From Burkholderia seminalis DSM 23518 (GTDB taxonomy: Bacteria > Pseudomonadota > Gammaproteobacteria > Burkholderiales > Burkholderiaceae): a DNA stretch of 64,000 nt. The notes under the pieces are model-generated. The model saw only the letters and a program-made list of their open reading frames with translations, did no database searches and was not told the origin of the DNA. Positions 1 to 64,000 of this stretch are shown here, piece after piece. The stretch lies in contig NZ_CADFDK010000006.1 in NCBI RefSeq assembly GCF_902832885.1, positions 248,001-312,000 on the forward strand, written 5' to 3'. A program made the translations under genes and the position numbers. The first letter of the stretch is position 1. Every line of letters starts with the position of its first letter.

Positions 1-299
1 TCGGGGCCGTGCGCATCGAGCACCGCGCGCAGCCGGCGCGCGGTTTCGGCGATCGCGTCGCGCGCCGGCAGCGGTACGAGGTCGTCCTCGCGCGCGCGGC
101 GCACGAACGCGCGGTCGAGCCGTCCCGAGCGGCGCAGCGCCACGTGCGCCGACGATCCCTTCGTGCACAGCCGCCCGAAGTTGGCCGGATGGTCGGCGTC
201 GCCGGAGACCTTGACGACTTCGCCGTCCTCGACGTGCAGCACCATTCCGCAGCCGACGCCGCAGTACGGGCACACGCTCTTGACGGGGGTGGCGGTCAT
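1..299 (-). CDS. nasA: Assimilatory nitrate reductase catalytic subunit, N-terminal part (runs off the window)
   Basis: Reading leftward from ATG 299-297 gives about 99 residues of a molybdopterin oxidoreductase and leaves the window without a stop. The start MTATPVKSVCPYCGVGCGM carries the Cys-x2-Cys-x3-Cys spacing of the N-terminal [4Fe-4S] site, and a fourth Cys lies in GRLCTKGSSAH. In assimilatory nitrate reductases this cluster passes electrons to the Mo-bisMGD centre that reduces nitrate to nitrite in the cytoplasm. The gene follows nirD by 16 bp in an apparent narK-nirB-nirD-nasA operon, which supports an assimilatory role rather than a periplasmic Nap or formate dehydrogenase. No Tat signal precedes the cluster. 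The remaining roughly 800 residues lie outside the window, so subtype is inferred from context. Confidence 0.85.
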   Translation of the reverse strand, partial: MTATPVKSVCPYCGVGCGMVLHVEDGEVVKVSGDADHPANFGRLCTKGSSAHVALRRSGRLDRAFVRRAREDDLVPLPARDAIAETARRLRAVLDAHGP

Positions 300-315
300 G
301 CGCGCTCCGGGACGG

Positions 316-660
316 TCAGGCCGCGATCCATACGAAACCGTCCTCGACCCGCGACGGATACGCGTTCACCGACTGCTCGGGCGCCTCCAGGCATTCGCCG
401 GTGCGCAGGTCGAAGTGCTGCTTGTACAGCGGCGACGCGACCACGATGCGCTCGCCGAGGCTGCCGATCAGCCCGCGCGACATCACGGCCGCCTGCGATA
501 CCGGATCGACGTTGTCGATCGCGAACACGCCGCCGTCGGCATGCGCGACGTGGAATACCGCGACCTGCGCGCCGTTGACGAGCGCGCACACGCCGGTGTT
601 CGGCACGATGTCGTCGAGCGCGCACACGCGGGTCCAGGATGGCGAAAGACGATCGTTCAT
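316..660 (-). CDS. nirD: Nitrite reductase (NADH) small subunit NirD
   Basis: A 114-residue protein, normal length for NirD, the small partner of NirB in the cytoplasmic NADH-dependent siroheme nitrite reductase that makes ammonium. It has a Rieske-type fold sequence (WTRVCALDDI near the start, GVFAIDNVDP around 50, SPLYKQHFDLRTGECLE around 77-93). The Cys/His ligands of true Rieske clusters are absent: the position of the second pair reads SPLYKQHFDL, as is usual in NirD proteins that bind no cluster. The start ATG 660-658 lies 31 bp after the nirB stop, and nasA follows 16 bp later, consistent with one transcript. Confidence 0.93.
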   Translation of the reverse strand: MNDRLSPSWTRVCALDDIVPNTGVCALVNGAQVAVFHVAHADGGVFAIDNVDPVSQAAVMSRGLIGSLGERIVVASPLYKQHFDLRTGECLEAPEQSVNAYPSRVEDGFVWIAA

Positions 661-691
661 GACGGGCTCCTTGAAGTGATGCGGATATCGG

Positions 692-3278
692 TCAGGCGGT
701 TGCCGGTTCGGTCGCGCTGTCGGCCACGACGGGAATCGGCACGCGCTTGCCGCCCGCCCGCTCGCCGGGTGTCGCGGGCCGGATCTGGCCGCGCGTCTCG
801 ACGAATTCGATGGTCGTGTCGGGCGCGTCGCTGTTCACGAAGTGGCGGAAACGCTTGCGCGTATCCGGATCGGTGACGGCCCGCTTCCATTCGCATTCGT
901 AGGTGTCGACCACGTGCTGCATGTCGGCTTCGAGTTCGGCCGCGATCGCGAGCTTGTCGTGCACGACGACGTCGATCAGGTAGTCGAGACCGCCTTCGAG
1001 GTTGTCGCGCCACACGCTGGTGCGCTGCAGCCGGTCGGCGGTGCGCACGTAGAACATCAGGAAGCGGTCGACGTAGCGGACCAGCGTGTCGCGGTCGAGG
1101 TCGGACGCGAGCAGCTCCGCATGGCGCGGTTTCATCCCGCCGTTGCCGCACACGTACAGGTTCCAGCCCTTTTCGGTCGCGATGATGCCGACGTCCTTGC
1201 CCTGCGCTTCCGCGCATTCGCGCGTGCAGCCGGATACGCCGAACTTGATCTTGTGCGGCGCGCGCAACCCCTTGTAGCGATGCTCGAGGTCGATCGCGAG
1301 ACCGACCGAATCGCCGACGCCGTAGCGGCACCAGGTCGACCCGACGCACGATTTCACCGTGCGCAGCGCCTTGCCGTACGCGTGCCCCGACTCGAAGCCC
1401 GCCGCGATCAGCTCCTCCCAGATCGACGGCAACTGCTCGACGCGCGCGCCGAACAGGTCGACGCGCTGGCCGCCGGTGATCTTCGTGTACAGGCCGTACT
1501 TCTTCGCGACCTGACCGACCGCGATCAGCCCTTCCGGCGTGACTTCGCCGCCCGGCATGCGCGGCACGACCGAGTAGGTGCCGTCGCGCTGGATGTTCGC
1601 GAGGTAATAGTCGTTCGAATCCTGCAGCCCCGCGTGCGCCTTCTTGAGCACGAACTCGTTGAAGCACGATGCGAGAATGCCCGCCACGGCCGGCTTGCAC
1701 ACGTCGCAGCCGAGCCCGCGGCCGTGCTTCGCGAGCAGTTCGTCGAAGGTCGTGATGCGCTCGACGCGAATCAGGTGGAACAGCGCCTGACGCGAATACG
1801 GGAAGTGCTCGCACAGATGGTTGTCGACCGCGAGGCCCTGCTTCCGCATCTCGGCCTTCATGATCTGCGTGACGAGCGGCACGCAGCCGCCGCACGACGT
1901 GCCGGCGCCCGTGCACGTCTTCAGCGCGCCGAGGCTCGTCGCGCCGTCGGCGACCGCCGCGCAGATCTGCGACTTCGACACGTTGTTGCACGAGCAGATC
2001 TGCGCGGCCGCGGGCAGCGCGTCGACGCCGATCGCCGGCTTCGCCGCACCGTCCGACGACGGCAGGATCAGGAATTCGGGCGACTCGGGCAGCTCGATGC
2101 GGTTCAGCATCATCTGCAGCAGCGTGCCGTACTCGGCCGCGTCGCCGACCATCACCGCGCCGTGCAGGAACTTGCCGCAGTCGGATACCACGAGCTTCTT
2201 GTAGACCTGGCGGCGCTCGTCCGCATACTGGTAGGTGCGGCTGCCGGCCGTCGTGCCGTGCGCGTCGCCGATGCTCGCGACGTCGACGCCCATCAGCTTC
2301 AGCTTCGTGCTCATGTCGGCGCCCGCGAACGCGGCTGCGGCCCCCCGCGCCGACCTCGCCGCCAAGCTGCGTCGCGACCACGCGCGCCATGTCGTAGCCG
2401 GGCGCGACGAGGCCGTACACCATCCCGTTCCAGGCCGCGCATTCGCCGATCGCGTAGATGTCGGCGTCGCTCGTGCGGCACGCGTCGTCGATCGCGATGC
2501 CGCCGCGCGGGCCGGTGTCGAGCCCGCACGCACGGGCCAGTTCGTCGCGCGCACGGATGCCGGCCGAGAACACGATCATGTCGGCGTCGAGATGCGTGCC
2601 GTCGGCGAATGCCATCCGGTGCGCGCCGTCCTCGCCGTCGACGATTTCCAGCGTGTTCTTGCCCGTATGCACGGTCACGCCGAGCGCCTCGATCTTCGCG
2701 CGCAGCATCCGGCCGCCGCCGTCGTCGACCTGCACGGCCATCAGCCGCGGCGCGAATTCGACGACGTGGGTGTCGAGCCCCATGTCGCGCAGCGCCTTCG
2801 CGCATTCGAGGCCGAGCAGCCCGCCGCCGATCACGACGCCGCGCTTCGCGTGCGCGCCGCACGCCTGCATCGCCTCAAGATCCTCGATCGTCCGGTACAC
2901 GAAGCAGCCTGCGCGATCGCGCCCCGGCACCGGCGGCACGAACGGGCGCGAGCCCGTGGCGAGCACGAGCTTGTCGTACGCGAGCGTTTCGCCCGACGCA
3001 AGCGTGACCGTATGCGCGGCGCGGTCGATCGACGCGACCTGCGCGTTCAGCCGCAGGTCGAACTGCGGATGACGCTCGAAGAAGCCCGGCTCGACCAGCG
3101 ACAGGTCGTGCGCCGACTTGCCCGCGAAGAACTCGGACAGGTGCACGCGATCGTAGGCCGGGCGCGGCTCCTCGCCGAGCACGGTGACCTGCAGCGCGCC
3201 CGCCGCGCCCGCTTGCGCCGCGACGCATTCGAGGAACTTGTGGCCGACCATGCCGTGGCCGATGACGATGAGTTTCAT
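692..3278 (-). CDS. nirB: Nitrite reductase (NADH) large subunit NirB, interrupted by a one-base frameshift
   Basis: NirB uses NADH, FAD, an Fe-S cluster and siroheme to reduce nitrite to ammonium. Starting at ATG 3278-3276 (MKLIVIGHGMVGHKF), the first frame encodes the FAD/NAD(P)H domain as far as VATQLGGEVGAG, then turns to arginine-rich nonsense. The remainder is intact in another frame from about 2335 to 692: BFD-like Cys motif (ICSCNNVS...CGGC), then siroheme/[4Fe-4S] half-domains with CVGSTWC and SGCTREC. The switch coincides with a run of six C on the + strand at 2341-2346. Removing one base there joins the frames (GAG-AAAAFAGADMSTK) and gives about 861 residues, normal for NirB. Either this is a homopolymer sequencing/assembly error or the allele is broken. 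Start and operon position (21 bp after the transporter) are otherwise typical. Confidence 0.88.
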
Positions 3279-3299
3279 GGTGAAGGTTCCTTCGCTCGA

Positions 3300-4625
3300 T
3301 CAGTTCGCGGCGTTGGCGGCGGCCAGCGCGCGATCGCGCAGCTCGGCTTCGCGTGCCTTGTGTTCTTCGCTGAAGCGCACGGCCATCGCGCACAGCGCGG
3401 TCGCGGTCACGACGAGGCCGAGCAGGCTCAGCGTCTGCTGCACGTCGCCCACGCCCTTCAGCAGGAAAGCCGCCGCCACCGCGCCGACGTTGCCGCCCGC
3501 GCCGACGATCCCCGCGACGCCGCCGAGCGCCTTGCGGTCGATGAACGGCACCAGCGCGTAGGTCGCGCCGCAGGCCATGTGCGTGAACAGGCCGAAGGCC
3601 AGCATCGCGACGAGTGCGACGCCGACGCTTTGCGCATGCGAGAACCAGATCAGCCCGAGCCCTTCGCCGACGATCAGCGCGCACAGCAGCGCCGCGCGCA
3701 CGTCGAGGCTGCGGCGCGCGGCGATCTTGTCGGACAGCCAGCCGCCGAGCGCGCGGGCGAACAGCGCGAGCAGCCCGAACAGGCCGACCGCGAAACCGGC
3801 GTCCTTCAGCGACAGGCTGAAGTGATTGACGTAGTACAGCGCGGCGATGTTGTGGATGAATACCTCGACGCCGAAGCACGCACCGTAGGTGACGAACAGC
3901 ATCCACACGCGATAGTTCGCGCATGCGGCGACAAAGCTCGCCCAGCCGCCCTTCTTGCCGCTGTCGACCGTCACGCCTTCCTTGCGCAGCGCGATGATGT
4001 CGCCTTGCGGGCAGTCCTGCGTGAAACGCCAGTACGCCCAGGCCATCACGAGCATCGCGACGCCCGGCACGACCAGCGCGACGCGCCACGACGAATCCTC
4101 GCCGAGGCCGAGCATCAGGCCGGCGGCGACGAGCAGCGGCATCAGCGCCTGCGTCGCGCCGGCACCGGCGTTGCCCCAGCCCGCCGTCGTCGCGTTCGCG
4201 GTGCCGACGACGTTCGGCGCGAACATGACCGACGTGTGGTACTGCGTGATCACGAAGCCCGCGCCGATCGCACCGATGCCGAGCCGGCAGATCAGGAACG
4301 ACAGGTAGTCGTGCGTGAACGACACCGCGAACACGGGAATCGCGCCGAGCAGCAGCAGGCCGACATACACGCGGCGCGGGCCGAAGCGGTCGCACAACGG
4401 GCCGACGAGCAGCCGCACGGCGATCGTCGCGGCCACCGCGGCGATGTTGATGTTGGCGACCTGAGCCGCCGTCAGGTGAAATTCGCGTGCAATGAGCGGC
4501 ATCAGCGGCGCGCACGCGAACCACGCGAAGAAACAGACGAAGAACGCCATCCACGTCATGTGGAACGCGCGCATCGGCGCGGTGCGGAAGCTGAAGAGAT
4601 CGATACGGGTAGCTTTGTCGGTCAT
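3300..4625 (-). CDS. narK: Nitrate/nitrite MFS transporter (NarK/NasA family)
   Basis: A 441-residue, 12-helix major facilitator protein of the nitrate/nitrite porter family, predicted to bring nitrate across the inner membrane for the reductases encoded downstream. The family's glycine-rich nitrate signature is present twice: AGWGNAGAGATQ in the first half and VAGIVGAGGNVGAV in the second. The chosen start (MTDKATRIDLFSF, ATG 4625-4623) matches the usual short cytoplasmic N-terminus; a longer open frame upstream runs through the regulatory leader and is rejected. It is first in the minus-strand operon, and a strong intrinsic terminator lies just before its start codon, so expression should depend on read-through. 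Confidence 0.93.
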   Translation of the reverse strand: MTDKATRIDLFSFRTAPMRAFHMTWMAFFVCFFAWFACAPLMPLIAREFHLTAAQVANINIAAVAATIAVRLLVGPLCDRFGPRRVYVGLLLLGAIPVFAVSFTHDYLSFLICRLGIGAIGAGFVITQYHTSVMFAPNVVGTANATTAGWGNAGAGATQALMPLLVAAGLMLGLGEDSSWRVALVVPGVAMLVMAWAYWRFTQDCPQGDIIALRKEGVTVDSGKKGGWASFVAACANYRVWMLFVTYGACFGVEVFIHNIAALYYVNHFSLSLKDAGFAVGLFGLLALFARALGGWLSDKIAARRSLDVRAALLCALIVGEGLGLIWFSHAQSVGVALVAMLAFGLFTHMACGATYALVPFIDRKALGGVAGIVGAGGNVGAVAAAFLLKGVGDVQQTLSLLGLVVTATALCAMAVRFSEEHKAREAELRDRALAAANAAN

Positions 4626-4635
4626 GTCATCCGCC

Positions 4636-4696
4636 AAACGAAAAACGGCGTCCTGCGCACCCGGTCTCGTCGAGACCCGATGCGTAGGACGCCGTT
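4636..4696 (-). terminator. Intrinsic terminator in the narK-nirBD leader (probable NasT antitermination target)
   Basis: The arms at 4644-4659 and 4681-4696 form a 16-bp stem with one G-U pair, extended by an inner stem (CGGTCTCG / CGAGACCCG). Read on the minus strand the hairpin is followed by TTTTTCGTTT and then, about ten bases on, by the narK ATG. A terminator in front of the first structural gene is the known design of nas operons controlled by ANTAR-domain antiterminators, and nasT/nasS are encoded 1.5 kb away. A smaller hairpin (GCCCG-loop-CGGGC, 4706-4719) lies just upstream. I could not assign the two hexaloop ANTAR hairpins with certainty. Confidence 0.8.
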
Positions 4697-4774
4697 GCCC
4701 AAGAAGCCCGTTGCCGGGCGCGTCGGTAATCGGTACTGCGGACGAATCGCCGTTGATCCGCCCGAATCGGCTTA

Positions 4775-4790
4775 CGCAAACGCCATGCCA
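4775..4790 (-). promoter_or_regulatory. Candidate sigma-54 promoter for the nitrate/nitrite operon
   Basis: On the minus strand the bases TGGCAT-GGCGT-TTGCG match the -24/-12 consensus TGGCAC-N5-TTGCW, with the invariant GG and GC separated by exactly ten bases. Transcription would begin near 4764, leaving a leader of about 140 nt that contains the terminator before narK. Nitrogen-assimilation operons are commonly transcribed by sigma-54 with NtrC, which fits. No NtrC sites were mapped. Confidence 0.65.
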
Positions 4791-5233
4791 TGTTGCCGCC
4801 AATCGGGCCCGCAGCCCCGCCGTACAAGGCTTGCCGGCCGGCATGCGGCGCCCGGCGACGCGCGGCGGACGCTGCGCGGTGAGGCAACGAGGCACAGATG
4901 TGGTGCGCTGCAGCACTGTCGCCGTGCGACATCGCGGTGCGCACACGTGGCGCACGACGCACGCGATACGGCATGGTGGCTGCCCGCGCGCGGTGCGTGC
5001 CGGGCCGTGCACCGGTTGGCCCGGATATTGCTCGATCTCGTGCGCGACACCGGCAACGGCGCCGGTGGGCAGTTCCCGCAAACCCTTGCCCGCCCTTCGG
5101 GACAGGCTCCCCCAGGACAACGGCGTCCCTCCCGTGCGCGGCACGGCGGATGCCGGTGTGTTTCGATCGCCCGCCGCCACCGCGCAGACCGTTATCGACC
5201 GCCGCACGCACGCATGCGGCAATGGAACACGAC
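4791..5233. other. Divergent intergenic region between narK and cobA
   Basis: About 440 bp with no protein I can support. It should hold upstream activator sites for the leftward sigma-54 promoter and the promoter for the rightward cobA-nasT-nasS genes. Long open frames here on both strands are arginine/proline-rich and look like high-GC shadow frames. Confidence 0.5.
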
Positions 5234-5995
5234 ATGACGACTGGCAAAGTCACGCTGCTGGGCGCCGGCCCCGGCGATCCCGATCTCCTCACGTTGAAGG
5301 CCGTAAAGGCACTCGCCGCCGCCGACGTGCTGCTGCTCGACGACCTGGTCGCGCCCGGCATCGCCGAACTCGCGCCGCGGGCGCGCGTGATCCGCGTCGG
5401 CAAGCGCGGCGGCTGCCGCTCCACGCCGCAGGCATTCATCGAGAAGCTGATGCGCCGCTACGCGCTGCGCGGCGCGCACGTGGTGCGCGTGAAAGGCGGC
5501 GACGCGCTGCTGTTCGGCCGCGCCGGCGAAGAACTCGCGACACTGCGCGCCGCCGCGATTCCGGTCGAGATCGTCAGCGGCATCTCGTCGGGATTCGCGG
5601 CCGCCGCGAGCCTCGGCGTCTCGCTCACGCACCGCGCGCACTGCCAGGGCGTCACGTTCGTCACCGCACACCGCCAGGATCACGGCGAACCCGACTGGGC
5701 GCGGCTCGCGGCGACCGGCACGACGCTCGCGATCTACATGGGGATGAGCCGCATCGACCGCATCGCGTCGGGCCTGCTCGCCGCGCTGCCGGCGTCGACG
5801 CCGGCAGCGGCCGTGCAATGGGCCGGCACGCCCGACGAACGCCGCTGGACCGGCACGCTCGGCACGCTTGCGCACGGCATCGACGCCGCGCGGCTCGGCA
5901 GCCCGGCCGTGATCCTCGTCGGCGGCGCGATCGGCGAAGCCGCCGCGCAGGATGCGGATGCCGCGGTCGGCACGGTGTTTTCGCGGGCCGCCTGA
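5234..5995 (+). CDS. cobA: Uroporphyrinogen-III C-methyltransferase (SUMT), siroheme branch
   Basis: 253 residues of the tetrapyrrole methylase family, which uses two S-adenosylmethionine to convert uroporphyrinogen III to precorrin-2, the precursor of siroheme and B12. Family signatures are present: VTLLGAGPGDPDLLTLKA at the N-terminus, the DDLVAPGI segment, VRVKGGDALLFGRAGEE around 85-100, and VSGISSGFAAA. The start ATG 5234 gives the normal SUMT N-terminus; an in-frame ATG four codons earlier is also possible. Position opposite narK-nirBD and ahead of nasT-nasS suggests a dedicated siroheme supply for nitrite reductase. It is monofunctional, without the CysG oxidase/ferrochelatase domain. 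Confidence 0.92.
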   Translation: MTTGKVTLLGAGPGDPDLLTLKAVKALAAADVLLLDDLVAPGIAELAPRARVIRVGKRGGCRSTPQAFIEKLMRRYALRGAHVVRVKGGDALLFGRAGEELATLRAAAIPVEIVSGISSGFAAAASLGVSLTHRAHCQGVTFVTAHRQDHGEPDWARLAATGTTLAIYMGMSRIDRIASGLLAALPASTPAAAVQWAGTPDERRWTGTLGTLAHGIDAARLGSPAVILVGGAIGEAAAQDADAAVGTVFSRAA

Positions 5996-6149
5996 CATGC
6001 GCGGCTTCGCACGGCTTCGGCCGCTCTCCGTTCCCGCCGCCAACGGCCACGCGCGCGGCCTGCATGCGTCGTTCGCGCGCGGCCCCGCGGCTTCACCGCT
6101 CCTGTCGCCTGCCTCATGAGTTCGCCTGCCCAGCCCCCCCCGCCTGCGC

Positions 6150-6713
6150 GTGCTGCTCGTTACCGACACCGACAAGCCGATCGGCGAGCTCGGCGACGCG
6201 CTCGCGCGCCTCGGCTACGAGATGCTGAACGACGTCGCGACACCCGCGCGCCTGCCGGCAGCCGTCGAGGAGCAGCGCCCCGACGTCGTGATCATCGACA
6301 CCGATTCGCCGTCGCGCGACACGCTCGAACAACTTGCGGTGATGCACACGACCGCGCCGCGCCCCGTGCTGATGTTCAGCCACGACGCCGACCAGGAACT
6401 GATCCGAGCGGCGGTCGGCGCGGGCGTCAGCGCGTATCTCGTCGAAGGCTTGTCGGCCGAGCGGCTCGCCCCGATTCTCGAAGTCGCGCTCGCGCGCTTC
6501 TCGCACGACGATGCGCTGCGCCGCCGGCTGGCCGACGTCGAGCGCGAACTCGCGGAACGCAAGCTGATCGACCGCGCGAAACGCGCGCTGATGGACCAGC
6601 GCAAGCTGTCCGAGCACGATGCGTACGCGGCGCTGCGCAAGCGCGCGATGGATCAGGGCCTGCGCATCGTCGACGTCGCGCGCCAACTGCTCGACGCCTC
6701 ACCCCAGTCATGA
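6150..6713 (+). CDS. nasT: NasT, ANTAR-domain transcription antiterminator (start disturbed by a C8 run)
   Basis: A receiver-like response-regulator domain (VLLVTDTDKPIGELGDAL; VVIIDTDSPSRD; VLMFSHDAD) is followed by a short coiled linker and a C-terminal ANTAR RNA-binding domain (ALMDQRKLSEHDAYAALRKRAMDQG). NasT proteins bind tandem hairpins in nas leaders and prevent termination unless sequestered by NasS. The coordinates given use a GTG codon without a clear ribosome site. A better start is ATG 6116 (MSSPAQPP), but it is out of frame because of eight C at 6134-6141; seven C would join it to RLRVLLVTD. The stop overlaps the nasS start (ATGA), showing tight coupling. Identification of the family is strong; the N-terminus is uncertain. 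Confidence 0.85.
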   Translation: MLLVTDTDKPIGELGDALARLGYEMLNDVATPARLPAAVEEQRPDVVIIDTDSPSRDTLEQLAVMHTTAPRPVLMFSHDADQELIRAAVGAGVSAYLVEGLSAERLAPILEVALARFSHDDALRRRLADVERELAERKLIDRAKRALMDQRKLSEHDAYAALRKRAMDQGLRIVDVARQLLDASPQS

Positions 6714-7771
6714 GTGCCATGGATACCTCACCTCCCGCCGCGCCGGAACGCGCCCATCTTCGCCTCGGGTTCGTCGCGCTGAGCGACGCGGCCCCGCTGA
6801 TCGTCGCGCAGCGCCTGAACCTCGGCGCGCGGCACGGCCTCACGCTCGAGCCGAGCCGCCAGCCGTCCTGGGCCGCCGTGCGCGACAAGCTGCTGAGCGG
6901 CGAACTCGACGCCGCGCATGCGCTGTACGGCCTCGTCACCGGGCTGCAGCTCGGCATCGGCGGCCCGCAGGCCGACATGGCCGCGCTGATGGTGCTGAAC
7001 CGCAACGGCCAGGCGATCACATTGTCGCGCGGCCTCGCCGACGCGTTCCGCGACACCGGCAGCCTGCGCGACACGTTCGCGACGCTCGGCCGCAAGCCGC
7101 TGCTCGCGCAGACGTTCCCGACCGGCACGCACGCGATGTGGCTGAACCACTGGCTCGCGTCGCACGGCGTCGATCCGCTGCGCGACGTGCGCAGCGTCGT
7201 GATCCCGCCGCCCGAGATGGTCGCCGCGCTCGCCGGCGGCGAGCTCGACGGCTTCTGTGCCGGCGAGCCATGGCACGCGGTGGCCGACGCATGCGGCGCG
7301 GGCCGCACCGTCGCGGTCACGAGCGAGATCTGGCCCGATCATCCGGAAAAGGTGCTGGCGGCGCGGCGCGACTTCGTCGCGCTGTATCCGGCCACCGCGC
7401 GAGCGCTGATCCGCACGCTCGTCGATGCGTGTGCGTGGCTCGACAGCGCCGCGCATCGCCGCGAGGCCGCCGACTGGCTCGCGTCCCCCGACGCGCTCGG
7501 CGTGCCGGCCCGCTTGATCGCGCCGCGCCTGCTCGGCGACTACGGCGCCGGGCCGTTCGCCACGCCGCCGCTGCCGATCCGCTTCCACGACGGCGGTACC
7601 GTGAACCGGCCCGATCCGCTCGAAGGCCGCTGGTTCCTGTCCCAATACCGGCGCTGGGGGATGCTCGACGGCCCGCACGACGATGCGGCGATCGCCGCGG
7701 CAATCGCGCAGACTGCGTTGTATGATGCTGCGGTCGCCGAAGGCGGCGCATCGGGCCCGTCGCGCGCGTAA
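6710..7771 (+). CDS. nasS: NasS, nitrate-sensing NrtA-like regulatory protein
   Basis: 353 residues resembling the nitrate-binding proteins NrtA/CmpA but lacking a signal peptide, so cytoplasmic, which is diagnostic of NasS. Recognisable segments are LRLGFVALSDAAPLIVAQRLNLG, QTFPTGTHAMWLNHWLASHG, and the FCAGEPWHAVAD block that lies in the ligand cleft of this family. In characterised NasS/NasT pairs, NasS binds NasT without nitrate and releases it when nitrate is bound, allowing antitermination. The ATG 6710 overlaps the nasT stop by four bases. The likely target is the leader of the divergent nitrate/nitrite operon. Confidence 0.88.
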   Translation: MSAMDTSPPAAPERAHLRLGFVALSDAAPLIVAQRLNLGARHGLTLEPSRQPSWAAVRDKLLSGELDAAHALYGLVTGLQLGIGGPQADMAALMVLNRNGQAITLSRGLADAFRDTGSLRDTFATLGRKPLLAQTFPTGTHAMWLNHWLASHGVDPLRDVRSVVIPPPEMVAALAGGELDGFCAGEPWHAVADACGAGRTVAVTSEIWPDHPEKVLAARRDFVALYPATARALIRTLVDACAWLDSAAHRREAADWLASPDALGVPARLIAPRLLGDYGAGPFATPPLPIRFHDGGTVNRPDPLEGRWFLSQYRRWGMLDGPHDDAAIAAAIAQTALYDAAVAEGGASGPSRA

Positions 7772-7895
7772 TGCGCGCGCCTGAAGCCGAAGGCGCACTC
7801 CCGGGCCGCGCCACACCGCTCCAGGCCACCCGGCGGCGGCCGGCAGGCACCGCCCGGGCGACACCGCATGACCACTCCGTCCCCGATCCGAATCG

Positions 7896-8495
7896 ATGCC
7901 GAAACGTACGCGCGCGCCGCTCGACGTGCTGCTCACCGAAATCCGCGCATGCCGTGCCTGCGAAGCCGACCTGCCGCTCGGCCCGCGCCCCGTCGTGCGC
8001 GCCCATCGCGACGCACGCATCCTGATCGTCGGGCAGGCGCCGGGCGCACGCGTCCACGCGAGCGGCATCCCGTGGGACGACGCGAGCGGCAAGCGGCTGC
8101 GCGGCTGGCTCGACGTCGACGCCGACACCTTCTACGACGAAGCGCGCTTCGCGATCGTGCCGATGGGTTTCTGCTATCCGGGCCGCGGCGCGAGCGGCGA
8201 CAACCCGCCGCGCCCGGAGTGCGCGCCGCTGTGGCTCGACCGGCTGCTGGCCGAACTGCCGTCGATCCGCCTGACGCTGCTGGTCGGCCAGTACGCGCAG
8301 CGGCATTTCCTGCGCGACACGCGCCAGGCGACGCTGACCGACACCGTGCACGCGTGGCGCGACTACGGCCCCGGCGTGGTGCCGCTGCCGCATCCGTCGC
8401 CGCGCAACCAGGCGTGGTTCAAGCACCACCCGTGGTTCGACGCCGAAGTCGTGCCCGAACTCCGCCGCCGCGTGGCACCGCTGCTCGGCCGATGA
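7896..8495 (+). CDS. Uracil-DNA glycosylase superfamily protein (four-Cys Fe-S type)
   Basis: 199 residues with UDG-superfamily motifs: ILIVGQAPGARVHASGIPWDDASG (motif 1) and PLPHPSPRNQAWFKHHPWF (motif 2, His in the leucine-loop strand). Four cysteines are spaced as in family 4/5 enzymes that carry a [4Fe-4S] cluster: Cys-x2-Cys in RACRACEAD and Cys-x15-Cys from GFCYPG to PECAPLW. It probably excises uracil or related lesions, or acts as one of the poorly characterised relatives. Motif 1 has Gln-Ala-Pro-Gly followed by a long His-containing loop rather than the classical GQDPY. An overlapping upstream ATG in another frame is a shadow. Confidence 0.8.
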   Translation: MPKRTRAPLDVLLTEIRACRACEADLPLGPRPVVRAHRDARILIVGQAPGARVHASGIPWDDASGKRLRGWLDVDADTFYDEARFAIVPMGFCYPGRGASGDNPPRPECAPLWLDRLLAELPSIRLTLLVGQYAQRHFLRDTRQATLTDTVHAWRDYGPGVVPLPHPSPRNQAWFKHHPWFDAEVVPELRRRVAPLLGR

Positions 8496-8556
8496 ACGCA
8501 ATCACCGGCGGCCTCGCCATGCCTCGCGTCCCGCCCGATGTCCCCGCCATCCCCTC

Positions 8557-9339
8557 ATGAATACCACCTCGACCGACCTCGACTTTGCCTGCACCGGATG
8601 CGGCGCATGCTGCCGCGACCTGCGCATTCCGCTGACGCTCGACGAGGCGATCGCATGGCTGCAACGCGGCGGCCACGTGGAACTGCTGTGCGACGCGATG
8701 CCGTGGCCCGTCGAACCCGAGCCCGGCGACGCGTTCGCTGCCTACAAGCGCGCGCGTTCGACGCCCGCGACGAGCGGTTCGCTGCCCGTGCGCATCACGG
8801 CCGTGCTCACCGCGTCGCATGCCGGCCCGTGCCCGAACCTGCGCGACGACCTGCGCTGCGGGATCTACGACGAACGCCCGCTCGTGTGCCGGATCTATCC
8901 GGCCGAAGTCAATCCGTTCGTGCCGCTGATGCCCGGCGGCAAGCAATGCCCGCCCGACGCGTGGCAGCGCGCGCCGCTGGTCCGCGGCGGCATGCTCGTG
9001 GACGCGGCAACGCACGAGACCATCGCACGCTCGCGCGCGGCGAGCGAAGCCGAGACGCCGTTGCGCGCGCGGCTGTGCGCGGCGCTGGGCATCGATACCG
9101 CGGCCGTCGCCAATGAAGGCTTCATGGTTCATGCGCCGCCTGCCGCCGCGTTGCTCGCCGCGCTGACCGACCTGCGCACCCCGTTGCCGGCCGAAACCGG
9201 CGCCGCAATCGAATGGACGCTGGTGTCGAACCGCGCGCCCACGGTGGAAACGCTCGTGTCGGTCGGTGCATCGAGCATGCTCGCCGCCCGCGGCACGGAG
9301 CCGCACGCCCGCTATCTCGGCTTCCATCCGGACGCCTGA
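8557..9339 (+). CDS. YkgJ-family cysteine-cluster protein
   Basis: 260 residues. The N-terminus has the CxxCGACC cluster (FACTGCGACCRDLRI, residues 11-25), followed by CPNLRDDLRCGIYDERPLVCRIYP around 92-115. These form the Zn/Fe-chelating CxxCxxCC pattern of the YkgJ (UPF0153) family, whose biochemical role is not established. The C-terminal half has no recognised domain. It begins 61 bp after the glycosylase gene on the same strand and may be co-transcribed with it. Confidence 0.75.
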   Translation: MNTTSTDLDFACTGCGACCRDLRIPLTLDEAIAWLQRGGHVELLCDAMPWPVEPEPGDAFAAYKRARSTPATSGSLPVRITAVLTASHAGPCPNLRDDLRCGIYDERPLVCRIYPAEVNPFVPLMPGGKQCPPDAWQRAPLVRGGMLVDAATHETIARSRAASEAETPLRARLCAALGIDTAAVANEGFMVHAPPAAALLAALTDLRTPLPAETGAAIEWTLVSNRAPTVETLVSVGASSMLAARGTEPHARYLGFHPDA

Positions 9340-9430
9340 TCGCCGCGCCGCCACGCGCCCGCACGTTCCGGCCGCGCCCGGTTCGCTGTACCATCGCGGC
9401 TCAACCGCGTCATCCACAGCAGAATCCCTC

Positions 9431-10372
9431 ATGCCCTCCACCGCCCCGCCGCGCCTGTATGGGATGCCCGAACGCAGCGACCGGCTCGACTTCTACATCC
9501 GCGACCAGGCATCGCGGCAGGCGATCACCGAGCCGCACCGGCACGCGTATTTCCAGATCCAGTTCAACCTCGGCGGCGACACCGAGCAACGGATCGGCGG
9601 CGTCACGCGGCCGTTTCCGCGCGGCGCGCTCGCGTTCGTGCTGCCGCACCGCGAGCACCTGATCCCGCATCCGGACGGCGCGCATTTCATCGTGATCAAC
9701 TTCAGCCAGGCGTTCCTGCGCGCCGATCTCGACGTCGATCCGCTCGATCTCGAGGACGTGCCCGCACACCGCTTCCCCGAGCTGACGCCGTTCCGCTTCC
9801 AGGAGCATCTCGACTTCATCCTGACCGGCGACACGTTCGACGAGGCACGCCGCCTCGCGCTGTGCATGCTCGACACCGATCGCGTGCGCACGTTCGGCTC
9901 GACCACGTTGCTGCGCGGCTATCTGCTGCAGCTGATCGGGCTCGTCTGCACGCAGTATGCGGGTGCGCTCGACAAGCTCGCGCAGCGCGGCGCCCAGCGT
10001 GCGGGCCGGCGCGACGCGCTCGCGCGCGTGCTGCGGCACGTCCGCGCGAACCTGACCCGCGAGGACCTGACGCTCGCCGCGACCGCCGAGGCCGCGTTCC
10101 TGTCGCCGAACTATCTCGCGCACCTGATCCGCAAGGAAACCGGCAGCACGTTCACCGATCTCGTGACCGAGCGCCGGATCGCGCTCGCGCAATCGCTGCT
10201 GGCCCACACGAGCCGGCGCATCGCGGACATCGCGCGCTCGGTCGGCTTCCGCGACGAAGGGTATTTCGCGCGGCGCTTCCGGGCGCGCGTCGGCGTGTCG
10301 CCGAAGGCCTACCGCGACGCGAACGCCGCGCTCCCGGACGGCGACGATGCGCCGGCGGCCGCCGACACGTAG
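9431..10372 (+). CDS. AraC-family transcriptional regulator
   Basis: 313 residues. The N-terminal half is a cupin-like sensing domain (HRHAYFQIQFNLGGDTEQRIGG, residues about 37-60). The last 100 residues are a two-HTH AraC DNA-binding domain: LTLAATAEAAFLSPNYLAHLIRKETG and the signature IADIARSVGFRDEGYFARRFRARVGVSPKAYR. It precedes an FAA-hydrolase gene on the same strand by 126 bp and may regulate it, but no operator was identified and the effector is unknown. Confidence 0.85.
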   Translation: MPSTAPPRLYGMPERSDRLDFYIRDQASRQAITEPHRHAYFQIQFNLGGDTEQRIGGVTRPFPRGALAFVLPHREHLIPHPDGAHFIVINFSQAFLRADLDVDPLDLEDVPAHRFPELTPFRFQEHLDFILTGDTFDEARRLALCMLDTDRVRTFGSTTLLRGYLLQLIGLVCTQYAGALDKLAQRGAQRAGRRDALARVLRHVRANLTREDLTLAATAEAAFLSPNYLAHLIRKETGSTFTDLVTERRIALAQSLLAHTSRRIADIARSVGFRDEGYFARRFRARVGVSPKAYRDANAALPDGDDAPAAADT

Positions 10373-10498
10373 TTTTGTCCCGGTAAAACGCAGTTGCGTC
10401 GCATCCGGCCGCCCGCGCGTCGGGTATCGTTGCACGCATGCCGACCCGGGCGCCGCACGGGCACCGGTATCCGTCTTCCCACCGAACGAGGCCATCCG

Positions 10499-11197
<699 letters not shown>

Positions 11198-11205
11198 TGC
11201 GGCAC

Positions 11206-11236
11206 GCACGGCGGCCGCCCGTCCGGGCCGCCGTGC
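11206..11236. terminator. Possible bidirectional terminator hairpin between converging genes
   Basis: An 11-bp perfect stem (GCACGGCGGCC / GGCCGCCGTGC) lies eight bases after the FAA-hydrolase stop and 16 bases from the end of the opposing DUF4303 gene. No U-run follows on either strand, so intrinsic termination is plausible but unproven. Confidence 0.4.
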
Positions 11237-11252
11237 GGTATCCCGATGCCGG

Positions 11253-11798
11253 TCAGCCGTAACGGCGCAGGAATGCGTCGGCGACGGCCGGCGGATTCAG
11301 CGCTTTCGCCGATGCGTTTTCCAGTGCCTCGGCCGCGTCGTCGTCGCTGATCGACACGAACAGCGTGATGGCCGCCCTGTCCTCGCCCGTACCGAACAGG
11401 CCCTCGCGGTCGAGCAGCCGCAATGCCTCGATCATGTCGGTCTGCAGTTGCCGCGAGAATGCCGCGAATCGCGACTGGACGAACCGCGGGCTCAGCACTT
11501 CGTCGGCCAGCCTGCCGCAGATCGCGTTGAACGGCGAGGCCTCCGCCGCCTCGTACGCCCATTCGGCGGAGCCCCACGTGCACCACGGCGCCGGATCGTC
11601 GTCCGCGATCGCCCGTTGCGCGCGGATCCGGCCCAGCCCCTCGATCGAATTGGCGGCCGGCACCACCGTCATCGCGCCGCTGTCCGTATAAAGCGCGAAC
11701 GCGTAGAAATGTTCGTCGGGGTGCAACGCCCGCAGCGCCTTGAAGGTCGCCCTCGCGGCATCGGCAATGTCCCGCTGGAAATCTGAAAAATCGCTCAT
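11253..11798 (-). CDS. DUF4303-like protein of unknown function
   Basis: 181 residues. The start ATG 11798-11796 (MSDFSDFQRDIADAARATF) is preceded by a good ribosome site (GAGGAAGCG). The sequence has the FYAFALYTDSGAMTVVPAANS strand pattern and the PAPWCTWGSAEWAYE block that I associate with the DUF4303/SUKH-like group found in toxin-immunity and regulatory contexts. I recognise no catalytic motif and assign no function. A longer in-frame extension upstream is rejected because it lacks a ribosome site and is low-complexity. Confidence 0.6.
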   Translation of the reverse strand: MSDFSDFQRDIADAARATFKALRALHPDEHFYAFALYTDSGAMTVVPAANSIEGLGRIRAQRAIADDDPAPWCTWGSAEWAYEAAEASPFNAICGRLADEVLSPRFVQSRFAAFSRQLQTDMIEALRLLDREGLFGTGEDRAAITLFVSISDDDAAEALENASAKALNPPAVADAFLRRYG

Positions 11799-11922
11799 CG
11801 CTTCCTCGCCCAGGCACCGTTCGCGCGTCGGCGAATACGGCTCGCGGAGGGTGCATCGTCTCCCGGTATTCGACGGATTGTCCGCCAATCGACCGCGCCA
11901 CGGTACCGGGCCGCACCCGCGG

Positions 11923-13143
11923 TCAGCGTGCGGCGTCCCGCGCATCGAATATCCTCACGCAGATCGCGGCCGCCAGCGCGATCGCCGTCGACAGCAGCAT
12001 CATCGCGAGCGGCGCGTAACCCGCGTTGCCGGCGGTCAGCACCGCGCCCGTCAGCGACGACCACGCGGCGCCGCCGGCGATCGTCATCGCACCGGCCAGC
12101 CCCGACGCGGTGCCCGCCAGCTCCGGGCGCACCGACACCGCGCCGGCATGCGCGCCGGGATTCGTCAGCCCGTTGCCGATGCCGACCAGCACGCACGGGC
12201 CGAACCACGCGAGCGGATGCGTCGCGCCGCCGAGCGCGAGCGCGATCAGCGGCCCCGCACACGCGACGACGCGTCCGCACAGGATCGTCGTGGCCAGTGC
12301 GTAGCGGCGCGCGACGCGCGCGGCCAGAAAGCTGCCGCCGACGAAACCGGCCGTGATCGTCCCCATGCAGAAGCCGATCTCCGCCGGCGGGATGCCGAAC
12401 AGCGTTTTCGCGGCGAGCGGCGCGCCGGCCAGGAATGCGTAGAACGCGCCCGTCGAGAACGCCATGCAAAGCGCATAGGCCCAGAAACGGCGCGCGCGCA
12501 GCAGCGCCGGATAGGCACGAAGCTGCTGCCGGAAGCTCGATGAACGCTGCGTATGGGTTTCGACGAGATCGAACGCGCACCAGCCGAACAGCGCGATGCC
12601 GGCCGCGCCGAGCAGCCAGAAGCTCGCCCGCCAGCCGGCCGCCTGGTCGAGCGCGCCGCCAAGCGTCGGGCCGAGCATCGGCGCGAACGCGGCCGCCATC
12701 GCCGCATAGCCGATCCGGCTCGCCGCGCGCGCGCCGCCGCCGGTATCGCGGATCGTCGCCATCGACACCGGGTAGACCGACGTGATCGCCGCCTGCATCA
12801 CCCGGCACGCGAGAAACACGCGGACATCGGCCGCCATCGCGCAGCCGAGCGAACCGAGCGCGAATATGCCGACGCTCGTCAGCACGACCGGCCGCCGCCC
12901 GAACCGGTCCGACAGCGGTCCCATCACGAACTCGAGCGACGCGGCCACCGCCGCGTAACCGCCGAGCGACAGCGCGACGAGCGCATAGTCGGTGCGCAGG
13001 TCGCGCGCGATCGCCGGCAACGACGGCAGGAACAGGCTCAGCGGCAGCACCGAGAGCGCGCACAGCAGGATCAGCGTCGCCTGTCGCGGCGACGCCGGGG
13101 CGGAATCGATCGGCGGGTTCGATGACAAGCGGATGCCCTCCAT
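11923..13143 (-). CDS. Bcr/CflA-type drug-resistance MFS transporter
   Basis: 406 residues with about 12 hydrophobic segments. It contains the MFS loop-2 motif GPLSDRFGRRPVVLTSVGIF, the drug/H+ antiporter motif C region (GYAAMAAAFAPMLGPTLGG) and the LFLPSLPAIARDLRT start typical of the Bcr/CflA subfamily, which exports compounds such as chloramphenicol, bicyclomycin or sulfonamides. The start ATG 13143-13141 (MEGIRLSSN) is chosen because a promoter, a 16-codon upstream ORF and an intrinsic terminator lie directly before it. Longer frames would translate through that terminator. Substrate is not deducible. Confidence 0.85.
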   Translation of the reverse strand: MEGIRLSSNPPIDSAPASPRQATLILLCALSVLPLSLFLPSLPAIARDLRTDYALVALSLGGYAAVAASLEFVMGPLSDRFGRRPVVLTSVGIFALGSLGCAMAADVRVFLACRVMQAAITSVYPVSMATIRDTGGGARAASRIGYAAMAAAFAPMLGPTLGGALDQAAGWRASFWLLGAAGIALFGWCAFDLVETHTQRSSSFRQQLRAYPALLRARRFWAYALCMAFSTGAFYAFLAGAPLAAKTLFGIPPAEIGFCMGTITAGFVGGSFLAARVARRYALATTILCGRVVACAGPLIALALGGATHPLAWFGPCVLVGIGNGLTNPGAHAGAVSVRPELAGTASGLAGAMTIAGGAAWSSLTGAVLTAGNAGYAPLAMMLLSTAIALAAAICVRIFDARDAAR

Positions 13144-13171
13144 GCACGTGCCCGACGGCCGTGCGCAATGC

Positions 13172-13200
13172 AAAAAAAAGCCCCCGAACGAGTCGGGGGC
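13172..13200 (-). terminator. Intrinsic terminator in the leader of the Bcr/CflA-type gene
   Basis: A perfect 8-bp stem GCCCCCGA / TCGGGGGC (13180-13187 with 13193-13200, 5-nt loop) is followed on the minus strand by eight T (13179-13172). It lies 29 bp before the efflux gene's start and 24 bp after the small upstream ORF, so it would abort transcripts unless disrupted. It could also serve as the end of the htrA-like gene's transcript. Confidence 0.85.
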
Positions 13201-13223
13201 GCATGGGTGCCGGCGCGTTGCCG

Positions 13224-13274
13224 CTACCGGACCCTGCGCCTGTGGACTACGACGATGAAGCAAGCCGTTTTCAT
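13224..13274 (-). CDS. 16-residue leader peptide (uORF) upstream of the efflux gene
   Basis: An ATG at 13274-13272 with a strong Shine-Dalgarno (AGGAG nine bases upstream) opens a 16-codon frame, MKTACFIVVVHRRRVR, ending in TAG at 13226-13224. It lies inside the transcribed leader and ends 24 bp before the terminator stem. The C-terminal RRR and RVR triplets fit the +X+ pattern that causes macrolide-dependent ribosome arrest in characterised erm-type leader peptides. The inferred role is a ribosome-mediated attenuator of the drug exporter. The peptide is seen directly; its function is inference. Confidence 0.6.
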   Translation of the reverse strand: MKTACFIVVVHRRRVR

Positions 13275-13321
13275 GCCGAATGGCTCCTGAATGCCGGGCA
13301 GACCGCCCGTGATATCGGACG

Positions 13322-13351
13322 ATGTTAGGCGGACGACGCCGGCCGCGTCAA
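13322..13351 (-). promoter_or_regulatory. Sigma-70-type promoter for the leader and efflux gene
   Basis: On the minus strand TTGACG (13351-13346) is separated by 18 bp from TAACAT (13327-13322). It lies immediately after the stop codon of the protease gene. Transcription would start near 13315 and produce a leader of about 170 nt carrying the small ORF and the terminator. Confidence 0.6.
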
Positions 13352-13355
13352 CGCC

Positions 13356-14945
13356 CTAACGCGCGCGCACCGACACGAACTTCCGCGCGTTGTTGCGCTG
13401 GATCAGCACGGCGATCACGTTGCCGCCGCTCGCTTCGAGCGACTGCACGTCGTCCGGCGTCTCGAGCAGCGTGTCGTTGAGTTCCAGGACGACGTCGCCC
13501 GGCTGGATGCCCGCGTTCGCGGCCGGCCCGTGCACCGCGTCCACCATCATCCCGACCGCGAGCCCCGTCGAACGGCGCTCGTCGTCGCTCAGCGCGTGCA
13601 TCGTCAGTCCCAGCCGGTCGCCCCGGTCGCCCCGGTCGCCCGCCCCCGGGCCCGATCGTGCCGCAGCCTTCGGCGCGGCCATGCCCGCCGTCGCGGCCGG
13701 TGCGTTCCCGGCCGCGTCATCGGCGCCCGTGATCGTCAGCATCACCGGCGCGCGGTTGCGGATCACGCGCAGCGGCGCCTTCTCGCCGGGCGGCAGCGCG
13801 GCGGCCAGGTCGTTCAGTTCGGCCGAGCGGCCAATCGCCTTGTCGCCGAACTTCACGATCACGTCGCCGGGCTTCAGACCGGCCGCGGCGGCCGGCGAGC
13901 CCGGCGCGACGCCGTTGACGAGCGCGCCCGCCGGACGCGGCAGCCCGAATGCCGCGGCCAGCCCGACGCCGACGTCCTGCACGTCGACGCCGAACGCGTT
14001 GCCGGGCGACGCCCCGGGGGCGGACGCCTGAGCCTGTTGCGCCTGCATCTGTGTCTGCTGTTGCGCCTGCCACTGCGCGCGCACCTTTGCCGCGAATGCG
14101 ATCGGAATCGCGAACGTCATGCTCGCGTAGCGATCGTTGCCGGTGTAGACCTGCACCGCGATGCCGATCACGTCGCCCGCGCGATTGAACACGGGGCCGC
14201 CCGAATTGTCGGGATTCGGCGCGATGTCGGTTTCGAAGAACGGGAACGTGCTGCCGTCCGGCAACCGGTGCGACGTCGCGCTGACGATGCCGGCCGTGAC
14301 CGTGTTGCCCGCCCCGTCCGGCGCGCCGATCGTCATCACCGGCTCACCCGCGCGGACCTTCGACGCATCGCCGATGCGCACGAACGGCAGTTTCGTCGCG
14401 CTGACGCGCAGCAACGCGACATCGCTTTGCGGATCGACGGCCAGCACGGTCGCCTTGAATTCGCGGCGGTCGGTCAGCCGCACCGTCACGTCGGTCGCCT
14501 CGTCGACCACATGGGCCGACGTGAGGATCAGGCCGTCTGCGCTGACGATGAAGCCCGAGCCGCTACCCGACACCGCACGCGGCGCCGTGTCGGGTGCCGG
14601 CGTCTGCGGCGCCTGCGCTCCCTGCGCGGGCGGCGGCGCGTCGTGCCGGAAAAATGCGGCGAGCGGATCGTCGGGATCGAGCATCGCGAAGGACGGACCG
14701 CCCGTTTGCTGGTCGGGCGCGGCAGCCATGATGGTCACGACGGCCGGACCGTAGCGGTCGACGATCGCCGGAAAATCGACCGGCATCGCGTAAGGCGCGG
14801 CGGGCGCCCGCTGCTTCATCGCGCGTGGCGCGGCGGGCGGTGCGAGGGGGGCGGCAACGGCAGCGGGCGGCGGCGAAAAAACGGCAAGCACGCCCCCGAT
14901 CAACGCGGTGCGAAGCACGGCGCGAGCAAGCGTCTGGCAAACCAC
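13356..14945 (-). CDS. HtrA/DegP-like periplasmic serine protease with two PDZ domains
   Basis: 529 residues from a GTG start (14945-14943) preceded by an excellent ribosome site (GGGGGAGGTG). Residues 1-32 form a signal peptide. The trypsin-like domain has His in LTSAHVVDE (about 145), Asp in DPQSDVALL (about 175) and Ser in NPDNSGGPVF (about 248). Two PDZ domains follow (LVNGVAPGSPAAAAGLKPGDVIVKFG near 360-390; GMMVDAVHGPAANAGIQPGDVVLELN near 475-500). The active-site loop, normally GNSGGP, reads DNSGGP: the residue two before the catalytic serine is Asp instead of the near-invariant Gly. This may alter the oxyanion hole. Role: probably envelope protein quality control, or a chaperone-like derivative. 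Confidence 0.85.
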   Translation of the reverse strand: MVCQTLARAVLRTALIGGVLAVFSPPPAAVAAPLAPPAAPRAMKQRAPAAPYAMPVDFPAIVDRYGPAVVTIMAAAPDQQTGGPSFAMLDPDDPLAAFFRHDAPPPAQGAQAPQTPAPDTAPRAVSGSGSGFIVSADGLILTSAHVVDEATDVTVRLTDRREFKATVLAVDPQSDVALLRVSATKLPFVRIGDASKVRAGEPVMTIGAPDGAGNTVTAGIVSATSHRLPDGSTFPFFETDIAPNPDNSGGPVFNRAGDVIGIAVQVYTGNDRYASMTFAIPIAFAAKVRAQWQAQQQTQMQAQQAQASAPGASPGNAFGVDVQDVGVGLAAAFGLPRPAGALVNGVAPGSPAAAAGLKPGDVIVKFGDKAIGRSAELNDLAAALPPGEKAPLRVIRNRAPVMLTITGADDAAGNAPAATAGMAAPKAAARSGPGAGDRGDRGDRLGLTMHALSDDERRSTGLAVGMMVDAVHGPAANAGIQPGDVVLELNDTLLETPDDVQSLEASGGNVIAVLIQRNNARKFVSVRAR

Positions 14946-15320
14946 GGTGCACCTCCCCCGGCAGTCGCGGCGCCGGCCTGCGCGAAACGCGCAGGCGCCC
15001 GACAAGCACCGGTACACGCATCCATTTATAGTCCACGCGGCCTGTTCGAACAGATGAATCGAAACCCGTATGCCGGATGGGGCGGCGGGCGCGGAGCCGC
15101 GATGGCGTTCGTTCCGGACAAAGTGCGCGGTTCGTCAATCCGCACATCCACCACGCGTCGACGCGCGCGCGAGCTGAGAATCGTTGCCGGTAGTTGTGAA
15201 CGCGGGCGTGGCAGTCCGCTATGGCTTGTCCGCCTGTCACGCATCGCGGACAGGCGGCACGCAAACCGCGGCCTGTCCGCTATCGCCTTTGGCCCGTCGA
15301 CAAGCCTGCATCGGCCCCGG
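14946..15320. other. Intergenic region between the lipoprotein and protease genes
   Basis: A 375-bp stretch with no supported gene. A perfect 9-bp stem at 15230-15257 (CCGCCTGTC / GACAGGCGG) lies about 60 bp beyond the lipoprotein stop and may terminate that transcript. The part near 15000-15040 should hold the protease promoter. Confidence 0.45.
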
Positions 15321-16214
15321 TCAGTGGCACGACAACACCACCACGCCACCCACCCCTTGCGTGTTCGGCAACGCAGCCGAGTAACCGACAGCCACCAGCG
15401 GCTGAGTCGCGTCGTGTCCGACGACGATCGACTGAATCGTGGCGGGCCCGGTGGTCTTCAGCACACCGTTCAACGGCACTTGCGTGTACGTCAGTCCGTA
15501 TTGCGCACTCGTCAGCTTGATCGTCAGGTTCAGCGAGGTGAGTACGCGCGTACCGGGATCCAGCGTGGCCGAACTCGAAACGAGCGTACCCGACGTGCTG
15601 CCGTCGTTGCTCGCCACCGTGTCGGCAATTACTTGCGTACACGCGAGCGGACCGCCTGTCGCGGGCAACGACAGCGGCGTACCGACAGCGTAGTGAACGC
15701 CTTGCGTATCGGTATAAGTGTTGCCGTCGGTATCCATCGCGCGAATCCAGCGGCCGATCGCAACATCGGTGCCGACGCCCTGGATGTCGGTGACGGTTCC
15801 GTGGTCGAGCCCAAGGCAATCGGTCGCCGCGGCAGACGATGCAAGCGTCGTAAACGCGCCGCTTCCCTGCTGAACCAAGCTCGTCGCGGGCACGTTGGCC
15901 GCAGTGAAGTTGCGATTCTTCGCGTAGTCGCTCGGCAAATTCGGCACCACGAGTACCGCCAGTTGACCATTGCTCGCCGCGACCGGCGACGCGGAACCCG
16001 AGTAGTTGAAGTTGCCGTTAGGTCGGCATGCCGTTTGTACGGAAGGCTCGGCGGTGGTACCCGGCGATGACGTAGCGGGCGGCGTCCCGGCCGTGTTGTT
16101 GTTCGACGCGTTACTGCCCGTCGTGGCGGTGCCTCCGTCATCGCCGCCACCGCACCCTGTCAGCATCAATACCGTACTCGTCAGACCCGCCAGCCAGACT
16201 TGCTTGCCCCGCAT
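15321..16214 (-). CDS. Predicted lipoprotein of unknown function
   Basis: 297 residues. The N-terminus MRGKQVWLAGLTSTVLMLTGC is a lipoprotein signal with lipobox LTGC (Cys 21), followed by a Gly/Asp/Thr/Asn-rich flexible linker to about residue 60. The rest is Ser/Thr/Ala/Val-rich with two spaced cysteine pairs and ends in VGGVVVLSCH; it looks like a secreted beta-rich domain. I do not recognise the family. It sits 41 bp after the CPBP protease gene on the same strand. Composition is less GC-biased than surrounding genes, suggesting acquisition. Confidence 0.7.
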   Translation of the reverse strand: MRGKQVWLAGLTSTVLMLTGCGGGDDGGTATTGSNASNNNTAGTPPATSSPGTTAEPSVQTACRPNGNFNYSGSASPVAASNGQLAVLVVPNLPSDYAKNRNFTAANVPATSLVQQGSGAFTTLASSAAATDCLGLDHGTVTDIQGVGTDVAIGRWIRAMDTDGNTYTDTQGVHYAVGTPLSLPATGGPLACTQVIADTVASNDGSTSGTLVSSSATLDPGTRVLTSLNLTIKLTSAQYGLTYTQVPLNGVLKTTGPATIQSIVVGHDATQPLVAVGYSAALPNTQGVGGVVVLSCH

Positions 16215-16255
16215 GCTTCACCTCGTTTTCTCGTTGTAAAAATAATTGCGTGCCC

Positions 16256-17092
16256 TCAGTTCACGCCGCCTTTGTTTGCCGGCCCGATGCGCAGCGCATC
16301 GACCGACCTGACCAGCAACCATGCACCGGCGCTGCCCGACACGAGCGCACCGAACCACCACGATATCGGCCAGATATCCAGAAGACTCTCTCTGGACAAC
16401 ACGAACGGAGATTTCAGTGCGACGATCACCACGGCCGTGTTGTAGCAGGCATGAATCAAGATACCGGGCAACAGTGATCGTGTGGCCGCGTAAAGTTTTC
16501 CAATCAACAAACCAAGTCCGAATGCGAGAACGAACTGATGGACATTCAAATGCGCGAGACCGAATACCGCCGCCGAGTGGGCGATAGCCGCTCCCGACGG
16601 ATACTGCCTCAAGAAGCTGCGGAGCATGACACCGCGAAACAGCATCTCTTCAACTAGCGGCGCAATCAAGCAAGTCAACACGATCAGGCCGAGTCCACCG
16701 TTAACGTAAAACTCGCGGGCTTCAGCCCGGCTCCCGTTCAACGGGAAAAACTGCCCGACGCCAACTTCAAGCACGCTCATCACCAGCAACAATCCCGGTG
16801 TGATCAGCAAGGCGGGAACCAGAAACCGCCCGAGCGTCACTCGCCAGGGTTCGGTGCCGTCATGCAGCAAATTACGGTAAGTCCATTTGCCGTGATAAAG
16901 CAGCACGGTAAATACGAGCCCGTTCGCGAGAACACGCCCGATGCTGGCAATTGCCATTGTTTGGAGGCCGGCGCCACGGCCGATCGACCAGATGATCGAG
17001 TTCATCAGGTACTCGATCATATTCAGCACGACGACGATCAAGAACGCTTCCAGCAGGTTCGGGAAGCAATATCGATTTGAATCGGAGTTCAT
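16256..17092 (-). CDS. CPBP-family intramembrane metalloprotease (Abi/CAAX-like)
   Basis: 278 residues, about eight hydrophobic segments. The CPBP motifs are intact: EEMLFRG (Glu148, Glu149, Arg153), FGLAHLN (His181) and a final HACYN (His near 217), the predicted metal site of Rce1-type proteases. In bacteria such proteins often process or give immunity to bacteriocins, or act on prenylated or membrane substrates; none is evident here. The start ATG 17092-17090 (MNSDSNRY) is preferred over an upstream extension. Its lower GC and the AT-rich DNA upstream differ from the neighbourhood, as if horizontally acquired with the lipoprotein gene. Confidence 0.8.
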   Translation of the reverse strand: MNSDSNRYCFPNLLEAFLIVVVLNMIEYLMNSIIWSIGRGAGLQTMAIASIGRVLANGLVFTVLLYHGKWTYRNLLHDGTEPWRVTLGRFLVPALLITPGLLLVMSVLEVGVGQFFPLNGSRAEAREFYVNGGLGLIVLTCLIAPLVEEMLFRGVMLRSFLRQYPSGAAIAHSAAVFGLAHLNVHQFVLAFGLGLLIGKLYAATRSLLPGILIHACYNTAVVIVALKSPFVLSRESLLDIWPISWWFGALVSGSAGAWLLVRSVDALRIGPANKGGVN

Positions 17093-17588
17093 GGGATGCC
17101 ATACGGTCTCGCAAACGGTATATGTAATGAACACGGGTGACTACTGACACCGCGCCGGATTTCTCGAAATTAACCGTTTGTTACAGCGAATTCATCGTCG
17201 CTTATCCCATCGGTACTTGCAAGCACCATTGACTATTTTTTACGATCGAAACGACAGCGCCGCCGAGCCTACCAAGCAAAACCGGAGATCGACGGTGACC
17301 CCCTTATTTTCACGATATTTAATATTTAAAGGATCGACTTCATATTTCGTCGCGTCGAAAGCACCGGTAAAACGCCATTGCGCTCGGTCGAGGTTCGGGC
17401 CACGGGGCCGGCTTGCTACCCGTCCCCCGCCTTTCCGGAGACGATCACCCAAGCTGCCCTTCGCCGGCCGGCGCTCGTGACTTGACGCACCGGCAACACG
17501 ACGCAGATTCCTCGCTAATCGTCGCGGAGACCATGTCGCAAGCTCCACGCATCTGCTTGCTTGAATGGCAGAGCCATGCCGTTACGTG
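17093..17588. other. AT-richer intergenic region
   Basis: About 500 bp between the CPBP gene and the mocR-type gene, noticeably AT-rich around 17230-17350 (for example TATTTAATATTTAAA). It probably holds the promoter of the leftward CPBP/lipoprotein pair. Open frames here have no recognisable product. I see no repeats or attachment site. Confidence 0.4.
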
Positions 17589-19064
17589 TCACCCGCGGCC
17601 CACCCGCTCCGCGAGCGCCGACAGCATCCTCAACATCGGCTCGAACGCATCGGCCGACGTATTGCCGAACCCGAGCACGAGCCCATTGCCCGCCCGCCCC
17701 GCGTCGATCGAAAAGCCCGACAGCGGAAACGGCCCGATGCCGTGCGCGCGGGCCGCGTCGACGATCGCGCGGTCGCGATAGCGCGCCGGCATCCGCAACG
17801 CGAGATGCAGCCCGCACGGCCCGCCCTCCACCTGGTGCGGCACGCCGAGGCTGCTGTCGAGCGCGGCGAGCAGCAAACGCCGCCGGTCGCGATACAGCCG
17901 GCGCATCCGCCCGAGATGCCGGCCGTACTCGCCGGTCTCGATGAAATCGGCCAGCGCGAGCTGCACGTGACGCGTCCCGCCGCGCAGCATCTCCGGCAGC
18001 GCCGGCCGCACGGCGGCCAATAGCGCCTCGGGCAGCACGAGAAAACCGATCCGCAACGCCGGAAACATCGTCTTGCTGAACGAACCGAGATAAACGACGG
18101 GCGAATCGGGAGCAAGCCCGTGCATCGCGCCGATCGGCTCGCCGGTGTGACGGAATTCGCTGTCGTAGTCGTCCTCGATGATCCACGCGCGATGCCGGCG
18201 CGCCGCATCGATCAGCGCGAGCCGGCGCGAAATCGACAGCACGGCGCCGGTCGGGAACTGGTTCGACGGCGTCGTGTAGACGAGGCGCGGCGTCCGTTCG
18301 CGCCAGTCGTCCGCTTCCGCGCGCAGTCCCTCCGCGTCGACCGGCATCGGCACGACCTCGAGATCGGCCGCCTGCATCGCCGTACGCGCGCCGCGATAGC
18401 CGGGCTCCTCGACCCACACCGTATCGCCCGGGTTGGTCAGCAGCTGCGCGCACAGCGCGATCGCGCCCTGCGCGCCTTCCGTGATCACGATCTGCTCGGG
18501 ATCGCAGCGCACGCCGCGCGTCACGGCCAGATGGCGCGCGATCGATTCGCGCAACGCGCGCTCGCCGAGCGGGTCACCGTACGCCAGCAGGTCGCGGCCG
18601 GCACGGCGCAATGCGCGGTCGATCGCGTGCCGCCACGCGTCCACCGGGAAATGCGACAGCGCGGGCACGCCCGGCCGGAACCCCTCCGACTCGCCGGCGC
18701 CGATGAGGCTCGGACGAATCCGGTCGAGCCGCTGGGCGACGGACGGCGGCGCCGCTCGCCGGCGCGGCGGCGCCGGCCGCGACAACCCGACCACGCGTGT
18801 GCCGCGACGGTCGGACTGCAGGAACCCCTCGGCGACGAGCTGCTCGTAGACGGCGGCCGTCGTGTTGCGCGACACGCCGAGCGTCTCCGCCAGCGCGCGC
18901 GTGCCAGGCAGCCGCGTGCCGGCCGGCATCGCTCCGCCGAGAATCGCGTCGCGCACGCGGCGCAGCAACTGGCGCTGCAGCGAAGGTGCGCCCGGTGCGC
19001 GCGCCAGCGGTACGTCGAGCGGCAGCAACGGCGCGTCGCCGGAAGGAAAGGAGGCAGTCGTCAT
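17589..19064 (-). CDS. MocR/PdxR-type GntR regulator with aminotransferase domain
   Basis: 491 residues. An N-terminal winged-helix GntR domain (LQRQLLRRVRDAILGGAMPAGTRLPGTRALAETLGVSRNTT, about 28-68) is fused to a fold-type I aminotransferase-like domain. The PLP-lysine region reads YLGSFSKTMFPALRIGFLV and the preceding strand is IIEDDYDSEF. Such regulators sense PLP or amino-acid adducts and often control a divergent gene; here a tandem-GNAT gene diverges 181 bp away. The intergenic DNA contains an imperfect inverted pair (TGGCACCAT and ATGGTACC) that could be its site. The start ATG 19064-19062 precedes MTTASFPSGD. Confidence 0.87.
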   Translation of the reverse strand: MTTASFPSGDAPLLPLDVPLARAPGAPSLQRQLLRRVRDAILGGAMPAGTRLPGTRALAETLGVSRNTTAAVYEQLVAEGFLQSDRRGTRVVGLSRPAPPRRRAAPPSVAQRLDRIRPSLIGAGESEGFRPGVPALSHFPVDAWRHAIDRALRRAGRDLLAYGDPLGERALRESIARHLAVTRGVRCDPEQIVITEGAQGAIALCAQLLTNPGDTVWVEEPGYRGARTAMQAADLEVVPMPVDAEGLRAEADDWRERTPRLVYTTPSNQFPTGAVLSISRRLALIDAARRHRAWIIEDDYDSEFRHTGEPIGAMHGLAPDSPVVYLGSFSKTMFPALRIGFLVLPEALLAAVRPALPEMLRGGTRHVQLALADFIETGEYGRHLGRMRRLYRDRRRLLLAALDSSLGVPHQVEGGPCGLHLALRMPARYRDRAIVDAARAHGIGPFPLSGFSIDAGRAGNGLVLGFGNTSADAFEPMLRMLSALAERVGRG

Positions 19065-19245
19065 CGGAACATCGCAGCGTGAAAATGTCGGAACGTGGCG
19101 CGCGGCGAGTGGCGCGAAGCCGGCGGCCGCCAGATCGTGGCACCATAAATTTGCCGATCCCTGGCGCTTCTCATGGTACCTCGCCGGGACTACGATCGTC
19201 TGCATGCCGGCATGTCGCCGGCCGCCAACCGAAGCGAGATCGACC

Positions 19246-20448
19246 TTGTCCACGCTCACCAACGCCTTCCAGCAATCCATCGGCCACCCCGTCCCCGACT
19301 GGTCCGCGCGCCCGCGCCCGGAGCGCATCGCGCTCGAAGGCCGCTACTGCCGGCTCGAACCGCTCGACGCCGAGCGCCATGCGGCCGACCTGTACGCCGC
19401 CTACGCACAAGCGCCCGACGGCAGCGACTGGACCTATCTCGCGCACGGCCCGTACACCGACGAGGCAAGCTACCGCGACTACGCACGCGGCGCGCAGGCG
19501 AGCGCCGATCCGCTGCACTACACGGTGATCGATCGCGCCACGGGCCGCGCGGTCGGCACGCTCGCGCTGATGCGCATCGATCCGGCCAACGGCGTGATCG
19601 AAGTCGGCTCCGTCACGTTCTCGCCGCTGCTCAAGCGCACGCCGGTCTCGACCGAAGCGCAGTTCCTGCTGATGAAGTACGCGTTCGACACGCTCGGCTA
19701 CCGGCGCTACGAATGGAAGTGCGACGACCTCAACGAACCGTCGCGCAAGGCGGCCGCGCGGCTCGGCTTCCGTTACGAAGGCACGTTCCGGCAGGCGATC
19801 GTCTACAAGGGCCGCAATCGCGACACCGCCTGGTTCTCGATCGTCGACGGCGAATGGCCGGACGTGCGCGCCGCGTTCGAAGCGTGGCTCGCACCGGACA
19901 ACTTCGACGCGCAGGGCAACCAGCGCCGCTCGCTCACCGCGATCCGCCACGCGCAGGCCGGCGCGCGCGACGCGGCCAGCCGTGCGAACGACGCCACGCG
20001 CGTCACGGTACGCCCGCTCGTCGCCGCCGACGAAGCCGCGTGGCGCCCGCTGTGGCAGGGCTATCAGAAGTTCTACGACACCGCGCTGAGCGATGCGGTA
20101 TTCGCCACGACGTGGGCACGCCTGATGGATCCCGCCGAACCGATGTTCGTGCTAGGCGCCTTCGACGCGTCGGGCAAGCTGGTCGGGATCGTGCATTCGA
20201 TCTACCACCGTTCGTGCTGGACCGAAGGGCCATACTGCTATCTGCAGGACCTGTACACGGCCCCCGACGCGCGCGGGCAAGGCGCGGGCGGCGCGCTGAT
20301 CGAGGCCGTCTACGCACGCGCCCGCGAAGCCGGCGCGAGCCGCGTGTACTGGCTCACGCACGAAACCAACACGACCGCGCGCGCACTGTACGACAAGCTC
20401 GCGAACAATGCGGGGTTCATCCAGTACCGGCACGACCTGAAGAAGTAA
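19246..20448 (+). CDS. Tandem GNAT acetyltransferase (two acetyltransferase domains)
   Basis: About 400 residues with two GNAT modules. The first (residues 25-200) resembles RimJ/RimL-type proteins: LEGRYCRLEPLDAERH, GVIEVGSVTFSPLLKRTPVSTEAQFLLMKYAF and WKCDDLNEPSRKAAARLGF. The second (about 255-400) is a distinct GNAT: VTVRPLVAADEAAW, YLQDLYTAPDARGQGAGGALIEAVYARA with the acetyl-CoA P-loop, and LTHETNTTARALYDKLANNAGF. Natural substrates are unknown. The usual N-terminus suggests the TTG at 19246 (LSTLTNAFQQ); an in-frame ATG at 19204 would add 14 residues. It diverges from the MocR regulator, a likely controller. Confidence 0.8.
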   Translation: MSTLTNAFQQSIGHPVPDWSARPRPERIALEGRYCRLEPLDAERHAADLYAAYAQAPDGSDWTYLAHGPYTDEASYRDYARGAQASADPLHYTVIDRATGRAVGTLALMRIDPANGVIEVGSVTFSPLLKRTPVSTEAQFLLMKYAFDTLGYRRYEWKCDDLNEPSRKAAARLGFRYEGTFRQAIVYKGRNRDTAWFSIVDGEWPDVRAAFEAWLAPDNFDAQGNQRRSLTAIRHAQAGARDAASRANDATRVTVRPLVAADEAAWRPLWQGYQKFYDTALSDAVFATTWARLMDPAEPMFVLGAFDASGKLVGIVHSIYHRSCWTEGPYCYLQDLYTAPDARGQGAGGALIEAVYARAREAGASRVYWLTHETNTTARALYDKLANNAGFIQYRHDLKK

Positions 20449-20477
20449 CGCGGATCCACGGCCGGCCGGCGTTCCGC

Positions 20478-20957
20478 TCAGTCGAGCACGTCGGCCGAGT
20501 CGTGCGCGTCGTCGTGCCCCGCGGCCACGTCGCGCGTCGCGGCGGCCGCGCCCGGCACCGACGCCGGGCAGATCATCTCGTCGCCATTGGCCGGCACGGG
20601 CCGCCGCACCGGCCGGAACACGGGCTCGCCCGGCGCGATCGGCTGCCCCGAGATCGCGCAGCGGCCCGGCTGCAGCGCGACGCGCAAACGCCAGCGTTGT
20701 TCGCCGTAATGGCAACGGCCGCTCTCGACCCATCGAATCAGCAGGCCGTCGTCACCGGCCTCCAGCACCGTGACGAACAGTTGCGGACGCAACGGCGAAA
20801 CCGCCGCCGCGTGCTCCGGCCCCGACGCACGGCCGATCGTCACGAACGGTTGGGCGACGACGCCATCGCGCGGCGGCCTCGCTTCGTGCTCGCCATATGC
20901 AGGCGCGTCGCACGACACGTCTTCTTCGCAGGTCGGGCTTTCCAGGGTGTTGAGCAT
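20478..20957 (-). CDS. DUF3331-like protein
   Basis: 159 residues. The C-terminal two-thirds contain the pattern I associate with DUF3331, common in Burkholderia: LFVTVLEAGDDGLLIRWVESGRCHYGEQRWRL, then PGRCAISGQPIAPGEPVFRPVRR with conserved Cys, Gly and Pro. The N-terminal 50 residues are variable. Function is unknown; the Cys-x-x-Ser-Gly-x2-Ile-x2-Gly turn recalls small metal- or ligand-binding modules. It follows the MFS gene by 41 bp on the same strand. Confidence 0.65.
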   Translation of the reverse strand: MLNTLESPTCEEDVSCDAPAYGEHEARPPRDGVVAQPFVTIGRASGPEHAAAVSPLRPQLFVTVLEAGDDGLLIRWVESGRCHYGEQRWRLRVALQPGRCAISGQPIAPGEPVFRPVRRPVPANGDEMICPASVPGAAAATRDVAAGHDDAHDSADVLD

Positions 20958-20998
20958 GCTTGACGAATTTCCGTGCAGGTTGAACGGCACCGGCGCAC

Positions 20999-22210
20999 TC
21001 AGCGCCGGCCCAGCGGTTCGCTCAGCAACGCCACGCCGATCGCCGCACCGGCCGCGGCGGCCGCGAGCATCAGCCCGATGCCGCCAGGCCAGCCGAACGC
21101 ACCGACGATCGCGCCGATCGCCAGCGGCCCGATCACCTGGCCAAGATAGTTGCCCTGCACGACCCAGCCGATACTGAGCGGCGCCAGCGACGGCGAAGGC
21201 GCGGAACCCGGCGCACAGGCGAGAATCGTCGCGGGCAGCATCCCGGCCAGGGCAGAGAACGCGAAGCCCAGCGCGACCGCGAGCGGCGCGGGCGTCGCCG
21301 CGCCGAAGAGCCCCGCGCCGGCCGCACCGATCGCAACCGACGTCGCGGCCATCACGATTCCCGGCCGCGCACCGCGTGACAGCAACCAGCCGGCCGTCAG
21401 GTTGCCGATCACGCACGCGGCGACGATCGCCGCACTGATCAGCCCCGCCGCGCCGACCGTGACGCCGAGGCGCTGCATCAGGAACACCGGCAGGAACGTC
21501 ATCACCGCGAAGAACTGCACGTTGTAGGTCGCGAAGCCCAGCGCCAGGAGCGTGGTCGAGCGCGACCCGAGCACGTCGCGCAGCGCGGGCCCGATGCGTG
21601 TCGCAGCCGCCTGACGCGACGGCGTGCCGGCCGATGTCGTCACGGGTACCGCGGCCGCCGCGACGAACGTCAGGACCGCGGCCGCGAGCCAGCCGTTGCG
21701 CCAGCCGCCGAGCAGCGGCCCGACGAGCATCGACAGCGCCATGCCGGCCGGCATGAACGTGCTCCACAGACCGAACGCGAGATTGCGCCGCTCGGGCGGC
21801 GTCACGCGATTCAGCACGGCCGGCGCGGCAACAACCACGATCACGAAACCGAGCCCTTCGGCGAAGCGCGTGGCCAGCAGCAGCGCGAAGCTGCCCGCCC
21901 ACGCGCCTGCGACGCTCGACGCCCCGAGGAAAACGAGGCCCGTCGTCAGCAACCGCCGGTCGCCCCAGCGCCGCACCAGCAACCCGGCCGCGATCCCGCC
22001 GAACACGCCGACGAACGGAAACACCGACATGATCCCGCTCAGCGATGCAAGCGAGCCACCGAACTCGTGTTGCAACGACGGTAACGCGATCGTCGCCTTG
22101 CCGACGTGCAGCGACGCTACGATGCTCGCCAGCACGACGTTCGCGACGGCGGCCCGGTAACCGCGCGACGGCAGCGCGGCGGCATCGGCCGCGACAGGCG
22201 ATTCGGTCAT
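20999..22210 (-). CDS. MFS transporter (CynX/drug-efflux-like) under a MerR-type promoter
   Basis: 403 residues with about 12 transmembrane helices. The start (MTESPVAADAAALPSRGYRAAVANVVLASIVASLHVGKATIALPSL) follows a strong ribosome site, GGAGGTGGAG. Loop 2 reads GLLVRRWGDRRLLTTGLVFL. There is no substrate-specific signature; general similarity is to metabolite/drug MFS carriers. Its upstream region has a 19-bp-spaced promoter with a perfect palindrome in the spacer, the hallmark of MerR-family activation, so it is probably induced by a metal, oxidant or toxic compound. Confidence 0.8.
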   Translation of the reverse strand: MTESPVAADAAALPSRGYRAAVANVVLASIVASLHVGKATIALPSLQHEFGGSLASLSGIMSVFPFVGVFGGIAAGLLVRRWGDRRLLTTGLVFLGASSVAGAWAGSFALLLATRFAEGLGFVIVVVAAPAVLNRVTPPERRNLAFGLWSTFMPAGMALSMLVGPLLGGWRNGWLAAAVLTFVAAAAVPVTTSAGTPSRQAAATRIGPALRDVLGSRSTTLLALGFATYNVQFFAVMTFLPVFLMQRLGVTVGAAGLISAAIVAACVIGNLTAGWLLSRGARPGIVMAATSVAIGAAGAGLFGAATPAPLAVALGFAFSALAGMLPATILACAPGSAPSPSLAPLSIGWVVQGNYLGQVIGPLAIGAIVGAFGWPGGIGLMLAAAAAGAAIGVALLSEPLGRR

Positions 22211-22277
22211 CTCCACCTCCGTTGAAGCGGGCGCGCGCAACGGGATGTCTCACGCGCCCGCAGTCGGACTGGCGCAC

Positions 22278-22308
22278 ATGATACAAATTGAAGTTAACTT
22301 CAAGTAAA
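22278..22308 (-). promoter_or_regulatory. MerR-type promoter/operator of the MFS gene
   Basis: On the minus strand TTTACT (22308-22303) and TATCAT (22283-22278) are separated by 19 bp, two more than optimal. The spacer is filled by a perfect 16-bp palindrome TTGAAGTTAACTTCAA (22288-22303). Over-long spacers carrying a centred palindrome are characteristic of MerR-family promoters; SoxR sites share the AAGTTAACTT core. No merR-like gene is present in the window. Confidence 0.7.
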
Positions 22309-22422
22309 GGGGTAACTTGCGCAACGATGCGTTTCGGCGATCGCGACAATCGGTCGGCGCGACGGCTGCGGCATCCTGATTTAAGCTGTCGGCTTCGCCC
22401 CGACGACGTGGTGCACCGACGC

Positions 22423-23163
22423 ATGCCGACCGCCTCCCCCGCTCCTGCCGCCCTGTTCCCGCTCGACGAAGCCTGGTCGGCGTTCCCCCGTCGCAAGGCT
22501 GCCGTGCACACGTTCATCGCCGGCTACTGCGCCGCACGCGACCGTCGCGACGCCCCGCTGCGCGACAGCCCGGACGGCCAGGTCGTGCAGTTCGACGGCG
22601 GCATGGGCCGGCCTTTCGAGCATTTCGTTATCGAGGGCGCGCCCGCCTCCGGCGACGGCCCGTTTGCGGTCGGCGCGTGGATCACGCGCTACGGCGCCGC
22701 GCCGCTGCCGCCCGCGCTGCACGGCAGGACACGCCGGCTGTCGGAAGAAACCTTCATGGCCGCCGATATCGACGTATTGTCCGGCAGCGACGCGCTCGCG
22801 CAAGCGCTCGCCTGCCACACGCCCACGGACATCGACGCGTTCAACGTCAGCGACACTTTCCCGCCGTTCCAGCCGAATCCGGCCGCGTTCCTATTCGCGC
22901 ATCGCGTCGACGGGCGGATCGCTGCCACCGCGCGCTACGGCTTCGCGTCGCCGCGCGATATCGTCGTCGACCGCGTCGGGACGGCAGACGCATTCCGGCG
23001 CCGCGGCCTCGCGACGCAACTGCTGTCCGCCATCGTCGCGCACGCGCGGCAACGTGGCGCGCGGCGCGCGTGGCTCGTGTCGACCGAGGCGGGTCAGCCG
23101 CTGTACCGTGCCGCCGGCTTCACGCCGCTCGCGCCGGTCACGGTGGACGAAGTCGTCGCCTGA
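22423..23163 (+). CDS. GNAT-family N-acetyltransferase
   Basis: 246 residues. The GNAT domain occupies the C-terminal half: AAFLFAHRVDGRIAATARYGF, then VDRVGTADAFRRRGLATQLLSAIVAHARQRGARRAWLVSTEAGQPLYRAAGF, which includes the acetyl-CoA-binding R-R-x-G-L-A loop and the terminal Tyr-Arg-x-x-G-F strand. The N-terminal part (PLDEAWSAFPRRKAAVHTFIAGYCAARD) has no recognised domain. The start ATG 22423 gives MPTASPAPAALF. Substrate unknown. Confidence 0.75.
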   Translation: MPTASPAPAALFPLDEAWSAFPRRKAAVHTFIAGYCAARDRRDAPLRDSPDGQVVQFDGGMGRPFEHFVIEGAPASGDGPFAVGAWITRYGAAPLPPALHGRTRRLSEETFMAADIDVLSGSDALAQALACHTPTDIDAFNVSDTFPPFQPNPAAFLFAHRVDGRIAATARYGFASPRDIVVDRVGTADAFRRRGLATQLLSAIVAHARQRGARRAWLVSTEAGQPLYRAAGFTPLAPVTVDEVVA

Positions 23164-23478
23164 GCACACAGCGCACCGCACCACGTGCTGCCGTTCGTCT
23201 CACGATCCGTCTCATCGCGGTGAGACGACTGTCCCGGCGTCTCACTCGATCCACCGTTTCTCGCGCGCAGCACATTCCGTATGCATTGCTCGCAAAATCA
23301 TTTCCCGCCGGGGGAATGAAGCATGCTGCACCGCACACATCTCCCTCCATTCGATGACCGTAACGGACACCGATCCACGCTGGCCCCGTTCCTGCATATC
23401 GGTCGAGCGCGCATTCGCGCGACGGGCGCCGCGGCAGCCATGCCACGCGCCCGACGACAACCTGACGGAGACAGCAAC
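23164..23478. other. Upstream region of the butanediol-dehydrogenase-like gene
   Basis: A 315-bp gap holding the CGTCTCA repeat array (23196-23244). It also holds a weak sigma-54-like element around 23312-23327: GG and GC separated by ten bases, giving GGGAAT-N5-ATGCT. A short open frame starting near 23323 looks like a shadow. Confidence 0.45.
23196..23244. promoter_or_regulatory. CGTCTCA repeat array, probable activator binding site
   Basis: Four exact copies of CGTCTCA occur in 49 bp: direct at 23196-23202, 23208-23214 and 23238-23244, and inverted (TGAGACG) at 23221-23227. Copies two and three form a perfect inverted repeat with a 6-bp spacer. The array ends about 235 bp before the dehydrogenase start, a typical distance for an upstream activating site of a sigma-54 enhancer-binding protein such as AcoR relatives. 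The identity of the regulator is inference. Confidence 0.65.
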
Positions 23479-24576
23479 GTGAGTACACCGGCACCGATCA
23501 CCGCCCGCAGCATGAAAGCCGCCGTCTGGCGCGGCCGCCACGACATCCGCGTCGAAGAGGTTCCCGTTCCGCAGCGCCCGCCGGCCGGCTGGGTCACGAT
23601 TCGCGTGCACTGGTGCGGCATCTGCGGCTCCGACCTGCACGAATACGTCGCGGGGCCCGTGTTCATCCCGGTCGACGCGCCGCATCCGCTGACGGGACTG
23701 AAAGGCCAGTGCATCCTCGGCCACGAGTTCAGCGGCGAAATCGCCGATCTCGGCGAAGGCGTCTCCGGCTTCGCGGTCGGCGACCGCGTGACGGCCGATG
23801 CGTGCCAGCATTGCGGCACCTGCTGGTATTGCCGGCACGGGCTGTACAACATCTGCGAGAACCTCGCGTTCACCGGGCTGATGAACAACGGCGCGTTTGC
23901 CGAATTCGTCAACGTGCCGGCCGAACTGCTGTACAAGCTGCCCGACAACTTCCCGACCGAGGCCGGCGCGCTGATCGAGCCGCTCGCGGTCGGGCTGCAT
24001 GCGGTGAAGAAGGCCGGCAACATCGTCGGGCAGACCGTCGTCGTGGTCGGCGCGGGCACGATCGGCCTGTGCACGATCATGTGCGCGAAGGCCGCGGGCG
24101 CCGGGCGCGTGATCGCGCTGGAGATGTCGGCCGCGCGCAAGCAGAAGGCGCTGGAAGTCGGCGCGAGCGTCGTCATCGATCCGAAGACGTCGGACGCGGT
24201 CGCGGAAGTCAAGGCGCTGACGGGTGGTTACGGCGCCGACGTGTCGTTCGAGTGCATCGGGCACACGGCCACCGCGAAGCTCGCGATCGACGTGATCCGC
24301 AAGGCCGGCAAGTCGGTGATGGTCGGCATCTTCGAGGAGCCGACGCCGTTCAACTTCTTCGACATCGTGTCGACCGAGAAGGAAGTGATCGGCTCGCTCG
24401 CCTACAACGGCGAGTTCGCGGACGTGATCCGTTTCATCGCGGACGGCCGCATCGACGTGCAGCCGCTCATCACCGGGCGCATCGCGCTCGGCGACATCGT
24501 CGCGCGCGGGTTCGAGGAACTGGTCAACCACAAGGACCGGAACGTGAAGATCATCGTGCAGCCCGCCGTTTCCTGA
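23479..24576 (+). CDS. Zinc-dependent alcohol dehydrogenase, 2,3-butanediol dehydrogenase-like
   Basis: 365 residues of the medium-chain dehydrogenase family. Catalytic zinc ligands lie in HWCGICGSDLHEY and LGHEFSGEI; the structural zinc lobe is CQHCGTCWYCRHGLYNIC. The Rossmann motif is VVVVGAGTIGLCTIMCAKAAGA. The HEYVAGPVFIP...PHPLTG segment and the ICENLAFTGLMNNGAFAE block are characteristic of (R,R)-butanediol dehydrogenases that interconvert acetoin and 2,3-butanediol with NAD. The GTG start at 23479 is preceded by ACGGAGACAG; an internal ATG 12 codons later (MKAAVWRG) is the alternative. Regulation by the upstream repeat array is likely. Confidence 0.87.
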   Translation: MSTPAPITARSMKAAVWRGRHDIRVEEVPVPQRPPAGWVTIRVHWCGICGSDLHEYVAGPVFIPVDAPHPLTGLKGQCILGHEFSGEIADLGEGVSGFAVGDRVTADACQHCGTCWYCRHGLYNICENLAFTGLMNNGAFAEFVNVPAELLYKLPDNFPTEAGALIEPLAVGLHAVKKAGNIVGQTVVVVGAGTIGLCTIMCAKAAGAGRVIALEMSAARKQKALEVGASVVIDPKTSDAVAEVKALTGGYGADVSFECIGHTATAKLAIDVIRKAGKSVMVGIFEEPTPFNFFDIVSTEKEVIGSLAYNGEFADVIRFIADGRIDVQPLITGRIALGDIVARGFEELVNHKDRNVKIIVQPAVS

Positions 24577-24972
24577 TAGCACGCGCCTCACCGCTTCATG
24601 GCCGACCGTCGCCCGATTCCCGGGCGACGCATCCGACCGCCCTCTACCGATTTCCCGCTGCCACCGTCCGAAGCGAACCGCATCTCGCTTCCAGACGCGG
24701 ACACGGTTTCGAATAAACTTCGTTATCCATACAATCAAGCACGACGCGCCACCTGCCTGACGCGCGATCAGGGTTTCTCCCGATCAACCATGTTTCACCC
24801 GGTATCGACAGGACCGTGGCGCAAGGCGATCCTGTGCAACGCGCGATGCGGCTTCCCGGCCGCGATCGGTGCCGCCGCGAAACGGCGGCGCCTCTGTTGA
24901 ACCTCACGGTGCAACGGCGCCGACAGGCCGACAATACGGCCTACCCGGGATAGCTTGCAAACATGGTGTGTC
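24577..24972. other. Intergenic region before the histidine kinase
   Basis: About 400 bp without a supported gene. A perfect 9-bp stem with a 5-nt loop at 24607-24629 (CGTCGCCCG / CGGGCGACG) follows the dehydrogenase and may end its transcript. The AT-richer stretch around 24715-24745, including TACAAT, is the likely promoter of the kinase gene. Confidence 0.4.
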
Positions 24973-26904
24973 ATGACCCTCTCGTTCCATCGGGATCACG
25001 CAAACAACGTTCGAACGCTGACGATCCAGCAGAAGACCCATATCGGCTTCGCGCTCGTCACCACGCTGCTGGCCGTGCTGTGCGGCACGATCATCTGGGG
25101 AAGTTTCCGGCAATACCGGCAGGAAAACGCCGACCTGCAAAGCTTCGAATTCATCCACGGCACGATGGTCGCCGCCAACCTGCTCTCGGCCGAGCGCGGC
25201 CCGACGAACGACCTGCTGGTGCGCCCGCAGAACGACGACACGACGAAACTGCGCAACCTGCTCGCCGCCCGCGATCGTTCCAACCAGGCGCTCGCGCGCT
25301 TGCGCACCGCCATCGGGCAGGCGGCCGCGCTCGACGACCGCGAGCGCGGCAACCTGCTGCACGCACTCGACGCCATCTGGATCACGCTCGCCGATGCGCG
25401 CGCGGAAGTCGACGCGCTCGCCGCCCGACCGCTCGCGTCACGCACCGTTCGCGATATCCAGCACGCGCAGGCGCGCCTGTTCCGTGTCGTCGACACCGTG
25501 TCGCGGCTGATCGACGGCGCGATGGCCGACACGGCGATGCGCGATCCGCGCACGTCGGGCGCGATCCTGCTGGCGCGGCTCCTGAGCGATCTCCGGGAAT
25601 ACGCGGGCCGCACGGGCTCCGTGCTCATCGCGCCGATGTTCAAACGACAGGCGCTCGATCGCGCGCAGTTCGCGGACATCATGCTGATGCGCGGGCGCAT
25701 CGAGCAATTGCGCGCCCTGATCGACGGCGCGATCGGCGCACAGCTCGACGATGCCGACGTCGCGCGCGAGTACGCGCAGCTCGACGCGGCGTTCGACACT
25801 CACCTGCTCCCGCTCGTCGACACGATCGTCGCGAGCGGCCGGACCGGCACTTATGCGATGAGCGCCGCCGACTTCTCGAGGACGATCGTCCCGTATTTCC
25901 GGCCATGCGAACTGCTGCGCGACCACGTCATCGACGTCGCCCGGCGTCAGGCCGTTTCGGACCGCGACACGGCCCGGATCAAGGTCGCGATATCGGCGCT
26001 CGCGACCGCGCTCAGCGTCGCGATCCTGATCTCGCTCGCGCGCGGCACGCAGCGGCTGCTGTCGAAACCGCTCGATGCGCTCGGCCGCCGGATCGTCGCG
26101 CTCAGCGACGGCGATACGGCGCACGTCGCGATGCCGCGCGGCATCGGGCCCGAGATCGCCCGCATCCACGAAGCGCTGGAGACGTTGCGCCACGCGTATG
26201 TCCGCCGCGACATGCTCGAGCGCCAGCGCAACGACATGCTGACGCTGTTCTCGCACGACATGCGCGCGCCGCTGACGTCGCTGATCATCCTGATCGACGC
26301 GCAGGAAGACCACGCGCGCGATGCACGGACGAAGCAGCAGTTCGCGAGGATCGCCAGGATCGCGCGGCACACGCTGGCGATGGCCGACGGTTTCGCACAG
26401 CTGTCGCGTGCCGAGGCCGGCGAATACGAACACGTGCCGGTCAATCTCGCCGACCTGATGAACGAGGCCCGCGACGCGGTGTGGCCGCTCGCGCACCGCA
26501 AGCACATGTCGATCGACGACGTGCCCCGACGCGACGATACGGTCGTGCCGGGCGACCCGGCCCTGCTGTCGCGCGCGCTGATCAACCTGCTGGACAACGC
26601 GATCAAGTACAGCGCGTCGCTGACGAGCGTCGAATGCCGGGTCGAGCCGGGCGCCGACGGCAAGACGGTACGCTGCACGATCCGCGACAGCGGATGCGGA
26701 ATCAGCAGCGCGGACCAGACGCGGCTGTTCGAGCGTTACCGGCGCTTTCGCACCGCCGGACAACCGGAAACCAGCGGCGTCGGGCTCGGCATGGCGTTCG
26801 TCAAGGCCGTCGTCGAGCGGCATGGCGGCACGATCCAGGTGGAAAGCGCCGTGTTGCAAGGCACCGCGGTCACGATCACGCTGCCGTCGGTCGCCAACGC
26901 GTGA
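24973..26904 (+). CDS. Orphan sensor histidine kinase with NIT-like periplasmic domain
   Basis: 643 residues. A transmembrane helix (about 19-40) precedes a roughly 290-residue helical periplasmic region, then a second helix (about 333-355) and a HAMP-like linker. The HisKA box is FSHDMRAPLTSL (His near 428), and the ATPase has N (LINLLDNAIKYS), G1 (IRDSGCGIS) and G2 (SGVGLGMAFVKAVVERHGG) boxes. The periplasmic start, AANLLSAERGPTNDLL followed by ARDRSNQALARLR, resembles the NIT (nitrate/nitrite-sensing) helical bundle. No response regulator is adjacent. Ligand is unproven. Confidence 0.85.
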   Translation: MTLSFHRDHANNVRTLTIQQKTHIGFALVTTLLAVLCGTIIWGSFRQYRQENADLQSFEFIHGTMVAANLLSAERGPTNDLLVRPQNDDTTKLRNLLAARDRSNQALARLRTAIGQAAALDDRERGNLLHALDAIWITLADARAEVDALAARPLASRTVRDIQHAQARLFRVVDTVSRLIDGAMADTAMRDPRTSGAILLARLLSDLREYAGRTGSVLIAPMFKRQALDRAQFADIMLMRGRIEQLRALIDGAIGAQLDDADVAREYAQLDAAFDTHLLPLVDTIVASGRTGTYAMSAADFSRTIVPYFRPCELLRDHVIDVARRQAVSDRDTARIKVAISALATALSVAILISLARGTQRLLSKPLDALGRRIVALSDGDTAHVAMPRGIGPEIARIHEALETLRHAYVRRDMLERQRNDMLTLFSHDMRAPLTSLIILIDAQEDHARDARTKQQFARIARIARHTLAMADGFAQLSRAEAGEYEHVPVNLADLMNEARDAVWPLAHRKHMSIDDVPRRDDTVVPGDPALLSRALINLLDNAIKYSASLTSVECRVEPGADGKTVRCTIRDSGCGISSADQTRLFERYRRFRTAGQPETSGVGLGMAFVKAVVERHGGTIQVESAVLQGTAVTITLPSVANA

Positions 26905-27046
26905 CGCGACCGGACGCGGCAGACGGCGATTGCGGCGCCGCAGCCGCGCACGATTCTTCGATATACTGGACCGAACCCTTTTCGGGGCAACCGCGGGCCA
27001 CCCCGTCCGTCGCGCGTTCGCCCCAACCTGCGTGGAATGGCGCACC

Positions 27047-27703
27047 GTGAAACCGCGAGCCGGACTGATACTCGAACTCTTCGTCAACCTCGTGCTGCCG
27101 TGGGTGGCCTACCGGGTCGCGCAACCGCATTTCGGCGAAACCGGCGCGCTGTACGCGTCGGCAGTCCCGCCGATCGTCTGGTCGATCGTCGAATTCGTCC
27201 GCTCGCGCCGCGTCGACGCGGTGGCGGCCATCGTGCTGCTCGGCATCGCGCTGTCGATCATCGGGATGGCGCTCGGCGGCAGCCCGCGCACGCTGCTGAT
27301 GCGCGAATCGCTCGCGTCGGGTACGATCGGCGTCGTGTTCCTGCTGTCGCTGTTCCGCACACGCCCGTTGATCTTCTATCTCGCCCGCGCGACCGTGGCC
27401 CGCGAGATGGACGGCGGCGCCGCACATTTCGAAGCGGTCTGGGCCGCGCAGCCGGGGCTACGGCAGATGCTGCGGCGGATGACGTTCGTGTGGGGCGGCG
27501 TCATGACGCTGGAAATGCTGCTGCGCTGCTGGATGGTGATGACCTGGCCGGTCGAGCGCGTGCTCGTCGTGTCGCCGATCGTCGGCTACACCGTGTTCGG
27601 CTGTCTGCTGGCGTGGACGTTCTGGTACCGGCGGCGAATGCGCGTGCGCAACAGCGTCGACATCCCGGGCCGCAACGGCGTCACCGAGACCGCCGGCCGC
27701 TGA
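27047..27703 (+). CDS. VC0807-like integral membrane protein
   Basis: About 218 residues with five or six transmembrane helices. The pattern LILELFVNLVLPWVAYRVAQP, then PPIVWSIVEFVRSRRVD, then SLFRTRPLIFYLARATVARE matches the VC0807-like family of uncharacterised membrane proteins. GTG 27047 (VKPRAGLIL) is chosen as start; another in-frame GTG lies 15 bases upstream. No pathway context is evident. Confidence 0.65.
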   Translation: MKPRAGLILELFVNLVLPWVAYRVAQPHFGETGALYASAVPPIVWSIVEFVRSRRVDAVAAIVLLGIALSIIGMALGGSPRTLLMRESLASGTIGVVFLLSLFRTRPLIFYLARATVAREMDGGAAHFEAVWAAQPGLRQMLRRMTFVWGGVMTLEMLLRCWMVMTWPVERVLVVSPIVGYTVFGCLLAWTFWYRRRMRVRNSVDIPGRNGVTETAGR

Positions 27704-27807
27704 CGCCCGGCCCGCTGCCGGCTCCACCCGTTCGTCGCGCGCCGGCGGCAGTCGCGACGGCTGCTGTATGATGCGCGGCGTCTCGTCCGACCCAAGCCTG
27801 TCCCGTC

Positions 27808-28674
27808 ATGTCCCTTTCGCTCCTTCCGTGTGCCACGATCTGGCTCGCCCTGTTCGCGGCCGCCGCATTCGCCTGGCATCGTCCGCTGCACGGCCTGAGC
27901 ATCATCCTGGCGACGTTCGGCTATGCCGTCGCGCTGGCGTTCGGCAAGCTCGGGGCGCTCGCGCTGGCGCCGCTCGCGCTGCTGGCCGCGGCCGCGTGGG
28001 GCGTGCTGCCCGCACGCCCGCGCGCGGTGCGGATCGCCGCGCACGCCGTGTTTGCCGCGCTGGCGATCGCGCTGAGCCTGCACCTGATCCCCGGGTTCCA
28101 CAATCCGCTCGTGATCGGCCCGACGCGCTTCACGCCGGACGCCGTGCCGTTCACGATGTACCTGAATCTCGACAAGCCGCTGGTCGGCCTGTGGCTGCTG
28201 TGGGCACTGCCGTGGGTCGCGCCCGACGTCGCCCTGCCGCGCGCGCTGCGCACCGGCGCGATGGCGGCCGTCGCGACGGCCGCCGCGTGCCTGGCCGGCG
28301 CGCTCGCGTTCGGCATGGTCGGCTGGGCGCCCAAGTGGCCGGCGTCGGGCTGGCTGTGGCTCGTGAACAACCTGTTGCTCGTGACGCTGGCCGAGGAAGC
28401 GCTGTTCCGCGGCTACGTGCAAGGCGGGCTGACGCGCACGCTCCGCGCGTTCTCGTGGGGCCCGTGGGCCGCGCTCGCGACCGGCGCCGTGCTGTTCGGC
28501 GCCGCGCACGCGGCCGGCGGCTGGCAATGGATCGTGCTCGGCACGCTGGCCGGCGCCGGCTACGGCCTCGCGTGGCGGCGCGGCGGCCTGCTCGCAGCCG
28601 CCATCGCGCATGCGGGGCTGAACGTCGTCCACTTCGGCCTGTTCACCTACCCGATGCTCGCCGCCGCGCGCTGA
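27808..28674 (+). CDS. CPBP-family intramembrane metalloprotease
   Basis: 288 residues, strongly hydrophobic with about eight transmembrane segments. The conserved motifs are AEEALFRGYVQGG (EE-x3-R), LFGAAHAAGG and IAHAGLNVVHFG, the three metal-site motifs of CPBP/Abi proteases. Unlike the copy at 16.3 kb, this one has native high-GC codon use. Substrate unknown; such proteins may process peptides or take part in envelope stress. Confidence 0.82.
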   Translation: MSLSLLPCATIWLALFAAAAFAWHRPLHGLSIILATFGYAVALAFGKLGALALAPLALLAAAAWGVLPARPRAVRIAAHAVFAALAIALSLHLIPGFHNPLVIGPTRFTPDAVPFTMYLNLDKPLVGLWLLWALPWVAPDVALPRALRTGAMAAVATAAACLAGALAFGMVGWAPKWPASGWLWLVNNLLLVTLAEEALFRGYVQGGLTRTLRAFSWGPWAALATGAVLFGAAHAAGGWQWIVLGTLAGAGYGLAWRRGGLLAAAIAHAGLNVVHFGLFTYPMLAAAR

Positions 28675-28709
28675 ACGCGGTGCGCGGCGGCGCCAGCGGG
28701 GCCGCTCGG

Positions 28710-29690
28710 TCAGTTGAACCCGGCGACCGCGTGCGGCACGTACGGGCGCTCGAGCGTGGCGATTTCGTCGTCGGTCAGCTTCAACTCGAGCGCGCCGAGT
28801 GCGTCGTCCAGTTGCTGCGGCTTCGAGATGCCGACGATCGGCGCGGTCACGCCGCGCTTCTGGGCCACCCACGCCAGCGCGACCTGCGCCCGCGGCACGT
28901 TGCGCGCGGCGGCGATCGCCGCAACGGCGTCGACGATCGCCTTGTCCGCCTCGATCGTCGCGTCGTACAGCCGCTGGCCGACGTCGTCCTTCCGCTGCCG
29001 TTCCGACGATTCGTCCCAGCTGCGCGTCAGCCGGCCGCGTGCGAGCGGGCTCCACGGAATCACCGCGATGCCTTCGTCCTCGCACAGCGGCAGCATTTCG
29101 CGCTCCTCTTCCCGATACAGCAGGTTCAGGTGGTTCTGCATGCTGACGAAGCGGGTCCAGCCGTTCTGTTTCGACATGTGCAGCGCCTTCGCGAACTGCC
29201 ACGCGAACATCGACGATGCGCCGATATAGCGTGCCTTGCCGGCCTTCACGACGTCGTGCAGTGCCTCGAGCGTCTCCTCGATCGGCGTGCCGTAGTCCCA
29301 GCGGTGGATCTGGTAAAGATCGACGTAGTCGGTGCCGAGCCGCTTCAGGCTCTGGTCGATGTCCGTCATGATCGCCTTGCGCGACAGGCCGGCGCCGTTC
29401 GGCCCCGGGCGCATCCGGTAGAACACCTTGGTCGCGATCACGACGTCGTCGCGCTTCGTGAAATCGCGCAGCGCACGGCCGACGATCTCCTCCGACGTGC
29501 CGTCCGAGTACATGTTCGCGGTGTCGAAGAAGTTGATGCCGGCTTCGACCGCCCGCTGGATGATCGGCCGGCTTTCCGCTTCCGGCAGCGTCCATGGGTG
29601 CGTGCCGCGCAGCGGCTCGCCGAACGTCATGCAACCCAGCACCAGCTTCGACACGTCCAGCCCGGTCGACCCGAATTTCACGTATTCCAT
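28710..29690 (-). CDS. Aldo/keto reductase (AKR, YajO/Tas-like)
   Basis: 326 residues of the NADPH-dependent aldo/keto reductase superfamily. Features are MEYVKFGSTGLDVSKLVLGCMTFG at the N-terminus, the catalytic Asp/Tyr pair in FFDTANMYSDG (about 54-64), Lys in VVIATKVFY and His in DLYQIHRWD. The C-terminal cofactor region is APIVGISKPQQLDDAL. Closest in style to AKR11/12 enzymes such as YajO, which reduce small aldehydes and ketones. The start ATG 29690-29688 is used; an upstream ATG would add only five residues. Confidence 0.85.
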   Translation of the reverse strand: MEYVKFGSTGLDVSKLVLGCMTFGEPLRGTHPWTLPEAESRPIIQRAVEAGINFFDTANMYSDGTSEEIVGRALRDFTKRDDVVIATKVFYRMRPGPNGAGLSRKAIMTDIDQSLKRLGTDYVDLYQIHRWDYGTPIEETLEALHDVVKAGKARYIGASSMFAWQFAKALHMSKQNGWTRFVSMQNHLNLLYREEEREMLPLCEDEGIAVIPWSPLARGRLTRSWDESSERQRKDDVGQRLYDATIEADKAIVDAVAAIAAARNVPRAQVALAWVAQKRGVTAPIVGISKPQQLDDALGALELKLTDDEIATLERPYVPHAVAGFN

Positions 29691-29835
29691 TGCACGCCTC
29701 GCCACTCAAGTTGGGATTGCGGCGACATGCGCGTCGCGCATCCGCCGGACGTCGCATGGTATCCCGCACCGCGCGAACGCGTACGGCACGCGCACGCGTG
29801 CAGGCTGCGTGAAAGGATGAACCGGGACGATCCGG

Positions 29836-30528
29836 TTACTTGGCCTGGTCGGCGATCGGCTGCAGGAACGCGGAGAAGCCGGTCAGCATGATCTGTACGC
29901 CGATGCACAGCAGCAGGAACGCCGACACGCGCTTCGCGACCTTGGTCCCTTCGCTGCCGAGGTAGCGCGCGAGCAGCGCGGAGCGGCTATAGACCTGCCA
30001 GATCACGACCGCGACGAGCACGGAGACGGCGATCGACACGATGCTCGACAGCATGAACTCCGACAGCTTGTGCGTGCGGTTCGCGTTCAGCGCGATCGCG
30101 GTGGCGATCGAGCCGGGGCCGACCGTCAGCGGCACGGTCAGCGGGAAGAACGCGCGCGTCATGATCGCGTTCGCGTCGATCGGCTTGACCGGCGTGTCGC
30201 CGCCGCCCGGGCCGCCAGGCCCGTCGGGCTCGTTCAGCATCTGCCAGCCGGCCACCGCAACCGCGAAGCCGCCGCCGATCCGCAGCGCTTCCATCGAGAT
30301 GCCGAAGAAATGCAGCACCGGCGTGCCGGCGAAGAACGCGACCAGCAGCACGACGAACGAGTTGAACGCGACCTTTCTCGCGAGCAGGTCGCGCTCGTGC
30401 TCGGTGAGCGCCTCGGTCCGTTCGAGAAACAGGAACGCGATGCCGATCGGATTGATGATGCCGATCAGGCCGGTGAAGCCGAACAGGATCTCGGAGATAA
30501 GGCGGTTGACGATCATCGTGCGAAGCAT
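29836..30528 (-). CDS. MarC-family integral membrane protein
   Basis: 230 residues with six transmembrane helices. It has the family features GLIGIINPIGIAFLFLERTEALT, SMEALRIGGGFAVAVAGWQML and FFPLTVPLTVGPGSIATAIALNANRT. MarC (UPF0056/NAAT) proteins are inner-membrane proteins of unclear function; the early link to multiple antibiotic resistance has not held up. A Gly/Pro-rich loop (PDGPGGPGGGD) lies mid-protein. MLRTMIVNR (ATG 30528) is taken as start; MIVNR four codons on is equally possible. Confidence 0.82.
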   Translation of the reverse strand: MLRTMIVNRLISEILFGFTGLIGIINPIGIAFLFLERTEALTEHERDLLARKVAFNSFVVLLVAFFAGTPVLHFFGISMEALRIGGGFAVAVAGWQMLNEPDGPGGPGGGDTPVKPIDANAIMTRAFFPLTVPLTVGPGSIATAIALNANRTHKLSEFMLSSIVSIAVSVLVAVVIWQVYSRSALLARYLGSEGTKVAKRVSAFLLLCIGVQIMLTGFSAFLQPIADQAK

Positions 30529-30643
30529 CGGTCGGGGCTGGGCCGGCAGCGCGCCGGGGGTCACGCATTGTAGAGCAAGCGCCCGCGCCCGAGACGCAAT
30601 TCGCGGACCGGCCCGTTTCGCCGCCGATCGGGGTCGCGCCGCC

Positions 30644-31444
30644 TTACTCGGCGCCCGCCTCCCAGGCCGGCGGCCGCTTCGCGAAGAACGCGGCGAAGCC
30701 CTCCTTCGCTTCCGGCGTCGCCCGCACGCGGGAAATCGTCTGCGCGGTGAATGCCGCACGCTCGTCCGACGGCGGATACTCGCCGATCGCGTCGAAGAAG
30801 CGCTTGATCTCCATCAGCGCGTGCGGGCCGTTGCGGCCCAGTTCGGCGAGCGTGCGGTCGAGCGTTTCGTCGAGCGCATCGAGCGGCACGGCTTGGTGGA
30901 TCAGGCCGATCGCGACGGCTTCGGCGGCGGCGAGCTGCGTCGCGGTCAACGCGAGCCGGCGCGCCTGGCGCTGGCCGACCGCCTCGACCAGATACGGGCC
31001 GATCACGGCCGGCAGGATCCCGAAGCGCGCCTCGCTGACCGAAAAGCGCGCGTGGTCGCTCGCAATCACGATATCGCAGGCCGCGCACAGGCCGACGCCG
31101 CCGCCGAACGCGTGGCCCTGCACGCGTGCGAGCGTCGGTTTCGGGCACTGCCGGATCGCGCGCATCATCGCGGCGAACCGCTCGGCATCGCGCAGGTTCG
31201 CGGCCGCGTCGTTCGCGCTCGCCCGCTGCATCCACTGCAGGTCGGCGCCCGCGCAAAATGCGCGGCCGTCCGAACGCAGCACGATCGCGCGTACGTCATC
31301 GCGCCGGCCGAGCGCCGTGAACGCATCGGTCAGCTCGGCGATCATCGTCTCGTCGAACGCGTTGAGCACGTCGCCGCGCTGCAGCGCGACGGTCGCGATG
31401 CCGCGCGCATCGACCGTGACGGCCAGGGTCTTCAATCCATCCAT
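30644..31444 (-). CDS. Enoyl-CoA hydratase/isomerase family protein
   Basis: 266 residues of the crotonase fold. The oxyanion-hole segments are FCAGADLQWMQR (about 69-80) and VQGHAFGGGVGLCAACDIVIASDHARFSVSEARFGILPAVIGPYL (about 110-155). The Glu of SEARFGI is retained, but the position usually Glu in AAGGG(C/G)E-type hydratases is replaced by the GGGVGLCAACD pattern of methylglutaconyl-CoA/carboxygeranoyl-CoA hydratases. Lying 38 bp after paaK and near paaH, it may serve phenylacetyl-CoA ring-degradation steps (PaaF/G-like) or leucine/isoprenoid catabolism; sequence style favours the latter, context the former. Confidence 0.75.
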   Translation of the reverse strand: MDGLKTLAVTVDARGIATVALQRGDVLNAFDETMIAELTDAFTALGRRDDVRAIVLRSDGRAFCAGADLQWMQRASANDAAANLRDAERFAAMMRAIRQCPKPTLARVQGHAFGGGVGLCAACDIVIASDHARFSVSEARFGILPAVIGPYLVEAVGQRQARRLALTATQLAAAEAVAIGLIHQAVPLDALDETLDRTLAELGRNGPHALMEIKRFFDAIGEYPPSDERAAFTAQTISRVRATPEAKEGFAAFFAKRPPAWEAGAE

Positions 31445-31482
31445 CGAACAGGTTTCCTCGGGGTGAACGGCAAATATCGGCA

Positions 31483-32805
31483 TCAGGCGGCCTGGCGACG
31501 ATCGATCACGCGACGCGCCTTGCCGGTCGCGGTGGCGGGAATGCCGCCGGCCGCCAGCACCGTCACGCCGGACGACACGCCGACCATCGTCTTGATCCGG
31601 TGCTGCAGCTCGCGCGCAAGCGCCGCGCGATCGCCGTCGGTGACGGACGCCGCCACCTCGGAGCGCAGCTCGACCGCGAGGTCGAGCCGGTCCATGTGAC
31701 CGTCGCGCGACAGCGTGATCTGGAACTGGCCCGACAGCTGCGGCAGCGCGACGACGATCTCCTCGATCTGGCTCGGGAACACGTTCACGCCGCGCACGAT
31801 CAGCATGTCGTCGGAGCGACCCGTGATCTTCGCGAGACGGCGCATCGCGCGCGCGGTCGGCGGCAGCAGCGCGGTGAGGTCGCGCGTGCGGTAGCGGATC
31901 ACCGGCATCGCCTCCTTCGTCAGCGACGTGAAGACGAGCTCGCCCTGGCTGCCGTCGGGCAGCACTTCGCCCGTGACGGGATCGATGATCTCCGGATAGA
32001 AATGGTCTTCCCAGATCACCGGGCCGTCCTTCGTCTCGACGCATTCGCACGCGACACCCGGGCCCATCACTTCCGACAGCCCGTAGATATCGAGCGCGTC
32101 GATGCCCACGCGCGTTTCGACCTCCTCGCGCAGCGCCTGCGTCCACGGCTCGGCGCCGAAGATGCCGATCTTCAGCGACGATTCGGCCGGGTCCATCCCC
32201 TGCCGCACCATCTCGTCGATCAGGTTCAGCATGTACGACGGCGTGACGAGGATGATCCTCGGCTCGAAATCGCGGATCAGCTGCACCTGCTTCTCGGTCT
32301 GTCCGCCCGACATCGGCACGACCATGCAGCCGAGCCGCTCGGCACCGTAGTGAATCCCGAGACCGCCCGTGAACAGGCCATAGCCGAACGCGTTGTGCAG
32401 CGTGTCGCCCGGGCGGCCGCCGGCCGCGCGGATCGAGCGCGCGGTCACGTTCGCCCAGGTGTCGATGTCGCGCGCGGTGTAGCCGACCACCGTCGGCTTG
32501 CCGGTCGTGCCGCTCGATGCATGGACGCGCACGACCTGCTCGCGCGGCACCGCGAAGAGCCCGAACGGATAGTTGTCGCGCAGGTCGTTCTTGGTCGAGA
32601 ACGGGAATTTCGCGAGATCGGCGAGCGACTTCAGGTCGTCCGGATGCACGCCGGCCGCGTCGAATGTGCGGCGATAGTGCGGGACGTTGTCGTACGCGTG
32701 GCGCAGCGACCACTTGAGGCGCTCGAGCTGCAGCGCCTGCAGTTCGTCGCGGCTGGCGGTCTCGATCGGTTCGAGGGCGGCGGCGGGATGCGTCGGGTGA
32801 GTCAT
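31483..32805 (-). CDS. paaK: Phenylacetate-CoA ligase
   Basis: 440 residues, standard PaaK length. PaaK activates phenylacetate with ATP and CoA as the first step of the aerobic phenylacetyl-CoA pathway. The adenylation motifs are VRVHASSGTTGKPTVVGYTARD (P-loop, about 87-108), FNAFGYGLFTGGLG-like substrate region, IYGLSEVMGPGVACEC, and YRTRDLTALLPP. The C-terminal lid has IVRGVNVFPSQIEEIV and ends with the catalytic Lys region GKARRVIDRR. Burkholderia cenocepacia has two paaK paralogues; this looks like the copy outside the main paa cluster. It follows paaH by 55 bp and is probably controlled by the PaaR-like operator upstream. Confidence 0.93.
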   Translation of the reverse strand: MTHPTHPAAALEPIETASRDELQALQLERLKWSLRHAYDNVPHYRRTFDAAGVHPDDLKSLADLAKFPFSTKNDLRDNYPFGLFAVPREQVVRVHASSGTTGKPTVVGYTARDIDTWANVTARSIRAAGGRPGDTLHNAFGYGLFTGGLGIHYGAERLGCMVVPMSGGQTEKQVQLIRDFEPRIILVTPSYMLNLIDEMVRQGMDPAESSLKIGIFGAEPWTQALREEVETRVGIDALDIYGLSEVMGPGVACECVETKDGPVIWEDHFYPEIIDPVTGEVLPDGSQGELVFTSLTKEAMPVIRYRTRDLTALLPPTARAMRRLAKITGRSDDMLIVRGVNVFPSQIEEIVVALPQLSGQFQITLSRDGHMDRLDLAVELRSEVAASVTDGDRAALARELQHRIKTMVGVSSGVTVLAAGGIPATATGKARRVIDRRQAA

Positions 32806-32860
32806 CGGGGTGCTCCTCCAATGGAGTGATGTCGTTATCGTGTTCGAAATGGCAAGACGA

Positions 32861-34417
32861 TCACGACCGGAACGTCCGGCCGGCCGCGTGCAGCGCGGCG
32901 ATGCGCGGCGACACGCGATAACGGTCCTCGCCGTAGCTCGCCGCCAGGTTCGACAGCACGCGAAACACGCGGCCGATGCCGATCGCATCGGCCCACGCGA
33001 GCGGGCCGCACGGGTAGTTCACGCCCTTTTCCATCGCGAGATCGAGATCGGCGGGCGAGCACACGCCCTGGTTCACCGTGTCGGCCGCCTCGTTCGCGAG
33101 CATCGCGACGGTACGCATCGCGACCATCCCCGGCACGTCGGCGACGCCGACGACGCGAAAGCCCGCCTGCTGGAACAGGCCTACCGCATCCGCATAGGCC
33201 GCGTCGCCGCACTGGAGCGCGCGCGTCAGCGCGACGAGCCCGGCCTGCGCGTAATCGCGCGCGAGGTCGACGAGCACGAGATCGGCCACGCCCGTCTGCG
33301 CGGCGCGCGCGGTGGCGGTGCGGCCGTCGGTCAGCGCGATCGACGCGCGGCCGGCCGTCGCGAGCAGGTCGTCCTGCTGCATGCCCGCCTGCCGGGCACC
33401 CGGGATGCGTTCGGCGAAGCGCGCATGCAACACGGCGGCCGGGCCGTCCTGCGCGAACAGCACGACGTCGGCCGGCGCGGCGCGCGGCGGTTCGAGATCG
33501 GGCGCGGGCGGCGTCGCCCCATCCGCATACGAATAGAAGCCGCGCCCCGACTTGCGCCCGAGGAAGCCCGCGTTCACGAGTTCCTGCTGGATCAGCGACG
33601 GCGTGTAGCGCGGATCGTTGAAGTACGCGCGGAACACCGATTCGGTGACCGCGAAGTTCACGTCGTGGCCGATCAGGTCCATCAGCTCGAACGGCCCCAT
33701 CCGGAAACCGCCGGCCTCGCGCATCACCGCGTCGATCGAGGCCGGTGCGCCGCCCTGCTCGTTCAGCACGCGCAGCGCCTCCGCGTAATACGGCCGCGCG
33801 ACGCGGTTCACGATGAAACCGGGCGTCGATTTCGCCATCACGGGCCGCTTGCCCCACGCGGCGGCAGTCGCGTAGAGCACTTGCGCCACATCGGCAGCGG
33901 TCGCCAGCCCGCTGACCACTTCGACGAGCGCCATCAGCGGCGCCGGATTGAAGAAATGCAGGCCGGCGACGCGCCGCGGCACGCGCAGCCCGGCCGCGAT
34001 CGACGTGATCGAAATGGACGACGTGTTGGTCGCCAGCATGCAGGCGTCGTCGACATGGCGTTCGAGCGTCGCGAAGATCTCGCGCTTCACGTCGAGCCGC
34101 TCGGCCGCCGCCTCGACCACCAGCGCTGCGCCCGCGAAGTCGGCCAGCGCGCGCACCGGACGGATCCGGTTGCCCGCCGCATCGGCGTCCGCCGGTTCGA
34201 GCCGGCCTTTCTCCGCGAGTCGCGCGAACTGTGCGCGGATGCCGGCGAGCGCCTTGTCGCAGGCTGCGTCGCTCAGGTCGTACAGCAGCACCGTGTGACC
34301 GGCCGCGGCCGCGACCTGCGCGATGCCCGCCCCCATCGCGCCGGCGCCGATCACGCCGACGACGGCCGACGGCGCCAGCGCGCCCGAGTTCACCGATTGT
34401 GCAGAGGAAACAGCCAT
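32861..34417 (-). CDS. paaH: 3-hydroxyacyl-CoA dehydrogenase PaaH
   Basis: 518 residues, the size of PaaH, which oxidises 3-hydroxyadipyl-CoA to 3-oxoadipyl-CoA. The NAD-binding Rossmann motif VVGVIGAGAMGAGIAQVAAAAGH is at 19-41; the dehydrogenase signature HFFNPAPLMALVEVVSG and TPGFIVNRVARPYYAEALR follow. The two C-terminal 3HCDH domains are both present (GPFELMDLIGHDVNFAV; DLAMEKGVNYPCGPLAWAD), as is the hallmark LGRKSGRGFYSY. It is first in a three-gene operon with paaK and a hydratase, 43 bp downstream of a palindromic operator over a TATAAT box. Confidence 0.93.
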   Translation of the reverse strand: MAVSSAQSVNSGALAPSAVVGVIGAGAMGAGIAQVAAAAGHTVLLYDLSDAACDKALAGIRAQFARLAEKGRLEPADADAAGNRIRPVRALADFAGAALVVEAAAERLDVKREIFATLERHVDDACMLATNTSSISITSIAAGLRVPRRVAGLHFFNPAPLMALVEVVSGLATAADVAQVLYATAAAWGKRPVMAKSTPGFIVNRVARPYYAEALRVLNEQGGAPASIDAVMREAGGFRMGPFELMDLIGHDVNFAVTESVFRAYFNDPRYTPSLIQQELVNAGFLGRKSGRGFYSYADGATPPAPDLEPPRAAPADVVLFAQDGPAAVLHARFAERIPGARQAGMQQDDLLATAGRASIALTDGRTATARAAQTGVADLVLVDLARDYAQAGLVALTRALQCGDAAYADAVGLFQQAGFRVVGVADVPGMVAMRTVAMLANEAADTVNQGVCSPADLDLAMEKGVNYPCGPLAWADAIGIGRVFRVLSNLAASYGEDRYRVSPRIAALHAAGRTFRS

Positions 34418-34453
34418 CGCTTGCGATCCGTCATGAAGTGGAGGTGCGAGCGA

Positions 34454-34473
34454 TTATAAACCGACCGGTCGGT
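34454..34473 (-). promoter_or_regulatory. PaaR-like operator overlapping the paaH-paaK promoter
   Basis: A perfect 14-bp palindrome ACCGACCGGTCGGT (34460-34473) lies next to a perfect -10 TATAAT on the minus strand (34459-34454). It is 43 bp before the paaH ATG. TetR-type PaaR repressors of Burkholderia and related bacteria bind ACCGNNCGGT-type inverted repeats and are released by phenylacetyl-CoA. The paaR gene itself is not in the window. Confidence 0.75.
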
Positions 34474-34966
34474 AGATTTATGTCAGGGCGTGCCCGAATG
34501 TGTCGTGCAAGAGACCGTTACGGAGACTGCAAAGATAAAAAATCGAAAGATCGGGGCACTTTTTGTGAACCGAAAGGTCAACGTAAGGGTTCGAATATGA
34601 GATAGTGACCCCGGAACGCCTGATAAAATTCGACAAACCGCCGGATTTCAGGGGGAAACCGCGTGTCACGCCGCCACCGCCGTCCATCGCCGGCCACCCT
34701 TGCGGGGTCGGAACCGGGCCTACGGCCCGCGCGTCGTCCCGTGGACTCGCCTCGCCGTCCGCGGCCGGCCGCCTTGAACCGTTTCATCCAGCGACGGGCT
34801 TCGGCCCGCCCGCGCCCCTCGCCGCCTCACCGCGGCGAACCCAGGGCAGCGCATTGCGCACTGCCCCCCTTCGGTTTCATCGTCCTCGTTCGGCGGATAG
34901 TACGGCCGGGCTTCGTCAACCCGTGACGGCGCGTCGCGCGCCGCCACTCGCACCAGGAAACCCTCC
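34474..34966 (+). other. Long structured leader/intergenic region before the Ca2+/H+ antiporter
   Basis: About 490 bp. The first 130 bp are AT-richer and probably contain the rightward promoter (TATGAGATAGT near 34595 is one candidate -10). The last 350 bp are very GC-rich and rich in hairpins: CCGGGCC-TAC-GGCCCGC near 34725, GACGGGC-TTC-GGCCCGCC near 34790 and GGGCAG...CTGCCC near 34845. A 194-aa open frame from 34605 overlaps the antiporter in another frame, has no ribosome site and looks like a shadow. I looked for the yybP-ykoY Mn2+ motif and did not find its core. Confidence 0.45.
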
Positions 34967-36055
34967 ATGCCGCTCTCGTCCAACCAGCTCCCGCGCTGGA
35001 CCCTCTTGGCCCCGCTTGCCGCCTGGCTGGTACTCGCGCTGTCGCGCGTCGTGCCGGCCGAAGGCCTCGTCATCGCGGTGCTCGCCGCCGCGCTCGCCGG
35101 CGCCGTGTTCGCCGCCGTCCATCATGCGGAAGTCGTCGCGCATCGCGTCGGCGAGCCGTTCGGCACGCTCGTGCTCGCGGTCGCCGTGACCGTCATCGAG
35201 GTCGCGCTGATCGTGTCGGTGATGCTCGGCGCGGGCCCCGAGAAATCGGGCCTCGCACGCGATACCGTGTTCGCCGCCGTGATGATCATCTGCAACGGCA
35301 TCGTCGGCATCTGCCTGCTGGTCGGCGCATGGAAGCACGGCGAGCAGGACTTCCAGGGGCGCGGCGCGAGCAAGGCGCTCGCGGTACTCGCGTCGCTGTC
35401 GGTGCTGTCGCTCGTGATGCCGAACTACCTGAACGCCGCACCGGGCCCGTTCTTCTCGAAATCGCAGCTCGCGTTCGCCGGCGTCGCGTCGCTCGTGCTG
35501 TACGGCGCGTTCGTGTTCGTGCAGACCGTACGCCACCGCGACTACTTCCTCGCCGCGCACGACAGCGCGAACGAGGCGGTGCACGCGGCAGCGCCGAGCA
35601 ACCGCACCGCGGTGACCAGCATGATCCTGCTGTTCGCGAGCCTCGTCGCGGTCGTGCTGCTCGCGAAGCTGCTGTCGCCGGCCGTCGAGCATGCGGTCAT
35701 GAAGCTCGGTGCGCCCGAGGCCGCGGTCGGCATCGTGATCGCCGCGCTCGTGCTGCTGCCGGAAGGGCTCGCGGCCGTCACCGCCGCGCGCGCGAACCGC
35801 CTGCAGACCAGCATGAACCTCGCGCTCGGTTCGGCGCTCGCGAGCATCGGGCTCACGATCCCGACCGTCGCGGCCGTGTTCATCTGGGTCGGCCAGCCGC
35901 TCACGCTCGGCATCGGGCCGATGGAAACCGTGCTGCTCGCGCTCACCTTGCTGGTCAGCACGCTCACGCTCAGCCAGGGGCGCACGACGGTGCTGCACGG
36001 CGTCGTTCACCTCGCGCTGTTCGCCGCGTACCTGTTCCTGTCGATCACTCACTGA
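34967..36055 (+). CDS. Ca2+/H+ antiporter of the ChaA/CaCA family
   Basis: 362 residues, about 11 transmembrane helices. The two alpha-repeat signatures of cation/H+ exchangers are clear: GEPFGTLVLAVAVTVIEVALIVSVML (about 62-87) and LLPEGLAAVTAARANRLQTSMNLALGSALASIGLTIP (about 263-299). The acidic Glu residues in VTVIEVAL and LLPEGLA are the expected transport carboxylates. ChaA-type proteins export Ca2+, Na+ or K+ in exchange for protons under alkaline or salt stress. The start has a GGAAACC ribosome-site region. The long upstream leader suggests post-transcriptional control. Confidence 0.87.
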   Translation: MPLSSNQLPRWTLLAPLAAWLVLALSRVVPAEGLVIAVLAAALAGAVFAAVHHAEVVAHRVGEPFGTLVLAVAVTVIEVALIVSVMLGAGPEKSGLARDTVFAAVMIICNGIVGICLLVGAWKHGEQDFQGRGASKALAVLASLSVLSLVMPNYLNAAPGPFFSKSQLAFAGVASLVLYGAFVFVQTVRHRDYFLAAHDSANEAVHAAAPSNRTAVTSMILLFASLVAVVLLAKLLSPAVEHAVMKLGAPEAAVGIVIAALVLLPEGLAAVTAARANRLQTSMNLALGSALASIGLTIPTVAAVFIWVGQPLTLGIGPMETVLLALTLLVSTLTLSQGRTTVLHGVVHLALFAAYLFLSITH

Positions 36056-36066
36056 CGCCCGAAAAC

Positions 36067-36101
36067 GCGCGGCCCGGCGGATCACCTCCGCCGGGCCGCG
36101 C
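36067..36101. terminator. Bidirectional terminator hairpin between converging genes
   Basis: A perfect 15-bp GC-rich stem (36067-36081 with 36087-36101, 5-nt loop) begins 12 bp after the antiporter stop. It lies 45 bp from the end of the opposing LysM-protein gene. CTCGTTTACG follows on the + strand and TTTTC on the minus strand. Confidence 0.65.
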
Positions 36102-36145
36102 TCGTTTACGTCCCTTCACCCGCCCGCGTTCACGTCACGCCATCG

Positions 36146-37279
36146 TTACCGGACCGGAATCACGAGATGCTGGCCCGCCAGGATCAGGTTCGGATTGGCA
36201 AGGTTGTTGCGGCGCTGGATCTCGCGATAGCGCTGGCCGCTGCCGAGCTTGCTCGCCGCGATCATGTTCAGCGTGTCGCCCGCCTTCACCACGTACGTAT
36301 GTTCGCCCGATGCGGCCGCGGTCGTCACCGTCTGGTCGCTGACGAAGTATTTGCGCAACAGGTCGAGATACTGCGGCGACTGCTTGAGCTTCGCGATCGC
36401 GGCGTTCAGGTAGATCAGCAGATCCTGGTCGTCGGCGCGCACGCCGATCTTGTACGCGATGCTCGAGCCGTCGAGCTTGGTCACCGCGAATTTCAGGTCG
36501 GTATTCCTGATCGAGCTGACCGCGAACGGATAGTCGTAGATGAACGCGTCGACCGTGCGGCCGTCGATGCTCTTCGCGATGAACGCCGGATCGGAATCGT
36601 CGACCTCGACGAAGTGCACGTTCGGATACTGGCGCGTGACGAACGCGCGCACGTCGGGGTCGCCCTTCAGGATGCCGACCGTCTTGCCGACGAGATCGTC
36701 GGTCGAGCGGATCGCCGAGCCTTGCCGCACGATCAGCGAATAGCCGAAATCGTCGACGTACGGCACTGAATAAACGACGCCGGCCGGCGAGTTGTCCGGG
36801 AACGTCAGCCCGTCCATCGCGACGTCGACCACGTGGTTCCCCTTCGCGTCGGTATCGAGCAGTTGCTTCGGCACACCCGGGTACGTGTCGACCTCGTGAC
36901 GCGTATCGACGACGACCGGCTTGCCGCCGCGCGAGAACGACGGATCCGCGAACAGCAGCCGCGCGAATTCGACGTTGAAGCCGTGCGGTGCCCCCTTGTC
37001 CTCGCCGAAGAACGGCTCGCTCGGGTTCTGCACCGAGATTCGCACGATGCCGTTCTCGGCAATCGATTTCAGCGTGCTGGCCTGCGGCGTGAAGCCGGCC
37101 GGCAGCACGTTCGCCGACGGCGGTGTCTGCGCGGACTGCCCGGTGTCGACATTTTGGGCGGATGTCGAGGACGATGCCGCGTCATGCGCGGGAATCAGCG
37201 TCGACAGGCCGCCCTGATGCACGATCCATACGCCGACGAGCACGACCAGAAACGCGATTGCGCCAAGAAGTTTTTTCAT
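36146..37279 (-). CDS. Membrane-anchored solute-binding (SBP_bac_3-like) protein with C-terminal LysM domain
   Basis: 377 residues. An N-terminal membrane anchor or signal (LLGAIAFLVVLVGVWIV, 4-20) and Ser/Thr/Gln-rich linker lead to an amino-acid-type substrate-binding domain (about 70-315): GIVRISVQNPSEPFFGEDKGAPHGFNVEFARLLF, DVAMDGLTFPDNS, GKTVGILKGDPDVRAFV and DAFIYDYPFAVS. A LysM peptidoglycan-binding module closes the protein (HTYVVKAGDTLNMIAASKLG...NPNLILAGQHLVIPVR, about 328-377). This pairing is unusual because normal ABC binding proteins lack LysM and no permease or ATPase is nearby. A role in sensing or tethering at the cell wall is inference. The partner gene lies 20 bp upstream. 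Confidence 0.8.
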   Translation of the reverse strand: MKKLLGAIAFLVVLVGVWIVHQGGLSTLIPAHDAASSSTSAQNVDTGQSAQTPPSANVLPAGFTPQASTLKSIAENGIVRISVQNPSEPFFGEDKGAPHGFNVEFARLLFADPSFSRGGKPVVVDTRHEVDTYPGVPKQLLDTDAKGNHVVDVAMDGLTFPDNSPAGVVYSVPYVDDFGYSLIVRQGSAIRSTDDLVGKTVGILKGDPDVRAFVTRQYPNVHFVEVDDSDPAFIAKSIDGRTVDAFIYDYPFAVSSIRNTDLKFAVTKLDGSSIAYKIGVRADDQDLLIYLNAAIAKLKQSPQYLDLLRKYFVSDQTVTTAAASGEHTYVVKAGDTLNMIAASKLGSGQRYREIQRRNNLANPNLILAGQHLVIPVR

Positions 37280-37299
37280 GGTTGAGGGCCTGCGGGAAA

Positions 37300-38070
37300 T
37301 TATTGTTGTTTGGACGGCAACTGCGCGGGGTTCGCCGCATCGAGTCCGGGCGCGCGGCCGCCGTTCAGCACCGCCTGCTGCTGCGCCTGCTTGACCTCGG
37401 GGTTATCCATCAGCGACGTCTCCATCTCGGAGAACGCCTTGTTGACCGAGCGCATCACCGAATCGACGGCCACGTCGGTCTTGATCTGCTCGAACGTATC
37501 GGACGCCTGCCGGCCCGCGAGCTTGTTCATCTTCTGCGCCGCCTGCGACATGTCCCACATCGCCTTCGCGCGGTCGATCGCCGCCGCGAAATTCTTCAGT
37601 TCGACCTGCACCTGCTTGTAGCGGCCCTCGCGAAACGCGAGCAGCTGCTTCATCGTGTCGAGCTGCGCGCGAAAGCGTGGCGCGTCGTCCGGGTACTGCT
37701 TCTCGAACAGTTCCGTCTTGCCCTCGAAGTTCTTCACCTCGGTACGAAACGCGGTGATGCTGTCCGCGAACTTCTGCGCGTCCTGGCGCTTTTCCGCGAG
37801 CTGGTTGATCAGCGTCTCGATCGGATTCGACTGCGCCTCCTCGACGATCATCTTCACCTTCTGGTTCGCGAGCTTCATCGCGACGACCGGCGCCAGATAA
37901 ATCGCGCCGAGACCGATCACGCCCGCCGTGACCAGCGCGATCACCCCCTTCAGGATGAACAGCGCGGCCGGTGCCGCGATCGCGACGCCGGCGACGATGA
38001 TCGCCCACTTGATCAGCTTGACCTTGCCACTCCCCGAACTGCCGTTTGCTTCATTCGAAAGCTGCGACAT
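37300..38070 (-). CDS. Coiled-coil inner-membrane protein of unknown function
   Basis: 256 residues. The start ATG 38070 (MSQLSNEANGSS) has a good ribosome site (AGGAG). Two closely spaced hydrophobic segments (about 20-40 and 43-65: IKWAIIVAGVAIAAPAALFILKGVIALVTAGVIGLGAIYLAPVV) are followed by about 170 residues predicted as long charged helices (NQKVKMIVEEAQSNPIETL, EKRQDAQKFADSITAF, RYKQVQVELKNFAAAIDRAKAMW), recalling PspA/TelA-like coiled coils. The C-terminus is Gln/Ala-rich. It forms an apparent two-gene operon with the LysM/binding protein. I do not recognise the family. Confidence 0.7.
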   Translation of the reverse strand: MSQLSNEANGSSGSGKVKLIKWAIIVAGVAIAAPAALFILKGVIALVTAGVIGLGAIYLAPVVAMKLANQKVKMIVEEAQSNPIETLINQLAEKRQDAQKFADSITAFRTEVKNFEGKTELFEKQYPDDAPRFRAQLDTMKQLLAFREGRYKQVQVELKNFAAAIDRAKAMWDMSQAAQKMNKLAGRQASDTFEQIKTDVAVDSVMRSVNKAFSEMETSLMDNPEVKQAQQQAVLNGGRAPGLDAANPAQLPSKQQ

Positions 38071-38707
38071 GAGTTTTTCTCCTGGAACCTCGAACCGAAC
38101 TGCGTACGTGTGCTTTTTCAAGCTCAATCGAAATGCTTCGGACTCCGGTGCCGCCCGGCAGACAGGCAAGCCGGCGGCGCAATGCAAGGATGGGCGCGTG
38201 CGGACGTCACGAGACGCCGGTGTAGGCGCCGTTCGGAATGCGGTGATCGGGGGCGGCGTGCGACGGAGCGATGCGGCAGGCCGAACCGGCGCCGTTCATC
38301 GTCGCGGCCCGTGCGCGGACGGGAAAGTGTACCGACGTGCGGTACGAAACGGGATGACGGATACGTGACGCGGCGGGCGTCGGGTGAAGCGTCGTCGCGG
38401 CGCGCGAACGGATGCGGCGCCGGTATTCCGGTACGAGGGCGTAAAGGCTCATCGTTGTTCTTTTGCGTGTCGCGGGTGCAGGAACCGCGCGGCCGGCGCG
38501 TCCCGCTCCAAATGCACGAACGTATCCTGCGCCGACCGGCATTCAGCGTCAAGCGGTCGGCATGGCCCGTGGCTTTCCCGATCGAAAGCGTGCACCGCAC
38601 GTCAACTTTCAACACCGTAAGCATGTTGCCGGCACGGCAAGCGCCCGTGCCCGGTCAGGATTGCTTGGCATCGTCCCGCAGCCTGCGGCCGGCCGGTCGA
38701 CCGGCAG
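38071..38707. other. Intergenic region, no gene recognised
   Basis: A 637-bp gap between two leftward genes. Open frames on both strands up to 166 codons are Arg/Pro/Ala-rich and lack ribosome sites; none resembles a known family. The right part includes the downstream side of the amidohydrolase gene and the left part should include the promoter of the coiled-coil/LysM pair. No repeats or RNA gene were recognised. Confidence 0.45.
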
Positions 38708-39562
38708 CTACGTCGCGGCGTCGGGCGAGGTGCGCGCATCGAACCCGTAGAGCGCCGCCGGATTGTCGACGAGAATCGTACGGGCCGCCGCGTCGTCCGC
38801 GGCACAGGCGTACAGCCAGCCCAGCAGGTTTGCATCGTCGGGCACTGGCGACGCATTCGGGTGCGGCCAGTTGCTGCCCCACACGCAACGCGCCGCGTGC
38901 TCGCGCGCGAGCACCGCGGCGAGGCGCGCGACGTCGCCGTAACCGGGCGCACCGGACTGCGACGTTTCGTAAGGCGCGGACAGCTTCACCCACACGTGGC
39001 CGCGATCGAGCAGGCGCCGCAACGCGACGAACGCCGGCGCCTCCGTTTCAACCGGCGTCAGGAACTTGCCCGTGTGATCGATCACGACACGCGCCGGTAA
39101 CGACGCCAGCATCGACCCGACGTCCGGCAGCGTCCGGCCGTCGAGCTGCACGTCGACGTGCCAGCCGAGCGGCGCGATCCGCGCGGCCAGGCGTTCCAGT
39201 TCGTCCCAGCGCGCGACGCCACCTGCGAGCGTCATGAAGCGCACGCCGCGGATACCGGCCGCGTGCAGCCGCTCGAGCTCGGCGTCCGGCACGTCGACCG
39301 GCACCGTCGCGACGCCGCGCGCCTGCGGGCCGAACGCGGCCAATGCGTCAAGCGTGCAGCGGTTGTCGAAGCCATAGCCGGTCGGCTGCACGACGACCAC
39401 ACGCGTGAGACCGAGCGCCTGTTGCATGCGCCGATACGCGTCCACCGGCGCATGTGGGGGACGGAAGGTCGCCGTCGGCGCGAGCGGATACGCATCGTCG
39501 TAGATATGGATATGGCAATCGCACGGGTTCGGCGGCCGACTGCCCGTCGTGTCGTGCGTCAT
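38708..39562 (-). CDS. Amidohydrolase family 2 protein (2-pyrone-4,6-dicarboxylate hydrolase-like)
   Basis: 284 residues of the TIM-barrel amidohydrolase superfamily (COG3618-like lactonases). The beta-1 metal motif is CDCHIHIYDDAYPL (about 14-27), beta-6 is RVVIDHTGKFLTP, and beta-8 is CVWGSNWPHPNASP. The beta-8 motif has Asn where many members have the catalytic Asp (WGTDWPH). Members hydrolyse lactones such as PDC, galactarolactone or muconolactone types. It ends a catabolic operon with TRAP transport and a D-2-hydroxyacid dehydrogenase; the start overlaps the preceding stop by four bases. Substrate is likely a lactone of a carboxylated compound, but this is inference. Confidence 0.78.
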   Translation of the reverse strand: MTHDTTGSRPPNPCDCHIHIYDDAYPLAPTATFRPPHAPVDAYRRMQQALGLTRVVVVQPTGYGFDNRCTLDALAAFGPQARGVATVPVDVPDAELERLHAAGIRGVRFMTLAGGVARWDELERLAARIAPLGWHVDVQLDGRTLPDVGSMLASLPARVVIDHTGKFLTPVETEAPAFVALRRLLDRGHVWVKLSAPYETSQSGAPGYGDVARLAAVLAREHAARCVWGSNWPHPNASPVPDDANLLGWLYACAADDAAARTILVDNPAALYGFDARTSPDAAT

Positions 39563-40581
39563 CGCACGCCCGGTGCGGCAGACGCGACGGCCGAACGCCA
39601 GCGCTCCAGCCGCGTCGCCTGCGCCGCGTTGACGGCGCCGGTCGGCACGCGCCCGTCGAGCAGCGCGGCGAGCTGGTCGACCGTCTCCAGCGCCTGATGC
39701 TCGATCGCCGGCAGCGTCAGCCCGCCGATGTGCGGGGTCGCGATGACGCGCGGATGCGCGGCCAGCGCGGGCGTCGGCATCTGGTCCGCCGCGCGGCCGA
39801 CGTCGAGTGCGCAGCCTGCCAGCCGGCCGCCGTCGAGCGCGTCGGCCAGCGCCTGCTCGTCGACGAGTTCGCCGCGGGACGCATTGATGAAGCACGCGCC
39901 CGGCTTCATCGCGGCGAATGCCGCCGCATCGAGCAGGTTCGCGGTGGCCGGCGTGGCCGGGGCAAGGCAGACGACGTAATCCGCGTCGCGCAGCAACGTG
40001 GCGGAGTCGACCTGTTCGAGCGGCCGCGCATCGACCTGCACGTACGGATCGCTGACGAGCACGCGCATGCCGAGCGCCGTCGCGATCGGTGCGAGATGGC
40101 GCGCGATCTGCCCGTAGCCGATCAGGCCGAGCGTGCTGCCGCGCAATTCGCGCCCCATCCGGGGCGCGGGCGGCGCGCCACGATGGTACGCGTCCGCGTA
40201 GCCACCGATCCCGCGCGCGAGGTCGATCATCGCGCCGACCACCCATTCGGCGACGGCCGGCCCGAAGCCGGGGCTCGCCTGCGTGACCAGCACGCCGAAC
40301 GCGCTCGCCGCGGCGACGTCGACCGTGCGGATGTCGACCGCGCAACGCAGGAACGCGGCGAGTGCCGGCAGCCCCGCGAACAGCGCGCGCGGTGCCGGGG
40401 TCTGCCGGTACGCGACGATCGCGTCGCATCCCTGCGCGGCGGCAATCAGCTCGTCCGTGTCGAGTTCGCGATCGTGCGGGTTGCAGGCGACATCCGCGAT
40501 CGCGCGCAGCGCGTCGAGCGCCCTGGCGCCGAAGTAGTGGTCGATCATCCCGACCGGATGCGTGACGTAGACGCGCGTCAT
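39559..40581 (-). CDS. D-isomer-specific 2-hydroxyacid dehydrogenase
   Basis: 340 residues. The NAD-binding domain has STLGLIGYGQIARHLAPIATALGMRVLVSDPY (about 148-180), and the catalytic residues appear in INASRGELVDEQALADAL (Arg), the Asp/Glu region of LAGCALDVGRAADQMPTPALAAHPRVIATPHIGG (His in TPHIGG). These enzymes reduce 2-oxoacids or oxidise D-2-hydroxyacids in the cytoplasm. Four-base overlaps with both neighbours (lacI upstream, amidohydrolase downstream) show translational coupling in the operon. Confidence 0.85.
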   Translation of the reverse strand: MTRVYVTHPVGMIDHYFGARALDALRAIADVACNPHDRELDTDELIAAAQGCDAIVAYRQTPAPRALFAGLPALAAFLRCAVDIRTVDVAAASAFGVLVTQASPGFGPAVAEWVVGAMIDLARGIGGYADAYHRGAPPAPRMGRELRGSTLGLIGYGQIARHLAPIATALGMRVLVSDPYVQVDARPLEQVDSATLLRDADYVVCLAPATPATANLLDAAAFAAMKPGACFINASRGELVDEQALADALDGGRLAGCALDVGRAADQMPTPALAAHPRVIATPHIGGLTLPAIEHQALETVDQLAALLDGRVPTGAVNAAQATRLERWRSAVASAAPGVR

Positions 40582-41660
40582 GCGCGGCCTCCGCTCGTGC
40601 CGGCCGCATGCGGCGGCGGCGCCACCGACGCGCGCTCGACGAGCGTCACGTCCGCGAACACGCATTGCCCGGCGGCCGACGGCGCGTCGCCCTCCTGCCG
40701 CATCACGCGCCGCACCATCTCGCCGGCCATTTCGGTAACGGGCAATTGCACCGTGGTCAGCGCCGGCCACGAGATCGCCGACAGGAAATGACCGTCCATC
40801 CCGACGACGGATACATCGTCCGGCACCCGCAACCCGCCGTCGCGCAGCCCCGCCATCAGGCCGAGCGCGAACAGGTCGTTGACCGCGACGATGCCGGTCG
40901 GCCGTGCGGGATCGGCCGCGAGCTCGACGCCGAGCGCACGCCCGACATCGACGATCACCGAATCGCCGTATTCGTTGGCGGAGCCGCCGTCGAGCACGCG
41001 CGCCTGGGTGGCGCCGCCCGCCTCGCCTGCCACGGCGAGAAAGCCGCGGATCTTGTCGCTGCGGCTCACGGTGATGCCGGCCACCGTCGCGAACGCGAGC
41101 CGCGTATGACCCGCCTCGACGAGGCGGCGCGTCGCGAGCCGCGCGGCCGCCTCGTTGTCGGCCGTCACATGGTCGACCTTCGATGGCTCGCCGGGCGTCG
41201 CGCGGCGGTCGTAGCTGACGACGGTCATCCCGCGTTCGGCCGCGCGCTCGAGGTGACTTTCGTCGGCGAGCGACGAGATCACGATCACGCGCCGCACGCC
41301 ATGCGCGTAGAGATCGTCGAAGAACGACGCCTCCTTGCGCGCGTCGCGATACGTGTTGCCGATCAGCACGCGATGACCGTACTGTTCCTGCGCGCAGGCC
41401 TCGACCTCGCGCGCGATGTAGCCGTACATCGGGTTCGCCATCGACGGCACCAGCAGCCCGACGAGCGGCGTCTGCCCCGTCTTGAGCTGGCGCGCGAGCG
41501 TGCTCGGCCGGTACCGCAGCGCGTCCATCGCGGCCTTCACGCGTTCGAGCGTTTCCGGCTTCATCTGATCGGTACGGCCGTTGAGCACGTTCGAAACCGT
41601 GCTGACCGAAACGGCCGCATGACGGGCCACGTCCTGAATCGTACTCATGTCGTCTTGCAT
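40578..41660 (-). CDS. LacI-family transcriptional regulator
   Basis: 360 residues. The N-terminal HTH is MSTIQDVARHAAVSVSTVSNVLNGRTDQMKPETLERVKAAMDALRYRPSTLARQLKTG with the hinge helix. The effector domain has VGLLVPSMANPMYGYIAREVEACAQEQYGHRVLIGNTYRD and VPDDVSVVGMDGHFLSAISWPALTTVQLP. MQDDM (ATG 41660) is used; ATG 41648 is an alternative. Lying inside the operon it probably controls, 8 bp after the TRAP permease gene, it should autoregulate through the inverted repeat at 44625-44653. Confidence 0.88.
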   Translation of the reverse strand: MQDDMSTIQDVARHAAVSVSTVSNVLNGRTDQMKPETLERVKAAMDALRYRPSTLARQLKTGQTPLVGLLVPSMANPMYGYIAREVEACAQEQYGHRVLIGNTYRDARKEASFFDDLYAHGVRRVIVISSLADESHLERAAERGMTVVSYDRRATPGEPSKVDHVTADNEAAARLATRRLVEAGHTRLAFATVAGITVSRSDKIRGFLAVAGEAGGATQARVLDGGSANEYGDSVIVDVGRALGVELAADPARPTGIVAVNDLFALGLMAGLRDGGLRVPDDVSVVGMDGHFLSAISWPALTTVQLPVTEMAGEMVRRVMRQEGDAPSAAGQCVFADVTLVERASVAPPPHAAGTSGGRA

Positions 41661-41668
41661 GGAACGGG

Positions 41669-43555
41669 CTACAGGCCGAAACGGGCCGGCAGCCACAACG
41701 AAAACGCCGGTGCGAAGATCAGCGCCACCAGGGCGACGAACAGCACCAGCAGGTATTTCACCATCGGCCGGGCCACGCGCCCGACCTCGGTGCCCGTGAT
41801 CGCGCACGTCGTGAACAACCCGAGGCCGACCGGCGGCGCGAACAGCCCGAACCCCATCGCCACCACCACGACCGTACCGAAATGCAGCGGGTTGATGCCG
41901 AGCTGCAGCGCGATCGGCGCGAGCAGCGGCCCGAAGATGATCAGCGCGGGCGCGCCTTCGAGCACGGCGCCGAACACGATCATCAGCAGCGCCGACAACA
42001 GCAGGAACATCGTCGCGCCGTACTGATGGGCGAACGCCGTCATTGTGCCCGAGACGAGCGCCGGAATCTGCTCGATCGACAGCGCGAACGACACGCTCGA
42101 CGCCGCCGCGACGATGAACAGGATGCCGCTCGCCATCGATGCGGCGCGCACGAACACGCGGCCGACCGAACGCCACGTCAGTTCGCGGAACGCGAGCCAG
42201 CCCACGACCAGCGCGTAGACCACCGCAAACGCGGACACCTCGGTCGACGTCGCGACACCCGACGTCACGCCCTTGCCGATCATCGCGACCATGACCAGCG
42301 CGACGAGCGCGCCGCCCGCGAGCGGCAGCCACGCGCGACGCTCGACGAACACCTCGGCCACGTCGATCTTGCGCCCGGTGATCACCGTCACGACCGCGAG
42401 CGACGCGGCCAGCACGGCCGCCGGCACGATCCCGGCGACGAACAGCCCGGCGATCGAGATGTTCGCGACGAAGCCCATGATGATCATGTTCACGCAGGGC
42501 GGAATCGTCTCGGCCATCACCGCGCTGCACGCGAGCAGCGCGGCGGTTTCGTTCGGGTCCTGCCGTGCGCGGCGCACGGCGGGCATCACGACGCCGCCCA
42601 CCGCCGCGATATCGGCCAGCTTCGAGCCCGACACGCCGGAAAAACACGCGGTCGCGAAAATCACGATCAGGCCGAGCCCGCCCCGCACGCGTCCGAACAT
42701 CCGCAGCAGCAACTCGACGAGCCGCGCGGACATGCCGTTGGACTCCATCAGCAGCCCCGCCAGCACGAAGAACGGCACCGCCAGCAGCACGAAGTGATCG
42801 GCACCGGCCATCACCTGTTGCGAGTAGACGAGCAGCGGCAGCGTCGGATCCGCGAGGAAATACAGCAGCGCGGAAAACGCCAGCACGAACCCGATCGGCA
42901 CGCCGAGCACCAGCCCGCCGACGAAGCCCGCGACGAGCAGCGTGCCCGGCGCGACCGCATGCGCGGGCCACAGTGCGTTCCAGCCGTACACGGCGACCGC
43001 GAGCGCCGCACAGCACGCGAACGTGCCGATCACACGGCGGCGCGGCGCGTTCAGCGCATTGGCGAGTGCGAATACCGTCATGAACAGCGCGCCGAACATC
43101 ATCGGATACCCGTTGATCCAGCCCGGCAAGCCGCCCGTCGTCATCTGGTCGTACGAATCCGCGAGCAACTGGCACGACGACACCAGCAGGTTCAGCGCGA
43201 CGGCCGCCACGATCCAGTGACCGACCTGGATCAGCGCGCCCTGCCAGCGTGCCGGCAGCCGGCCGCGAAACACGTCGATGCCGACATGCTGGCTGCGCCC
43301 CAGCACCGTCGCCGCGCCGAAGAACACCAGCACGATCATCAGCGCACTGGCCACTTCCTCGGCCCAGTCGACCGGGTCGTGCAGGAAATAGCGGAACACG
43401 ACCGACACGAACACGACGAGCACGTCGACGGCGAGCACCGCCGCCGACAGGATTTCAATCCAGCGCAGCGCCGCATCGAGCACGCGGGCGGCGCGATGCG
43501 CCGGTTGGCCTGCAGCGGGCGCCGACGCGGCACCCGAGACGGAATGCATGTCCAT
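41669..43555 (-). CDS. Fused TRAP transporter permease (DctQ-DctM fusion)
   Basis: 628 residues. The N-terminal part (about 25-190) is a four-helix DctQ small permease (ALRWIEILSAAVLAVDVLVVFVSVVFRYFLHDPVDWAEEVASALMIVLVFFGAA). The remainder is a 12-helix DctM large permease with GVPIGFVLAFSALLYFLADP, LAVPFFVLAGLLMESNGMSARL, ATACFSGVSGSKLADIAAVG, and APPVGLGLFTTCAITG. Such fusions import carboxylates or related organic acids using a sodium or proton gradient with a periplasmic binding protein. It overlaps nothing but sits 3 bp after the binding-protein gene. Confidence 0.9.
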   Translation of the reverse strand: MDMHSVSGAASAPAAGQPAHRAARVLDAALRWIEILSAAVLAVDVLVVFVSVVFRYFLHDPVDWAEEVASALMIVLVFFGAATVLGRSQHVGIDVFRGRLPARWQGALIQVGHWIVAAVALNLLVSSCQLLADSYDQMTTGGLPGWINGYPMMFGALFMTVFALANALNAPRRRVIGTFACCAALAVAVYGWNALWPAHAVAPGTLLVAGFVGGLVLGVPIGFVLAFSALLYFLADPTLPLLVYSQQVMAGADHFVLLAVPFFVLAGLLMESNGMSARLVELLLRMFGRVRGGLGLIVIFATACFSGVSGSKLADIAAVGGVVMPAVRRARQDPNETAALLACSAVMAETIPPCVNMIIMGFVANISIAGLFVAGIVPAAVLAASLAVVTVITGRKIDVAEVFVERRAWLPLAGGALVALVMVAMIGKGVTSGVATSTEVSAFAVVYALVVGWLAFRELTWRSVGRVFVRAASMASGILFIVAAASSVSFALSIEQIPALVSGTMTAFAHQYGATMFLLLSALLMIVFGAVLEGAPALIIFGPLLAPIALQLGINPLHFGTVVVVAMGFGLFAPPVGLGLFTTCAITGTEVGRVARPMVKYLLVLFVALVALIFAPAFSLWLPARFGL

Positions 43556-43558
43556 CGC

Positions 43559-44590
43559 TCAACCCCGCGCGGCGGCGATCGCCGGAAACAGCGGCGCGGT
43601 GGCCGGATACTGCTTCGCGAACGCGACATACAGGCGGTCGCGCATCGTCTGCCGCAGCACCGCGCGCTCGGCATCGGCCAGCGGATAAAACGACATGCCG
43701 CGCTGCTTCAGCGCCTGCTCCGCCTGCGCGGCCTTCTGCGCGGCAATCGCACGCTGCTGCACGGTCGCGTCGGCCACCGCGCGCTCGAACGCCGGCCGCA
43801 GATGGGCCGGAATCCGGTCGAGCGCACGCCGCCCCATCACGACGGTCATCGCCGCGAACACGTGGTGCGACTGCCAGCACGACTTCACGGTCTCGTCGAA
43901 GCGGCTCGCGAGCACCGTGGCGGGATCGTGTTCCAGGCCGTCGACGACGCCCGTCTGCACGGCCATGTACAGCTCGCCGAACGGAATCGGCGTCGGCACC
44001 GCGCCCATCGCCTTGAAGGTGTCCATGAACGCGGGCGTCGGCAGCACGCGCAGCTTCGTCCCCTTCAGTCCCGCCAGCGCCGTCACCGGCTGCTTCGTGA
44101 ACACGCAGCGGCCGCCGAAATGCGAGCCCCAGGTCAGCACCGAACATCCGGCGCGCTTTTGCAGCAGCGTGTTCAGGCTCGTGCCGACCGGCCCGTCGAG
44201 CGCCTTCGCGACATGCGCGTAGCTGTCGAACAGGTAGCCGAGATCGAGCATCCCGAGCTCCGGCGCGATCGTGGCCCAGATCGACGAGCCCGCGATCATC
44301 ATGTCGATCGCGCCGATCTTGACCTGCTGCACGACGTCGTTTTCCTTGCCGAGCTGGCTGTTCGGAAAGTAGTCGACCCGGATCGCATCGCCCACGCTCG
44401 CCTTCAGGTTCGCGGCGAGACGCTCGTACCACACGTAGTGCGCGGCGTTCCGGTCGGCCGGCATCGACGACGAGCAGCGCAGCGCGACGACCGGCTGCTG
44501 CGCGCGCACGCTTTCCGGCAAGCCGCCCGCGGCCGCGAGCGTGGCCGCCGACACCGTCTGCAGGAAGCGCCGCCGGGTGTAGGTATTCAT
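43559..44590 (-). CDS. TRAP transporter solute-binding protein (DctP family)
   Basis: 343 residues. The N-terminus MNTYTRRRFLQTVSAATLAAAGGLPESVRA is a Tat-like signal (RRRFLQ) with AxA-type cleavage near 30. The mature protein is DctP-like: RCSSSMPADRNAAHYVWYERLAANLKASVGDAIRVDYFPNSQLGKENDVVQQVKIGAIDMM, and the LPTPAFMDTFKAMGAVPTPIPFGELYMAVQTGVVDGLEHDP block containing the ligand arginine region and dimer helix. The start ATG 44590-44588 is chosen to begin the signal. First gene of the operon; the operator lies 35 bp upstream. Ligand unknown, likely an organic acid. Confidence 0.88.
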   Translation of the reverse strand: MNTYTRRRFLQTVSAATLAAAGGLPESVRAQQPVVALRCSSSMPADRNAAHYVWYERLAANLKASVGDAIRVDYFPNSQLGKENDVVQQVKIGAIDMMIAGSSIWATIAPELGMLDLGYLFDSYAHVAKALDGPVGTSLNTLLQKRAGCSVLTWGSHFGGRCVFTKQPVTALAGLKGTKLRVLPTPAFMDTFKAMGAVPTPIPFGELYMAVQTGVVDGLEHDPATVLASRFDETVKSCWQSHHVFAAMTVVMGRRALDRIPAHLRPAFERAVADATVQQRAIAAQKAAQAEQALKQRGMSFYPLADAERAVLRQTMRDRLYVAFAKQYPATAPLFPAIAAARG

Positions 44591-44624
44591 GAGCCGTCTC
44601 CTTTGCAGTGCGCCTCGCGACGTC

Positions 44625-44653
44625 ACTGTATCGATTTAGTGTATCGATACAGT
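44625..44653. promoter_or_regulatory. Perfect inverted repeat, probable LacI-family operator
   Basis: ACTGTATCGAT at 44625-44635 and its exact reverse complement ATCGATACAGT at 44643-44653 are separated by 7 bp. The right arm also lies within a 12-bp palindrome TGTATCGATACA (44640-44651) with the central CG typical of LacI sites. It lies 35 bp before the TRAP binding-protein start, as expected for repression of the operon by its own LacI product. Confidence 0.72.
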
Positions 44654-44865
44654 AATACGATGACCGATAAGGAAAAATGAGGGTTTCCCCTGCCTAAAAT
44701 GAAACCCAAGGGGCGTGCAGCGCGTTTTTTCGCGAAAATCGGACAAAAATTGGCCGCTTCCCGCACATTTTCGGCTGCAGCCGAAACAATTCGAACGGCG
44801 GCTCGAATCGTCAGACGACAGACTTTTCGGCGCACGCCGGCGCCCGCTCGCGCGAGCAAACGCCG

Positions 44866-45774
44866 CTAGACGCCCACGTCGTCCGTGCTCTCGGTCAGAA
44901 ACCGCTCGACCATCGCGTTGAACACCGGCAGCGCCGGATTGTCGTTGTCCGCCCGCCACGCGAGATACAGCTCGGCCGCGACATTGACACCCGCCAGCGG
45001 CCGGAACACCACGCCGTCGACGTGAAGCTCGCGCGCCGATGCCGGCACCAGCGCCGCGCCGAGCCCCGCGCGCACGAGGCCGAGGATCGTATGCGTCTGC
45101 CCGACGTAATGCAGGTAGTTCGGCAGCCGCCCGGCGCCCGCGAACATCCCCGAGATCATGTCGTGGAAGTACTTCCCCTCGTTCGGCGAGTACGCGATGA
45201 ACGGCTGCCGGTCGAGCTCGTCGGGGCCGATCTGCTCGTAGCCGGCGAGCGGCGCGCCTTGCGCGACCGCGACGAGCATCGGCTCGCGCTGCACGAGCCG
45301 GTATTCCAGCGGCTGGCGCGCCGCGCGCTGGCGCACGAAACCCGCGTCGAGCATCCGCGACGCGAGCGCGTCGATCTGCACGGTCGACACCATTTCGCGC
45401 AATTCGACGTCGACGTCCGGCAGCGCATGCGCGGCGTGCGCGAGCAGCACCGGAATCATCCGGTACGCACTGACGGCCGTGAAGCCGAGCGTGATGCGGC
45501 CGGCCCCGCCGTGCGCGACGCGCTGCGCGGCCTGCTCGGCCCGTGCCGAGAATTCGAGGATGTGCCGCGCATCGCGCAGGAAGCGCTCGCCGGCCGCGGT
45601 CAGGCTGACCTGCCGGCTGCTGCGTTCGAGCAGCGCGATGCCGAGCGCGTGCTCGAGCAGCTGGATCTGCCGGCTGAGCGGCGGCTGGGTCATGAAGAGC
45701 CGCTTGGCCGCGCGGCCGAAATGCAGTTCCTCGGCCACCGCGACGAAGCAGCGAAGCTGGTGTAGTTCAATCAT
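44866..45774 (-). CDS. LysR-family transcriptional regulator
   Basis: 302 residues. HTH: MIELHQLRCFVAVAEELHFGRAAKRLFMTQPPLSRQIQLLEHALGIALLERSSRQVSLT. The effector domain follows (GRITLGFTAVSAYRMIPVLLAHAAHALPDVDVELREM), of the CbnR/BenM style common in beta-proteobacteria. The gene diverges from a 2-hydroxyacid dehydrogenase across a 113-bp AT-richer gap (with a CGATATCG palindrome near 45812), the usual arrangement for control of the neighbouring gene pair. Effector unknown. Confidence 0.87.
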   Translation of the reverse strand: MIELHQLRCFVAVAEELHFGRAAKRLFMTQPPLSRQIQLLEHALGIALLERSSRQVSLTAAGERFLRDARHILEFSARAEQAAQRVAHGGAGRITLGFTAVSAYRMIPVLLAHAAHALPDVDVELREMVSTVQIDALASRMLDAGFVRQRAARQPLEYRLVQREPMLVAVAQGAPLAGYEQIGPDELDRQPFIAYSPNEGKYFHDMISGMFAGAGRLPNYLHYVGQTHTILGLVRAGLGAALVPASARELHVDGVVFRPLAGVNVAAELYLAWRADNDNPALPVFNAMVERFLTESTDDVGV

Positions 45775-45887
45775 CCAAATCTTGAATTAATCGATAGTCT
45801 TTTGATGTTAGACCGATATCGATGCGATTCCTATACTCGGTTCCACCTGATGCACGGCCCGCGCCAAACACGACGACCGAGACCTTC

Positions 45888-46826
45888 ATGACCATCGACA
45901 TCCTGCTGACCCAGCCGCTCCCCGACACCATCGACGCCGAACTGTCCGCCCGTTACGCGGTGCACCGACCGTATGCGGCCGCGCAGCCCGACGCGCTGCT
46001 CGATCGCGTGGCCTCGCGCATTCGGGGTGTCGTGACCGGCGGCGCGAACGGCCTGTCCGCCGCGCTGATGGACCGGCTGAGCGCGCTCGAGATCGTCGCG
46101 ATCAACGGCATCGGCACCGATGCGGTCGATCTCGATCGCGCCCGCGCACGCGGCATCCACGTGACGACGACACCCGACGTGCTGACCGACGACGTGGCCG
46201 ACATGGCGCTGGGGCTGATCCTGATGACGCTGCGCGATCTCGGCGCCGGCGAGCGGATCGTGCGCGCCGGCCGCTGGGGCAAGACGGCCCAGCCGCTCGC
46301 GACGCAGGTCACCGGCAAGCGGCTCGGCATCGTCGGGCTCGGCCGCGTGGGCCGCGCGATCGCGCAGCGCGCGCAGGCGTTCCGGATGCCCGTGAGCTAC
46401 TTCGGCCCGCGCGAGCACCGCGACAGCGGCTATCGCTACGTGCCCGATCTCGCCGCGCTCGCGCGCGACAGCGACGTGCTCGTGATCGCGGCATCGGCCG
46501 ATCACGGCAACGTGCTCGTGACGGCCGACGTGCTCGCCGCGCTCGGCCCTCAAGGATTCCTGATCAATGTCGCGCGCGGCAAGCTGGTCGACGAGGCCGC
46601 GCTCGTACGCGCGCTGGCCGACGGCACGATCGCCGGCGCCGGCCTCGACGTGTTCGCGAACGAGCCGCACGTCCCGGCCGCGCTGCTCGAACTCGACCGC
46701 GTCGTCGTGCAGCCGCACCGCGCGAGCGCCACGCACGAAACGCGCGAAGAGATGGGCCGGATCGTGCTCGCCAACCTCGCCGCGTGTTTCGCGGGCCAGC
46801 GCCCGCCGACCAGCGTCACCGGCTGA
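45888..46826 (+). CDS. 2-hydroxyacid dehydrogenase (glyoxylate/hydroxypyruvate- or ketogluconate-reductase-like)
   Basis: 312 residues. It has NGIGTDAVDLDRARARGIHVTTTPDVLTDDVADMALGLILMTLRD, the dinucleotide motif GKRLGIVGLGRVGRAIAQRAQAF (about 143-166), INVARGKLVDEAALVRAL (catalytic Arg), AGLDVFANEPHVP (Glu) and VVQPHRASATHETR (His). The pattern fits GhrB/2-ketogluconate-reductase-type enzymes. The neighbouring MFS gene, 76 bp downstream, is of the sugar-acid type, so a sugar-acid or hydroxyacid pathway is inferred. ATG 45888 is the start. Confidence 0.83.
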   Translation: MTIDILLTQPLPDTIDAELSARYAVHRPYAAAQPDALLDRVASRIRGVVTGGANGLSAALMDRLSALEIVAINGIGTDAVDLDRARARGIHVTTTPDVLTDDVADMALGLILMTLRDLGAGERIVRAGRWGKTAQPLATQVTGKRLGIVGLGRVGRAIAQRAQAFRMPVSYFGPREHRDSGYRYVPDLAALARDSDVLVIAASADHGNVLVTADVLAALGPQGFLINVARGKLVDEAALVRALADGTIAGAGLDVFANEPHVPAALLELDRVVVQPHRASATHETREEMGRIVLANLAACFAGQRPPTSVTG

Positions 46827-46902
46827 CCGCGGCGCGGCCGTACGGCCGGCATCCTCGATACGACAACCGATGCCTCCGCCCGACGGAGGCCAGGAGACAC
46901 GC

Positions 46903-48267
46903 ATGCCCAATCGATCCAGCGGCGCCGCCCTCGCCGCCTCCCCCGCCGCGTCGCGCACGATCGGCCGCGTCCGCTACACGGTCCTCGCGCTGATTTTCGC
47001 GGTCACCGTCATCAACTACGCGGATCGCGCGACGATGTCGATCGCCGGCACCGGCGTCGCGCACGACCTCGGGCTGACGCCCGTGCAGCTCGGCATCGTC
47101 TTTTCCGCGTTCGCCTGGGCCTATGCGATCGGCCAGGTCCCGGGCGGCTGGCTGCTCGACCGCTTCGGCGCGCGGCGCGTGTACGGCCTGAGCCTGCTGC
47201 TGTGGTCGGTCTTCACGATGCTGCAGGGCACGGTCGGCTGGCTCGCCGTGCAGGGTGCGGGCGCGACGCTCGCGCTGTTCGTCATGCGCTTCATGCTCGG
47301 CCTCGTCGAATCGCCGGCCTTCCCCGCCAATTCGCGGATCGTCGCCTGCTGGTTCCCGACCGCCGAACGCGGCACCGCGTCGGCGCTGTTCAATTCCGCG
47401 CAGTACATGGCCGTCGTGCTGTTCACGCCCGCGATGGCCTGGCTCACGCACGCGCTCGGCTGGGAGCACGTGTTCCTGTGGATGGGGTTGCTCGGCATCG
47501 CGCTCGCGGTGCTGTGGTTCGCGTGGTATCGCGAACCTCACGGCCACCCGCGCGTGACCGATGCGGAGCGTGACTACCTGCGCGCACACGGCGCGCTCGT
47601 CGATCTCGAGGCGAATCGCGTGCGCCACCGGCCGCGCGTGTCGTGGCACGACGCATCGCAACTGTTCCGCCACCGGAACCTGTGGGCGATCTATATCGGC
47701 CAGTACTGCATCACGGCACTCACGTACTTCTTCATCACGTGGTTTCCGATCTACCTGATCAAGGGGCGCGGGATGACGATCATGGAAGCCGGCTGGGTCG
47801 CCGCGCTGCCGGCGATCTGCGGGTTCACGGGCGGCGTGCTCGGCGGCGTGCTGTCGGACTGGCTGATCCGGCGTGGACTGCATCCGTCGAAGGCACGCAA
47901 GACGCCGTTCGTCGCGGGGATGGCGATGGCGACGCTGCTCGTGCTCGCGAACGGCGCGTCGTCGAACGCGATCGTGATCGCGCTGATGACGATCGCGTTC
48001 TTCGGCAAGGGGCTGGCGGCGGTCGGCTGGGCCGTGCTCGCCGATACGGCGCCGGAAGGCATGGTCGGGCTGAGCGGCGGCGTGTTCAACGGCCTCGGCA
48101 ACATCGCCGGGATCGTCACGCCGCTCGCGATCGGCTACTTCGTCGCCAGCACGGGTTCGTTTGCCGGCGCGCTGTGGTTCGTCGCCGCGCACGGGCTGAT
48201 CGGCATCGCCGCATACACGTGGCTCGCGGGCCGCTTCGAGCGGATCCGCATCGCGCCGGCCGCGTGA
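46903..48267 (+). CDS. MFS transporter, anion:cation symporter (glucarate/galactonate-type)
   Basis: 454 residues, 12 helices. It belongs to the ACS family: RVRYTVLALIFAVTVINYADRATMSIAG at the N-terminus, FAWAYAIGQVPGGWLLDRFGARRVYG loop motif, ESPAFPANSRIVACWFPTAERGTASALFNSAQY and LIKGRGMTIMEAGWVAALPAICGFTGGVLGG. These carriers import hexuronates, aldarates and galactonate by proton symport. A good ribosome site (AGGAG) precedes ATG 46903. Probably co-transcribed with the dehydrogenase upstream and controlled by the divergent LysR. Confidence 0.87.
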   Translation: MPNRSSGAALAASPAASRTIGRVRYTVLALIFAVTVINYADRATMSIAGTGVAHDLGLTPVQLGIVFSAFAWAYAIGQVPGGWLLDRFGARRVYGLSLLLWSVFTMLQGTVGWLAVQGAGATLALFVMRFMLGLVESPAFPANSRIVACWFPTAERGTASALFNSAQYMAVVLFTPAMAWLTHALGWEHVFLWMGLLGIALAVLWFAWYREPHGHPRVTDAERDYLRAHGALVDLEANRVRHRPRVSWHDASQLFRHRNLWAIYIGQYCITALTYFFITWFPIYLIKGRGMTIMEAGWVAALPAICGFTGGVLGGVLSDWLIRRGLHPSKARKTPFVAGMAMATLLVLANGASSNAIVIALMTIAFFGKGLAAVGWAVLADTAPEGMVGLSGGVFNGLGNIAGIVTPLAIGYFVASTGSFAGALWFVAAHGLIGIAAYTWLAGRFERIRIAPAA

Positions 48268-48294
48268 ACGCCGCCGCCGCGCGCAGGCGCGCCG

Positions 48295-49263
48295 TCACGC
48301 GCGCTTGCGGCCGCCCGGAGCCGGTTCGATCGTCAGCCGCTCGAGCTCGCGCAGGTCGTTCTCCAGCGCAGGCGTGAGCGTCGTGCGCAGGTGATCGAGG
48401 AAGGTGCGGATCTTCGCGTCGAGATAACGGCGCGTCGCATACACGGCGTACACGCTCACCGTCTGCAGCCGATACTCGGGCAGCACGCGGATCAGCCGCC
48501 CTTCGCGAATGTCGTCGAGCACCGTGTACAGCGCGACGCACGCGATCCCGCGCCCGGCGCGCACCGCGACGCACAGCGCGTCCGGCACGTTGACCTGGAA
48601 CGGCGCCGGCTGCAGTTCGTAGACCGCCTCCTCGCCGTCGCTGCGCTCGAGCCGCCATTCGCCGGCCGGCGACGCCGGCGTGTCGAGGCGCAGGCACACG
48701 TGGTTCGGCAGTTCGTCGGGCGTCTGCGGCGCACCGTGCCGCGCCAGGTATTCGCGCGACGCGACGAGCACGCTGCAGCTCGTGCCGCAGGTCTGCGCGA
48801 CATAACCTGAATCGGGCAGTTGCGACGCCGTCACGATCGACACGTCGTAACCCTCCTCGACGAGATTCGGCATCCGCTGCGCAAGCGTCAGTTCGACCGA
48901 CACGTCGGGATTGTCCTCCTGGTACCGGACGATCGACGACACGACATGGCTCTGCCCGAGCCCCGTCATCGCATGGATGCGCATCTTGCCGCTCGGCCGC
49001 AGCAGCGCGTTGCGCGCCTCGGCGTTCGCGTAGTCGATTTCCGCGAGGATCGACTTCGCGCGCTCGAAATAGCGTTCGCCGCTTTCGGTCAGACCGAGGT
49101 GGCGCGTCGTGCGATGCAGCAGGCGCGTCTGTACGTGCGCTTCGAGGTTCGAGACCGCGCGCGACACCTGCGCGGTGGTCGCGTCGATTTCCTTCGCGAC
49201 CGCAGTAAAACTGCCGGCTTCGACAACGCGCACGAACAGGCGCATGTTTTCGAGCATATCCAT
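48295..49263 (-). CDS. LysR-family transcriptional regulator
   Basis: 322 residues. HTH: MDMLENMRLFVRVVEAGSFTAVAKEIDATTAQVSRAVSNLEAHVQTRLLHRTTRHLGLTESGERYF, the DHP/CrgA-like subgroup that starts MDxLxxMRLFVRV. Effector domain: GKMRIHAMTGLGQSHVVSSIVRYQEDNPDVSVELTLAQRMPNLVEEGYDVSI. It converges with the MFS gene and has 364 bp of non-coding DNA upstream. Target unknown. Confidence 0.87.
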   Translation of the reverse strand: MDMLENMRLFVRVVEAGSFTAVAKEIDATTAQVSRAVSNLEAHVQTRLLHRTTRHLGLTESGERYFERAKSILAEIDYANAEARNALLRPSGKMRIHAMTGLGQSHVVSSIVRYQEDNPDVSVELTLAQRMPNLVEEGYDVSIVTASQLPDSGYVAQTCGTSCSVLVASREYLARHGAPQTPDELPNHVCLRLDTPASPAGEWRLERSDGEEAVYELQPAPFQVNVPDALCVAVRAGRGIACVALYTVLDDIREGRLIRVLPEYRLQTVSVYAVYATRRYLDAKIRTFLDHLRTTLTPALENDLRELERLTIEPAPGGRKRA

Positions 49264-49627
49264 TGGATTGGCTTGGGGAGAGTCAGTGGGGAGGCGTCGG
49301 CGGCGCTCGCGTCAGAGGGGAAACGGAACGCGGCCGCGAACCACGTCGAATCGATCAGCGAGCCGGGGAAAAGGCGGGAGAGCGGGCATCGCGTACGTGG
49401 TTCTGGCGTGACGGGGGATTCAGTGGCCGGAATTGTACGCCGCCGCAGACAAATTTGCGCGATTGTTCGCCCCCGAAGCTTTCATCGGACGAAAGGTTTT
49501 CGCAAGACTCGGGCTCCCCCGTGCGCAACGGCTTGATGCCGCGCGGCAATTTATATCACAACACGATATAATTCCGCTCTCGTCACCGCGCGCGCACCGC
49601 GCCGTCACCTTTACCGCTCGCCCGTTC
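49264..49627. other. Intergenic region before the HPP-CBS gene
   Basis: A 364-bp gap between two diverging genes. The right end holds the MarR-type operator and a perfect TATAAT. No other recognisable element and no credible gene; a frame extending the HPP protein upstream to 49433 would run through the promoter and is rejected. Confidence 0.5.
49552..49572 (+). promoter_or_regulatory. MarR-type operator O1 overlapping the -10 of the HPP-CBS gene
   Basis: TATATCACAACACGATATA (49552-49570) is an inverted repeat with 6-bp arms and a 7-bp spacer. Its right arm is part of a perfect -10 TATAAT (49567-49572). A nearly identical site on the opposite orientation precedes marR (50871-50889), differing at one of 19 positions. 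Binding by the local MarR protein would block RNA polymerase. Confidence 0.75.
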
Positions 49628-50803
49628 ATGTCACCAGGCTCCCCTCCATCGCGCCGCACGTTGCGGCAATGGCTGCACGGCTTCCTTCCGCATCCGATAT
49701 CGCTTGGCTGGCGCGAACGCCTGCGTTCGTGCACGGGTGCGCTCGTGGGAATCGCGACGGTCGGCGCGACGATGCGGCTGCTACCCGGCGGGCCGGGCCT
49801 CGTGCCGCTGCTCGTCGCGCCGATGGGGGCATCGGCGGTGCTGCTGTTCGCGGTGCCGGCAAGCCCGCTCGCGCAGCCGTGGTCGATCATCGGCGGCAAT
49901 CTCGTCGCGGCGACGGTCGGCGTTGCCTGCGCGCGATGGATCGCCGATCCGGTCACCGCCGCCGCGGTCGCGATCGCGTGCGCGATCGGCGGCATGTTCG
50001 CGCTGCGCTGCGTGCACCCGCCGTCGGGCGCCGTCGCGCTCACAGCCGTGGTCGGCGGCCCGGCCATCCACTCGCTCGGCTTCCGTTTCGTGCTGGAGCC
50101 GATCGCGCTGCAATCGGCGATCCTGCTGTCGGCCGCGCTCGCGTATCACGCGCTGACCGGGCATCGCTACCCGCATGGCGGCGTACATCCCGAAGCGAAA
50201 CCGCGGGCGGGCGGCGCCGTGCCGGCGCACGGCGGCTTCACGCGCAGCGATCTCGATGCGGTGCTGAAGCGCCGCGGCGAATGGCTCGACATCGATCCGG
50301 ACGATCTCGAAACGCTGCTGCGCGAAACCGAGATGCAGGCCTATACGCGCACGTTCGGCCAGCTCACTTGCGCCGACCTCATGACGAAACACGCGATCGA
50401 GGTCGCACCGTCGACGTCGGTAACGGCCGCGCTGACACTGCTCGACCGTCACTGCGTGAAGGCACTGCCGGTGGTCGATGGCGAAGGCCGCCTGACCGGC
50501 ATCGTCACGCGCGCCGACCTCACGCGCCAGCCGCGCCGCCCGGCCCCGCTGTGGCAACGCCTGTCCGCGCGACTGCCGCAATCGCTCGGCGGCCGGCCTG
50601 CGAGCGTCGCCACCGTGATGACGCGCGACGTCGCGTGCGTGCCGGAAACGATGCCGATCACCGCGCTCGTGCCGCTGTTCACGCATTCGGGCCACCATCA
50701 CATTCCGGTCGTCGATGCGTCGCGCCGGCTCGTCGGGATCATGACGCAGACGGATCTCGTGACGGGCCTTTATCGGCAGACCCAAATGCTCGAGGCCGCG
50801 TAA
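49628..50803 (+). CDS. HPP-family membrane protein with C-terminal CBS domain pair
   Basis: 391 residues. Residues about 20-170 form an HPP integral membrane domain: LLPGGPGLVPLLVAPMGASAVLLFAVPASPLAQPWSIIGGNLVAATVGVACARW, then the family signature CVHPPSGAVALTAVVGGP. Two CBS domains follow (CADLMTKHAIEVAPSTSVTAALTLLDRHCVKALPVVD; VATVMTRDVACVPETMPITALVPLFTHSGHHHIPVVD), probably binding adenine nucleotides. HPP proteins have been linked to nitrite transport in plants and cyanobacteria; the bacterial substrate is uncertain. It shares a near-identical operator with marR-clc, so the three genes form one regulon. Confidence 0.85.
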   Translation: MSPGSPPSRRTLRQWLHGFLPHPISLGWRERLRSCTGALVGIATVGATMRLLPGGPGLVPLLVAPMGASAVLLFAVPASPLAQPWSIIGGNLVAATVGVACARWIADPVTAAAVAIACAIGGMFALRCVHPPSGAVALTAVVGGPAIHSLGFRFVLEPIALQSAILLSAALAYHALTGHRYPHGGVHPEAKPRAGGAVPAHGGFTRSDLDAVLKRRGEWLDIDPDDLETLLRETEMQAYTRTFGQLTCADLMTKHAIEVAPSTSVTAALTLLDRHCVKALPVVDGEGRLTGIVTRADLTRQPRRPAPLWQRLSARLPQSLGGRPASVATVMTRDVACVPETMPITALVPLFTHSGHHHIPVVDASRRLVGIMTQTDLVTGLYRQTQMLEAA

Positions 50804-50870
50804 CGCACGTGACGCCACAAAACGGCTGACGCAGCGCGGACCGTCTCCATTCCGCCCAATATCGTTCACT

Positions 50871-50891
50871 TATATCATGTTGTGATATATT
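50871..50891 (+). promoter_or_regulatory. MarR-type operator O2 overlapping the -10 of marR-clc
   Basis: TATATCATGTTGTGATATA (50871-50889) has the same arms and spacing as O1. Its reverse complement matches O1 at 18 of 19 positions. It overlaps a -10-like TATATT (50886-50891) and lies 38 bp before the marR start, indicating autoregulation. Confidence 0.75.
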
Positions 50892-50926
50892 TGACGCCAC
50901 CGAAACCGCCCGTACGACCGACCTCG

Positions 50927-51340
50927 ATGAACGATACCCGACGCGCGCTGAACAAGAGCGATTTCCAGCAACTGTCCGAGTTCCGTTACCAGATGCGCCG
51001 CTTCGAGCGCTTCTCCGAACGCGCCGCGCAAAGCGAAGGCGTGACGCCGCTGCAATACCTGCTGCTGCTGCACATCAAGGGCTATCCGCATCGCGAATGG
51101 GCGACCATCGGCGAGCTCGCGGAACGCCTGCAGGCGCAGCATCACGGCGTCGTCGCACTGGTGACGCGCTGCGAAGCGCTCGGGCTCGTGAAGCGCAAGC
51201 CGAGCGAAGCCGATCGCCGCCAGGTCGAGGTCCACCTCGAGCCGGCCGGCGAAACGCTGCTCGCCCGCCTCGCGGCCATGCATCGCGCCGAGCTGAAGTC
51301 GCTCAAGGACACGTTCCAGGTGCCCCGGATCGATTACTGA
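50927..51340 (+). CDS. MarR-family transcriptional regulator
   Basis: 137 residues. The winged-helix core is TPLQYLLLLHIKGYPHREWATIGELAERLQAQHHGVVALVTRCEALGLVKRKPSEADRRQVEVHLEPAG, with the DRRQVEV wing typical of MarR proteins; N- and C-terminal helices form the dimer interface. The start ATG 50927 follows the operator; an upstream ATG at 50882 lies inside the operator and is rejected. Stop to clc start is 20 bp, so the two are co-transcribed. Ligand unknown. Confidence 0.88.
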   Translation: MNDTRRALNKSDFQQLSEFRYQMRRFERFSERAAQSEGVTPLQYLLLLHIKGYPHREWATIGELAERLQAQHHGVVALVTRCEALGLVKRKPSEADRRQVEVHLEPAGETLLARLAAMHRAELKSLKDTFQVPRIDY

Positions 51341-51360
51341 CCCTTGCCCTTGTCACGCCG

Positions 51361-53148
51361 ATGAACGCACCACACAAACGCGATTTCGCGCCCATCGAAC
51401 GCCTGCCCGGGATCGCGTTGCTTGCCGCCGGGATCGGCCTGCTCAGCACGCTCGCCGCGTTCGTGCTGTCGAGCCTGATCCACCTGTTCACGAACCTGTT
51501 CTTCTTCCAGCAGCTCTCGTTCGCCGACCGCTCCCCGGCGAACAACACGCTCGGCGCATGGGTGATCGTGATCCCGGTGATCGGCGGGCTGATCGTCGGG
51601 ATGATGGCGCGCTTCGGTTCGCGGAAGATCCGCGGCCACGGCATTCCCGAAGCAATCGAGGCGATCCTGTTCGGCAAGAGCCGCATGTCGCCGAAGGTCG
51701 CGATCCTGAAGCCGCTGTCGTCCGGCGTCGTGATCGGCAGCGGCGGCCCGTTCGGCGCCGAAGGCCCGATCATCATGACGGGCGGCGCACTCGGCTCGCT
51801 GGTCGCGCAACGCGTGCACGTGACCGCCGCCGAGCGCAAGACGCTGCTCGTGGCCGGTGCGGCCGCCGGCATGACGGCCGTGTTCGGCACGCCGGTCGCC
51901 GCGGTGCTGCTCGCGGTCGAGTTGCTGCTGTTCGAATGGCGTCCGCGCAGCTTCCTGCCGGTCGCGCTGGCGTGCGCGGTGGCCGGGTTCGCACGCGCGG
52001 TGTGCTTCGGCGTCGATCCGCTGTTTCCGCTGACGACGGCCGTGCCGACGCCCGTCGCGCTGCTGTCGTGCATCGTCGCCGGCCTGCCGTCGGGCATGCT
52101 CGCGTGCGGCCTGTCGGCGGCGCTCTATCGCGTCGAGGACACCTTCGCGAAGCTGCCTGTGCACTGGATGTGGTGGCCCGCGCTTGGCGCGATCGCGATC
52201 GGCATCGGCGGCTGGCTCGAACCGCGCGCGCTCGGCGTCGGCTACGACGTGATCGGCGATCTGCTTCATCAGCACATCGCGTTGAAGATCGCACTTGCGC
52301 TGCTGGTCGTGAAGGCCGTGATGTGGGTGATCGCGCTCGGCTCGGGCACGTCGGGCGGCGTGCTGGCGCCGCTGCTGATGCTCGGCGCCGGCCTCGGCAC
52401 CGTGCTGTCGCCGATGCTGCCGGGTGGCGATCCGGCGCTGTGGCCGCTCGTATGCATGGCCGCGACGCTCGGTGCCACGCTCGGCGCTCCGCTGACCGCG
52501 ATCGTGTTTGCGTTCGGCCTCACGCACGACGCGAACGCGCTGCTGCCGCTGCTCGCGGCGACGCTCGTCGCGCACGGTTTCTCGACCATCGTGATGAAGC
52601 GTTCGATCATGACGGAGAAGATCGCGCGTCGCGGCTATCACATCTATCGCGAATACGGTGTCGATCCGCTCGAGCGCCATGACATCGGCGAAGTCATGAC
52701 GTCGGCCGACCGGGTCGTCGCGATCGACGGCGCGACGACGCTCGCTACCGTCGAGTCGCGCTACTTCGGCGCGAAGCAGACGCATCGCGCGTACCCGGTC
52801 GTGCAGCACGGCCGCCTGCTCGGCCTCGTCGATCGTGCGACGCTCGATGCGCGGCGCGCAGAGGCAGGCGCCGAGTCGCCGATCTCCGATGCATTCGCCA
52901 ACCGCGTGCCGGCCGTCGCGCTCGCGCACGAAACGTGCCGCGTCGTCGCATCGCGACTCGCGATGCTCGGCCTCGAACGCCTGCCCGTCGTCGACGACGA
53001 GCAATCGCTACGTGTCATCGGCATCGTGTCGCGCAGCGACCTGATCAAGCCCGCGCGCCATCACTTCGACGACGAACAGACGCGCGAGCGCTTCCGCCCC
53101 ATCGTCCCGGTCAACCTGCGCGACGCAGGCACCCGCGAGGCGGGCTGA
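51361..53148 (+). CDS. CLC-family chloride channel/H+ antiporter with CBS domains
   Basis: 595 residues. The CLC core has the three filter motifs: GHGIPEAIEAI (GSGIP region), GSGGPFGAEGPIIMTGGALGS (GxEGP, with the gating Glu) and SGTSGGVLAPLLMLGAG (GxFxP region). VAAVLLAVELLLFEW carries the inner acidic residues of exchanger types. Two C-terminal CBS motifs follow (DIGEVMTSADRVVAIDG; LAHETCRVVASRLAMLGLERLPVVDDE). Bacterial CLCs move Cl- against H+, aiding acid resistance. It lacks the CLC-F fluoride-channel motifs and no fluoride riboswitch is upstream. Co-transcribed with marR. Confidence 0.9.
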   Translation: MNAPHKRDFAPIERLPGIALLAAGIGLLSTLAAFVLSSLIHLFTNLFFFQQLSFADRSPANNTLGAWVIVIPVIGGLIVGMMARFGSRKIRGHGIPEAIEAILFGKSRMSPKVAILKPLSSGVVIGSGGPFGAEGPIIMTGGALGSLVAQRVHVTAAERKTLLVAGAAAGMTAVFGTPVAAVLLAVELLLFEWRPRSFLPVALACAVAGFARAVCFGVDPLFPLTTAVPTPVALLSCIVAGLPSGMLACGLSAALYRVEDTFAKLPVHWMWWPALGAIAIGIGGWLEPRALGVGYDVIGDLLHQHIALKIALALLVVKAVMWVIALGSGTSGGVLAPLLMLGAGLGTVLSPMLPGGDPALWPLVCMAATLGATLGAPLTAIVFAFGLTHDANALLPLLAATLVAHGFSTIVMKRSIMTEKIARRGYHIYREYGVDPLERHDIGEVMTSADRVVAIDGATTLATVESRYFGAKQTHRAYPVVQHGRLLGLVDRATLDARRAEAGAESPISDAFANRVPAVALAHETCRVVASRLAMLGLERLPVVDDEQSLRVIGIVSRSDLIKPARHHFDDEQTRERFRPIVPVNLRDAGTREAG

Positions 53149-53562
53149 TGCCCCCCCGCGTGCTGCATCACATTCGGTCGCGTCCCGCGTTTAAAGTTGG
53201 TTAACAGTTCGACGGGCGAAAGTTTGTCATGATGGTGTCCATGCGACGGGGCCATCAATCAGCCATTCCACTTCGCCATCTGATAAAGAGTCGCGGCACG
53301 GCATGCACGCACATGCCGTTTGCCGCGGCCGTCACGACACCACACGACCGGACCGCGCGCCGACCGGGCAACACATGACGTCGAATCGCAGACGACGCAT
53401 GCCGCATCGCAGCAACGCTGCACAGCACCGGAGCCGCCATTTGGCAAGCGCGTTAACAACTTGTTTCGGAATAGCCGGAACCGTGCTCGCCCGATGCGAT
53501 CTCACTAGCACGCAGTACTACTGCGGATCCCACCTAATCAATCACGACTCGAGGGAGATAAC
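53149..53562. other. Intergenic region before a small secreted protein
   Basis: A 414-bp gap. The GAGGGAGA ribosome site of the next gene lies at its end. Small open frames are not credible genes. An AT-rich stretch near 53190-53205 (TTTAAAGTTGGTTAACA) may hold a promoter. Confidence 0.4.
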
Positions 53563-53898
53563 GTGAACGCGAAATACTTACCGCTCATCGCATTGACCGT
53601 GGCATTTTCTGCTCATGCAGCCGATTCTGCCCTGCAGAACGTGGGACAAAGCCAAAAGCCCGCCGACCAGGTCGCGCAGTGCATCGCCAAGACGTGGGCC
53701 GACAAGTCGCAACAGCAAGTGACGTCGCAGTACGAACTGGCGAACGGCCTCGCCATGGCCGTTTATGCACCGGGCCAGCAGCCGCCGAACGGCGCTGCCG
53801 CCGTGGTGCGCCCGGCCAACGCCGCGAACGCGAAAACCTGGGTCGGTTTCCGCGGCGGCGATGCCTCGTCGGCCGGCGACATCAACGCCTGCCTGTAA
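53563..53898 (+). CDS. Small secreted protein of unknown function
   Basis: 111 residues from a GTG start preceded by an ideal ribosome site (GAGGGAGATAAC). Residues 1-19 (MNAKYLPLIALTVAFSAHA) form a signal peptide with an AHA cleavage site. The mature 92 residues contain QVAQCIAKTWADKSQQQVTSQYELANGLAMAVYAP and end DINACL; the two cysteines could form a disulfide. I do not recognise a named family, though similar small exported proteins are common in Burkholderia. A classical terminator follows immediately. Confidence 0.75.
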   Translation: MNAKYLPLIALTVAFSAHAADSALQNVGQSQKPADQVAQCIAKTWADKSQQQVTSQYELANGLAMAVYAPGQQPPNGAAAVVRPANAANAKTWVGFRGGDASSAGDINACL

Positions 53899-53942
53899 AT
53901 CGAACAGGCGCTCCGGATGGCCTTGCGCCATCCGCTTGCGAC

Positions 53943-53972
53943 AAGCCCCGTTTCGACGGGGCTTTTTCTTTT
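53943..53972 (+). terminator. Rho-independent terminator
   Basis: AAGCCCCG-TTTCGA-CGGGGCTT is followed by TTTCTTTTTC on the + strand, 45 bp after the small secreted protein gene. The hairpin also lies close to the 3' end of the converging ppnP gene and, with AA-rich flanks, may act for it in part. Confidence 0.85.
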
Positions 53973-53986
53973 TCTGCCGCCCGCGC

Positions 53987-54307
53987 TTACAGGTAGCTGC
54001 AGACGTAATCGAGCGTCTCGAGCACTTCGATGTCGAAGCGGCTCTTGCCCGGCACCGAGAACGACTCGCCGGCGCCATAGGTTTGCCATTCGCTGCTGCC
54101 GTCGAGCTTCACGCGGCACTTGCCGGCCTGCACTTCCATCAATTCGGGCGCGTCCGTACCGAAGTTGAGCGCGCACGGCAGGATCACGCCGAGCGTCTTG
54201 CGCGTGCCATCCGGGAAGAGCACGGTATGCGACACGCACTTGCCGTCGAAATAGACGTTCGCGCGCTTGACGACCGATACGTTGTCGAATTGGGTTGCAC
54301 TGGTCAT
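53987..54307 (-). CDS. ppnP: Pyrimidine/purine nucleoside phosphorylase PpnP (DUF1255)
   Basis: 106 residues, a single cupin-like beta-barrel. [54 protein letters not shown] and [30 protein letters not shown] match the PpnP/YaiE family, which phosphorolytically cleaves many nucleosides to free base and ribose-1-phosphate. Length and start ([12 protein letters not shown] 54307) are normal. It stands alone between converging and same-strand genes. Confidence 0.9.
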
Positions 54308-54480
54308 GTGATGCCTCTGATTGCTGGATGCCGGATAGTGATGGATTGGAGGCCGGCCGGAGCGGCGGGCCGGCCGATATCATACCGGCTCGCGCGGCAT
54401 ACGTCGGAACGGCCGGCCGCCGGTCGCTTGTCGGGGTGGTCATCATCAGGATGACTACATGATTGCCGTGGAACTCGGGT

Positions 54481-55383
54481 TCACCGCAACCCCTTGCGCC
54501 GCGCGGAATCGCGCAGGCAGTCGAGCAGCATCGCCGCGGCCGGCGTCAGCGGGCTGTCGCGGCGCGTGACGACCTGTACCGAGACACCCGGCAGCCGCTC
54601 GCGAATCGGCAACACCGCGAGCTGGTCGCGCGCCCACTCGCCCTGCAGCAATTGCTCGGGCATCGATGCGATCAGGTCGCAACCGGTCATCAGGCTGTGT
54701 GCGAGCCCGAAGCTCGGGCATTCGACGACGCGCGCCGGTACCGGCAGCCCGTACGCGACGAATGAATTGAACAACACCTGCGTCGAGCTTTCCGGCGACG
54801 GGTTCATCAGCCAGTCGGCGTCGACGAGATCGGCGAGCGACGTGGCCGACGCGAGCGGATGCCCCTTGCGCGCGACGATCAGCGAGCGGCTCGCGTAAAG
54901 CTCCGCATGGTCGAACTCGGCCGCCAGCAGTTCGGGGACGACGACCGCCACCGCGAAATCGAGCGAGCCGTCGTGCAGGCGCGGCAGCGCGACGCCCGGA
55001 AACCCTTCGACCAGGTTGACGCGCGCCACCGGGAAGCGGTGCCGGAATGCCCGAAACGCGTCGGGCAGGATCGTCACCGCGGCCGCCGGTGTGATCGCCG
55101 CCGACACGGAGCCCGTCATCGCCCCCTGTGCCTGCTCGATGTCGTCGCGGGCGCGCTGCATTTCGGCGACGATCAGCCGCGCGCGCACCTGCAATTGCTG
55201 GCCGAACGCGGTGAGTTGAACGCCGCGCGCGGTACGCACGACGAGCGACACGCCGAGCGCGATCTCGAGTTCCTTGACCGCCTTCGTCAGCGCCGCCGGC
55301 GACACGTTCAGGCGCCGTGCGGCCGCACGGATGCTGCCTTCTTCGGCAACGGTGACGAACGCTTTCAACTGATGGTATTTCAT
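54481..55383 (-). CDS. LysR-family transcriptional regulator
   Basis: 300 residues. HTH: MKYHQLKAFVTVAEEGSIRAAARRLNVSPAALTKAVKELEIALGVSLVVRTARGVQLTAFG, similar to TsaR/AbgR-like regulators. Effector domain: GSVSAAITPAAAVTILPDAFRAFRHRFPVARVNLVEGFPGVALPRLHDGSLDFAVAV. It diverges from the M20 amidohydrolase/MHS transporter pair across 180 bp, which makes it the probable regulator of those genes. Confidence 0.87.
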   Translation of the reverse strand: MKYHQLKAFVTVAEEGSIRAAARRLNVSPAALTKAVKELEIALGVSLVVRTARGVQLTAFGQQLQVRARLIVAEMQRARDDIEQAQGAMTGSVSAAITPAAAVTILPDAFRAFRHRFPVARVNLVEGFPGVALPRLHDGSLDFAVAVVVPELLAAEFDHAELYASRSLIVARKGHPLASATSLADLVDADWLMNPSPESSTQVLFNSFVAYGLPVPARVVECPSFGLAHSLMTGCDLIASMPEQLLQGEWARDQLAVLPIRERLPGVSVQVVTRRDSPLTPAAAMLLDCLRDSARRKGLR

Positions 55384-55563
55384 GGCGGCAACGCGTGATC
55401 CGTGGAAACCCCGTGCATCGCGGCGTTACCGGCTCAGGGTATTCCCGAGCGGCAACCGGTGGTGTGCACCAAAGCAATTTATCAGCTTCTGGTACGCAAA
55501 AGAAATTTATATGCTTGCTCGTCATATACGCGTCAAACGCCCTTCGGCCCCACTGGAGACCCC

Positions 55564-56748
55564 ATGCTGCAAGCCGTGAACCCCGTCATCCCCGGTATCG
55601 CCGCGATCGCCCCCGAGCTGGTCGAGGTGCGCCGCCGCATCCACGCCCATCCCGAGCTCGCGTTCGAAGAGACGCTCACGAGCGACCTCGTCGCCGAGCT
55701 GCTCACCGGCTGGGGCTATGAAGTGCATCGCGGCATCGGCAAGACGGGGGTCGTCGGCGTGCTGCGCGAAGGGCAAGGCACGCGCACGGTCGGGCTGCGC
55801 GCCGACATGGACGCGCTGCCGCTCGCCGAAGCCACGGGCCTGCCGTACGCGAGCCGCCATGCGAACAAGATGCACGCGTGCGGCCATGACGGCCATACCG
55901 CGATGCTGCTGTGCGCGGCGCGTCACCTCGCGGCGACGCGCCAGTTCTCCGGCACGCTGAACCTGATCTTCCAGCCGGCCGAGGAAAACTTCGGCGGCGC
56001 GAAGGCGATGATGGACGACGGCCTGTTCCACCGTTTCCCGTGCGACGCGATCTTCGCGATCCACAACATGCCGGGCCGCGCGGCCGGCGACATGGCCTTC
56101 CGCACCGGCGCCGCGATGGCGTCGGCCGACCGCGTGACGATCACGCTGCGCGGCGTCGGCGGCCACGGCGCGATGCCGCATTTCGCGCGCGATCCGATGT
56201 CGGCCGCGGGCAGCATCATGGTCGCGCTGCAGACGATCGTCGCGCGCGAGGTCGACGCTCAGCAGGCGGCCGTGATCACGGTCGGCAGCGTACAGGCCGG
56301 CGAGACGTTCAACATCATTCCCGAGACCGTCGTGATGAAGCTGTCGGTACGCGCGCTGAACGCCGACGTGCGCGCGCTGCTCGCGCGCCGCATCGAAGCA
56401 CTCGCGAGAGGCCAGGCGGAAAGCTTCGGCGTGAGCGCGGAAGTCGACTACGACTACGGCTACCCGGTGCTCGTCAATCACGCGGAACCGACCGCGTTCG
56501 CGGCCGACATCGCGCGCCAGATGCTCGGCGCCGAACGCGTCGAAACCGAAGCCGCACCGCTGATGGGCAGCGAGGATTTCGCGTTCATGCTCGAAGCGCG
56601 CCCCGGCTGCTACGCGTTCATCGGCAACGGGATCGGCAGCAAGGGCGGCTGCATGGTGCACAACCCCGGCTACGACTTCAACGACGACATCCTCGCGATC
56701 GGCGCCAGCTATTGGGTGCGCGTCGCCGAAGCCTGGCTCGCCGCCTGA
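55564..56748 (+). CDS. M20D-family amidohydrolase (hippurate hydrolase/aminoacylase-like)
   Basis: 394 residues. The M20 metal ligands are evident: RRRIHAHPELAFEE, GLRADMDALPL (Asp), HACGHDGHTAMLL (His-x-Asp-His) and FQPAEENFGG (Glu-Glu), with the dimerisation domain inserted (VGGHGAMPHFARDPMSAAG). The final His is in GGCMVHNPGYDFND. Enzymes of this group hydrolyse N-acyl amino acids such as hippurate, or indole-acetyl amino acids, using Zn or Mn. Pairing with an MHS permease and a divergent LysR suggests uptake and hydrolysis of one acyl-amino-acid substrate. Start ATG 55564; an upstream ATG at 55402 runs through the promoter and is rejected. Confidence 0.87.
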   Translation: MLQAVNPVIPGIAAIAPELVEVRRRIHAHPELAFEETLTSDLVAELLTGWGYEVHRGIGKTGVVGVLREGQGTRTVGLRADMDALPLAEATGLPYASRHANKMHACGHDGHTAMLLCAARHLAATRQFSGTLNLIFQPAEENFGGAKAMMDDGLFHRFPCDAIFAIHNMPGRAAGDMAFRTGAAMASADRVTITLRGVGGHGAMPHFARDPMSAAGSIMVALQTIVAREVDAQQAAVITVGSVQAGETFNIIPETVVMKLSVRALNADVRALLARRIEALARGQAESFGVSAEVDYDYGYPVLVNHAEPTAFAADIARQMLGAERVETEAAPLMGSEDFAFMLEARPGCYAFIGNGIGSKGGCMVHNPGYDFNDDILAIGASYWVRVAEAWLAA

Positions 56749-56790
56749 CGGCCCTTCATCACGCAGTTTCGCGCTTATCGGGGGAACCCC

Positions 56791-58110
56791 ATGGAAACGT
56801 CTGCCCTTCCGTTCGCCGGCACGCCGGTCGATGCCCGCGCCGCCGCGAAGAAACGCCGGCTGATCGCGGCCGCCGCCGTCGGCAACGCGCTCGAGTTCTA
56901 CGACTTCACGGTCTACAGCTTCTTCGCGATCCTGATCGGCAAGCTGTTCTTTCCCGTGCATTCGCCGTTCGGGCAGTTGATGCTCGCGGTCGCGAGCTTC
57001 GGCGTCGGTTTCGTCACGCGTCCGCTCGGCGGGCTCGTGATCGGCATGTACGCCGACCGTGCCGGCCGCAAGAGCGCGATGATCCTCACGCTGCTGCTGA
57101 TGGCGCTCGGCACCGCGACGATCGCGGTTGCACCGACCTTCGCGCAGATCGGCATCGCCGCACCGCTGTTGCTCGTGCTCGCGCGCCTGCTGCAGGGGTT
57201 CGCGTCGGGCGGCGAAGTCGGCGCGTCGACGACGCTGCTGCTCGAGCAGGCGCCGCAGCATCGGCGCGGCTTCTACGCGTCGTTCCAGTTCTCGAGCCAG
57301 GGGCTCGCCGCGCTCGCCGGCGCGCTCACCGGCGTTGCACTGACGTCGACGCTGAACGCCGCGCAACTCGAAAGCTGGGGCTGGCGCGTGCCGTTCATCA
57401 TCGGCACGCTGTTCGTGCCGCTCGGCTACTGGCTGCGCCGCACCGTCGAGGAGGTGCCGGCCGCCGCACCTGCCGCCGCGCACGACGAGCCGGTCGCGTC
57501 GCTGCCGCTCGCCGACGTGCTGCGCCATCACGGCAAGGCAGTGTTCGCGGGCCTCGGCGTGACGATCGGCGGCACATCGATCCACTACATCATCGTGTTC
57601 TACATGGCGATCTACGGCGTGCAGGTGCTGCATCTGCCAACCTGGCTGTCGATGACGGCAGGCTGCGTCGCCGGCGCGATCCTGATGCTCGTGACGCCGA
57701 TCGGTGGCCACCTGTCCGACCTGTTCGGGCGCAACCGGATCGTCTGGTGGACGCGCATCGCGCTGATGGCCGCGATCTACCCGGCGTTCATCGCGCTGAA
57801 CCGCTGGCCGGGCGCCACGTCGCTGCTGTCGATCATCGCCGCGCTGTCGATCGTGCATGCGATCAACATCGGCGCGACGGGGGCCATGCTCGGCGAGTTG
57901 TTCCCGCGTGCGGTGCGGGCGACGGGCGGTGCGCTGGTGTACAGCGTGGGCGTCGCGATCTTCGGCGGCTTCGCGCAATTTTTCGTCACGTGGCTGATCG
58001 CGGCAACCGGGAATCCGAATGCGCCGGCGTGGTATGCGATCGGATGTGGCGCGATGACGTTGCTCGCGATTCGTTGCATGGATGAAAAGGCGGGGAAGGC
58101 GTTGGACTGA
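56791..58110 (+). CDS. MFS transporter, metabolite:H+ symporter (MHS) family
   Basis: 439 residues with 12 helices. The MHS hallmark GNALEFYDFTVYSFFAILIGKLFFP opens the protein, followed by FVTRPLGGLVIGMYADRAGRKSAMI (loop 2) and LLQGFASGGEVGASTTLLLEQAPQHRRGF (motif with Glu). MHS carriers import citrate, dicarboxylates, proline/betaine or similar compounds. It begins 42 bp after the M20 gene and probably imports that enzyme's substrate. A weak GC-rich hairpin followed by TCTTTTC at about 58281-58310 may terminate the transcript. Confidence 0.87.
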   Translation: METSALPFAGTPVDARAAAKKRRLIAAAAVGNALEFYDFTVYSFFAILIGKLFFPVHSPFGQLMLAVASFGVGFVTRPLGGLVIGMYADRAGRKSAMILTLLLMALGTATIAVAPTFAQIGIAAPLLLVLARLLQGFASGGEVGASTTLLLEQAPQHRRGFYASFQFSSQGLAALAGALTGVALTSTLNAAQLESWGWRVPFIIGTLFVPLGYWLRRTVEEVPAAAPAAAHDEPVASLPLADVLRHHGKAVFAGLGVTIGGTSIHYIIVFYMAIYGVQVLHLPTWLSMTAGCVAGAILMLVTPIGGHLSDLFGRNRIVWWTRIALMAAIYPAFIALNRWPGATSLLSIIAALSIVHAINIGATGAMLGELFPRAVRATGGALVYSVGVAIFGGFAQFFVTWLIAATGNPNAPAWYAIGCGAMTLLAIRCMDEKAGKALD

Positions 58111-58346
58111 GCGGTGGGGGGATGCCCGGTGTGTGAAGCGTCATTGACGCCGCGCGCATCGGACATCATTGACCAATACACAACACCACGATCACCCTTT
58201 CGACGACCACACGCACGATCGCCTTCGGCGGGCTCGTGCGGCGAGTGCGCGCAATATCGTAGCGTCACCGATTCCCACAGGCCCCACCGGTTCCGGACGG
58301 GGTCTTTTCGATTCTCCTTCTGCATCGGCCACTCAGGAGAAACGTA

Positions 58347-58740
58347 ATGTCCAACACCGTCTCCCCAAAACGAGCGCTGCTTTCGCTCAACATGCAGGCG
58401 GGATGTTCCACGATTACGCTCGTCCGCATGGCAGCGAACGCTTGCTGGCCAACGTCAACCGGTTGACCTGTCGTGCACACGACGCGAGTGGGTCGATGTT
58501 CGCCGTGAGTCGCACCGGGTCCGCCGGCTCGCCGATCGCTCCCGACTCGCTGTGCCGTTGCCGAAACTTGCGATCGATAAGGCACGCGATATCGTATTCG
58601 ACAAGACCCGATCGAGTTGCTTCGTGGGCACGCGGTCGACATCTGCGAAATCGTGATTCTGGGGGTAAAGACGCAATACTGCATGGACACGCCCGCATCA
58701 ATGGCCAGGTTTCCCACTGCCGTTGTAGCGTCACCCGAGA
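58347..58740 (+). pseudogene. Isochorismatase-family cysteine hydrolase, degraded
   Basis: The DNA still reads as an isochorismatase-like protein, but in pieces. It begins at ATG 58347 with a ribosome site (CAGGAGA): MSNTVSPKRALLSLNMQAG, where functional members have VIDMQ. It then shifts frame to FHDYARPHGSERLLANVNRL, AHDASGSMFAVSRTG and SAGSPIAPDS. It shifts again to LAIDKARDIVFDKTR-SSCFVGTR and again to EIVILGVKTQYCMDT, which holds the family's catalytic cysteine region. At least three frameshifts, substitutions in the active-site Asp motif and probable small deletions mark it as non-functional. It lies between the MHS gene and the converging T6SS module. Confidence 0.75.
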
Positions 58741-58985
58741 CTCGAAATCAGATGACAGCCGCATGTCGCTCGATGACCGTGTCGCGCAACCGGAATGCCG
58801 TCGTCCTTCATCGATTCGTCGCCTTCCTCGATAACGTTCGGCGCCACCTCCGGATGCTGCGGACACGATACGCGGTCGCCTTTACGCGCGACGTAGCGGC
58901 CATCGAATTTCATTGATGATGAACCAGTTTCGACTTTGCCTCCGTGATCAGTGGAATCTCCGATACGAATGATATCAATTGACAT
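58731..58985 (-). CDS. PAAR-domain protein (T6SS spike tip)
   Basis: 84 residues: MSIDIIRIGDSTDHGGKVETGSSSM, FDGRYVARKGDRVSCPQHPEV, and IPVARHGHRATCGCHLISSLG. The spacing of His and Cys (DHGG, CPQHP, HGHRATCGC) is that of PAAR repeats, which fold into a Zn-stabilised cone capping the VgrG trimer. It is the last gene of the minus-strand vgrG-effector-immunity cluster and overlaps the end of the upstream gene by 11 bp. Its 3' end abuts the isochorismatase remnant. Confidence 0.87.
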   Translation of the reverse strand: MSIDIIRIGDSTDHGGKVETGSSSMKFDGRYVARKGDRVSCPQHPEVAPNVIEEGDESMKDDGIPVARHGHRATCGCHLISSLG

Positions 58986-59820
58986 ATCTCTCTTGCGCTC
59001 TCGACGGAATCTTTGAAGCATTACCTGATCTATTCATCAAGTTAACATACCTCTTATATGCTGCACGCCCCTTCTCGACATCCCCCCTGCTCCAGTACGA
59101 ATCGGCAATATTAAGCCACGCAACAGCTCGATTCGGCACAACGGATAACACAGTCAGAAAAACAGGAATGGCCTCATCATCTCGATTATTTAATTGAAGG
59201 GCGTATGCATAATCATTAAGCGACGAAATCAATATATCACGCGTAACTCGATCGTCCAACCAATTTTTCTGGTATGCCTCAGCATACGGGGCGAGAACTT
59301 TAGCAGCATCTTTAGGACGATCATTTTTCAAAAAAAGAAGAGCCTCTTGATGAACCATATCAAGATAATAAGCATACTTTTCCCTTAAACCACCCCCTTC
59401 CGTTACTATTTTATAATTTCCAGTGAAATCTATATCATCCGCACATATCCCCGCAACGTTTGCATCCATTACTTCAATAATTGACTTTTTTACCCTTGCA
59501 AAGACACGATGACCCGCAACACTCTTCTCGCCAATATTCGCAATTCCGTTGTGAATAGGCGCGAACTCTCCATCAAGAGAGTCACTCTTTAACTTTATCT
59601 CTCTAGATTTAACGTAACAATCCGCCGAAGTAGATGCACCGGCTGGCGGGGCGCCACCTGATAGCGTTAACGTATACAGGTCATCAACTTTGACCAGGGC
59701 CGCATCCGCTCCTTGAGTTTCATAAAATTTGACAAAACCCTCGGAGTGCGCAAGCAGTGTTGTGAAAGTGAAAAATCCACCAATAGATAAATTAATAATC
59801 TTTTTCATTAGCAAGCTCAT
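58975..59820 (-). CDS. Exported TPR-containing protein, candidate T6SS immunity protein
   Basis: 281 residues, markedly AT-rich compared with the rest of the window. An N-terminal signal (MKKIINLSIGGFFTFTTLLAHSEG) directs it to the periplasm. The C-terminal third contains TPR-like helices (ALLFLKNDRPKDAAKVLAPYAEAYQKN; NDYAYALQLNNRDDEAIPVFLTVLSVVPNRAVAWLNIADSYWSRGDVEKGRAAYKRYVNL). The start overlaps the end of the effector gene by 29 bp (ATG 59820; ATG 59808 also possible). A periplasmic product coupled to a cell-wall-targeting effector fits a cognate immunity role, which is inference. Confidence 0.7.
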   Translation of the reverse strand: MSLLMKKIINLSIGGFFTFTTLLAHSEGFVKFYETQGADAALVKVDDLYTLTLSGGAPPAGASTSADCYVKSREIKLKSDSLDGEFAPIHNGIANIGEKSVAGHRVFARVKKSIIEVMDANVAGICADDIDFTGNYKIVTEGGGLREKYAYYLDMVHQEALLFLKNDRPKDAAKVLAPYAEAYQKNWLDDRVTRDILISSLNDYAYALQLNNRDDEAIPVFLTVLSVVPNRAVAWLNIADSYWSRGDVEKGRAAYKRYVNLMNRSGNASKIPSRAQERYVN

Positions 59821-62737
59821 GTTGCGCCTTCGCCCTCTCCGAAACAAACCTCTTTGCAACATTTTCTTGCCCATGAGACGACGAATGGATAAATCGAACA
59901 AGTTTCCCATCCGAATTTTTCCTACCCCTCTCTGCATAGATGGCATCAATCAACTTCACGTCGTAGTCTCGCGTCTCCGTCGGTGGCTCGAGAGAACTCA
60001 TTGCCGTTGTAATAACATCGGTTGACGGCCCATGTTGAACGCACGTTGACCAAATGACGTCATTCAGCGCATGAGAATGGTACCTCATGTCAACGCGCGC
60101 AAAAACCTCAATTGTTTTAATCTGGATGTCGTAGTGAGTTTCTCTCGTGAACTTATGCTCTGCATCATGAAATTTAGATTCATCTGACTTCACAAGCTCC
60201 CGCCATTTATCAGAGAACTCCAACGATCCCGGCGTTAATCCTTCAAAGGCGTTTGGCCAGGGAAATCCAGACCATGAAACAAACTCCTTTACCCTACCGC
60301 CAATGATGGGCTCACCATGCTTCTGTCGCGTTTGGCTCGTAAACTGATACGATCCGTACGAAACTCCCCCGGGGTCTCCTTGACCACCAGAGATGGCAAT
60401 TGGCCCTCGGCCACCCGTTTCGTAATATGTCGACAACCCTCCAAGATCGTAATCCCGTCGTTTTCTGACAGTGGCGAGGAAATTCCCCAGCAACCCAATC
60501 GGATGGAAGTGCCAAGGCGAGAGGTCCGTAGGAAAGCCATCAACTCCCTTGACTTGTTCCCACCACTGAAGCTTGGCAAGCCGATCAAGTTCCGTCTTCC
60601 ACATCTCGGTTTGCTTCTTCATGAGCGGGGTGAGTTCCTCCCACTTGCCCATACCGCCACCCCATTCGGTTTCATTGCGCACAACAAGGTGCGAAACCGC
60701 TTCAGCCATCCACCGCGTTTCCAGCGCATGCTTCAGTTCCTGTGCAGTCACCTTCCCGTCGTGGTTCGTATCGATCGCCGTTTCAAGTTTCGTGATGAGT
60801 TCGCCAGCGTTGACCTTCCCCGCCACGCCCTTGAACTCGGTACCTTCCTCATCCGCCAGATATTGTTCGGTCGTATGGATATGGCGTTTGAACATGTCGG
60901 CAGGGCTGACGCTGCCGTTGTCGACCAATTCGAAACCCGGCCATTCCCAAGGGCTACGCAACTGCACGCCGTCATGGCCGGTATCGCATACCCATCCCTG
61001 TCGTGCGGAACCGTCCTTCGAACCAATCGTGATGTTCCACCAGTGATGCCCCTTGTCGTCGATCGCGACATTGTCCGCCCCAAGCTTGTCGAGACCCGTA
61101 CGGCGGAGCACATCCCGGAAATCCGCTCCCGGCCCGCTTGCCTTGGAAACGTCCAGCGGAAAGTTCTGCCATCCCGCGACATTCGCCGTGCTGATCGTGT
61201 TCGCGAGACTGCTTTCAACCCACATCGGGTTCCCAACGTCCGCGAAGGTTTGTTTGGCCTTCTGCTTGCCTTTCGCGGACACAGTCATCACGCTCTTTGG
61301 CTGCACCTTGATCCAGCGCGAACCCTTTGCGTCGCCTATCGGTACAAGCTTCAATCCGGATTGGGTCAGTTTCTGATCCGGCGCGAGCACTTCGCTGACC
61401 AGCCTGGCCCCCGGCTCGATTTCCAGAAGCGGTTTGTTTTTATCGTTCAATTCTTTCGCGCGCGCACGGCTTTGATCGATGAAGTCTTTCAGGTCCGGCC
61501 CCGCGAACACTTCGAGATGCAACATCGGATAGTTCGGCTTCGGCGGTATCGGGCTCGCCTTACTGGGCCATTGATACTGGCCGACATGCGCGACGACTTC
61601 GCCTGCCTTGACGCGCTGCGGCTCCTTCAGGATCACTACCGTATCGAGCGGTTTCGGATCGACAACAGCGTCCAGGTCCCCTTTGAACACGTAGCTCCAC
61701 GGCGCTTGGGGGGACACCGGCTTACCGACTTCGGCAGACAAAACCGTGCCCGATTTAATGGACTTGATCTTGATCCAGTCCAGGTGTGTGGGATCGCCTT
61801 CGCCCGCAACGATTTCGGCCCCCATCGGTAATATCCCGATAATCTTGCTCTTTCCGTTCGGCAACTCTCGAATGTGCAAGCCTGCCTCCGGCGCTGGAGG
61901 AGTGGCATCTTGACCGCTATCTGCGGGCGGAGGCTCGTTCTGGTTCGTGTTGTTGACAGGCAGATCGTCGGCACCATTGATCCGCTTCGCAGATGGCTGC
62001 GCAGGCGCCTTCCGCTTCGGAACGGTTTGCTTGTCCTTCGCCTTGCCGCCCACTCGATAGTAGCGATCGCCTTCCCAATACGACATCGGTACCGGAAGCG
62101 CCGGGTCAGGCTTCGGGTTCGATTTCGCCTGTTCAATTGCTTTCTGATAGCCGGCCCAATCCATCGTGTGCATGTACAGGCTGAAGAACACGAGGGATTT
62201 TTCGTTCGCCGGTTTGCCGTTGGACGGCGCGTTATTGGCAGGGGCGGCTGTCGGGGGCGCGGTGTCAGTCGATGCAGGCGCGGGGGCCGATGCGGGAGCC
62301 GATTTCGCGGATTCCTTCGCGGCCGGCTTCGGCGGCAACTTCAGTTCGTGGCGGACCAGTACAAAGCCGGTCGAGTAGTGCGCCCGACCAGCATTGTTCG
62401 GGTACGTCGTTTCCTCGTATTTCGCGTTCAGCCGATACGCCACGATTTTGCCGTCCGCAATCGCGCGCACGCCGCTGTCCTGCTTCAGCATTTCCGCGCT
62501 GCCGTCGGCGAAGTGCACGCCACCGTGCCACATGCCGCTGACGCCGAGCGGATAAAAGCCGTTTTCGCACTTGGCCAGCGCCCTGAAATAGGTCATCGGG
62601 TCGGCCGCGTCGTTCTTGCCTACCGGCGTGAACGGGTAGGCCCAGCTCAGTGGCGTATCCGCCGGTTCCGCAGGTTTGGTGGCCGATTTTGGGGCGGACG
62701 CCGGATGGTGCTTCTTTTTAGGCATTGTCTTGCTCAT
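59792..62737 (-). CDS. Large T6SS peptidoglycan-targeting effector candidate (M23-like plus chitosanase/lysozyme-like)
   Basis: 981 residues without signal peptide. The N-terminal half resembles an interrupted M23 metalloendopeptidase: WHGGVHFADGS (His71, His75, Asp78), VRAIADGKIVAYR, LYMHT (His190) and PMLHLEVF (His407), with Pro/Ala/Lys-rich linkers and an SH3-like stretch (LHIRELPNGKSKIIGILPMGAEIV, 287-310). An EF-hand-like DTNHDGKVTAQEL is at 656-668. The C-terminal domain, YYETGGRGPIAISGGQGDPGGVSYGSYQFTS (771-801) onward, resembles chitosanase/lysozyme-like modules of phage and VgrG-linked proteins. It lies between vgrG and a periplasmic protein. The last quarter is AT-richer. Neither activity is proven. 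Confidence 0.75.
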   Translation of the reverse strand: MSKTMPKKKHHPASAPKSATKPAEPADTPLSWAYPFTPVGKNDAADPMTYFRALAKCENGFYPLGVSGMWHGGVHFADGSAEMLKQDSGVRAIADGKIVAYRLNAKYEETTYPNNAGRAHYSTGFVLVRHELKLPPKPAAKESAKSAPASAPAPASTDTAPPTAAPANNAPSNGKPANEKSLVFFSLYMHTMDWAGYQKAIEQAKSNPKPDPALPVPMSYWEGDRYYRVGGKAKDKQTVPKRKAPAQPSAKRINGADDLPVNNTNQNEPPPADSGQDATPPAPEAGLHIRELPNGKSKIIGILPMGAEIVAGEGDPTHLDWIKIKSIKSGTVLSAEVGKPVSPQAPWSYVFKGDLDAVVDPKPLDTVVILKEPQRVKAGEVVAHVGQYQWPSKASPIPPKPNYPMLHLEVFAGPDLKDFIDQSRARAKELNDKNKPLLEIEPGARLVSEVLAPDQKLTQSGLKLVPIGDAKGSRWIKVQPKSVMTVSAKGKQKAKQTFADVGNPMWVESSLANTISTANVAGWQNFPLDVSKASGPGADFRDVLRRTGLDKLGADNVAIDDKGHHWWNITIGSKDGSARQGWVCDTGHDGVQLRSPWEWPGFELVDNGSVSPADMFKRHIHTTEQYLADEEGTEFKGVAGKVNAGELITKLETAIDTNHDGKVTAQELKHALETRWMAEAVSHLVVRNETEWGGGMGKWEELTPLMKKQTEMWKTELDRLAKLQWWEQVKGVDGFPTDLSPWHFHPIGLLGNFLATVRKRRDYDLGGLSTYYETGGRGPIAISGGQGDPGGVSYGSYQFTSQTRQKHGEPIIGGRVKEFVSWSGFPWPNAFEGLTPGSLEFSDKWRELVKSDESKFHDAEHKFTRETHYDIQIKTIEVFARVDMRYHSHALNDVIWSTCVQHGPSTDVITTAMSSLEPPTETRDYDVKLIDAIYAERGRKNSDGKLVRFIHSSSHGQENVAKRFVSERAKAQHELANEKDY

Positions 62738-62797
62738 GATTCCCGACTCGGATTCGGTTTCAGGATTTTTTGTATTGGAACGATCCCGCCGCGCGGT

Positions 62798-64000
62798 TTA
62801 ACCGGAGAACACGGTGAAACGACCGCCGTCGGCCGATACCGGCGACGAATGCAGCGGGTTTCGCAGCGCGCCGCTTGCCGCTCCCGCTTTCTCCCAATCC
62901 GCACACTTTTCTACAATCTGGCCGGAGGTTGCGTTCTCGATCATGTTCGCCGTCAGTTTGATGTACGAACCATTTGCACCGATCCAGATTTCGTCAGCCG
63001 ACAGATACATCCTCTTACCCGCCGTAATTTTCACGTCTTGCGATGCGGCCAAGCTCATCGAATCGTTCTGCGCCTGAAGGTCTATCGGCCCGCTCCCCGC
63101 GTAGATCTTGACACCGAGTTTTTCCGCAAAGAGGCTGATTCGCTCCAGCACACTGGCGAGCAATGCTCGCCCGGCCGCGAGGTTGATGTTCTCGCCGGCA
63201 ACCACATTGGCTTGCTTGTTTGCCGTAACGTGTGCCGACCCTTGTGTCGATACGGCAATGCCTTCCGGACTCGACAGCAGCATGATCGGCTTCGCGAAGC
63301 CGTTCGCGTTGCCCGTGCCACCGCCTGCCGTGCGCCCACCCTTGATCGTGCCGGCCACCGGGTGCCGCGTTGCGTCCGTGAAAGTTTTCAGCGCATCGTG
63401 GCCGTCTTGCTGACTCTGCGCCCGATTCGTCTGGCTCGCCTGCGACGTCGTCGCCAGCATCGCTTCGGCGCGAGTAAGCTGTTCGGATGCCGCCGTCGCA
63501 CGCATCGGTTGCGTGGCTGCCGGTTGCGTCGACACATAGAGCCCTTGTTCGGCCCGCACCGCACCGTAGCCCAATGACTTGAGGTCGAAGCCCTGTCCGA
63601 TGAATGCACCGCGCGTGTTGCCCGAATGCTGGATCAGGTAGCCCAGGTGCAAATGCGAGCTGTAACTCGTCGAATACAAGTGCACGCGGTTCTGCCCGCT
63701 GGCGTCGTCCATCATCAGCTGGTTATAACCTTCGCCGCCGTATTCGCGTGACAGCAAGCCCGAGGTCAGCCCGTGCGTGTGCCATTCCGGCATGCTTTCG
63801 CCACCGTGCATTCTCGACAGAATCACGGGGCGATCGCAATCACCGTTAACGAAGCCGATCAGGACTTCGTCGTTCTTGCGCAGCGGAAACATGCCGCCGC
63901 GCTTGTGGCCCGCATCGGGCATCGCCGCGCGTATCCACGCCGAGACGTTCTGGTCGCCGTCATTGAGTCGATCGGATGTCAATCGAACCTTCGCTCGCAA
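62798..64000 (-). CDS. vgrG: VgrG (T6SS tip/gp5-gp27-like), C-terminal part; start beyond the window
   Basis: The visible 400 codons stay open to the window edge, so the N-terminal gp27-like part is missing. Present are the gp5 OB-fold (VSAWIRAAMPDAGHKRGGMFPLRKNDEVLIGFVNGDCDRPVILSRMHGG) and the needle-forming repeats. The C-terminal DUF2345 region follows (VKIYAGSGPIDLQAQNDSMSLAASQDVKITAGKRMYLSADEIWIGANGSYIKLTANMIENATSGQIVEKCADW). VgrG trimers form the puncturing tip and carry effectors. The stop lies 60 bp before the effector gene, as is usual for a VgrG and its cognate cargo. Confidence 0.93.
   Translation of the reverse strand: MRAKVRLTSDRLNDGDQNVSAWIRAAMPDAGHKRGGMFPLRKNDEVLIGFVNGDCDRPVILSRMHGGESMPEWHTHGLTSGLLSREYGGEGYNQLMMDDASGQNRVHLYSTSYSSHLHLGYLIQHSGNTRGAFIGQGFDLKSLGYGAVRAEQGLYVSTQPAATQPMRATAASEQLTRAEAMLATTSQASQTNRAQSQQDGHDALKTFTDATRHPVAGTIKGGRTAGGGTGNANGFAKPIMLLSSPEGIAVSTQGSAHVTANKQANVVAGENINLAAGRALLASVLERISLFAEKLGVKIYAGSGPIDLQAQNDSMSLAASQDVKITAGKRMYLSADEIWIGANGSYIKLTANMIENATSGQIVEKCADWEKAGAASGALRNPLHSSPVSADGGRFTVFSG

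Follow-up and report, generated by a model that had tools for sequence, protein, structure and literature searches.

A putative valine-reading transcription attenuator, probably related to ilvB-type leaders, ahead of a Bcr/CflA-type MFS transporter gene in Burkholderia

The window analyzed here is the whole stretch of 64,000 nucleotides from Burkholderia seminalis DSM 23518 (contig NZ_CADFDK010000006.1, positions 248,001 to 312,000). On its minus strand a short leader with a uORF and an intrinsic terminator lies between a gene for a Do/HtrA-type serine protease and a gene for a Bcr/CflA-type MFS transporter. The features are, in window coordinates and in the order of transcription:

13356..14960, minus strand: Do/HtrA-type serine protease, the upstream neighbour, outside the switch (TIGR02037, 315.4 bits, cut-off 416.2)
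13322..13351, minus strand: promoter-like site TTGACG-N18-TAACAT by sequence pattern, with the -35-like TTGACG at 13351-13346, an 18-nt spacer and TAACAT at 13327-13322
13284..13288, minus strand: Shine-Dalgarno sequence AGGAG of the uORF, in the window and in aligned genus loci
13224..13274, minus strand: putative leader peptide uORF of 16 codons, MKTACFIVVVHRRRVR and stop, conserved in the genus
13245..13256, minus strand: putative regulatory codon run Ile7-Val8-Val9-Val10 (ATC GTC GTA GTC), from codon conservation
13227..13240, minus strand: predicted 5' arm of helix P1, GGCGCAGGGTCCGG, within the last uORF codons
13198..13213, minus strand: predicted 3' arm of helix P1, CCGGCACCCATGCGCC, the last 3 nt overlapping the 5' arm of the terminator
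13180..13200, minus strand: intrinsic terminator hairpin, stem GCCCCCGA/TCGGGGGC of 8 pairs, followed by T8 at 13179-13172
13136..13141, minus strand: Shine-Dalgarno sequence GGAGGG of the MFS gene, in the window and in genus loci
11923..13128, minus strand: Bcr/CflA-type MFS transporter of 401 aa with a probable TTG start (TIGR00710, Pfam MFS_1)

The promoter-like site is the sole one in positions 12000-14500 (one found by pattern search, with a mean of 0.1 in shuffled sequences), and its -10 element reads TAACAT or TACCAT in all 12 genus loci printed (L001-L012). The terminator, judged only by its pattern, is no more than chance would give (one found, shuffled mean 1.4); it is credible because it is conserved, its stem pairs being kept in 13 aligned genus leaders except for the outermost pair in one of them. 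The parts that the original prediction had placed on the minus strand, i.e., the promoter TTGACG-N18-TAACAT, the Shine-Dalgarno sequence, the 16-codon uORF and the terminator with its eight T, were all re-found at the coordinates given for them. The start of the exporter gene had been set at the ATG at 13143, the edge of the region noted. Since 9 of 11 insertion-free genus loci (L001-L008, L010-L012) do not have this ATG, the gene probably starts instead with the TTG at 13128 behind GGAGGG; the TTG and a GGAGGG-like sequence are kept (GGATGG in L006).

Conservation of the leader was followed across the genus. A BLAST search with a 209-base query gave matches in 14 of 41 genomes, all of them Burkholderia. 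Of 65 genus genomes, 37 have a match of 81 bits or more to a covariance model built from 13 leaders (R1), the tally of 39 at E 0.001 taking in two genomes with weak matches only, and an MFS orthologue (E <=1e-120) was present in 39 of the 65. Leader and MFS gene were both found in 35 genomes, the leader only in 2, the MFS gene only in 4 and neither in 24 (Fisher p 1.4e-11, a value that ignores relatedness). A leader with uORF and terminator ahead of the Bcr/CflA-type gene, as originally predicted, is thus conserved jointly with this gene. The same counts bear on the reading in which the transcript that ends at the terminator serves chiefly as a trans-acting small RNA or small mRNA, like the Sinorhizobium trp attenuator RNA, and MFS control is secondary. 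The leader has its own promoter and terminator, Rfam keeps its relative Atu_C8 as an sRNA family, and rnTrpL/peTrpL gives a precedent (excerpt of PMC10117765); however, the leader without the MFS gene was found in only 2 genus genomes, which argues against this reading, and we regard it as very improbable.

The leader adjoins the MFS gene in 32 of the 35 genomes having both, and in the other three it is separated from it by an insertion of ~9 kb (G360), by an insertion of ~1.4 kb (G012) or by a contig end (G009). In the loci L060-L088 the MFS gene was placed downstream by script in 26 of 29. The exceptions are L081 (G018), where an MFS gene begins downstream but gives no match at the strict E-value, L086, which was read by hand as the G012 insertion, and L088 (G370), where by eye only a short MFS remnant is left. 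An R1 match is absent in four MFS-bearing Burkholderia genomes (G002, G017, G024, G352), and no leader was seen by eye at the B. multivorans MFS gene (L195). Five weak genus matches of 27-30 bits (G362, G372, G353, G354, G344) were rejected by eye as leaders. Beyond Burkholderia, the R1 search of the sampled class (369 genomes) gave nothing convincing: of the 8 genomes matched, one is that of the window itself, and the seven others (24-29 bits) have by eye no such uORF leader. Two Burkholderia ilvI loci and one ilvB locus of G318 (L180-L182) have no such leader in the upstream stretch read.

The insertions themselves were also looked at. The island of ~9 kb between leader and MFS gene in G360 (L286, G360:C2:878000-888600) encodes Gabija gajA and gajB (PADLOC 939 and 919 bits), a gene of PDC-S15 type, an ORF that weakly matches DpdK/DrmC and another that by eye is recombinase-like. 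In G009 (L297, end of C155) and G012 (L298, C149) foreign DNA begins right after the T run of the leader; by eye, the piece in G009 resembles the beginning of a group II intron, although Rfam gives no match for it at its cut-off.

Codons were counted in 29 distinct sequences, which derive from 33 script-found uORFs among the 37 strong R1 matches and of which 26 are 16 aa long; the uORFs of L083, L088, L284 and L285, missed by the script and read by eye, were left out of these counts. Val8 and Val9 are invariant as amino acids in all 26 distinct 16-aa uORFs and are encoded by four and three different codons, respectively, and codon 10 is Val in 19 of them. At the Arg codons 13 (CGC) and 16 (CGG), not even a synonymous change occurs in any of the 26. 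This pattern suggests that the Val run is selected at the amino-acid level and the Arg tail at the RNA level, namely as the 5' arm of P1. Outside the 26, the uORF of L088, in a genome without a full MFS gene, keeps the Val run and has AGG at codon 16, and that of L083 is MKTAYFIVVIHRRKVR; L284 (G357) and L285 (G356) keep by eye P1 and the terminator and have no Val run, the G357 peptide being MKTNPNRIARPVARRRKVR. The rare codon GTA makes up 54 of the 86 Val codons of the run in the 29 distinct uORFs, compared with 26 of 750 Val codons in 30 Burkholderia MFS genes with checked frames and 9 of 190 in eight window genes, a comparison given without a p value as the lineages are not independent.

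Erm-type and other drug-stalled leader peptides are uORFs that control resistance genes. In analogy, the original prediction had taken the RRR/RVR triplets as +X+ motifs at which a ribosome bound by a ribosome-targeting drug stalls, so that the terminator is disrupted and the exporter induced. The uORF, the terminator and a drug-efflux-type gene are indeed all present, and RVR is common within Burkholderia. However, the Arg codons are conserved as nucleotides and sit within helix P1. The peptides were compared in an author-chosen list of 31 MFS-linked leaders, 8 from Burkholderia with the exceptions included and 23 others with near-copies. Here VV occurs in 26 and VVV in 21 of the 31. A +X+ motif forms the last three residues in 6, all from Burkholderia, and stands anywhere in the peptide in 12, i.e., in 6 from Burkholderia and in 6 of the 23 from elsewhere; the remaining 19 have none (2 of 8 in Burkholderia, 17 of 23 outside). 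In addition, the RNA relatives described below precede ilvB, a biosynthetic gene and known attenuator site. The idea of an attenuator is probably right, but the drug-stall mechanism is not supported by these comparisons, and we consider it highly improbable.

The best Rfam match of the window leader is Atu_C8 (RF02502) with 26.3 bits (E 0.0024 in 281 bases), under the gathering cut-off of 50. Matches of such size are common, as Atu_C8 was matched in 57 of 299 genomes at E 0.01, 15 of them over the cut-off, and because similar weak matches occur in many genomes the 26.3-bit match alone proves nothing. Other Rfam readings (anti-hemB with 19.6 bits, Acido-1, Spot_42, MicL, NsiR1, asX2) lie all far below their cut-offs and were rejected. 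Most alphaproteobacterial Atu_C8 loci that were read precede acetolactate synthase and contain uORFs such as MKIAVALIVVGRRMGRVV and MNNVVLIVGKQRMGR. Atu_C8 was matched in 115 of 121 genomes of Rhizobiaceae, the family of G146, and of 27 Rhizobiaceae RF02502 loci read 21 are at ilvB and 6 were unclassed by the script. This suggests that the Rfam sRNA Atu_C8 is an ilvB leader. An alphaproteobacterial ilvB leader peptide was already described (excerpt of PMC1273637, citing Vitreschak 2004), as was a Caulobacter ilvBN attenuator with tandem Ile and Val codons (excerpt of PMC4117421). Seven named alphaproteobacterial leaders at MFS genes score 75-117 bits against RF02502, above the cut-off of 50. 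Because the score of the Burkholderia leader stays under it, homology of this leader to RF02502 rests on likeness, in that it resembles the family in peptide, P1 and gene. In 20 distinct ilvB leaders (L099 among them without gene class), ILV or LIV was found in all 20 and VVV in none.

Short arrest peptides exist, and a further reading is that the hydrophobic Val segment, as part of the nascent chain, is itself the sensor of a small molecule, Val-tRNA not being the signal. Conservation at the amino-acid level alone would fit decoding and nascent-chain sensing alike. The strong enrichment of the rare GTA codon and the position of the run directly before P1, as in ilvB leaders, speak against a nascent-chain sensor, which we therefore judge highly improbable.

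The Val-type leader was also found at orthologous transporters outside Burkholderia. Copies of Atu_C8 in G146, G291 and G312 precede MFS genes 47-50% identical to that of the window, a second copy lying at ilvB, and G083 has its second copy at an acetolactate-synthase-like gene. Atu_C8 was also matched in 6 of 36 genomes from the family of G318, a family placed with Devosia by the tree; all six matches lie before an MFS gene, and the G318 MFS protein is 56% identical to that of the window. In a plasmid survey, 10 of 11 records with an MFS orthologue were read, and Val-rich leaders were found before the orthologues of Burkholderia arboris, B. cenocepacia, R. lusitanum, Leisingera caerulea and Phaeobacter piscinae; no leader was seen at those of B. 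multivorans, Robbsia and Pseudorhodobacter. TPP riboswitches (75 bits) lie before the orthologues on A. tumefaciens pAt2, in place of the Val-type leader, and on an M. mediterraneum plasmid (L193:2824-2940 and L201:2806-2922). The M. mediterraneum orthologue was matched in four pieces and has no gene annotated.

From a longer list, 80 named genome loci were kept, Rfam being run on 40 (6 with Atu_C8) and the uORF script on 63. Twelve of the named loci were accepted by eye as Val-type leaders (L202, L203, L205, L206, L208, L209, L211, L212, L215, L220, L222, L233), of which L206 and L211 lack VV. Further orthologues behind a Val-rich leader were found in Kiloniellaceae, Minwuia and a gammaproteobacterial MAG. 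In this MAG (L208:1588-1674) the leader peptide is VIAVVVVSVVVRV, with nine Val in thirteen residues; it is followed by a long terminator and the MFS gene, and the usual P1 sequence is absent.

An MFS tree was built from 61 proteins with author-chosen rows, so that fractions are no census; L222 and G312 are identical sequences in it. The mistranslated row L119 was left out and L155 entered in its true frame, and a check over 62 rows brought up no further faulty one. All 27 leader-bearing rows fall in one clade of 32 rows (support 89/89), and one of the five clade members without a leader is a TPP-riboswitch gene. The leader label needs 6 changes on this tree, at least 5 of them forced, compared with a shuffled mean of 20.1. 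This fits a history of one gain and several losses, or of a few gains.

Helix P1 was compared over 36 leaders. A helix of at least 8 pairs was found in 34 of them in a search without shuffled control, and the best helix begins 3-14 nt past the start of the last branched-chain codon in 33 of the 36 and before it in L208, L041 and L030. In ilvB leaders the P1 arms are of quite different sequence (GCGCAUGGG/CCCAUGCGC, UGCGCGCCGA/UCGGCGCGCA, GCACAUUGCCG/CGGUGAUGUGC), and the helices of L211 and L212 pair in another register. Of 13 MFS leaders of the Rhizobiaceae/Devosiaceae type, 7 have P1 placed by the script clear of the terminator, at a distance of 7-9 nt upstream; in the remaining 6 the script did not isolate the hairpin.

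A unit of Ile-Val-Val-Val uORF, P1, terminator and MFS gene is conserved in part of Burkholderia, the same arrangement is found at orthologous transporters in Rhizobiaceae and in a Devosia-like family, where the leader is Atu_C8 over the cut-off, and similar ones are found in other Pseudomonadota. The locus is thus best read, with good though not full confidence, as a ribosome-mediated transcription attenuator that would sense valyl-tRNA supply and control the MFS transporter, and that is probably related to the ilvB type. With ample Val-tRNA, the ribosome would reach the stop codon and cover the 5' arm of P1, and the terminator would form. With scarce Val-tRNA, it would wait on the Val codons and leave the 5' arm free, so that P1 could form. 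P1 would then occupy three or more bases at the beginning of the terminator 5' arm, and transcription would continue into the transporter gene. The position of P1 relative to run and stop has an antiterminator geometry, as its 5' arm would be hidden by a ribosome at the stop and exposed when the ribosome waits early in the Val run. The sensing of tRNA is presumed from the codon run, and we infer the antiterminator step with caution, because the folding results are mixed and partly against it.

In folding calculations on L014 (Burkholderia) and L037 (ilvB), the outer terminator pairs form with probabilities of 0.31 and 0.34-0.52 as long as the ribosome has not passed the run, compared with 0.97 once it has. 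In the window leader, they still form with 0.83 with the ribosome on Val8 and with 0.99 on Val9. Four leaders of the Rhizobiaceae/Devosiaceae type were folded; in three (L016, L022, L025) the terminator is independent of ribosome position, and in the fourth (L020) it depends on position only at codons 1-3, before the run. Before the terminator 3' arm is made, the 5' arm in the window leader is paired upstream with 0.37 on Val8, 0.11 on Val9, 0.05 on Val10 and 0.39 at the stop. Since none of the values on the Val codons exceeds that at the stop, stalling there gives no gain over the stop position in the window leader (12 of 22 leaders run).

The transporter is a 401-aa Pfam MFS_1 protein, and its best model is TIGR00710 (Bcr/CflA efflux) with 193.9 bits (E 5.6e-57), below the cut-off of 200.9; the orthologue L025 reaches 212.8 bits. 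No other match in its own genome exceeds 31% identity. The best-scoring solved chains are MdfA and EmrD, and the family models that match include PunC, a purine nucleoside transporter. GPxxGG, which we take to be an antiporter-type motif, is present in five of six aligned MFS proteins, and clade members are annotated as multidrug efflux transporters. Because the protein resembles drug/H+ antiporters, we lean to the view that it exports something that interferes with branched-chain amino-acid synthesis or with Val charging. A more specific and rather doubtful version would be the export of a natural inhibitor of, for instance, the TPP-dependent acetolactate synthase or of valyl-tRNA synthetase. 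The cell would notice such an inhibitor by its effect, through a shortage of charged Val-tRNA in most lineages and of TPP in Agrobacterium and Mesorhizobium, with two unrelated RNA switches serving one transporter clade.

The main alternative to export leaves the attenuator as proposed and is compatible with the regulatory part, the transporter importing a nutrient such as valine, a precursor or another metabolite. Two starvation sensors, the Val-type attenuator and the TPP riboswitch, preceding members of one MFS clade would fit uptake, as would PunC among the matching models, whereas MdfA and EmrD as the closest solved relatives by sequence and the presence of GPxxGG point to export. Uptake appears quite possible, short of probable. 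The RNA control of this efflux-annotated clade points to the supply of valine and in two cases of thiamine, which is a clue to the substrate.

No description of a leader of this kind at an MFS gene was found among the matches listed from open-licence PMC full text; the 5'UTR table of an RNA study of B. cenocepacia may list it (PMC5688073, excerpt).

Among known systems, Erm-type leaders share with the window leader a uORF ahead of a possible resistance gene. They differ in that here +X+ is not conserved at the peptide level, a terminator lies between uORF and gene, and the signal sensed is most likely uncharged tRNA. The rnTrpL/peTrpL system of Sinorhizobium meliloti is likewise an amino-acid attenuator, and both the RNA and the peptide that it releases have been connected with resistance to several antimicrobials; that Trp attenuator lies before trpE and its released products act in trans, whereas here an efflux-type gene would be controlled in cis (PMC10117765). 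The TPP riboswitch at the A. tumefaciens pAt2 and Mesorhizobium mediterraneum orthologues is likewise a starvation-type RNA control of the same MFS group, but as a ligand-binding riboswitch in contrast to the uORF of the window leader. The alphaproteobacterial ilvB/ilvBN attenuator (Caulobacter ilvBN; RF02502) has in common with it a short uORF with consecutive branched-chain codons, a P1 that begins in the last uORF codons (GCGCAUGGG/CCCAUGCGC) and an intrinsic terminator close behind. Here, in contrast, an MFS transporter gene lies downstream, the run is mostly Val compared with Ile-Leu-Val-Val, the 3' arm of the Burkholderia P1 shares 3 nt with the terminator, and the Burkholderia uORF has a Shine-Dalgarno sequence. 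Leaders resembling amino-acid attenuators precede efflux-type genes in no fewer than two bacterial classes.
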